A DNA stretch of 32,399 nt from Clostridia bacterium (GTDB lineage: Bacteria > Bacillota > Clostridia > Clostridiales > Clostridiaceae). The stretch is from positions 1 to 32,399 of the forward strand of contig JAAYTB010000172.1 in NCBI GenBank assembly GCA_012523855.1, read 5' to 3'. The translations under genes were made by a program, and so were the position numbers. Below, piece after piece: positions 1 through 32,399 of this stretch; position 1 is the stretch's first letter, and each line of letters opens with the position of its first letter. The notes below the pieces were generated by a model that searched no databases, had not been told where the DNA came from, and worked only from the letters and a program-made list of their open reading frames with translations.

Positions 1-963
1 AGAAGGGCCAAGTCAAAGGAGGCAAAAATTCAGGTAGAACTAGCTCAGTTAAAATATAGATTGCCAAGACTTACAGGCTTAGGTACTGTACTATCCAGAA
101 CTGGTGGAGGTATAGGTACAAGAGGACCAGGAGAAAAGAAATTGGAAACGGACAGAAGACATATAAAAGAGCAGATATATGATTTGAAAAGGGAACTAGA
201 AAAAGTACAGAAGGTTAGAGAAGTACAACGTGAAAAAAGAAATAAGGAAAAAGTGCCTAGAGTTTCTCTTGTAGGATATACCAATGCTGGCAAGTCCACA
301 CTAAGGAATGCTCTTTGTGACATTGCCTTGCCAAAGGATGCTATGGGAAAAGAAAAGGTATTGGAGGCAGATATGCTTTTTGCTACCTTAGATACTACCA
401 CAAGAGCTTTAGATTTAAGGGATAATAGAACCATAACCCTTACCGATACCGTTGGTTTTATAAGAAAGCTTCCCCATGATTTAGTAGAGGCCTTCAAGTC
501 AACCTTAGAAGAGGTAATTTATTCTGATTTATTAATACATGTTGTAGATTGTTCCTCCCCAGAAGTGAAGGATCAAATTGAAGCAGTGGAAAATGTTTTA
601 GAAGAGTTAGAAGCTATTGAAATACCTAAAATAATGTCCTTAAATAAGATGGATAAAGTGGATAACTCATATTTAGAGGCCTTAAAAAAAGATTATCTAA
701 ATACTGAGCAATATTTAGATGTTATTGAAATCTCAGCAAGGGATGGTATAAATCTAGAAAGGTTGTTAGAGCTAATCTCAATACATTTGCCGGAAAAATT
801 GGTGCAAGTAAATTACTTAATACCTTATAGCGACAGTTCTATTGCTGCATATTTGCACAGGAATACTAATATTACCCTCCAAGAATATAGGGATGACGGC
901 ATATTCATTGAAGCAAAGGTAGATGAAGAAGTAAAAAATAAAACTAAGGATTATATTATATAA
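1..963 (+). CDS. hflX: GTPase HflX, 3' part (5' end outside window)
   Basis: HflX is a ribosome-associated GTPase that helps split or rescue stalled ribosomes. The reading frame is open from base 1, so the gene enters from the left; 320 codons are visible, and the TTG at 61 is an internal Leu, not a start. The visible part begins in the HflX N-terminal domain (ELAQLKYRLPRLTG, then the glycine-rich GGGIGTRGPGE loop), followed by a charged coiled coil. The G domain carries Walker A GYTNAGKST (visible residues about 92-100), switch region ATLDTTTR, G3 DTVGF, G4 NKMD and G5 SA. A short C-terminal domain closes the protein. All GTP-binding motifs look intact. The stop codon lies inside the stem of the following terminator, so the gene ends its transcription unit. 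Confidence 0.96.
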   Translation, partial: RRAKSKEAKIQVELAQLKYRLPRLTGLGTVLSRTGGGIGTRGPGEKKLETDRRHIKEQIYDLKRELEKVQKVREVQREKRNKEKVPRVSLVGYTNAGKSTLRNALCDIALPKDAMGKEKVLEADMLFATLDTTTRALDLRDNRTITLTDTVGFIRKLPHDLVEAFKSTLEEVIYSDLLIHVVDCSSPEVKDQIEAVENVLEELEAIEIPKIMSLNKMDKVDNSYLEALKKDYLNTEQYLDVIEISARDGINLERLLELISIHLPEKLVQVNYLIPYSDSSIAAYLHRNTNITLQEYRDDGIFIEAKVDEEVKNKTKDYII

Positions 964-992
964 GAAGGTCTCGCCTTCTTATATTTTTATTT
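958..992 (+). terminator. Rho-independent terminator of hflX
   Basis: ATATAAGAAGG (958-968) pairs with CCTTCTTATAT (974-984), an 11-bp stem with a TCTCG loop, followed by a T-rich tail (TTTTATTTATTT). The left arm contains the last codons and the TAA stop of hflX. Confidence 0.85.
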
Positions 993-1063
993 ATTTAGGC
1001 AATAATATAGGGAAGAATTATAAAAATAGACCTATAGTTAATTAATTACAGAGGAGTGATACT

Positions 1064-1279
1064 ATGAAGGTATGTCCTATATGTAATGCTATGTATAATC
1101 TAAACTATCGTTGCTCAAATTGCTCTCAATTACTGACTGATAGCGGTAGGCTGGTAGATTATTTAGGACCCTATAGTGCTGATATGCCTATTGAGAATAA
1201 TTCTTACTGTTTACATATATATAAATGTAGTAACTGTGGCAATATGGAAAACTACAACTATAAGATGATTAACTATTAG
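1064..1279 (+). CDS. Small zinc-ribbon-like protein, unknown function
   Basis: This is a 71-aa protein with three CXXC knuckles: CPIC near the N-terminus (Cys4, Cys7), CSNC (Cys17, Cys20) and CSNCG close to the C-terminus (Cys55, Cys58). The spacing suggests one or two structural zinc sites. A GAGGAG ribosome binding site sits 7 bases before the ATG. The gene stands alone between the hflX terminator and the MocR-type regulator. No catalytic motif or membrane segment is visible. Proteins of this kind are common and uncharacterised in clostridia; a role in RNA or protein binding would be a guess. Confidence 0.75.
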   Translation: MKVCPICNAMYNLNYRCSNCSQLLTDSGRLVDYLGPYSADMPIENNSYCLHIYKCSNCGNMENYNYKMINY

Positions 1280-1356
1280 CCAGTTGTTTATCTAGGATTA
1301 ATTGATATAATTAATATATGGCAAGGATATTATATAAGATTTAATACGGTGAAATT

Positions 1357-2775
1357 ATGAATAGTTTAGGTATAAAAATAAGAGAAACTGAAGTTCCAAA
1401 ATATATTCAAATATATAGTGAAATAAAAAAAATAATAGAACAGAATAAATTTAGGGATGGGTATAAATTACCTACTATAAGAGCCTTGTCTAATGAACTC
1501 AAGGTTAACAAAGCCACGGTAATTAGTGCCTATAAAAAACTTCAAGATGATGGATATGTTGTTCAAAAAATTGGTAGTGGTACCTTTGTAAAGAAAATTG
1601 ACGGTAGCAGAAATATTAAAAAAATATATAAAGATGTATTTAAGAAAATCACCACAGAACAATTAGAAAAATATATAGATTTTACTGGTGAAACATCAAG
1701 TACCACTTTATTTTCTGTAGAAGTTTTTAAAGATGTTTTGGATAAGGTGCTGGAACGTGATGGAGCAAAAGCCTTAGTATATCAAGAACTACTAGGTTTT
1801 GAAGGTTTAAGAGAAAGTATTGTGGAAAACTTTTGGGATAGCTCTATAAAAGCTGATGAAGTCTTAATTGTTTCAGGAGCTCAGCAGGGTTTAGACATTG
1901 TAACAAAGGCTTTGATTAATAATAGAGATGGTGTAGTAATTGAAAAGCCTACTTATGGCGGTGCTTTAGCAGTTTTTAATTGGAGAAGGGCCTATATCCA
2001 TGAAATTGAAATAGAAGAGGATGGCATCAATATAGAGAAACTAGAAAATTTACTAAGAAAGAATAAAATAAAGTTCCTTTATTTAATGAGTTACTTTCAG
2101 AATCCTACTGGCGCTACTTACTCTGAAGAAAAGAAAAGGCAAATTCTTGCCTTAGCCAGTATATATGATTTTTATATTATAGAAGATGACTATCTGTCTG
2201 AACTCATATATGATCCAAATATAAAATATCAAAGCTTTAAGCAATTGGATCAAGACAATAGGGTGATTTATATAAAAAGTTTTTCAAAAATATTTTTGCC
2301 TGGTATAAGAATTGGCTACTTAATAGCTCCGGCTAAGTTTAGGGAAAGAATTCAAAATGCAAAGATAAACTCTGATATAGCTACATCCAGCCTTATGCAA
2401 AGAGCTCTAGACTTATATATAAATTCCGGATATTGGAGAGAATATATAGAAAAGCTTAATAGTATTTACATGGAAAGATATAAATTTATGTTTAATAAAC
2501 TTGAGGAATACTTAAGTGATTTTGTAGAACACCATTGTCCTGGAGGTGGCATGAACTTTTATGTAAAGTTGAAGGATAATGTAAATATAAATTCTCATGA
2601 CTTGTTTCAGCTATGCAGGAAGGATTTTGTGCTAATAACACCTGGGGCTATCTTCTATAAGGATATGTCTGAGGGAAGTAGATTTTTTAGAATAGGCTTT
2701 TCTCAAACAGATGAAAAGCAGATAGAAGAGGGTCTAAGGAAAATATCAGCAATTTTAAAAAAATATAAGGATTAG
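1357..2775 (+). CDS. MocR/GabR-type GntR regulator with aminotransferase domain
   Basis: The protein (472 aa) is a transcription factor of the MocR subfamily of GntR regulators. Residues about 10-80 form a winged helix-turn-helix (LPTIRALSNELKVNKATV, then GYVVQKIGSGTFV). A fold-type-I PLP aminotransferase-like domain fills about 110-470. PLP-site residues are present: YFQNPTG (Asn249, Pro250), EDDY (Asp277/278) and SFSKIFLPGIRIGY with the Schiff-base lysine at Lys311. MocR proteins usually sense PLP or an amino acid-PLP adduct and control vitamin B6, GABA or other amino-acid genes. No such target is adjacent here: yigZ follows after 9 bases and is probably co-transcribed. The effector and regulon cannot be read from the window. 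PdxR is one possibility. Confidence 0.88.
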   Translation: MNSLGIKIRETEVPKYIQIYSEIKKIIEQNKFRDGYKLPTIRALSNELKVNKATVISAYKKLQDDGYVVQKIGSGTFVKKIDGSRNIKKIYKDVFKKITTEQLEKYIDFTGETSSTTLFSVEVFKDVLDKVLERDGAKALVYQELLGFEGLRESIVENFWDSSIKADEVLIVSGAQQGLDIVTKALINNRDGVVIEKPTYGGALAVFNWRRAYIHEIEIEEDGINIEKLENLLRKNKIKFLYLMSYFQNPTGATYSEEKKRQILALASIYDFYIIEDDYLSELIYDPNIKYQSFKQLDQDNRVIYIKSFSKIFLPGIRIGYLIAPAKFRERIQNAKINSDIATSSLMQRALDLYINSGYWREYIEKLNSIYMERYKFMFNKLEEYLSDFVEHHCPGGGMNFYVKLKDNVNINSHDLFQLCRKDFVLITPGAIFYKDMSEGSRFFRIGFSQTDEKQIEEGLRKISAILKKYKD

Positions 2776-2784
2776 GAGTATGAT

Positions 2785-3432
2785 ATGGACTATAGAACTG
2801 TAAAAGGACAAGCTATCGCAGAATACGAAGAGAAAAAATCTTTGTTTATTGGTAACGTAGCTAGGGTATCTAGTGAAGATGAAGCTAGGGATTTTATTAA
2901 CAGCATAAAGGCAGAACACAGAGAAGCAAGACATAATGTTTATGCCTATATTATTGGTGGCAACTGCTCAATTCAAAGATATAGCGATGATGGAGAGCCA
3001 CAAGGAACAGGAGGCATACCAGTGCTAGAGGTTATTAAAAGAAACAATATTACCGACACTGTTATAGTGGTAACTAGGTACTTTGGAGGAGTGTTGTTAG
3101 GGGCTTCAGGACTTGTTAGAGCTTATTCAAAGGCTGCATCCATGGCAGTTAAGGAAGTAGGCATAGTGGAGAAAATAAAAGCGGTTATGCTGAAAATCAA
3201 GGTAGACTATGATATGCTAGGTAAAATCCAATATAATTTTAGCAAAAATAATTGGCAAATTGATAATATCCAGTATGCAGATATGGTGGAACTTAGTATA
3301 CTTTGTGAAAAATCCAAACTAGAAGAGATTAAAAAGGCCCTAATAGATATTACCAATGATAAATATACCTTAATAGACCAAGAGGAGGATCTTTATTTTA
3401 AGGAAAATAATAAGATTTATCATGATGTTTAG
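2785..3432 (+). CDS. yigZ: YigZ/IMPACT (UPF0029) family protein
   Basis: A 215-aa member of the YigZ family, related to the eukaryotic translation regulator IMPACT. The N-terminal UPF0029 domain shows the typical run ARHNVYAYIIG, then QRYSDDGEPQGTGG, then VTRYFGGVLLGASGLVRAY; the C-terminal half is the DUF1949 ferredoxin-like domain. The ATG follows TAGGAGTATGAT and starts 9 bases after the preceding regulator gene, so the two are probably translated from one mRNA. The molecular function in bacteria is not settled; involvement with translation or the ribosome is a family-level inference. Confidence 0.9.
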   Translation: MDYRTVKGQAIAEYEEKKSLFIGNVARVSSEDEARDFINSIKAEHREARHNVYAYIIGGNCSIQRYSDDGEPQGTGGIPVLEVIKRNNITDTVIVVTRYFGGVLLGASGLVRAYSKAASMAVKEVGIVEKIKAVMLKIKVDYDMLGKIQYNFSKNNWQIDNIQYADMVELSILCEKSKLEEIKKALIDITNDKYTLIDQEEDLYFKENNKIYHDV

Positions 3433-3484
3433 TGGTTTAGCTTACTTATTTATTGGAAGATTACAAAAATTAACATAATCAAGG

Positions 3485-3514
3485 TTGAAGTTTGTTTTAA
3501 TTATATGATATAAT
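3485..3514 (+). promoter_or_regulatory. Promoter of yebC
   Basis: A -35 box TTGAAG (3485-3490) lies 18 bases from a perfect -10 box TATAAT (3509-3514) preceded by an extended TGA (TGn). It lies 64 bases before the yebC start and inside the only sizeable gap of this section. Confidence 0.65.
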
Positions 3515-3577
3515 ATTTCAAGATTTTCATTAAAAAAAATTGTTATAGTTATGATTACGTTTTAGGAGGAGTACATA

Positions 3578-4318
3578 ATGGCTGGACATTCAAAATGGCA
3601 TAATATTCAGGCTAAAAAGGGCAAGATGGATGCCAAAAGAGGAAAGATATTTACAAAGATAGGTAAGGAAATTGCTGTAGCAGTTAAAAGTGGTGGTCCA
3701 AACCCAGAAACCAACCCTAAATTAAAGGACGTAATAGCTAAAGCTAAAGCAAATAATATGCCTCAAGATACTATTAACAGAGCAATTAAAAAGAGCTCTG
3801 GGGAGCTGGATTCAGTAAACTATGAGGAAATAGTTTATGAAGGCTACGGACCGTCTGGTATAGCTGTTATGGTTAATGTTTTAACTGATAATAAAAATAG
3901 AAGTGCAGGTAATGTAAGACATGCCTTTACCAAGTATGGTGGAAATTTAGGTGCAACGGGATGTGTAGGTTTCATGTTCCAACATAAAGGAGAAATTGTC
4001 ATAGAGAAAAGTGATGACATCGATGAAGACGAGCTTATGATGGAAGCTTTAGAAGCAGGGGCAGAGGATTTTGTTTCAGAAGAAGAAGTATACATTATTA
4101 CAACAGCGGTAGAAGAATTTGCTGTGGTTAGAGAAGCTTTGGAGGCTAAAGGCTTAAAGTTCTTGGAAGCAGAATTGAATATGATTCCTGATACCTATAC
4201 AGCTATTGATGAAGAAACTGCTGTTAAGTTCCAGAAAATGCTGGATGCTTTAGAAGATGATGATGACGTTCAAAATGTTTATCACAACGCTGAATTTCCA
4301 GAGGGGTTCCAAGAATAA
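3578..4318 (+). CDS. yebC: YebC/PmpR-family protein
   Basis: A 246-aa member of the YebC/PmpR family, at full family length. The hallmark N-terminus [15 protein letters not shown] is intact, followed by [26 protein letters not shown] and [13 protein letters not shown]. Members have been described both as DNA-binding regulators (PmpR) and as factors that ease translation through proline-rich stretches, so the transcription-factor label should be treated with caution. The start has an AGGAGG site 7 bases upstream and the gene has its own promoter at 3485-3514. The C-terminal region is very acidic (EDDDD). Confidence 0.95.
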
Positions 4319-4517
4319 GCTAAATAAAAATCACTAAATTAATAAAAAATAGAAGGAATTCTCAAGTTATTGTAGAATAGTTTTCATGAATGTAAAATTT
4401 TATATTTAATGCATCTTAATTGGTGGTTCCTTTTTTAACATTGGTTAATAATCCTTGGAAATATAATTTTCACGGGTTTAATAATAAAATTAAATATTAT
4501 ACTTAGGGGGAGTTTTT

Positions 4518-4802
4518 ATGAAGTTAAAGTTTGCACAGATCAGAGACCTATACAATAACATTTGTATCAGAATAGAGGAGTATGAAGAAGCTATAAAAAA
4601 GTTATTAGATATAACTGCTGCAGATGCAGACAATAAAGGAGTAATTGAAGAGGCTGTATCAAAGGAAAACAATGAACCTGTTCAAATGCTTATAAATCGT
4701 CTAAATTTACTTTATCGTGATTTAAGTAAAATTGAAAACTGTTATTTTGATGTAGACTTAGGTGAAGATCTGTTACAGTATCTAGAAGAAATGGGTCAAT
4801 AA
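4518..4802 (+). CDS. Hypothetical 94-aa helical protein
   Basis: I do not recognise this 94-aa protein. It is acidic, has no signal peptide or membrane segment, and looks mostly helical: charged heptad-like stretches (IRDLYNNICIRIEEYEEAI, then MLINRLNLLYRDLSKIE) and an acidic tail (EDLLQYLEEMG). GGGGGAG lies about 6 bases before the ATG, and a TATAAT lies at 4462-4467 without a convincing -35 box. It stands alone between yebC and the BofC-like gene with about 200 bases free upstream. Codon use matches its neighbours, so it is probably a real gene; no function is proposed. Confidence 0.65.
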   Translation: MKLKFAQIRDLYNNICIRIEEYEEAIKKLLDITAADADNKGVIEEAVSKENNEPVQMLINRLNLLYRDLSKIENCYFDVDLGEDLLQYLEEMGQ

Positions 4803-4905
4803 TCTATCAGAAGTAGATTTTTAGGGTATAGAGTATAAAGTTAGGTAAAAATGTCCATAATATCACTATAGAATCAATATGGTCAAGTATTACCAAATAG
4901 GCAGT

Positions 4906-4926
4906 AGTTATTTAGATAGAATAACT
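4906..4926. repeat. Inverted repeat upstream of the BofC-like gene
   Basis: AGTTATT (4906-4912) and AATAACT (4920-4926) form a 7-bp dyad with a 7-base loop, 33 bases before the BofC-like start. No T-tract follows, so it does not look like a terminator. It could be an operator or a leader hairpin, or chance in AT-rich DNA. Confidence 0.3.
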
Positions 4927-4959
4927 TAGTCTTCTTTGGTAAGGAGAAGGAGTGATATT

Positions 4960-5547
4960 ATGAAATTTAGCAAAACTGATTATTTTATAATCTTTGCCCT
5001 AAGTGTTCTTTTAATTTTTGCTATTAGTTTTAATATTGCTATGAAGTTCATAGATAGAAATAGTGCTAAATCTACTGAAAATGTAGATGTACTATCAAAT
5101 ACAAGTAGCGTAGAAAAAGTACTTTCTGAAGATTCTAAGGTTATATTAAAACTTCTTAACAATGATAATGAAATTAGTAAACTTGAAGTTTCCATTCAAG
5201 AGTTAAAGAATTTCATATCTGGGGATATAACCTTAAATAAAGTTAAAGAGTATTATAGTAATGATAAATTTCAGTTTGTAGAAGACAAACACAATGAAAT
5301 CATATTTGTAAAAAATGCATCCTACATACCAGGTAGATACTATTTAGGTATTACAGATAAAGAGTTTGTAGCTGTATTTAAGTGTGATCATTACGGCAAT
5401 CTCTTCATTGAAAAACCGGAGGAGGACATAAGTAATAGAAATCTGGAAACCCTTCCGGAAAGTGCTCAAGAAAGTTTAAGAGAATTTAAATATGAGTATG
5501 AAAACAAAGAAGAGGCTTTGGACGAATTAATGGCTATTTGTTCATAG
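4960..5547 (+). CDS. BofC-like membrane-anchored protein (BofC C-terminal domain)
   Basis: The protein has 195 aa. Start ATG 4960 is chosen because AAGGAG (4947-4952) sits 7 bases before it; an in-frame TTG at 4936 would translate the ribosome binding site itself. One N-terminal membrane segment (about residues 8-30) precedes a Ser/Asn-rich linker and a soluble part. The last 70 residues (YYLGITDKEFVAVFK, then GNLFIEK, LPESAQESL, EEALDEL) match the BofC C-terminal domain. In Bacillus subtilis BofC is a forespore-made protein that restrains signalling to SpoIVB/pro-sigma-K processing, and its gene lies just upstream of ruvA, as here. Position and domain support homology; a sporulation role in this organism is inference. 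A strong hairpin follows, separating it from ruvA. Confidence 0.75.
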   Translation: MKFSKTDYFIIFALSVLLIFAISFNIAMKFIDRNSAKSTENVDVLSNTSSVEKVLSEDSKVILKLLNNDNEISKLEVSIQELKNFISGDITLNKVKEYYSNDKFQFVEDKHNEIIFVKNASYIPGRYYLGITDKEFVAVFKCDHYGNLFIEKPEEDISNRNLETLPESAQESLREFKYEYENKEEALDELMAICS

Positions 5548-5550
5548 TTT

Positions 5551-5592
5551 CAATAAACCCTTAGCATTTTGATGCTAAGGGTTTATTGTTGA
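5551..5592 (+). terminator. Strong hairpin terminator between bofC-like gene and ruvA
   Basis: A perfect 17-bp inverted repeat: CAATAAACCCTTAGCAT (5551-5567), loop TTTG, ATGCTAAGGGTTTATTG (5572-5588). The descending arm is T-rich (GTTTATTGTT), giving a typical clostridial terminator. Confidence 0.75.
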
Positions 5593-5595
5593 ATT

Positions 5596-5620
5596 ATTAC
5601 TTTACCGGTGTTAAAGTAAT
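5596..5620. repeat. Inverted repeat in the ruvA promoter region
   Basis: ATTACTTTA (5596-5604) and TAAAGTAAT (5612-5620) are perfect 9-bp arms around a 7-base CCGGTGT centre, 30 bases before ruvA. A possible promoter TTGAAT (5589-5594), 17 bases, TAAAGT (5612-5617) overlaps both arms, so the dyad could be an operator. It does not resemble the Gram-positive LexA box (GAAC-N4-GTTC). Confidence 0.4.
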
Positions 5621-5650
5621 AGATGATAGATAAATTAAGGAGGACGTGTT

Positions 5651-6244
5651 ATGTATGAATACATAAAAGGGAAATATAAAGGCTTTTACAAGGATTATGT
5701 AGTTATTGAAAACAACGGAATAGGATATAAAATATTTGTCCCAGGTAGTACATTAACCAAGCTTCCTAAAACAGATGAAGAAGTATTATTGTATACATAT
5801 CAAATGGTTAGAGAAGATTTTATTGGCCTTTATGGATTTATTTCTCGAGATGAACTGGAGATGTTTCTCCTATTAATAAATATTAATGGAGTGGGAGCTA
5901 AGGCGGCGTTGTCCATACAATCTATTTTAGATGTAGAAACACTGCAATATGCTATCGCTACTGGAGACGATAAGGTATTAACTAGAGCTCCAGGAGTAGG
6001 AAAAAAGATTTCTCAAAGAATTATTTTAGAGCTACAGGATAAAATGAAGAAAATATGTGTAGTTGAGGGGGAAGGTATCAGTATAGAAAATAGGGCGCAA
6101 AATTCTATATTTAGTGATGCTGTGGCAGCATTGGTATCTTTAGGCTATTCTGAAAAAGAAGCGGGAGTAGCACTTAAAAATATTGATGTAACTGAGCCCC
6201 TTGAAACAATAATAAAAGATGCCCTAAGACAACTAATGAATTGA
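5651..6244 (+). CDS. ruvA: Holliday junction branch migration protein RuvA
   Basis: RuvA (197 aa) binds Holliday junctions and loads RuvB in recombinational repair. The N-terminal OB domain begins [20 protein letters not shown]. Two helix-hairpin-helix motifs follow, around [12 protein letters not shown] and [16 protein letters not shown], and a C-terminal RuvB-contacting helical domain ends the protein ([14 protein letters not shown]). AAGGAGGA precedes the ATG. The gene overlaps the ribosome binding site of ruvB with its stop, so the two are translationally linked. Length and motifs are complete. Confidence 0.97.
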
Positions 6245-6257
6245 AAGGATTTTGGTA

Positions 6258-7292
6258 ATGGATGAAAGAATTTTATCATCAATGAGTTTTATAGAAGAGA
6301 ATAATTCTGAATATAGCCTACGGCCCCAAACTCTTAATGAATATATAGGTCAAAAAAAAGTAGTAGATAAGCTTAAAGTTTTTATAAAGGCGGCTCAAGA
6401 GAGGAATGAATCCTTAGACCATGTGCTCCTATATGGACCACCAGGTTTAGGTAAAACTACCTTAGCAAATATTATAGCTAAACAAATGGGAGGTAATTTA
6501 AAAGTAACCTCAGGTCCAGCTATTGAAAGAGCCGGGGATTTGGCTGCTATCTTAACTACACTAGATAGCAAAGATGTCTTGTTCATAGACGAAATTCACA
6601 GGCTAAACAGGAGTGTGGAAGAAATTTTGTATCCAGCTATGGAGGACTATGCCTTGGATATAGTTATTGGAAAAGGTGCTGCTGCAAAGTCTATCAGATT
6701 AGATTTGCCTAATTTTACTCTAATAGGTGCTACTACAAGAATAGGACTATTAACATCTCCCTTAAGAGATAGATTTGGTGTTTTATGTGCTATGGAATAC
6801 TATGAAAGTGAGGAATTAAAGGAGATAGTTATTAGATCAGCAGCTGTTCTAGGTTGTGAAATTAGTGAGGATAGTGCACTTGAGATAGCTAGAAGGGCTA
6901 GAGGAACTCCAAGGATAGCGAATAGACTCCTAAAGAGGGTTAGGGATTATTCTCAAGTAAAAGGAGAAAATATAATTAATCTAAAAGATGCCAAGGCAGC
7001 ATTAGAGTTGCTAGAGGTAGACGAAGAAGGTTTTGATAGAGTGGATAACCGAATATTAGAGGCCATTATTGATAACTTTTCTGGCGGTCCTGTAGGTATA
7101 GAAACCTTATCCTATTTTATAGGTGAAGAATTGGACACTATAGAGGATGTATATGAGCCTTACTTGTTGCAAAAGGGGTTTATAATACGAACACCAAGAG
7201 GTAGAGTGGCTACAGATAAAGCTTATAAACATACAAAACGAAAGAGAATTAAGGACAATATAGAACAATTACCCTTATTTGAGAAGGAATAA
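6258..7292 (+). CDS. ruvB: Holliday junction DNA helicase RuvB
   Basis: RuvB (344 aa) is the hexameric AAA+ motor that drives branch migration with RuvA. ATG 6258 is preferred because AAAGGA (6244-6249) sits 8 bases before it; a TTG at 6252 is too close. Walker [12 protein letters not shown], Walker B LFIDEIHR, sensor 1 GATTRIGLL, arginine-finger RDRFG and sensor 2 [10 protein letters not shown] are present, followed by the C-terminal winged-helix DNA-binding domain ([14 protein letters not shown]-type segment [17 protein letters not shown]). No RuvC gene is in the window, as is usual in Firmicutes, which use RecU or other resolvases. Confidence 0.98.
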
Positions 7293-7312
7293 CTACTAAA
7301 GAGGTGTTACAT

Positions 7313-8338
7313 TTGCGAGTAGAGGATTTTTATTTTGACTTACCTAAAGAATTGATTGCTCAACATCCATTGAAAAATAGGGATGAATCGAGACTTATGA
7401 TTGTGGATAAAAACACAGGAAACATAGAAGAAAGTAGATTTAAGAATGTTATCCAGTGCTTAAATAAAGGAGATTGCTTGGTACTAAATGATACCAGAGT
7501 AATGCCTGCCAGATTAATTGGAGAAAAAATAAGTTCTGGAGGGAAAATAGAATTTCTACTTTTGAAAAGAATAGAAGGGGATAAGTGGGAGAGTCTTGTT
7601 AAGCCAGGGAAAAAAGCTAAAGTTGGTGCTGAATTTACTTTTGGCAATGGAAAACTTAAAGCTAAGGTTGTAGATATATTAGATGAGGGAAATAGAATAA
7701 TTGAATTTTACTATGAAGGTATTTTTGAGGAAATATTAGATCAACTAGGACAAATGCCCCTGCCTCCCTACATAACTGAAGAGCTGGAGGACAGAGAAAG
7801 ATACCAAACAGTATATTCCAAAACTGTTGGTTCTGCAGCAGCACCTACTGCTGGGTTACATTTTACTAAAGAACTACTCGAGACTATTGAAAAGAAAGGT
7901 GTAGAAATAGCTTATGTCACACTACATGTAGGCTTAGGAACCTTTAGACCGGTAAAGGTAGATACTTTAGAAGACCATAAAATGCATTCTGAATTTTACA
8001 TTTTAGATGAAGAAAACTGTAATAAAATTAATAGAACTAAAAAGAATGGCGGTAAGGTAATTGCTGTAGGAACTACCTCCTGTAGAACCTTAGAAAGTGT
8101 AGCAAACAGTGATGGTTATCTTTCTGCTAAAAGTGGTTGGACAGATATTTTTATTTACCCAGGCTATAAATTTAAAATAGTAAATTCCTTGATCACTAAC
8201 TTTCATCTACCTGAATCTACCTTAATTATGCTAGTAAGTGCATTAGCTGGTAAAGACAATATAATGAAGGCTTACAATAAAGCTATAGAAGAGAGATATA
8301 GATTCTTCAGCTTTGGAGATGCTATGTTTATAAAATAA
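7313..8338 (+). CDS. queA: tRNA preQ1(34) S-adenosylmethionine ribosyltransferase-isomerase QueA
   Basis: QueA transfers and rearranges the ribosyl part of SAM onto 7-aminomethyl-7-deazaguanine in tRNA to make epoxyqueuosine. A TTG start at 7313 gives 341 aa beginning [11 protein letters not shown], matching family N-termini; AGAGGTG lies 6 bases before it. The alternative GTG at 7304 would sit inside that ribosome binding site. Family motifs are intact: [55 protein letters not shown] and [15 protein letters not shown]. It lies 20 bases after ruvB in the conserved order ruvA-ruvB-queA-tgt. Confidence 0.97.
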
Positions 8339-8382
8339 AGATATCAAGACAAATACATTCATTAACAAAGGATGTGACAAAT

Positions 8383-9513
8383 ATGTTTAAAATATTAAAA
8401 AAAGAAGGTAAGGCAAAAAGAGGTAGTTTTACAACGGTACATGGTACTATACAAACACCAGTATTTATGAATGTAGGCACTCTTGCAGTAATTAAAGGTG
8501 CGGTATCCTCTATGGATTTAAAGGAAATAGGATGTCAGGTGGAGCTTTCGAATACTTATCACCTACATTTAAGGCCAGGGGATGAAGTGGTTTATAAGCT
8601 AGGTGGCCTACATAAGTTTATGAACTGGGATAGGCCTATTCTTACAGACTCTGGCGGTTTTCAAGTCTTTTCTTTAGCCGCTATTAGAAAGATTGAGGAG
8701 GAAGGGGTATATTTTAATTCTCATATTGATGGACGTAGAATATTTATGGGCCCTGAGGAAAGTATGAGAATTCAAAGTAATTTGGCGTCAACTATCGCCA
8801 TGGCTTTTGATGAATGTATTCCTAATCCATCAACTAGATCTTATGTTGAAAAGTCTGTAGAAAGAACTACTCGATGGTTAAATCGATGTATAGCAGAAAT
8901 GAAACGATTAAACTCCCTTGATAGTACTATCAACAAAAAACAGATGCTTTTCGGCATAAATCAAGGAGGGATTTATGAGGACATAAGAATAGCCCATGCA
9001 AAGGAAATCGCTAAATTGAATCTTGATGGATATGCCATTGGAGGTCTTGCTGTAGGAGAAAGTCATGAAGAAATGTACAGGATAATAGATGCGGTAGTTC
9101 CTCATTTGCCTGAAGATAAGCCTGTATACCTAATGGGAGTAGGGACTCCAATTAATCTTTTAGAAGGTGTGGCTAGAGGGATTGATTTCTTTGACTGCGT
9201 TCTTCCTGCCAGAAACGGTAGACATGGTCATGTATTTACCCAATTTGGAAAGATAAATATTATGAATGCTAAGTTTGAATTAGATACAAGGCCTATAGAT
9301 GAAGGGTGTCCTTGTCCTGCTTGTCGACATTATAGCAGAGCTTATATTAGACATCTTTTTAAGGCTAAGGAAATGTTGGCTATGAGATTGTGTGTACTGC
9401 ATAATTTATATTTCTACAATAAATTGATGGAAGATATAAGATTAGCTATAGAAAACAATGAATTTTACGAATTTAAGGATAAAATGGTTGAACAATATAA
9501 CCAAAAGGACTAA
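8383..9513 (+). CDS. tgt: tRNA-guanine transglycosylase (Tgt)
   Basis: Tgt exchanges guanine-34 for preQ1 in tRNAs with GUN anticodons, the step before QueA. ATG 8383 (376 aa, MFKILKKEGKAKRG) is preferred; AAAGGA at 8367-8372 is 10 bases upstream, whereas the upstream GTG at 8374 would be only one base from it. Active-site segments are present: DSGGFQVFS with the general-acid/base Asp near residue 89, FDCVLPARNGRHG with the nucleophile Asp near 271, and the zinc site CPCPAC (about 309-314) plus a downstream His. The queC/D/E/F preQ1 synthesis genes are not in the window, so preQ1 is made elsewhere or imported. Confidence 0.97.
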   Translation: MFKILKKEGKAKRGSFTTVHGTIQTPVFMNVGTLAVIKGAVSSMDLKEIGCQVELSNTYHLHLRPGDEVVYKLGGLHKFMNWDRPILTDSGGFQVFSLAAIRKIEEEGVYFNSHIDGRRIFMGPEESMRIQSNLASTIAMAFDECIPNPSTRSYVEKSVERTTRWLNRCIAEMKRLNSLDSTINKKQMLFGINQGGIYEDIRIAHAKEIAKLNLDGYAIGGLAVGESHEEMYRIIDAVVPHLPEDKPVYLMGVGTPINLLEGVARGIDFFDCVLPARNGRHGHVFTQFGKINIMNAKFELDTRPIDEGCPCPACRHYSRAYIRHLFKAKEMLAMRLCVLHNLYFYNKLMEDIRLAIENNEFYEFKDKMVEQYNQKD

Positions 9514-9556
9514 AATTAATTAGGTATAATATTTTATTGCATAAGGAGGATGGAAT

Positions 9557-9859
9557 ATGAATGAAACTGCTGGATTTATTATGTCAATAGTGATAATGTT
9601 GGCAATGTTTTATCTTTTAGTCTTTATTCCGGAAAATAGGAGAAAGAAAAAATATAATGCAATGCTAAACTCTTTAAAACTAAATGATGAGATTATGACT
9701 AAAGGTGGCATTATTGGTAAAATTACTAGTATAAAAGAGGATTGCATATTGCTTCAGACAGGCCCTGATAGAGCTAGAATCAAGATGTCAAAGAACGGTA
9801 TTTCTCATGTTATGAGTGAAAGTAAGCTAGAAGCGAAAAAAGAAAGTAAAAGCAAATAA
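9557..9859 (+). CDS. yajC: Sec translocase accessory subunit YajC
   Basis: YajC (100 aa) is the small membrane partner of SecDF and SecYEG. It has a single N-terminal membrane helix (about residues 6-25, GFIMSIVIMLAMFYLLVFIP), a basic segment ENRRKKK, and the YajC cytoplasmic signature LKLNDEIMTKGGIIGKI. A good AAGGAGG site precedes the ATG. It follows tgt by 43 bases; its usual partners secD and secF lie 2.2 kb downstream, with the membrane protein and ranthipeptide genes between. Confidence 0.96.
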   Translation: MNETAGFIMSIVIMLAMFYLLVFIPENRRKKKYNAMLNSLKLNDEIMTKGGIIGKITSIKEDCILLQTGPDRARIKMSKNGISHVMSESKLEAKKESKSK

Positions 9860-9928
9860 ATAAGTTAATACATGTACTAAAACACCTTCAATCTACATAA
9901 ATAATAATTAGATAGGAGGTGTTTATTT

Positions 9929-10297
9929 ATGGAGCAAAAGGCGTTTTTAACCAAAGTTTCAATGGGGGTTTTTAGATCCATCTTAATAACTATTGCATTA
10001 CTGATAATATTTAGTATTATTATGGCTTTTAAAGATGTGGGTACTCAATTCATGTCAGTATATTATGTGGTAGCTACCTGTCTTAGTGTTGTGTATGGGG
10101 CCATGTATTCGGCAAAGAAAAATAATCGAAATGGATGGCTTGTAGGTATATTAGTAGCTGTCTTGTATATGAGCTCAATTTACATATTATCTGCAGTGCT
10201 TTTTAAAAACACTTCTTTTGGTACTACGGAATTATTAAGATTACTCATAGCGATTTTAGTGGGGGCATTATCAGGTATGCTTGGTATAAATATATAG
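9929..10297 (+). CDS. TIGR04086-type four-helix membrane protein
   Basis: A 122-aa integral membrane protein with about four hydrophobic segments (near residues 15-33, 42-60, 68-88 and 100-120) and a short basic loop (AKKNNRNG). Size, topology and position directly before a SCIFF ranthipeptide gene match the TIGR04086 family of clostridial membrane proteins, of unknown function. The ribosome binding site AGGAGGT (9914-9920) is part of a possible long-range stem: AAACACCT (9880-9887) is complementary to AGGTGTTT (9917-9924), which might limit translation. A role in exporting or sensing the ranthipeptide is only suggested by location. Confidence 0.75.
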   Translation: MEQKAFLTKVSMGVFRSILITIALLIIFSIIMAFKDVGTQFMSVYYVVATCLSVVYGAMYSAKKNNRNGWLVGILVAVLYMSSIYILSAVLFKNTSFGTTELLRLLIAILVGALSGMLGINI

Positions 10298-10303
10298 AAA
10301 TAC

Positions 10304-10332
10304 TTTATTTAAACAACTTAATGTGTTATAAT
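10304..10332 (+). promoter_or_regulatory. Probable promoter of scfA
   Basis: A perfect TATAAT (10327-10332) with an extended TG (TGTTATAAT) lies 36 bases before the scfA GTG. The -35 position holds TTTATT (10304-10309), a weak match, as is common for extended -10 promoters. Confidence 0.5.
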
Positions 10333-10368
10333 GCAATTAAAGTGTTTTTTGGAATGGAGGGCTAGATA

Positions 10369-10506
10369 GTGAAACATATAAGAACAATAAATAAGGCGAA
10401 TTTAAAAAACAGTTTAGCAAAGCCTGGTTGTAAAGAATGTGCTAATTCTTGCCAGTCAGCTTGCAAGACTTCTTGCACCGTTGCAAACTTAGCCTGTGAA
10501 AACTAA
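10369..10506 (+). CDS. scfA: SCIFF ranthipeptide precursor (six-cysteine peptide)
   Basis: This 45-residue peptide starts with GTG, and GGAGG (10356-10360) lies 8 bases upstream. It reads MKHIRTINKANLKNSLAKPG, then the cysteine core with Cys21, 24, 28, 32, 36 and 43 (CKTSCT near 32-37), and ends LACEN. This is the SCIFF family ('six Cys in forty-five'), a precursor of ribosomally made ranthipeptides. In the characterised relative CteA of Clostridium thermocellum, the maturase links Cys32 to Thr37 by a thioether; the same two residues are Cys and Thr here. The N-terminal half acts as leader and is strongly conserved in the family. The maturase gene follows after two stem-loops. No protease or exporter gene is adjacent. 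Confidence 0.95.
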   Translation: MKHIRTINKANLKNSLAKPGCKECANSCQSACKTSCTVANLACEN

Positions 10507-10530
10507 AATCATAGGGTAGCGGCAACATTA

Positions 10531-10550
10531 GAAGGGGTTAACACCCCTTC
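10531..10550 (+). terminator. Stem-loop 1 between scfA and scfB
   Basis: GAAGGGGT (10531-10538) pairs with ACCCCTTC (10543-10550), an 8-bp GC-rich stem with a TAAC loop, 25 bases after the scfA stop. No T-run follows directly, so it may shield the 3' end of the scfA mRNA more than it terminates. Confidence 0.5.
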
Positions 10551-10565
10551 ATTTACTGCTTATTT

Positions 10566-10597
10566 AATGTGCAACCTTCAGTTGCACATTTTGTTTG
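10566..10597 (+). terminator. Stem-loop 2 between scfA and scfB, possible partial terminator
   Basis: AATGTGCAAC (10566-10575) pairs perfectly with GTTGCACATT (10581-10590) around a CTTCA loop, then TTGTTTG. The short, interrupted T-tract suggests a leaky terminator that would leave the peptide mRNA in excess of the maturase mRNA. No clear promoter is visible between this hairpin and scfB. Confidence 0.55.
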
Positions 10598-10659
10598 CTC
10601 ATAATAAGTTTATGTAAGGAATATTATTAACATAGATTATTTGTTAGGAGGATATGATC

Positions 10660-12021
10660 GTGGCATTAATACATAAGTTTATTCAAGGAGGAAACTACTA
10701 TGTAGTGGACGTAAACTCAGGATGTGTTCACATAGTAGACGAGCTTGTTTTTGATATTTTAGATGAAGAAAATATTCCAAACAAAGAAGAAACCATAAGA
10801 AAACTTAGTTATAAATATAAAGTAGAAGAGCTTGAGGAAGTTTTTTCTGAGCTACAGCAGCTTATAGATGAGGAAATGCTGTATTCAGGTGATAAGTACG
10901 AGGATATAGCACTAAATGACAAATCAAAGTCTTTTATTAAAGCTATGTGTCTTAATATAGCCCATGACTGTAACTTAAAATGTAAGTACTGTTTTGCAGA
11001 AGAAGGGGAATACAAAGGTCATAGAATGCTAATGAGCCCAGAGGTTGGCAAAAAGGCAGTTGACTTTGTAATAAAAAATTCTGGCCCTAGAAAGAATATA
11101 GAAATAGACCTTTTTGGTGGAGAACCATTGTTAGCTTTTGATACCATTAAAGAAATCGTTGAATACGCAAAGGAACAGGAAAAAGTATACAATAAAAACA
11201 TAAGATTTACTATGACCACTAATGCTACTTTGCTGACAGATGAAATAATGGAATATATAGATAAGAACATGGGAAATATAGTATTGTCTATAGATGGAAG
11301 AAAGGAAGTTAACGACAAAGTTAGGGTTAGATATGACGGCAGTGGCAGTTATGACAGCATACTTCCCAAAATAAAAGAGATGGTAGACCGTCGTGACAAG
11401 AACAAGCAATATTATGCCAGAGGAACCTTTACTAGAAATAATACAGACTTCTACAAGGACGTAATGGCTTTAGCCAATGAAGGCTTTAAGGAAATTTCCA
11501 TTGAACCAGTAGTTTTAGCTGATAATGATCCTCTTTCGCTGAGGGAAGAAGATTTGGAAACTATTTTTGATTCTTATGATAAATTAGTGGAAGACATGAA
11601 AGGAAGAATAGGTACAGATAAGGAATTTAAATTCTACCATTTTAGTATAGACTTAAATGGAGGACCTTGTGTTTACAAACGAATTAGTGGTTGTGGAGCT
11701 GGACATGAGTATGTGGCTGTGACACCTGAAGGTGATATCTATCCTTGCCATCAATTTGTAGGAAACAATGAATTTAAATTGGGAAATCTTTTTGAAGAAG
11801 CTTATAATGAAGAATTACCACAGCTATTTAAGGCTGCTCACATATATAATAAGCCTATTTGCAAAGAGTGTTGGGCAAGGTTTTACTGCAGTGGAGGTTG
11901 CCAAGCAAATAACTATAACTTCAATAAGGATATCCATATTCCTTATGAGCTAGGTTGCAGGATAACTAAAAAACGTTTGGAATGTGCCATTGCTCTTAAA
12001 TGTGCATATGAGGAAGAATAA
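10660..12021 (+). CDS. scfB: SCIFF maturase, radical SAM/SPASM enzyme
   Basis: This 453-aa radical SAM enzyme installs the thioether crosslink(s) in the ScfA peptide. GTG 10660 is chosen over ATG 10654 because AGGAGG (10646-10651) is 8 bases from the GTG but only 2 from the ATG; the resulting start MALIHKF fits the family. The N-terminal part (residues about 1-90, NYYVVDVNSGCVHIVDELV) is the peptide-recognition (RRE-like) region. The radical SAM cluster motif CNLKCKYC-type reads C104-xxx-C108-xx-C111. The C-terminal SPASM domain supplies many cysteines for auxiliary Fe-S clusters: about C337, C345, C363 (IYPCHQFV), C401, C404, C410, C414 and C433. All key residues appear present. Confidence 0.95.
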   Translation: MALIHKFIQGGNYYVVDVNSGCVHIVDELVFDILDEENIPNKEETIRKLSYKYKVEELEEVFSELQQLIDEEMLYSGDKYEDIALNDKSKSFIKAMCLNIAHDCNLKCKYCFAEEGEYKGHRMLMSPEVGKKAVDFVIKNSGPRKNIEIDLFGGEPLLAFDTIKEIVEYAKEQEKVYNKNIRFTMTTNATLLTDEIMEYIDKNMGNIVLSIDGRKEVNDKVRVRYDGSGSYDSILPKIKEMVDRRDKNKQYYARGTFTRNNTDFYKDVMALANEGFKEISIEPVVLADNDPLSLREEDLETIFDSYDKLVEDMKGRIGTDKEFKFYHFSIDLNGGPCVYKRISGCGAGHEYVAVTPEGDIYPCHQFVGNNEFKLGNLFEEAYNEELPQLFKAAHIYNKPICKECWARFYCSGGCQANNYNFNKDIHIPYELGCRITKKRLECAIALKCAYEEE

Positions 12022-12036
12022 TATAAATAGCAGTTA

Positions 12037-12065
12037 TTGACTAAAAATTTATTGAGTAATATAAT
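12037..12065 (+). promoter_or_regulatory. Promoter of secDF
   Basis: TTGACT (12037-12042), 17-base spacer, perfect TATAAT (12060-12065), 32 bases before the secD ATG. secDF is therefore likely to be transcribed independently of the ranthipeptide genes. Confidence 0.75.
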
Positions 12066-12097
12066 TAAACCTATGAAGTGTTCAGAGGGGGAGTAAG

Positions 12098-13354
12098 ATG
12101 AGGACAAAGAAGAGAACGAAAGCATCAAGTATTGTAATCTTTATCATTACTATTTTATTAATTGGCTCATTTGCAGTCTTAGGTTTGTTCGGAACTCCAG
12201 ATATAGGAGGATATAGAGTACAATCCTTTGGTGAAGTCTTAAAAAGAGGCTTGGATTTGCAAGGTGGAGTAAGTATTTTATTAGAAGCAACTTCAGAATC
12301 CAAAGACGATAATGCTGTTGACAGAACTATCGTTGTACTTGAAGAGAGAATCAACAACTTAGGGGTTGCAGAAACCGTTATCGCTAAAGAAGGAACTAAT
12401 AGAATCAGAGTAGAAATTCCAGGTCAGTATGATTCAAATGAAATGGTAGAGACCTTAAGTAAATCTGGAAAGCTTACCTTTGAAGGACCAGACGGAACAG
12501 AAGTTTTAACTGGATCCGACGTTAAGGATGCGGCGGTTATGATGGATAACTTTAGCCAACCAGTGGTAAGTCTACAATTAAACGATTCAGGTAAACAGAA
12601 ATTTGCAGATGCTACAGAAAAATATCTTGGACAAAGTATATCCATTAAGATGGACGATGAGTTAGTTTCTGCACCAGTGGTTCAAGCTCATATAACCAAT
12701 GGAGAAGCATCCATAACTGGTCAAGGCTCATATGAGGAAGCTGAAAGGTTAGCCAGTATTATTAAATCTGGTGCATTACCAGTTGTTTTAAAGAATGTAG
12801 AAACTAATACAGTAGGTCCAACTATTGGTGACGCTGCTATACCTCAAAGTTTAAAGGCAGGAGCTATAGGAATTATCTTAGTATTCTTATTTATGCTTGT
12901 TTTTTACAGAGTACCAGGCTTATTAGCAGATTTAGCTTTGACTGTATTTATTTTATTTGTACTGTTAGCTTTTGTTATATTTGATGTAGTATTAACTTTA
13001 CCAGGAATAGCAGGTATATTATTAACAATAGGTATGGCCGTAGATGCCAATGTTTTAATATTTGAAAGAATTAAAGAAGAGTTAAAGAGTGGCAAATCCA
13101 TCAAACCTGCCATAGACGCAGGCTTTAATAGGGCTATGAGCTCTATTGTGGACTCTAACATAACTACAATAATTGCTGCTATCGCTTTATTTAGTATAGG
13201 TACTGGTGGAGTTAAAGGATTTGCTTTAACCCTTACTATAGGTGTAATTATAAGTATGTTTACTGCAATAACAGTGACAAAAAGCCTAATAAAAATGGCA
13301 TATAATGCAGGAATATTAAGTAAAGTAACGTACTTCGGAGTAAAGAGGGGGTAA
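12098..13354 (+). CDS. secD: Protein translocase subunit SecD
   Basis: SecD (418 aa) is the large part of the SecDF membrane complex that uses the proton gradient to pull secreted proteins out of the Sec channel. It has an N-terminal membrane helix (about 11-31), the signature GLDLQGGVSILLEA, a P1 head-domain region (VVLEERINNLGVAETVI, then IRVEIPG) and five C-terminal helices (about 245-405) with GIAGILLTIGMAVDANVLIFERIKEE, split here around the conserved DANVLIFERI. The stop overlaps the annotated upstream ATG of secF. At 418 aa it is a compact SecD of the separate SecD + SecF type, rather than the fused SecDF of Bacillus. Confidence 0.97.
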   Translation: MRTKKRTKASSIVIFIITILLIGSFAVLGLFGTPDIGGYRVQSFGEVLKRGLDLQGGVSILLEATSESKDDNAVDRTIVVLEERINNLGVAETVIAKEGTNRIRVEIPGQYDSNEMVETLSKSGKLTFEGPDGTEVLTGSDVKDAAVMMDNFSQPVVSLQLNDSGKQKFADATEKYLGQSISIKMDDELVSAPVVQAHITNGEASITGQGSYEEAERLASIIKSGALPVVLKNVETNTVGPTIGDAAIPQSLKAGAIGIILVFLFMLVFYRVPGLLADLALTVFILFVLLAFVIFDVVLTLPGIAGILLTIGMAVDANVLIFERIKEELKSGKSIKPAIDAGFNRAMSSIVDSNITTIIAAIALFSIGTGGVKGFALTLTIGVIISMFTAITVTKSLIKMAYNAGILSKVTYFGVKRG

Positions 13355-13359
13355 TGCAC

Positions 13360-14244
13360 ATGCTGAAGATTGTTGAAAGAACAAAGCTATGGTTCGGAAT
13401 TTCTCTTGCTCTGTTAGCCATAGGTGCAATATTTTTAATATTAAACAAAGGACTGAATAAAGGTGTAGACTTTAGTGGTGGAACAGTAGTTAGAATAGAA
13501 CTAGGAGAAGCAAGTAAAACTGCAAATAAGGCGGATATAGATGAAATAATAAACAAATATTCAACAGGAACTCCGTCAAGAACAGTAAATGATACTCAAA
13601 TTGAAATACAGTCAAATGTATTAGACAATAAAAAGGCAAATGATTTATTTAGAGAAATAAAACAAAAATATAGCTTAAAGGATACTGCTTTAGTAGATGT
13701 AAAGCATATAGATGCATCTATTGGAAGAGAGACAACTCGTAATGCTGTCATTGCTCTTTTAGTAGCTGGATTATTTATGGTAATCTACATAAGGTTAAGA
13801 TTTAAAGATGTTAAATTTGGATTAGCTGCTATCATTGCTCTTCTACATGATGTGCTTATAACAATGAGCTTGTATGCTGTTCTTCGTATATCTATTAATG
13901 CTTCTTTTATTGCAGCAATATTAACAATAGTTGGTTATTCCATCAACGATACTATCGTTATATTTGATAGAATAAGAGAAAATTCACGAAAACTTAGGGG
14001 AAAAACAGTTGCTGAGATAGCTGATATAAGTGTTAATCAATCATTGAAACGATCTATTAAAACCTCAGTAACTACCTTGTTAACAATAACAGCAGTGTAT
14101 ATTTTTGTACCTTCAGTTCGGGACTTTTCCCTGCCTATAATCGCAGGAATAATAGCAGGAACTTATTCTTCAATATTCATAGCAAGTCCTTTATGGGTAA
14201 TATTCAATAATATAGGTAAGAAAAAAAAGGTGGCTGCTGTATAA
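13360..14244 (+). CDS. secF: Protein translocase subunit SecF
   Basis: SecF (294 aa) completes the SecDF complex. ATG 13360 (MLKIVERTKLWFG) is preferred to ATG 13354, which overlaps the secD stop and is only 1-2 bases from the GAGGGGG ribosome binding site. Six membrane helices are expected: one at about 14-32, five between about 125 and 285. Family motifs are KGVDFSGGTVVRIE and VGYSINDTIVIFDRIREN. It is translationally coupled to secD and is followed at once by a strong terminator. Confidence 0.97.
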   Translation: MLKIVERTKLWFGISLALLAIGAIFLILNKGLNKGVDFSGGTVVRIELGEASKTANKADIDEIINKYSTGTPSRTVNDTQIEIQSNVLDNKKANDLFREIKQKYSLKDTALVDVKHIDASIGRETTRNAVIALLVAGLFMVIYIRLRFKDVKFGLAAIIALLHDVLITMSLYAVLRISINASFIAAILTIVGYSINDTIVIFDRIRENSRKLRGKTVAEIADISVNQSLKRSIKTSVTTLLTITAVYIFVPSVRDFSLPIIAGIIAGTYSSIFIASPLWVIFNNIGKKKKVAAV

Positions 14245-14264
14245 GAGCGTGTAATGGTACCTTT

Positions 14265-14295
14265 AGAGAGGCCTCTTTGAGGTTTCTCTTTTTTT
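14265..14295 (+). terminator. Terminator of the secDF operon
   Basis: AGAGAGGCCTC (14265-14275) pairs with GAGGTTTCTCT (14279-14289) including two G-U pairs, with a TTT loop, followed by a run of T (14289-14295). Confidence 0.88.
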
Positions 14296-14308
14296 CGTTG
14301 AAAATAAA

Positions 14309-14337
14309 TTGTCAAAATGTAATTTATCCTATATAAT
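14309..14337 (+). promoter_or_regulatory. Promoter of the RecJ-like gene
   Basis: TTGTCA (14309-14314), 17-base spacer, perfect TATAAT (14332-14337). Transcription would begin near 14344, which rules out translation from the in-frame TTG at 14309 and fixes the downstream ATG at 14372. Confidence 0.75.
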
Positions 14338-14371
14338 AAAAGTGTTTTCTATTGTTATTGGAGGGTTAGCT

Positions 14372-15241
14372 ATGTCTAGGTTTTTGGAAGCTTTTAATTA
14401 TCCTAACTTTTTATCTACATATAATCCCTTTTTTTTAAAGGATATGAGTAAAGCGTTGGAAAGGACAGTTAAGGCTATAAATGAAAGGGAAAAAATCGTA
14501 ATCTACGGAGCCTGCACTGCAGATGCTATCTGTGGAGTTTCTTTGATTTTCTTACTTTTCAAATATTTAAATGCCGATGTGGAGTATTATATCCAGGATA
14601 GTATAGAGGATACATTAGTTACTGAGACTATTAAAAATCATATAAACTTTTTAGGTGCTAAGCTTGTGATAACTGTAGGCTGTGATGTACAGTCACATTC
14701 CCAATTGGAGCTTTGCAAGGAAATGGGTATAGATGTGGTAGTTTTAAACAACAGTAGTGATTACCAGCAAACAAAAACTATAACCATTAATCCAAAACAA
14801 AGAGAGTGCCTGTATAAGTTTAAAGAACTATCCAATAGTGGTTTAACTTATAAGCTTGCCCAAGCCCTTTCTATGTATTACGAAATGAAGTATGCAGCAA
14901 AATACAGGGATTTGGTCTTAATAGGTACCGTAGCTTCGGAGAAACCAATAACAGACGAAAACCAAATTTTTGTAATAGATGGTCTAAAGCAGATACACAA
15001 AACTAGAAATTATGGTATCAAGGCACTGCTTAAAGTGCATAATATAAATGGTATATCAGTAGAAAGTGTACATAAGCTTGCAAGGAGCATAACACCAACT
15101 ACAAACGTTATCGGTAAAATGGATAATGCGAAAATAGCAGTTGAACTATTAACAACAACCGATGGTTATAGAGCTGAGCAAATAGCAAAATATTTAATCA
15201 AGGAAGTTTGTAAGTTTAACAATGAATTAATGGCTTATTAG
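14372..15241 (+). CDS. RecJ-like DHH domain protein, catalytic residues lost
   Basis: The protein (289 aa) starts at ATG 14372 after GGAGGG. It follows the N-terminal half of RecJ, the 5'-3' single-strand DNA exonuclease: YNPFFLKDMSKALERT, then IVIYG, later IGTVASEKPITDENQIFV and MDNAKIAVELLTT. The metal-binding motifs are changed. Motif I, normally GDYDADG, reads GACTADA (residues 46-52); the Asp-Cys-Gly motif reads VGCDV (102-106); the DHH triad reads NNS near 126-128. The protein ends where RecJ would continue into its DHHA1 and OB domains. It lies between secF and apt, a place where clostridia often carry recJ or a DHH-family gene. It is intact and has its own promoter, so a binding or regulatory role without catalysis is plausible; that is inference. 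Confidence 0.75.
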   Translation: MSRFLEAFNYPNFLSTYNPFFLKDMSKALERTVKAINEREKIVIYGACTADAICGVSLIFLLFKYLNADVEYYIQDSIEDTLVTETIKNHINFLGAKLVITVGCDVQSHSQLELCKEMGIDVVVLNNSSDYQQTKTITINPKQRECLYKFKELSNSGLTYKLAQALSMYYEMKYAAKYRDLVLIGTVASEKPITDENQIFVIDGLKQIHKTRNYGIKALLKVHNINGISVESVHKLARSITPTTNVIGKMDNAKIAVELLTTTDGYRAEQIAKYLIKEVCKFNNELMAY

Positions 15242-15318
15242 TAAGGTTTATTTAATACAGGATTAAAGCCGCAATTATTAACTTTACTATATATAAATAT
15301 ATTTTTGGGGGAATAAAG

Positions 15319-15837
15319 ATGGATTTAAGAAGTAAAATTAGAGTTATTGACGGATTTCCAAAGGAAGGAATTAGCTTTAAAGATGTTACTACATTAATAC
15401 AAGATCCAGAAGCTTTAAAATACACTATCGATATAATAGTAAAAGAATTAAAGGATAAAAACATTGATTTAATCGTAGGACCAGAAGCTAGAGGTTTTAT
15501 ATTTGGAGTACCAGTAGCTTATGCATTAGGTGTAGGTTTTGTTCCAGTAAGAAAAAAGGGTAAACTACCTTACGACACTGTAAGCATTGAATACGACTTG
15601 GAATACGGCAGTGATTGTCTAGAAATACACAAAGATGCTATAAAGCCAGGACAAAGAGTTGCTGTTGTAGATGATCTTTTAGCCACAGGAGGCACTATTC
15701 AGTCAGTAGCGAAATTGGTAGAATTAGCTGGTGGAGAAGTGGCAGCCATGGAATTTGTAGTAGAATTAACAGAATTAAATGGAAGAGATAAGCTTGAAAA
15801 ATACCATATAAACTCACTTGTAAAATATGATCTGTAA
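15319..15837 (+). CDS. apt: Adenine phosphoribosyltransferase
   Basis: Apt (172 aa) salvages adenine to AMP using PRPP. The purine-specific N-terminus ([18 protein letters not shown]), the [10 protein letters not shown] loop and the PRPP-binding motif [13 protein letters not shown] are intact. Its length is typical. It precedes rel, an arrangement common in Firmicutes, and is separated from it by the rel promoter. GGGGGA lies about 8 bases before the ATG. Confidence 0.97.
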
Positions 15838-15843
15838 AAATAA

Positions 15844-15872
15844 TTGAAAAAAAATACTCATTATTATATAAT
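15844..15872 (+). promoter_or_regulatory. Promoter of rel
   Basis: TTGAAA (15844-15849), exactly 17 bases, perfect TATAAT (15867-15872). The start of transcription should be about 15878-15880. It begins only 7 bases after the apt stop. Confidence 0.8.
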
Positions 15873-15882
15873 AGAGAAAATG

Positions 15883-15906
15883 ATGGCTGGTTGACTAACC
15901 AGCCAT
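15883..15906 (+). promoter_or_regulatory. Stem-loop at the 5' end of the rel leader
   Basis: ATGGCTGGTT (15883-15892) pairs with AACCAGCCAT (15897-15906) around GACT, a perfect 10-bp stem. It lies 11-34 bases after the -10 box, so it would occupy the first bases of the rel mRNA. No T-run follows; readthrough termination of apt is an alternative use. Confidence 0.55.
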
Positions 15907-15946
15907 TGACTTTAAAGGAAAGTTTATAACAGAGGAGAGTAACCTT

Positions 15947-18133
15947 ATGCTGCAGAAATTAATGGATGTTATTAATAAAAATTGTGCAAATGCCAATAAA
16001 GAAATAATTGAAAAAGCGTATTATTTTGCCAGTGAAGCTCATAAGGAACAAAAAAGAGAATCTGGAGAACCTTATGTTACTCATCCTGCAGAAGTTGCTT
16101 GTATTTTAGCTGAAATGGGTATGGATAGTAATACTATAGCGGCGGGGCTGCTCCATGATGTTGTTGAAGATACTCAGTATACCTATGAAGACGTAAAAAA
16201 TGAATTTAATGTTGAGATTGCAAATCTTGTAGAAGGAGTTACAAAGCTAAGCAAAATTAAGTATAAGAGCAAAGAGGAACAGAAGGCTGATAATGTAAGA
16301 AAAATGTTATTGGCTATGACCAAAGACATTAGGGTAATAATAATAAAATTAGCAGACAGGCTTCATAATATGAGGACCTTAAAATATAGAACTGTACAAA
16401 AGCAAAAGGAAACCGCAAAAGAAACCTTCGATATCTATGCTCCTTTGGCCCATAGGCTAGGAATATCTAAAATAAAATGGGAGTTGGAGGATTTAGCTTT
16501 TAGATATATCAATCAAGCAGAATACTATGATTTGGTGAAAAAGGTTGCGGAAAAAAGAGTAGAAAGAGAAGCTTATATTACTTTAATTGTAGAACAGTTA
16601 CAAGCAAATCTAGTAAAATCTAATATCAAGGCTGAAATAGATGGCAGACCAAAGCACTTTTTTAGTATTTATCGAAAAATGGTAAACAAAAATAAAAGTA
16701 TAGACCAAATATTTGACCTAACTGCAGTTAGAATTTTGGTAGATACTATAAGGGATTGCTATGCAGCTCTAGGCATTGTTCATACTATGTATAAGCCTAT
16801 ACCTGGAAGATTTAAAGATTACATTGCTATGCCTAAACCTAATATGTACCAATCACTTCATTCTACAGTCATAGGACCTCAGGGTAAACCTTTTGAAATT
16901 CAGATACGAACCTTCGAAATGCACAGAACAGCAGAATACGGTATCGCAGCCCATTGGAAATATAAAGAGAAGGGTAGCGTGGACAGTGCTAGCGATATTG
17001 ATAGAAGACTATCTTGGCTTAGGGATATACTGGAATGGCAGAGGGAAACTTCAGATGCAGAAGAATTCATGGAAGCATTTAAGATTGACCTGTTTTCTGA
17101 TGAAATATTTGTTTTTACACCTAAAGGTGCAGTTATAGATTTGCCAGCTCAGGCTACTCCAATAGATTTTGCTTACAAAATACATACAGACATAGGGAAT
17201 CGCTGTGTAGGAGCAAAGGTAAATGGAAAGATGGTACCTTTGGATTATGCCTTAAAAACTGGTCAAATAGTAGAAATATTAACGTCCACCGCACCAAAGG
17301 GACCAAATATGGATTGGCTAAATATTGTAAAGAGCAATCAGGCAAAAAGTAAAATAAGATCATGGTTCAAAAGAGCTAAAAGAGATGAAAACATAAGTAA
17401 AGGCAAGGAGCTTTTAGAAAAGGATGCTAAGAGGCAGGGCTTTAATTTTGGTGAAATAGCCAAGGGTGAAGCTCTTGAAAGAATGCTTAAGAAATATAAC
17501 TTTAATGGTATCGATGATATATATGCAGCTGTTGGTATGGGAGGCCTAATAGCCCCTAATATAGTTGCAAGGTTAAAGGAAGCCTATAATGAGGAAAAGC
17601 CAACGGAAGTAGATAATGCTACAACTTTAAAAAATATAGAAGAGCAGATATCTAAATCCTCTAGAGCACAAAGAAAAAGGAATGATTATGGTATCAAGGT
17701 TAAGGGGCTTACTAATGTATTGGTGAGATTTGCAAAATGTTGTAACCCTGTACCTGGTGACCCTATAATAGGTTATATTACAAAAGGAAGAGGAGTATCA
17801 ATTCATCGAAAGGACTGCAAAAACGCAGAAACCCTTTTGAAGGATACAGAAAATAAGATTATTGAAGTAAGTTGGTCAGGAGGTAAATCCACCGGATATA
17901 TAGCAGAAATACAAATAAAGGCAGAAGATAGGGACGGTATTTTATCTGACATCATGGTGCTGATAACAGATTGCAAGGTTCATCTTCATGCTTTGAATGC
18001 AAAAACTTCAAAGGGTGGATATGCTACTATAAATACTAAGCTTAAAATAACAGACATTGATGAGCTAAAGGATCTAATGAAAAAACTAAGGAGATTAGAT
18101 GGAGTAGTAGAAGTTTTCAGAACAAAAAGCTAG
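15947..18133 (+). CDS. rel: Bifunctional (p)ppGpp synthetase/hydrolase Rel
   Basis: Long RSH enzyme (728 aa) that makes and degrades the stringent-response alarmone. The HD hydrolase domain is intact (THPAEVACILAEMG, then GLLHDVVEDT with His70-Asp71; later ADRLHNMRTL), so it should hydrolyse as well as synthesise. The synthetase domain shows GRPKHFFSIYRKM and later PNMYQSLHSTV. A TGS domain (about 385-450, IFVFTPKGAVIDLPAQATPI), a zinc-finger-like segment (FAKCCNPVPGDPIIGYI) and a C-terminal ACT domain (from about 650) follow. It heads the rel-dtd-MBL-hemZ-hisS-aspS run from its own promoter. Confidence 0.96.
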   Translation: MLQKLMDVINKNCANANKEIIEKAYYFASEAHKEQKRESGEPYVTHPAEVACILAEMGMDSNTIAAGLLHDVVEDTQYTYEDVKNEFNVEIANLVEGVTKLSKIKYKSKEEQKADNVRKMLLAMTKDIRVIIIKLADRLHNMRTLKYRTVQKQKETAKETFDIYAPLAHRLGISKIKWELEDLAFRYINQAEYYDLVKKVAEKRVEREAYITLIVEQLQANLVKSNIKAEIDGRPKHFFSIYRKMVNKNKSIDQIFDLTAVRILVDTIRDCYAALGIVHTMYKPIPGRFKDYIAMPKPNMYQSLHSTVIGPQGKPFEIQIRTFEMHRTAEYGIAAHWKYKEKGSVDSASDIDRRLSWLRDILEWQRETSDAEEFMEAFKIDLFSDEIFVFTPKGAVIDLPAQATPIDFAYKIHTDIGNRCVGAKVNGKMVPLDYALKTGQIVEILTSTAPKGPNMDWLNIVKSNQAKSKIRSWFKRAKRDENISKGKELLEKDAKRQGFNFGEIAKGEALERMLKKYNFNGIDDIYAAVGMGGLIAPNIVARLKEAYNEEKPTEVDNATTLKNIEEQISKSSRAQRKRNDYGIKVKGLTNVLVRFAKCCNPVPGDPIIGYITKGRGVSIHRKDCKNAETLLKDTENKIIEVSWSGGKSTGYIAEIQIKAEDRDGILSDIMVLITDCKVHLHALNAKTSKGGYATINTKLKITDIDELKDLMKKLRRLDGVVEVFRTKS

Positions 18134-18143
18134 AGGTGAGTAA

Positions 18144-18593
18144 ATGAGAGCAGTAGTTCAGAGAGTAATCACTAGCAATGTAAAAGTTCAGGGAAACATT
18201 GTTGGTGAGATAGGAAGAGGTATTATGGTTCTTCTTGGTATATCTAAAGAAGATACTATGGAAGATATAACTTACATAAAAGATAAGATAATTAATCTTA
18301 GGATCTTTGAAGATAGTGAAGGAAAAATGAATCTGTCACTAGTAGATATAGGTGGAGAACTTTTAATAGTGTCTCAATTCACACTTTATGGAGACTGCCG
18401 AAAGGGCAGAAGACCTAACTTTATGGAAGCTCTCTCTGGGGAAGAAGCAAATAAATTGTACGAAGCTTTTGTAGAGCAGTGCAAGAAAGAAGGGCTTAAA
18501 GTAAAAACGGGAGTCTTTGGTGCTAATATGGAAGTAAATATAGTCAATGACGGTCCTGTTACCCTACTTATAGATAGCAAAAAGAATTTTTAG
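18144..18593 (+). CDS. dtd: D-aminoacyl-tRNA deacylase
   Basis: Dtd (149 aa) removes D-amino acids and glycine mischarged on tRNA. It begins MRAVVQRV and carries both active-site signatures: the [17 protein letters not shown] segment and the [10 protein letters not shown] cross-subunit Gly-cisPro motif near the C-terminus. It starts 10 bases after rel, an association widespread in Firmicutes. Ribosome binding site GAGGTGAG. Confidence 0.97.
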
Positions 18594-18602
18594 GAGGATT
18601 AT

Positions 18603-19211
18603 ATGAAAGTTTTAAGAATAGCAGCAGGTCCTTTGGATACTAATTGCTACATACTTATTGACGAAGAAACAAGGGAAACAGCAGTAATTGATCCTGGTGG
18701 TAATGAGGAAAGATTAACACCTGTTTTAGAAGAAAATAAGGCAAAGCTTAAATATATTTTATTAACTCATGGTCACTTTGATCATACCGGTGCAGTTATG
18801 GCATTGAAAAACAAGTATAAGGCAAAAGTATTTATAGCAAAAGAAGATTATGAGTTAATACACTTTAAGAAAAGCGAACTATTTTATATGGAAGGCTATG
18901 ATGGCTCCTTGGAGGATTTCATAGGGGAAGATTCGGTCTTTGAACTTGGAAAAAACAAAATAAGCACCATTAAAACACCAGGTCATTCGCCAGGAGGAGT
19001 TTGCTTTTACGCAGATAGTATATTGTTTAGTGGTGATACTTTATTCCACAGAAGTATTGGCAGAACAGATTTTTTTGCTGGAGACCATGGAACTCTTATA
19101 AATAGTATAAAAACTAAATTGATGATATTGCCTGACAATACTACCGTACTTCCAGGCCACGGTGAAGAAACCACTATCGGTCTAGAAAAACAATATAATC
19201 CATTCTTTTAA
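18603..19211 (+). CDS. MBL-fold metallohydrolase, glyoxalase II-like
   Basis: A 202-aa metallo-beta-lactamase-fold hydrolase of the glyoxalase II / YqgX type. The metal-binding motif LTHGHFDHTG is complete; further ligands lie in TPGHSPGG, FSGDTLFHRSIGRTD and the C-terminal LPGHGEETTIG. The substrate cannot be told from sequence; hydroxyacylglutathione is unlikely in an organism of this type, and another thioester is more probable. It follows dtd by 9 bases with AGGAGG before the start, and is part of the rel operon. Confidence 0.9.
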   Translation: MKVLRIAAGPLDTNCYILIDEETRETAVIDPGGNEERLTPVLEENKAKLKYILLTHGHFDHTGAVMALKNKYKAKVFIAKEDYELIHFKKSELFYMEGYDGSLEDFIGEDSVFELGKNKISTIKTPGHSPGGVCFYADSILFSGDTLFHRSIGRTDFFAGDHGTLINSIKTKLMILPDNTTVLPGHGEETTIGLEKQYNPFF

Positions 19212-19231
19212 TAGTTCATTGGGGAGATAAA

Positions 19232-20665
19232 ATGAGCATAAATCTAAGCATAAACAATGAAAAGTATAAATATGATGTTTTTCAGATTATTAAGATATTT
19301 TATCCTTATGAAGATGTTAAATTTACAGATGATTTAGTAGATTACTCAATAATAATTAACGATGAAACAATTATTATTGAGAGTAATGAAGATAGATACA
19401 GCTATAAAGCTACTGAAGAACACACTATAAAAGAGAAGATAAAGTTAGGCCTATATAATTATTTTGCGAAAAAAACAGGAATTATTCATCCTTGGGGTAC
19501 TTTAATTGGTATTAGGCCAACTAAGATAGCTGCTAGGTTAATTAAAAGTAATTTTCAATTAAAGGAAGTAGTTGAATATTATCAGGATCATTATCAGACT
19601 TCAGAAGAAAAGGCTAAATTATGCTATGAAGTTGCAAAGAATCAAGAAGAATATCTTCATAATGATGTAAGAAATATAAGTGTATACATCGGTATGCCCT
19701 TTTGCCCTACTAGATGCTCTTATTGTTCCTTTGCTGCAAATGGGATTAAGGGTAAGGAAAAACTTGTAGAGGCATATTTAGAAGCGCTAAATAAAGAGAT
19801 AAGGGCTATATCAAACTACATAAGAGAAAATGATTTGTCTATAGAAAGTGTCTACTTTGGAGGTGGTACCCCTACCTCCGTTAATAATGTTCAATTTTTT
19901 TATATTATGCAAAGTATATATGAGGCCTTAGTGAAGGATTCTAAGGTAAGGGAGTTTACAGTTGAAGCAGGTAGACCAGATAGTATTACTGAAGAAAAGC
20001 TTTTGACCATGAAGGAATATAAGGTTACAAGGATAAGTATAAATCCTCAAAGTATGAACGACAAAACTCTTAAAGCCATAGGTAGGATTCATACGGTAGA
20101 CAGCATTATAGAAAAGTATAATTTGGCTAGACGCTTAGGTTTTGATAATATAAATATGGATATTATAGTGGGACTTCCTGGAGAAGGTATTGAGGAGATA
20201 GAAATTACTTGCAGGGAAATAGCAAAGCTGAAACCGGAAAGTTTTACCGTTCATGGAATGTCTATAAAACGTGCATCTAAGCTTCATGAAGCCATAATAA
20301 ATAATAAATATTTCAACAAGGTTGCCTTGGAGGAACTTGATAAAATGTTTAACCACACAAGAAAAACTGCAGAACAATTAGGGATGATTCCCTATTATCT
20401 TTACAGGCAAAAAAATATGGTAGGAAATATGGAGAATATAGGCTATACTAATAAGGGATTAGAATGCATATATAACATAAAAATTATGGAAGAAAATCAA
20501 ACAATTATAGCTTTAGGGGCAGATGCTGCTACTAAAGTTGTTTTTCCCGAAGAAAATAGAATTGAAAGGTTTGCCAATTTAAAAGATGTTGGAGAGTATG
20601 TAAAACGAATAGATGAACTTATTAGTGGTAAGATAGCTCTCCTTGATACAGCATTCAAGATTTAA
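19232..20665 (+). CDS. hemZ: HemZ-type oxygen-independent coproporphyrinogen oxidase-like radical SAM protein
   Basis: A radical SAM protein (477 aa) of the HemZ group, related to the anaerobic coproporphyrinogen III dehydrogenase HemN. About 160 N-terminal residues precede the radical SAM core, a HemZ feature. The cluster motif is IGMPFCPTRCSYCSF (CxxxCxxC), followed by YFGGGTPTS, FTVEAGRPDS and IVGLPGEG. Whether it makes haem precursors here is uncertain: no other haem genes are near, and HemN-like proteins include haem chaperones. The position between the MBL gene and hisS fits the common clostridial order. Confidence 0.88.
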   Translation: MSINLSINNEKYKYDVFQIIKIFYPYEDVKFTDDLVDYSIIINDETIIIESNEDRYSYKATEEHTIKEKIKLGLYNYFAKKTGIIHPWGTLIGIRPTKIAARLIKSNFQLKEVVEYYQDHYQTSEEKAKLCYEVAKNQEEYLHNDVRNISVYIGMPFCPTRCSYCSFAANGIKGKEKLVEAYLEALNKEIRAISNYIRENDLSIESVYFGGGTPTSVNNVQFFYIMQSIYEALVKDSKVREFTVEAGRPDSITEEKLLTMKEYKVTRISINPQSMNDKTLKAIGRIHTVDSIIEKYNLARRLGFDNINMDIIVGLPGEGIEEIEITCREIAKLKPESFTVHGMSIKRASKLHEAIINNKYFNKVALEELDKMFNHTRKTAEQLGMIPYYLYRQKNMVGNMENIGYTNKGLECIYNIKIMEENQTIIALGADAATKVVFPEENRIERFANLKDVGEYVKRIDELISGKIALLDTAFKI

Positions 20666-20677
20666 GGAGGTTTAAAT

Positions 20678-21925
20678 ATGATACAGGCACAGAAGGGTAC
20701 AAAAGATGTCCTTCCTCAGGAGGCCTATAAATGGCACTATGTAGAAGGTAAATTAAAGAATATTGCAGAACAGTATGGTTGTAGAGAAATAAGAACACCG
20801 GCCTTTGAAGCTACAGAGTTGTTTATAAGAGGAGTAGGAGAAACTACAGACGTAGTTCAGAAGGAGATGTATACCTTTGAAGATAAGGGTGGCAGAAGTA
20901 TAACATTAAAGCCAGAAGGAACAGCTCCTGCAGTTAGAGCTTTCATAGAGAGTAGTCTGTATAGCGAAGCTCAACCAACTAAATTATTTTATTTCACACC
21001 AGTATTCCGTTATGAAAATGTTCAAAAAGGAAGGTTCAGAGAACATCATCAGTTTGGTATAGAAGTATTTGGAGCGCCAGCACCATCTCTAGATGCAGAA
21101 GTTATTAGTCTTGCTATGAGATCCGTTAGGGAGCTGGGCTTAAAAAATCTAGAACTTCATATCAACAGTATAGGTTGTCCTGAGTGCAGAAAGAAGTATA
21201 ATGAAGCCTTAAAAGGTTATTTAAAGGATAATTTAGATAAGCTATGTAAAACTTGTAACAGCAGATATGAAAAGAATCCTATGAGAATATTAGACTGCAA
21301 GGAAGAGTCTTGTAAGGTAATTACTAAAGAAGCGCCAGTGATTTTAGATTACATATGCGATGATTGTAAGGACCACATGGAAAAGCTTAAGGGCTATCTA
21401 GAAGCTATGGGCATTTCCTACAAGGTAGACCCATATATAGTTAGAGGCTTAGATTATTATAGTAAAACCGTATTTGAAGTAATAAATGATAATTTTACAG
21501 TATGCGGTGGAGGCCGTTATGATTATCTAATAGAGCAAGTAGGAGGGCCTTCTACACCAGCTGTAGGGTTCGGAATGGGGTTAGAACGTCTTATTATGAC
21601 CTTAGAGGCTGCTGGAATAGAAATTCCAAAGCCAGATCTAATACAATTATATATTGGCTCTATGGGAGAAAAAGCCTCCTTCCAAGCATTAAAGTTGGCC
21701 TTTGAATTAAGAAAAAGAGGAGTAAAATCCGATTGCGATCATATGGGCAGAAGTGTAAGGGCTCAAATGAAATATGCTAATAAAATAGGTGCCAAGTATT
21801 CTCTTATACTAGGGGAAGACGAATTAGAGAAAAAGGTAGCTCGGTTAAAGAATATGGAGGACGGAAGCACTACAGATATAAATATAGAGGATTATGAGGC
21901 AATAACAACAATAATCAATGGCTAA
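20678..21925 (+). CDS. hisS: Histidyl-tRNA synthetase
   Basis: HisRS (415 aa), class II. It begins [15 protein letters not shown]. Motif 2 and histidine-specific segments are visible: [45 protein letters not shown], and motif 3 GFGMGLERL; the anticodon-binding domain fills about 325-415. The gene starts 12 bases after hemZ with AAGGAGG, so there is no room for a T-box leader; expression follows the upstream operon. Confidence 0.98.
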
Positions 21926-21943
21926 TAATAGGAGGTAAACTAG

Positions 21944-23725
21944 ATGGCAGAAAGATTAAATGGTTTAAAAAGAAGCCTGCTTTGCGGTAAGGTTACTGAG
22001 GCAAACTTAGATGAAAAAATAACGGTAATGGGATGGGTACAAAGAAAAAGAAATCTTGGAGCCCTTATATTTGTTGATTTAAGAGATAGATCAGGAATAC
22101 TTCAGGTAGTATTTGGTGAAGAGATAAACAAAGAGGCCTTTGAAAAGGCTGATAATTTAAAGTCTGAATACTGTATAGCAGTAACAGGAGTTTTAGCAAG
22201 AAGAGAATCTGTAAATCCAAATATGAAAACTGGAGAATTTGAATTACAAGGTCAGGAGCTTAAAATACTATCAGAATCAGAAACTCCACCAATATACATT
22301 AAGGAAGACCTTGATGCTGCAGAAAATATACGAATGAAATATAGATACTTAGACTTAAGAAGACCAGATATGCAGAATATATTTATGGTTAGACATAAAT
22401 GCGCTAAGATAATCAGAGACTATCTTGATGAAAATGGATTCTTAGAAATAGAAACACCTATGCTTACAAAGAGCACACCGGAAGGGGCAAGAGACTATTT
22501 AGTACCAAGTAGAAATTACCCAGGAATGTTCTACGCTCTTCCACAGTCACCACAGCTCTTTAAACAGCTTTTAATGGTATCTGGCTTTGACAGATACTTC
22601 CAAATAGCTAAGTGCTTTAGAGATGAAGACTTAAGAGCTAATAGACAACCTGAATTTACTCAGGTGGATATGGAACTTTCCTTCGTAGAGGTAGACGATG
22701 TTATGGCCTTAAACGAAGAATTAATTAAGAGGGTCTTCAAGGAAATATTAAACTACGATGTGCCAACACCAATAAGAAGAATGCCATACAAAGAAGCTAT
22801 GGAAAAGTACGGTTCCGATAAACCTGATCTAAGATTCGGTATGGAAATAACAGATATAACTGATATAGTAAAGGACACTGACTTTGTAGTCTTTAAAAAT
22901 GCTATAGAAAACAAGGGTTCAGTGAGATCTATAAAGGTTGACAATGCTGCTTCTATGGGAAGAAAGGTTATAGACAGATTTGGAGAATTTGTTAAGACCT
23001 ATAAGGCTAAGGGCTTAGCTTGGATAGCCTACAAGGAAGATGGGGTTAAATCACCTATTAGTAAATTCCTTGGCGACGACAAAACTATGGAAGTATTAAA
23101 TGCTATGGGTGCAAAGGTGGGAGACCTTGTATTTATAGTGGCAGACACAGACAAGATAGTATTGAACGCCTTAGGTGCTTTAAGATTAGAAGTAGCTAAG
23201 AAGCTAGAAATCTTAAAAGATAACAAGGAATTCAACTTTGTTTGGATAACAGAATTCCCGCTAGTAACCTATGACGAAGAAGCTAAGAGGTATGTGGCTG
23301 AACACCACCCCTTCACCATGCCTATGGATGAAGACCTTGAATACTTAGATACAGACCCGTCAAAAGTTAGAGCCAAGGCTTACGATCTAGTCCTTAACGG
23401 TGAAGAATTAGGCGGTGGAAGTATTAGAATCCATGATATGAAACTTCAGGAAAAAATGTTTGAAGTACTGGGCTTTACTCAGGAAAGTGCTTGGGAAAGA
23501 TTTGGTTTCTTACTGGAAGCTTTCAAGTTCGGACCACCACCACACGGCGGTTTAGCTTTTGGCTTTGATAGAATGATAATGTTCTTAACTAACCATGATA
23601 ACATAAAGGATGTTATAGCCTTCCCTAAGAACCAAAACGCTTTTGATCCAATGACAGAAGCACCTAATGTAGTTGACGATAAACAACTTACTGACCTTGG
23701 TATTGGGATTGTTGACAAGAAATAG
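21944..23725 (+). CDS. aspS: Aspartyl-tRNA synthetase
   Basis: Bacterial-type AspRS (593 aa): an N-terminal OB anticodon domain (ITVMGWVQRKRNLGALIFVD), the catalytic core with FRDEDLRANRQPEFTQVD (motif 2), the bacterial GAD insertion domain (about 290-420), and motif 3 GFDRMIMFL. It forms the usual hisS-aspS pair, 18 bases apart, and is followed by the operon terminator. Whether it also charges tRNA-Asn (non-discriminating type) cannot be settled here; no gatCAB genes are in the window. Confidence 0.98.
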   Translation: MAERLNGLKRSLLCGKVTEANLDEKITVMGWVQRKRNLGALIFVDLRDRSGILQVVFGEEINKEAFEKADNLKSEYCIAVTGVLARRESVNPNMKTGEFELQGQELKILSESETPPIYIKEDLDAAENIRMKYRYLDLRRPDMQNIFMVRHKCAKIIRDYLDENGFLEIETPMLTKSTPEGARDYLVPSRNYPGMFYALPQSPQLFKQLLMVSGFDRYFQIAKCFRDEDLRANRQPEFTQVDMELSFVEVDDVMALNEELIKRVFKEILNYDVPTPIRRMPYKEAMEKYGSDKPDLRFGMEITDITDIVKDTDFVVFKNAIENKGSVRSIKVDNAASMGRKVIDRFGEFVKTYKAKGLAWIAYKEDGVKSPISKFLGDDKTMEVLNAMGAKVGDLVFIVADTDKIVLNALGALRLEVAKKLEILKDNKEFNFVWITEFPLVTYDEEAKRYVAEHHPFTMPMDEDLEYLDTDPSKVRAKAYDLVLNGEELGGGSIRIHDMKLQEKMFEVLGFTQESAWERFGFLLEAFKFGPPPHGGLAFGFDRMIMFLTNHDNIKDVIAFPKNQNAFDPMTEAPNVVDDKQLTDLGIGIVDKK

Positions 23726-23761
23726 ATATATAGTAGTACAGTAAAATTATATTTGTAACAT

Positions 23762-23793
23762 AAGGATGTCGCTATTTTAGCGGCATCTTTTTG
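23762..23793 (+). terminator. Terminator of the rel-aspS operon
   Basis: GATGTCGCTA (23765-23774) pairs with TAGCGGCATC (23778-23787) with one G-U pair and a TTT loop, followed by TTTTT. It lies 36 bases after aspS. Confidence 0.85.
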
Positions 23794-23812
23794 TAGAATA
23801 GGAGTTTTACAG

Positions 23813-23890
23813 ATGGATGAGACGGGAAATCTCCTAGGAATTTGGGGAGCAATGTCTGACTTATCCCGTCAATTTAACTTTTTCCAATAA
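23813..23890 (+). other. Possible 25-codon ORF overlapping an RNA-like stem
   Basis: After the aspS terminator, GGAG (23801-23804) lies 8 bases before ATG 23813, which opens a 25-codon frame starting MDETGNLLGIWGAMSDLS and ending FFQ. The same bases carry a dyad: GACGGGA (23821-23827) with TCCCGTC (23864-23870), and an inner CTCC/GGAG (23831-23834 with 23846-23849). No promoter is evident between the terminator and this element. It may be a small protein, a structured RNA on either strand, or the 3' region of the minus-strand gene at 23911-24330. I do not recognise it. Confidence 0.3.
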
Positions 23891-23910
23891 GAAAAATATG
23901 AGAAAATAAA

Positions 23911-24330
23911 TTATTTATAGCTTAAATGAATAACATTTTCAAAACCTTTACCATAAAAAAGTACAAAGGTTTTAGGAACATATATAAAAACCAATTGTTC
24001 ATCCTTTTTGTAAGTATTGGTTCTAACAACAGACCAATTTTCTACAGACCCATGGGTTAAAACCTTGGTGTTTATCCCAGGGTCAGCATAGGGGATTAAA
24101 TTTGTTGCATTTTTAGGAACCCAAAAAAATACTCTAAAATGAGGCAGACCGTCTTTGCCAATTATAGCATCATAAGGAGGGGAGCCTCGTTTTTCTGCAG
24201 GAGAAAATACATTTATTATTCTATGATTAATGGATTGAACTGCAAGGGTAGATCTTGTACTTTCCTTAAAACACAGCATTGATACTGAAATTAAAGAATA
24301 TAAAAGTATAATGTAAAAATTATTCTTCAT
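23911..24330 (-). CDS. Secreted or membrane-tethered protein, unknown function
   Basis: This 139-aa protein is the only well-supported minus-strand gene in the window. Its N-terminus MKNNFYIILLYSLISVSML is a signal peptide or membrane anchor; the following Cys does not sit in a standard lipobox. The rest is soluble and rich in Pro, Val and aromatic residues (FRVFFWVPKNATNLIPYADP, later VFIYVPKTFVLFYGKG). I do not recognise the family. A strong AAGGAGG (plus-strand 24337-24343) is 6 bases before the ATG, and half of it can pair with an upstream arm. The gene sits between two operons transcribed in the opposite direction, suggesting an insertion or an independent control. No clear promoter was found. 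Confidence 0.65.
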   Translation of the reverse strand: MKNNFYIILLYSLISVSMLCFKESTRSTLAVQSINHRIINVFSPAEKRGSPPYDAIIGKDGLPHFRVFFWVPKNATNLIPYADPGINTKVLTHGSVENWSVVRTNTYKKDEQLVFIYVPKTFVLFYGKGFENVIHLSYK

Positions 24331-24339
24331 TTTTTACCT

Positions 24340-24361
24340 CCTTAGGGTAGTATTCCTAAGG
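24340..24361 (-). promoter_or_regulatory. Hairpin overlapping the ribosome binding site of the minus-strand gene
   Basis: CCTTAGG (24340-24346) and CCTAAGG (24355-24361) form a 7-bp dyad with an 8-base loop. On the minus-strand transcript the 3' arm contains the AAGG half of the AAGGAGG ribosome binding site, so folding would hide it. Confidence 0.45.
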
Positions 24362-24481
24362 TTTATTATTTTATACTAATAAAAAACAGAGGCAAATGTA
24401 ATATAAGAGAGATATGTCTGTAAAATTGAAAAATACTATAGTAAAATAGGGGTAAGTATAATATTAAGTAAGGAGGTAGCA

Positions 24482-25285
24482 ATGATTAAAGTAAATATTT
24501 TGCGAGATGGTCACATTCATTCACCTTATTGCCCTCATGGCACAGGAGATCCTTTTGAACTTTATGTAGAAAGGGCCTTAGAAATTGGATTAGAAGAAAT
24601 AACTTTTACGGAACATATGCCATTACCAGGGAATTTCATGGATCCTGACTTTTTAAGTGAGTGTTCACCTACAGAAGAGGGTATTGAAGAATACTTTAAA
24701 GAATTGGCTTTGATAAAAGAAAAATACCAGGGAAAAATTAAGATTAATATTGGTTTAGAAGTAGATTATGTAGAGGGATATGAGGATAAGATAAAAAAAC
24801 TACTTTATAAATATGGACCTAAATTAGATGACTCTATCCTTTCAATACATTTTCTTAAGTTAGAAGATCAGTATGTGGCTGTAGATTATAGCCCTGAAGA
24901 ATTTGGAAGATTGGCAAGAAAATTAGGGGGAGTGGATAAGGTCTATGACAGGTACTATGAAAGCTTGTTAAAAGCCATAAAAGCTGATTTGGGTATTTAT
25001 AAGCCTAAACGTATAGGACATCCTACTCTAGTTAGAAAGTTTAATCAAGATTTTCCGTTGGAATATAAGAATATTGCTCTTATAGAGGAAATAGTAAAAG
25101 AAGTAAAAGGAAGAAACTATGAAATAGATTATAATACTTCTGGTTTAAGAAAGAATAGATGTAAGGAACCATTTCCTTCAGGCCTATTTTTAGAATTAGT
25201 AAAGGAATATGAGGTTAAGATAGTTTATGGGTCTGATTCCCACGCAGCTTCCGATGTTGGAAGGGATTTTATGGCTGATTTCTAA
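24482..25285 (+). CDS. hisK: PHP-family histidinol-phosphatase
   Basis: A 267-aa PHP-domain phosphoesterase close to the HisK/HisJ histidinol-phosphate phosphatases. Metal-ligand motifs of the PHP fold run in order: DGHIHSPYCPHG, FTEHMPLPG, IGLEVDYVEG, SIHFLKLEDQYVAVD, RIGHPTLVRKF and GSDSHAASDVG. AAGGAGG lies 6 bases before the ATG and a TATAAT lies at 24457-24462 without a clear -35. There are no other histidine genes nearby, so the enzyme may serve the pathway from a separate site, or act on another phosphoester. Family assignment is firm; the substrate is inferred. Confidence 0.88.
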   Translation: MIKVNILRDGHIHSPYCPHGTGDPFELYVERALEIGLEEITFTEHMPLPGNFMDPDFLSECSPTEEGIEEYFKELALIKEKYQGKIKINIGLEVDYVEGYEDKIKKLLYKYGPKLDDSILSIHFLKLEDQYVAVDYSPEEFGRLARKLGGVDKVYDRYYESLLKAIKADLGIYKPKRIGHPTLVRKFNQDFPLEYKNIALIEEIVKEVKGRNYEIDYNTSGLRKNRCKEPFPSGLFLELVKEYEVKIVYGSDSHAASDVGRDFMADF

Positions 25286-25286
25286 G

Positions 25287-25315
25287 TTGAACTAGTGCTA
25301 ATAAAATGGTATAAT
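25287..25315 (+). promoter_or_regulatory. Promoter of the tandem CsoR-like gene
   Basis: TTGAAC (25287-25292), exactly 17 bases, perfect TATAAT (25310-25315) with an extended TGG just before it. Transcription should begin near 25322. Confidence 0.78.
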
Positions 25316-25325
25316 TAATACAATA

Positions 25326-25338
25326 TATACGGGGTATA
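25326..25338. promoter_or_regulatory. Candidate CsoR/CstR-type operator
   Basis: TATAC-GGG-GTATA (25326-25338) is a perfect 5-bp palindrome around a G-tract, 11 bases after the -10 box and so at the transcription start. AT-flanked G/C-tract dyads are what CsoR, RcnR and CstR repressors bind, and the adjacent gene encodes such a repressor. Autoregulation is inferred. Confidence 0.5.
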
Positions 25339-25356
25339 GGTATAACGGAGGAAGAT

Positions 25357-25911
25357 ATGAACACAGAAAATGTAAAAAAAAATATAGGAGTAAGGTTAAG
25401 AAGAATACAAGGACAGGTTAAAGGTATTGAAAAAATGGTGTCAGGAGAAGTATGCTGCAGGGACGTCCTAGTACAAATAGCAGCAGTTAGAGCAGCCAAT
25501 AATAAGGCTGGAGCTCTCCTCCTTAAGCACTTTGCAAAGAACTGCATGATCAGTGAAACTGGTGAAGATGCAAGTGAAAATGTAGATAGGCTTGTATCTA
25601 CCTTGTTGTTATTTTTAAGGAGTAATAACAAAAAGGAAAAGAAAACAAACTCAGATAATTTAAAAGAGGAAATAGTTAAAAGACTTCAGGAAATACAAGG
25701 TCAGGTAGAAGGCATAGAAAAGATGATTCAATGCGAAAGTTGTTGCCAAGAAATCCTTGTTCAGTTCGCTTCTGTTAGAGAGAACATTAATGAAGTAGGG
25801 GCTTTGTTGGTAGAAAACTATGCTCAAAGCTGCCTGATCAATGATGACGAAGAAGTTACTAATAAGAATATCGATGACTTAATATCCACCATGCTAGTCT
25901 TTTTAAAATAA
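25357..25911 (+). CDS. Tandem double-domain CsoR/CstR-family repressor
   Basis: The protein (184 aa) is two copies of the CsoR/FrmR (DUF156) domain in one chain: residues about 5-88 and 101-184, joined by a Lys/Asn linker. Each has RLRRIQGQVKGIEKM- or RLQEIQGQVEGIEKM-like helix 1, a Cys-Cys pair, VLVQIAAVR / ILVQFASVR and a second Cys. Canonical Cys positions are Cys34 and Cys63 in copy 1, Cys130 and Cys159 in copy 2. The His that completes the Cu(I) site in CsoR aligns with Phe59 (a His is shifted to 58) and Tyr155. Loss of that His with both Cys kept is the pattern of persulfide-sensing CstR proteins. Usual members are single domains of about 90 aa that assemble as tetramers; here two fused chains could replace four. 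No copper pump or sulfurtransferase gene is adjacent. Confidence 0.85.
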   Translation: MNTENVKKNIGVRLRRIQGQVKGIEKMVSGEVCCRDVLVQIAAVRAANNKAGALLLKHFAKNCMISETGEDASENVDRLVSTLLLFLRSNNKKEKKTNSDNLKEEIVKRLQEIQGQVEGIEKMIQCESCCQEILVQFASVRENINEVGALLVENYAQSCLINDDEEVTNKNIDDLISTMLVFLK

Positions 25912-26156
25912 AATTTACTTGCTACAAAGATCCCTTAGCTAAAGTTTTTTTCTTAACAAAAGCTATTGATTTAACTGTAATGATTCAACCATACATTTAT
26001 TTAAGGAAGAGAAACTTCATAATATTATTAAGTATGGGGAATAATTATAATAATAAAGTATTAAGAAATTACCCCATGAACCTAGTAGCAAAGCAGATTA
26101 AGTTGAAAAGTTACTTGGATTTTTCTTTTAAGCTAAGGGAAAGGAACAGTTGTGAT

Positions 26157-26381
26157 ATGGAGAATATGAACTTAGTTGATTATCTTGGTTATTTCGCTTC
26201 AATAATGATAGCAATTTCTTTTTTGATGAAATCCATTAATAAACTCCGTATTGTAAATATTATTGGTTTCACATGTTTTGTTATATATAGTGTAATTATT
26301 CGTGCTTGGCCAGTAGCCTTAATTAACTTTTTTAGTATTTGCATAAATGGATTTTATATATCACAGGGGGAAAATAAGTAG
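26157..26381 (+). CDS. Small membrane protein, YgjV-like
   Basis: A 74-aa protein with three membrane helices (about residues 6-22, 29-47 and 50-68), ending in a short polar tail. The sequence DYLGYFASIMIAISFLMKSI, then LRIVNIIGFTCFVIYSVII and WPVALINFFSICIN matches small YgjV-type inner-membrane proteins of unknown function. ATG 26157 is chosen because the conserved part starts there; AAGGA lies about 11 bases upstream. The frame extends back to 25980, but that extension has no family character and no ribosome binding site. A terminator follows. Confidence 0.65.
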   Translation: MENMNLVDYLGYFASIMIAISFLMKSINKLRIVNIIGFTCFVIYSVIIRAWPVALINFFSICINGFYISQGENK

Positions 26382-26418
26382 TTAATATTAACATTAGAAA
26401 TACAATTTAAATAGGCTG

Positions 26419-26465
26419 ATATCTTTAAGGAGGACAAATATTTTCACCTAAAGATATTTTTTTTA
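26419..26465 (+). terminator. Terminator after the YgjV-like gene
   Basis: ATATCTTTA (26419-26427) pairs with TAAAGATAT (26449-26457), extended by GG/CC across a one-base bulge, with a 16-base loop, followed by a long T-run (TTTTTTTTA). Confidence 0.65.
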
Positions 26466-26539
26466 TTACATTTTTAACAATAAAGTAAAAGACATATTGA
26501 CTAGCTACTTTATGGATAAAGGAAGAAAAAACCTGGCAA

Positions 26540-26575
26540 TTTATACAAAGATTATTATGTGGTATAATTTGTATA
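26540..26575 (+). promoter_or_regulatory. Promoter with flanking inverted repeat before the decayed regulator locus
   Basis: TATAAT (26563-26568) with extended TGG follows TTTATA (26540-26545) at 17 bases. TATACAAA (26542-26549) and TTTGTATA (26568-26575) are perfect 8-bp inverted arms with 18 bases between, one over the -35 and one at the -10. This looks like an operator-controlled promoter that still faces the pseudogenes, with a 94-base leader. Confidence 0.55.
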
Positions 26576-26661
26576 GGTGAATTATTTGGAATTATGTCAT
26601 ATGATTTTATTAATAGATTTTTTTGACTACATAGAAAATACTTTTTACGGAGGAATGTCAA

Positions 26662-27353
26662 ATGGCAAGATATGACTGCTTAATAGTAGACGATGAGGAA
26701 GCCCTATCACAAAGTACCTGTGAGTATTTTAACCTGTTCGGCATAAAAACAGCTTGGGTATGGGATAAAAAGGATGTTTTGATTTTTTATCAAAGAACAA
26801 GGTTGATTTGATACTGCTGGATATCAATTTGGGACAATCATCCGGCTTTGAAATTTGCAAGGATTTAAGAAAAACAATAGATATTCCCATTTTGTTTATA
26901 AGTGCAAGAGGAAGCGAGGATGATGTGCTCCTTGCACTAAATATCGGTGGAGATGATTATATTCAAAAGCCATATTCCTTGAGCATACTTATGGCAAAGG
27001 TTAAAACTGTTTTAAAAAGGTACGGATCCAGCCATGAAAGCATTATAAAGTTTGGACCTTTTTCTATTGATTTGGATAAATAAAAGCTTATGGTAGAGGG
27101 TAGGGAAATCAAGCTAAAGGCTCTGGAATAAAAACTTTTAGCATATTTGGTCCAAAACAAGAACCGGACCATTCCAAAAGAAGAGCTGTTTCTCAAGGTT
27201 TGGGGCGATGCCATCACAGGTGAGGTCACCTTGAATGTGCATGTTAGAAGACTTCGTGAAAAGATAGAGAAAAACCCCAACCAGCCTCAGTATATTAAAA
27301 CAGTTTGGGGTACAGGCTATGTATTTGAAGTAGGAGAAGGCCATGAAGATTAA
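26662..27353 (+). pseudogene. Decayed OmpR-family response regulator
   Basis: The locus starts well: GGAGG before ATG 26662 and MARYDCLIVDDEEALSQ with the acidic pocket DDE. After about 48 codons the frame shifts (TGA near 26808) and continues in another frame with LLDINLGQSSGFEI (phosphoacceptor Asp), ISARGSEDDVLLAL and YIQKPYS (conserved Lys). Two in-frame TAA stops follow, at 27081-27083 and 27129-27131. The same frame then gives the complete OmpR-type winged helix (KEELFLKVWGDAITGEVTLN, then RRLREKIEKNPNQP and VWGTGYVFEVG). One frameshift and two stops mean no full protein can be made. The kinase remnant overlaps its 3' end, as in an intact RR-HK operon. Confidence 0.88.
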
Positions 27354-27957
27354 AAGACTAGTAATTATGATGATGATTGTACTGTTAACTTTCATAAGTC
27401 TCGTGATTTTCGCCTTTAGATATAAGGGTAAAACTGAGAATGACCTGCCTGCAGTAAATGATATTGCTCAATCACTGGCAAAGGATTGGGACAGGTTACA
27501 AGACAAGGAGTTACCAGGCTTGAATTATAAAATAGATTATCTAGTCTTAGACAATGAAAACCGATTTGTTAAAGCCACAAGAAATGGGCTGAACAATGAT
27601 TTAAGTTCCGCAATACGGAATAGGGATACCATTGTTGATATCAAGTCAGAGGACAAGGTTCTTGGAAAATTAATAATTTATAACAATACAAACACCTTGT
27701 GGTTAAAATTTAGAAATTATCTCCTTGCTTTTACCTTTCTCATATTAGCAGCAGCTGCAATATTGTGCCTGCTATATTTTCTTTACATTGACAGGTCAAT
27801 TCTTCAGCCCTTTAGAAAGCTACAGAGCTTTGCTCGACACGTAGCAGAGGGCAACTTGGATATGCCCCTTGTTATGGACAAGGGCAATCTTTTCGGTGCC
27901 TTTACGGAAAGCTTTTTTTGTAGTCTTGGTTTCCTTTATGTCTGCAAGGCGTATTAA
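27343..27957 (+). pseudogene. Truncated sensor histidine kinase fused out of frame to ABC permease
   Basis: The N-terminal half of a sensor kinase is readable: membrane helix 1 (about residues 5-25), an extracellular part of about 95 residues, membrane helix 2 (about 122-148), then the start of HAMP (RSILQPFRKLQSFARHVAEG). At a run of seven T (27913-27919), right after GNLFGAFTES, the sequence changes into an ABC permease read in another frame, and the kinase frame ends at 27957 after about 14 meaningless residues. The phosphoacceptor His domain and the ATPase domain are absent. A deletion joined kinase and permease and also removed any ABC ATPase gene that lay between. Confidence 0.85.
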
Positions 27958-29074
27958 GAAACTGAATCCAATCGTAGCTTTAAGAGGAGGAATAATAACA
28001 CACAGCTTCCGCAGGAATCATGTACCCCTCGATAAACAAAAAGGAAGCCTTCCCTTTGTTCTGGCAATTAAACTGATGCTACAAAACATGAAACAGAGCA
28101 TAATGGTAGGGATAATATTCACAGTTGTTTCCTTTATAAGCAGTTTTAGACCCTGCTATGGATAGTAAATCCCTTATGGAAGATATTAAAAAACTCAAGG
28201 ATGTAAGAAAGGCCCAATTTATTGATACAACAATGGTGAAAACAGGCAGCTACCAGGTTGCTGCATATGTAATGGAGGAGTACTCCGGGAAAGAAACCAA
28301 TACTGTATATGAAGGCAGATATCCCATACACAGTAATGAAACTGCCATTGCAGGATACTTAGCAAAGGAGCTAAACAAAGCTATAGGTGATACTATTACG
28401 CTGCAAGTCAATGATAAAGAATATGACTATATTATCACAGGCTTTTCCCAGGGCTCCTATAGGGGCGATATGAGTATAGTCTACTTAAGGCGAGATGGTA
28501 TTATAAAGATTGAACCAACCTTTAAGCAGCAAAACCTGCAAATATATCTCCAGGATGGTATTAAATCAGAGGAATTTAAGACTGAGCTTGAAAAGCTTTA
28601 TGGTAATTCCATAGTGCAAACCATTGATATGGACAAAGAATTCATACAGGCAATAGGTCTATACACATCCATAGTATCAAAGGTTGGTGTTACAATACTA
28701 GTTATTACAATACTTGTGGTTATGCTTGTGCTGTATTTTGTCATTAATTCTTCAGTAATCAGAAAGAAGCATGAGCTAGGAATACAAAAGGCACTGGGTT
28801 TCACAACCCTACAACTTAGGAACCAGATTTCCCTAGGACTTCTGCCCTCTGTTATCATAGGGGTACTCCTAGGAAGCTTACTAGGAGCCACTCAAACCAA
28901 TTCATTGATGACTATGGTACAGAGTGCTATGGGAATTATGAGGGCAAATTATATGGTACCTTGCTCTGGATTATAGTCTTTGGTGCTTGTATAGTCTTAA
29001 TATCCTATTTAATTTCCATGTTCATAACCTATCGTATACGTAAGATTAGTGCATATTGTATGGTCAGTGAATAA
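27914..29074 (+). pseudogene. Remnant of FtsX-type ABC transporter permease
   Basis: From 27914 the frame FFVVLVSFMSARRIKKLNP, then IVALRGG, is the end of an FtsX-like domain of a large MacB/FtsX-class permease. Near 28138-28150 one base change shifts the frame (AVLDPAMDSKS continues in the next frame), through an extracellular domain and a second FtsX domain (KKHELGIQKALGFTTLQLRN). A second shift near 28960 gives the final helix (LWIIVFGACIVLISYLISMF) to the true stop at 29072-29074. The 5' part is missing. Together with the regulator and kinase it looks like a former two-component-controlled ABC efflux or peptide-response system. Codon use looks somewhat richer in C/G endings than neighbours, which may mean foreign origin. 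Confidence 0.82.
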
Positions 29075-29223
29075 TGATAGGGATTTGAATTATATCACTT
29101 ACTACCTAAGGGAACATATATTAAATATATAGCCTATATGGTTAAATTCCAAATTTCTTAACACGTTTTAAATTTTGGACTCTTTAATTATAATATTTTT
29201 AATCAAAAGAAGGAGCAGGAAAC

Positions 29224-29562
29224 ATGGGAAGTAAGAATGATAATGGAGCCCAGAAAAATAATTCAAGTAATTGCAGCACGAATAACCCTGAAAATCCCTT
29301 AGTTGAGTTCTTTTTTTCTTTGCCACCTAAGCAATTTTCACTACTATCTTCCATACTAGGTATTCTTCTGCTAAAAGATTTAGATTTAGATCAGCAAAAC
29401 TCCCTTGGAAATTTTCTTGTTAATGTTGGTACAAATATTTTAACAGCGGCTGGCCAGGGACAATTACTGCAAAGTCAAAAATCGCAAAATGATGAATTAC
29501 GAAAGAAAATTGAAAGATTGAAAAAACAGATATTTTTACTGGAAGAGGAATTGGATAAATAA
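29224..29562 (+). CDS. Hypothetical 112-aa coiled-coil protein
   Basis: I do not recognise this protein. It has a polar Asn/Ser-rich N-terminus (about residues 1-25), a central hydrophobic region (about 27-75, LLSSILGILLLKDLDLDQQN, then GNFLVNVGTNILTAAGQGQ) and a C-terminal heptad coiled coil (about 85-112, NDELRKKIERLKKQIFLLEE). No signal peptide or full membrane helix is clear. AAGGAG lies 8 bases before the ATG, and TATAAT at 29189-29194 may be its -10 box. A terminator follows at 29673. The design (short hydrophobic patch plus coiled coil) would suit an oligomeric structural protein, but this is only a description. Confidence 0.65.
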   Translation: MGSKNDNGAQKNNSSNCSTNNPENPLVEFFFSLPPKQFSLLSSILGILLLKDLDLDQQNSLGNFLVNVGTNILTAAGQGQLLQSQKSQNDELRKKIERLKKQIFLLEEELDK

Positions 29563-29672
29563 AAATACCAACATAAATTGTTAAAATTTGAATATAGATT
29601 TCATTAGCCTTCAATAGGTATATTGTGGTTATTGATAAAAAGTGAGCACTTATCTTAATAAAACAAACTGAC

Positions 29673-29713
29673 AAGGAATCTCTTATTAATACTAGGAGAT
29701 TCCTTCTTATTTT
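29673..29713 (+). terminator. Terminator after the coiled-coil protein gene
   Basis: AAGGAATCTC (29673-29682) pairs perfectly with GAGATTCCTT (29696-29705), 13-base loop, followed by CTTATTTT. Confidence 0.72.
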
Positions 29714-29767
29714 ATCTGTTTATCTATAAAGTTCATTGCTCCTAAAACCTTGTTTCCTAAAAAGTCC

Positions 29768-29796
29768 TTGACACATTGTAAGAAAGATGTAATAAT
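29768..29796 (+). promoter_or_regulatory. Promoter of the nitroreductase gene
   Basis: Perfect TTGACA (29768-29773), 17 bases, AATAAT (29791-29796; five of six). This would give a leader of about 120 bases. Confidence 0.65.
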
Positions 29797-29824
29797 AAAA
29801 TTACACAAGGTAACAAAAGGTAAC
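29788..29824. promoter_or_regulatory. Operator-like dyad and direct repeat at nitroreductase promoter
   Basis: TGTAAT-AATAAA-ATTACA (29788-29805) is a perfect 6-bp dyad covering the -10 box. It is followed by two copies of AAGGTAAC (29807-29814 and 29817-29824), 10 bases apart, about one helical turn. Such a layout suits a dimeric repressor of a redox or drug-responsive gene; the regulator is not identified. Confidence 0.45.
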
Positions 29825-29923
29825 TAAATATAAAAATGGCATCAAGTGAATAAAAATAATAAATTGTTTAATAATATAAAATAAAGAAGTTTAAAGAAAA
29901 AGTAGTTGGAAGAGGGATATAAT

Positions 29924-30544
29924 ATGACTGACTTTTTAGAAGTTGTAAGGGAAAGAAGATCAGCTAATAAATTTATTAAAGATATCAAAATACCTAGAGA
30001 AGATTTTAATGAGATTTTTAGAGATCTTTCGCTGGCACCGTCAGCATTTAATTTACAGCATGCCAGATACTATGTTGTAGAGGATAAATCTCTAATGGAT
30101 AAAGTTTATGAAGCTGCCTTCAAGCAGTATAAGATTAAAACTGCTTCAGCAACAATAATAGTTACAGGAGACAAGAAGGCTTATTTATCTGCCGATAAAA
30201 TTCTTGAAGGCTGCATGTTTCTTGGAATGATTGATAAGGCTGAGTTTCAAATAATGATTAATACTATTCATAGCCTCTATGAAGGATGGGGAGAAGGCTT
30301 TAGGCATGATGATGCTATTAGAAATGCATCACTATCTGCAATGATGTTCATGCTATTGGCAAAAAATAAAGATTGGGATACATGTCCAATGATATATTTT
30401 GATAAAGATAAAATAAGCCAATTGTTAAATATTCCAGAAAATGAAGTGCCCGTTTTGATGATTACCATGGGTAAAATGGACAAAAGCAGCAATAAAATTC
30501 GTGGTTATAGAAAACCAGCTGGTGAGTTTGTGAAGTTTTATTAA
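29924..30544 (+). CDS. Nitroreductase-family flavoprotein
   Basis: A 206-aa FMN-binding nitroreductase-fold protein. ATG 29924 is preferred to the TTG at 29906 because AGAGGG lies about 7 bases before it and MTDFLEVVRERRSANKF begins like the family. The FMN phosphate-binding start RERRSANKF and LAPSAFNLQHARYYVVED are present, as is a C-terminal GEVPVLMITMGK-like segment (NEVPVLMITMGKM). Substrates in the family include nitroaromatics, quinones and enones; which applies is unknown. The dioxygenase-like gene starts 25 bases downstream, suggesting an operon. Confidence 0.88.
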   Translation: MTDFLEVVRERRSANKFIKDIKIPREDFNEIFRDLSLAPSAFNLQHARYYVVEDKSLMDKVYEAAFKQYKIKTASATIIVTGDKKAYLSADKILEGCMFLGMIDKAEFQIMINTIHSLYEGWGEGFRHDDAIRNASLSAMMFMLLAKNKDWDTCPMIYFDKDKISQLLNIPENEVPVLMITMGKMDKSSNKIRGYRKPAGEFVKFY

Positions 30545-30569
30545 TTTAGTGTAAAAAGGAAGTGAAGAA

Positions 30570-31334
30570 ATGATTTCACCAATATTTGTATGTCACGGCG
30601 GACCTACTCTTGTTATTGAAAAAAATGAATATACAGATTTTCTTAAAGACTTAGGAAAAAAATTAAAACCCAAGGCTATAGTAATATTTACAGCCCATTG
30701 GGAAGATGAAATTACAACAATTTCATCTATAGAAAACACCTACGATATGATATATGACTTTTACGGTTTCCCAAAAGAACTATATTCTATAAAGTATCCT
30801 GCTAAAGGTTCTGTAGAAATAGCTTCAAAGTTGCAATCCTTATTAAAAACTAATGGTATTGAAAGCAAGTTAGATAAAAACAGAGGCCTGGATCATGGTG
30901 CTTGGGATGTACTTTATTTAATGTTTCCAAAGGCAGATATACCTGTTGTTCAAGTATCAGTAAATCCTGAATTGTCCATGGAAAAACAATATGACATAGG
31001 AAGAGCTATTAGTCAGCTAGGAAAAGAAGATATTTTAGTAATAGGAAGCGGTTCAACGGTTCATAACCTTGCTACAGTTGATTGGAATGCAGATAAAGTA
31101 GAAGAATGGGCAGTTGAGTTTGATAACTGGCTAATAGAAAAAGTGGAGAATAATGATAAGGAAGCCTTGTTTAACTATAGACAGATGGCGCCAAATGCAA
31201 AATTAGCAATTCCACGTGAGGAACACATAGTTTCTATGTTTATAGCTATGGGAAGCGGAAATAAAAACAAACCCAAGCTTTTACATCAAAGTTATGCCAA
31301 TGGGACTTTAAGCTATATATGCTTTGAGTTTTAA
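30570..31334 (+). CDS. DODA/LigB-type extradiol ring-cleavage dioxygenase-like protein
   Basis: A 254-aa protein of the class III (LigB) extradiol dioxygenase superfamily, closest in pattern to 4,5-DOPA dioxygenase / YgiD. The metal-site histidines are all there: His9 (FVCHGGPT), His43 (FTAHWE), His164 (GSGSTVHN), His218 (PREEHIV), and the probable acid-base His108 (GLDHGAWD). The length is usual. An oxygen-using enzyme is surprising in an anaerobe; it may work as an oxygen or catechol scavenger, or have another reaction. It lies in a row with a nitroreductase and a DsbA-like oxidoreductase. Confidence 0.87.
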   Translation: MISPIFVCHGGPTLVIEKNEYTDFLKDLGKKLKPKAIVIFTAHWEDEITTISSIENTYDMIYDFYGFPKELYSIKYPAKGSVEIASKLQSLLKTNGIESKLDKNRGLDHGAWDVLYLMFPKADIPVVQVSVNPELSMEKQYDIGRAISQLGKEDILVIGSGSTVHNLATVDWNADKVEEWAVEFDNWLIEKVENNDKEALFNYRQMAPNAKLAIPREEHIVSMFIAMGSGNKNKPKLLHQSYANGTLSYICFEF

Positions 31335-31418
31335 AAAACAGCATATATAATCGCAGAAATAGGAGAATTATTGACAAGAAAATTGGTGCAATTGAACTTA
31401 TTAAGAGTTTTACTTGAA

Positions 31419-31448
31419 TTGAAAAGAGAGTAATTAAATATTTATATA
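31419..31448 (+). promoter_or_regulatory. Possible promoter of the DsbA-like gene
   Basis: TTGAAA (31419-31424), 18 bases, TATATA (31443-31448). The match is modest. A TTGACA at 31371-31376 also exists, but no -10 box follows at the right distance. Confidence 0.3.
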
Positions 31449-31490
31449 AGGAGTATTCATATTATTCAAGTAAAAAGGAGATGGTGAATT

Positions 31491-32396
31491 ATGGAATATA
31501 AAAAAGTTGAAATTATAGAATTTACAGATCCAGCTTGCACTTGGTGTTGGGGTAGTGAACCTATTTTACGAAAACTTGAAACCCTATATGAAGGAAATTT
31601 AGAAGTTAACTTTATTATGGGTGGCTTAGTTGAAGATATAAAAAACTTTAGCGATGCTTGGAATGGAATAGGTGGAGAACTAGGGGAGGTAAATAGGCAG
31701 ATAGCAGACCATTGGCTTGAAGCTTCAAAAAGACATGGTATGCCAGTTGAGGTAAATGGTTTTAAATTATTTACTGAAGAAACCTCTTCAACTTATCCAA
31801 TGAATATAGCATTTAAAGCAGCACAATTTCAAAGCAATGATTTAGCAAAGAAGTTCTTAAGAAGAATCCGTGAAGCAGTAGCAGCGGAAGCCATAAATGC
31901 AAATAAGACAGAGGTATTGATAGAATTAGCATCTGAATGTGGCTTGGATATTGGAAAGTTTATGGAAGCTTTCAATGATGGAAGAGCAGAAAAGGCTTTT
32001 AGAGAGGATTTGGCAATAACTAGAACCCATAGAGTGCACGGTTTCCCATCCTATTTAGTAAAAACCAACGACGGAAAATCATTGTCTTTAAGAGGTTTTC
32101 AATCCTATGAGACTTTTAAAGCAGTTATAGATCAGCTTACTAATAATGAATTAAAAGCTAAAAATATTGAAAGAACTGAAGAAAATATAATGGCCTTTAT
32201 TAATAAATATGAAAGAGTTGCTACAGTAGAAATTTCATTAACTTTCAACCTTTCAGAAGCTGAGCTTGAAGAAGTTTTGGAAAGCCTAAAAGCTCAAAAA
32301 TTAATTAAAGTATCTAAAGCAGGTAATGGTTACTTTATAACAGCTAGCAGTAATCCTTTAGTTTGTGATCCAAGTTCTGGAGTATGTTATATTTAG
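31491..32396 (+). CDS. FrnE-like DsbA-family protein with C-terminal extension
   Basis: A 301-aa thioredoxin-fold protein of the DsbA/FrnE type. The redox motif is CTWC (Cys16, Cys19) in FTDPACTWCWGSEP, followed by FIMGGLVEDI, STYPMNIAFKAAQ, RRIREAVAAEAIN and the cis-Pro loop VHGFPSYLV. No signal peptide is present, so it acts in the cytoplasm. From about residue 235 there is an added region that looks like a small winged helix (LTFNLSEAELEEVLESLKAQ, then KLIKVSKAGNGYFI), and the last residues hold a second Cys pair (VCDPSSGVC). An AAAAGGAG site precedes the ATG. Possible roles include disulfide or dithiol repair, or adaptor-like binding as in SpxH/YjbH relatives. Confidence 0.85.
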   Translation: MEYKKVEIIEFTDPACTWCWGSEPILRKLETLYEGNLEVNFIMGGLVEDIKNFSDAWNGIGGELGEVNRQIADHWLEASKRHGMPVEVNGFKLFTEETSSTYPMNIAFKAAQFQSNDLAKKFLRRIREAVAAEAINANKTEVLIELASECGLDIGKFMEAFNDGRAEKAFREDLAITRTHRVHGFPSYLVKTNDGKSLSLRGFQSYETFKAVIDQLTNNELKAKNIERTEENIMAFINKYERVATVEISLTFNLSEAELEEVLESLKAQKLIKVSKAGNGYFITASSNPLVCDPSSGVCYI

Positions 32397-32399
32397 TAA

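Follow-up and report, generated by a model that had tools for sequence, protein, structure and literature searches.

A SCIFF ranthipeptide cassette within a clostridial Sec gene string and its variants across the Clostridia

SCIFF peptides were present in nearly nine of ten of the Clostridia species sampled here; their wide spread has been described before (PMC8326336). A stretch of 32,399 nucleotides from a Clostridia bacterium (contig JAAYTB010000172.1; the whole stretch is called the window below) carries a SCIFF precursor gene in the midst of Sec genes, which raises the question of whether these neighbours are partners of the peptide or whether the peptide has simply inherited its place among them.

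The region of interest reads, entirely on the + strand, ruvB-queA-tgt-yajC-DUF3792-scfA-scfB-secD-secF-recJ-like-apt-relA. scfA (10369..10506) opens with GTG about 7 nt behind a GGAGGG ribosome-binding site, and its product reaches 80.5 bits with TIGR03973 (cut-off 50) and 79.8 bits with the Pfam SCIFF family PF13165, which confirms the precursor of 45 residues and six cysteines (positions 21, 24, 28, 32, 36 and 43) that a first-pass annotation had proposed. Cys32 and Thr37, the pair described there as kept, are both present, as is Thr34, while Cys21 is preceded by PG, not GG. The window's own genome holds this single SCIFF. The maturase named in the same annotation is ScfB, a radical SAM/SPASM protein encoded at 10660..12021 (+), with 657 bits on TIGR03974 (cut-off 425) and an alignment to CteB (5wgg) covering 448 of its 453 residues at 573 bits; the CX3CX2C radical SAM motif and the SPASM cysteines are all conserved in comparison with 142 relatives. 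Its frame first offers an ATG at 10654, but this codon is separated from AGGAGG by only 2 nt, and CteB starts at the residue matching the better-spaced GTG 10660 (MALIHKF in the window, MAMIHKF in CteB); the GTG is therefore the better start. scfB is the gene next to scfA, but the "directly before" of that annotation does not hold to the letter, since 153 nt with a terminator-like hairpin intervene.

Profiles also bore out the placement of the pair between the yajC-DUF3792 side and secDF: tgt, yajC (9557..9859, +; TIGR00739, 64 bits), the DUF3792/TIGR04086 membrane protein gene (9929..10297, +; 92 bits) and secD with secF (12098..14244, +; TIGR01129, 387 bits, and TIGR00966, 284 bits) were all recognised. 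The RecJ-like DHH protein that follows (14309-15241, 310 aa) reaches 189 bits with TIGR00644 (cut-off 397); most relatives also have it placed after secF and before apt, and the C-terminal part of RecJ is apparently missing. Judged by ScfB, the two closest Clostridium genomes are N3C (92%) and UBA3947 (89%), and both have the same gene order. Within the known SCIFF system, the window is an unexceptional example.

Upstream of scfA lies an extended -10 promoter region, TGTTATAAT (10321..10335, approximate limits, + strand), which is conserved in relatives. Of 247 loci, 171 have a top-scoring promoter ahead of scfA that lies beyond the 95th percentile of shuffled controls, 137 an exact TATAAT and 186 an extended TG. 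The intergenic stretch behind scfA (10504-10660) has a fold z of -4.35 and contains two hairpins, a terminator-like one (10566..10590, +), which is a candidate attenuator, and a second one with the stem GAAGGGG/CCCCTTC (10530..10549, +). In 80 of 111 relatives, compared with 0.85 in shuffles, scfA and scfB are separated by a hairpin followed by a T tail, and in most Clostridiaceae its stem is GCAGTAAC/GTTACTGC; an Rfam search near scfA found no RNA family. Between scfB and secD, ATTGAC-17-TATAAT is conserved in Clostridiaceae, and the promoter-like copy of the window, TTGACT-17-TATAAT (12037..12065, +), has 11 of 12 matches. These elements are best read as marking scfA-scfB as a putative separate transcription unit within an old housekeeping string. 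scfA would be transcribed from its own extended -10 promoter, the terminator behind it would pass part of the transcription on to scfB, and transcription of secD would restart at its own promoter. With partial read-through there should therefore be more peptide than enzyme, so that, in the simplest reading of these predicted promoters and terminator, the hairpin would be an attenuator holding the peptide above the enzyme.

The residue to which Cys32 is linked is disputed for CteA: reviews give Cys32-Thr37 from work in vitro and Cys32-Thr34 from work in E. coli (PMC8326336; PMC8172795). We compared the residues of 242 readable loci, some species being represented in both collections. C21, C24, C28, K33, T34, S35 and C43 are invariant, and C32 is kept in 239 loci, with Ser in the other three, and C36 in 238; residue 37, by comparison, is Thr in 205 and is replaced in 37 (Gly in 33, Ser in 3 and Ala in 1). 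The anchor for reading residues 32-43 required Lys-Thr at 33-34, and as only one of 259 loci, the decayed L141, failed it, the invariance of Thr34 is no artefact of the anchor beyond that locus. The scfA of L141 (~1492-1599) has an in-frame stop and still lies in a tgt-yajC-DUF3792-secD string, in a genome (G230) with no ScfB over the cut-off. ScfB is expected to bind the leader and to join Cys32 to the gamma carbon of a threonine by means of its radical SAM and SPASM clusters; for this threonine, the comparison favours Thr34 over Thr37 as the probable common acceptor. Residue conservation alone is no proof of an acceptor role, and Ser32 in three loci is a reason for caution. A search by sequence found no solved SCIFF peptide chain.

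Some loci depart from the usual precursor in other ways. In L220, L223 and L228, Cys32 and Thr37 are both replaced by Ser, an extra Cys lies near the C terminus (CEQC) and scfB still adjoins; in L018, L021, L071 and L073, from Caloramator/Fervidicella and relatives, Ala stands for Cys36 and leaves five cysteines. The scfA of L245 (~6804) encodes two complete SCIFF units, each with leader and core, head to tail in one open frame that is followed by scfB.

When 143 ScfB sequences were placed in a tree, the 34 rows without Thr37 all fell into one clade with a support of 100. The change of Thr37 is one event on this tree and thus counts as a single natural experiment. About 20 family codes are represented in the clade, and at least nine of them (f15, f26, f28, f30, f36, f45, f58, f70 and f75) also hold Thr37 members elsewhere in the tree, and with rare exceptions there is one SCIFF locus per genome; the simplest inference is that the non-Thr37 cassette may have spread by replacement via horizontal transfer. 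The radical SAM and SPASM cysteines are intact in its ScfB, except that one of the 34 lacks one of them.

How closely the peptide is tied to its maturase was assessed in 373 genomes of the class, drawn evenly and at least 95% complete, of which 323 have SCIFF, 318 ScfB above the cut-off and 259 DUF3792. ScfB tracks SCIFF almost perfectly, being found in 317 of the 323 SCIFF-positive and in 1 of the 50 SCIFF-negative genomes, and it was the only gene that we found co-inherited with the peptide. Near the scfB of the single exception (G185), a divergent SCIFF was sought and not found. Every ScfA has been expected to have its ScfB (PMC5300114), an expectation that family f33 contradicts: SCIFF is over the cut-off in seven of its 36 genomes and ScfB in none. 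All seven loci (L169, L170, L171, L172, L039, L167 and L168) have the full core, a ribosome-binding site and housekeeping genes around them, and downstream hairpins are mostly present. One of them, in G212, belongs to a 258-kb contig from a genome of 1.2 Mb; those of G418 and G419 have neighbours in common, recG and gatB among them (names taken from the sequences instead of a profile search). No SPASM-domain match was found in G212 or G427, two of the seven genomes. Between f33 pairs, the core differs by 0-4 residues as against 7-16 synonymous codons, a pattern of purifying selection, which here preserves the core even though the known enzyme is missing; an unrecognised enzyme, or gene losses in the draft assemblies, would be a possible alternative. 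Maturase-free SCIFF genes of this kind provide material for asking what the peptide does without a thioether.

These genes bear most directly on the idea that SCIFF is an intracellular Cys-rich peptide whose core would work with or without the thioether, for instance in metal or redox handling. The idea fits the conserved cores of the seven f33 genomes as well as the persistence of most cysteines and of Thr34 where Thr37 or Cys32 changes, but ScfB is kept almost everywhere else and the f33 genomes are drafts that might hide a remote, unrecognised maturase; we therefore consider it possible, though on the unlikely side.

A second idea, that processed SCIFF is exported and sensed as a pheromone controlling sporulation and agr, draws on C. 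beijerinckii, in which disruption of both genes lowered sporulation genes and raised agr (PMC8102284). Such a quorum-sensing effect fits a signal, as does the GG pair before the first Cys in most families, in place of which the window has PG. Export through a C39 peptidase transporter finds little room: the window's own genome has none, and just 14 of the 60 SCIFF-positive genomes examined contain a strong C39 peptidase, so that there is no universal exporter of this type. Conservation points the same way. In 31 loci holding all genes, the mean pairwise identity is 85% for the 23-residue SCIFF core, 57% for the leader, 56% for ScfB, 63% for Tgt, 45% for SecD, 43% for YajC and 31% for DUF3792. 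A core conserved above housekeeping proteins and nearly invariant over the class is unlike receptor-specific pheromones and, together with the lack of a universal C39 exporter, argues against a fast-evolving pheromone, a role that we regard as improbable. Because the core is invariant, no receptor or exporter is co-inherited and the peptide is present almost universally, a conserved role for SCIFF, housekeeping or regulatory, is most likely, rather than one as a pheromone or bacteriocin of particular strains; the effects on sporulation and agr in C. beijerinckii may lie downstream of this role.

The first-pass annotation had named the membrane protein and the Sec genes as candidate partners on the ground of their constant nearness. 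For the membrane protein the proposal fails. DUF3792 is present in 220 of the 323 SCIFF-positive and in 39 of the 50 SCIFF-negative genomes (odds ratio 0.60; Fisher p=0.19, in a test that ignores the relatedness of the genomes and serves only to show that there is no visible association), and Bacillus subtilis, taken as a control, has DUF3792 and no SCIFF. The stretches around DUF3792 of 20 SCIFF-less genomes show this gene in varying arrangements, and one genome without scfAB (G215, locus L310) has an intact queA-tgt-yajC-DUF3792-secD-secF-recJ-apt-relA string. Conversely, several genomes have DUF3792 tens to hundreds of kb away from scfA. On phyletic profile and gene order we thus reject DUF3792/TIGR04086 as a dedicated SCIFF partner and assign it to the housekeeping string.

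Nearness to Sec proved common and not constant. Gene order, read in about 200 loci with profiles built for this analysis, identifies scfA-scfB as the travelling unit, which is split in some lineages (for example f52, genomes G168 and G184; f5; f19), where scfB lies about 60 kb off or elsewhere. Placement beside Sec is a conserved trait of Clostridiaceae and of many further families: 163 of 180 Thr37-type loci lie near a tgt, yajC, secD or secF gene. None of these four genes was found in the surveyed stretches of the 34 non-Thr37 rows, whose flanks reached 5 kb or more on each side in about two thirds of cases and 1.5 kb in the others. The cassette sits inside an older ruvB-queA-tgt-yajC-DUF3792-secDF-recJ-apt-relA string, and its nearness to Sec is then most likely an inherited position rather than a function, although neutral inheritance alone need not predict that the nearness is kept over most of the class. 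A literature search, limited for subscription journals, found no paper on a gene link between SCIFF and Sec. Functional coupling, in which SCIFF or its product would be exported by, or act on, YajC, SecDF or DUF3792 and the genes would be linked for that reason, keeps some plausibility from the Thr37-type linkage and from scfA often remaining in the yajC/secDF string where scfB has moved off, but is very doubtful in view of the separate scfA and secD promoters, the intact string without SCIFF in L310, the absence of linkage from an entire ScfB clade and a DUF3792 that is not co-inherited with SCIFF and is present in B. subtilis.

Apparent SCIFF matches on mobile elements were rejected. Eleven "phage" matches are unannotated faecal contigs; of three examined, two carry scfA-scfB-secD and one scfA-scfB, and they are therefore bacterial DNA. 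Two unannotated faecal GenBank scaffolds labelled "Bacteriophage sp.", MT835472.1 and MT835702.1 (L315 and L316), hold scfA-scfB-secD, one of them also recJ-apt-relA, and represent bacterial chromosome. The single "plasmid" match is a 2.6-Mb replicon of Acetoanaerobium noterae.

Taken together, the window very probably contains a standard SCIFF cassette with its own promoter, read-through to scfB, a Cys32-Thr link for which Thr34 is the favoured acceptor, an inherited position beside Sec and a conserved role. The variants across the class matter more than the window itself. We suggest, with less than even confidence, that SCIFF is not uniform and comprises a Sec-linked Thr37 type, a Sec-unlinked Gly/Ser37 cassette in some 20 families and an f33 SCIFF selected without ScfB; if so, Thr37 could not act as acceptor throughout, Thr34 would be the likeliest candidate for that part and the function of the core would not always need the thioether. 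The survey thus drops one proposed partner, DUF3792, and offers natural variants that separate Thr34 from Thr37.

Among known systems, the ScfB-related orphan maturases of NF040492 (not_ScfB) give the closest profile by score. With 766 bits the window maturase stays under the cut-off of 855 and is therefore a true ScfB, rather than a member of that group, and it adjoins scfA; by contrast, a second ScfB-like maturase of C. tetanomorphum (L075, 6001-7344) is over the cut-off with 869 bits, and no SCIFF was found in its 7.5-kb locus. The freyrasin ranthipeptide system PapA/PapB has a radical SAM/SPASM maturase in common with the window; its thioethers are non-alpha, while that of the window is predicted, and it differs in that the PapB model gives the window's maturase 303 bits, below the cut-off of 340, and the precursor lacks the Cys-X3-Asp pattern. 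From SCIFF/ScfB as known in CteA/CteB of C. thermocellum and Tte1186a/Tte1186, with six cysteines in 45 residues and an adjacent radical SAM/SPASM maturase, nothing essential differs: the window has PG for GG before Cys21, as do other Clostridiaceae, GTG start codons and a longer intergenic stretch with two hairpins.
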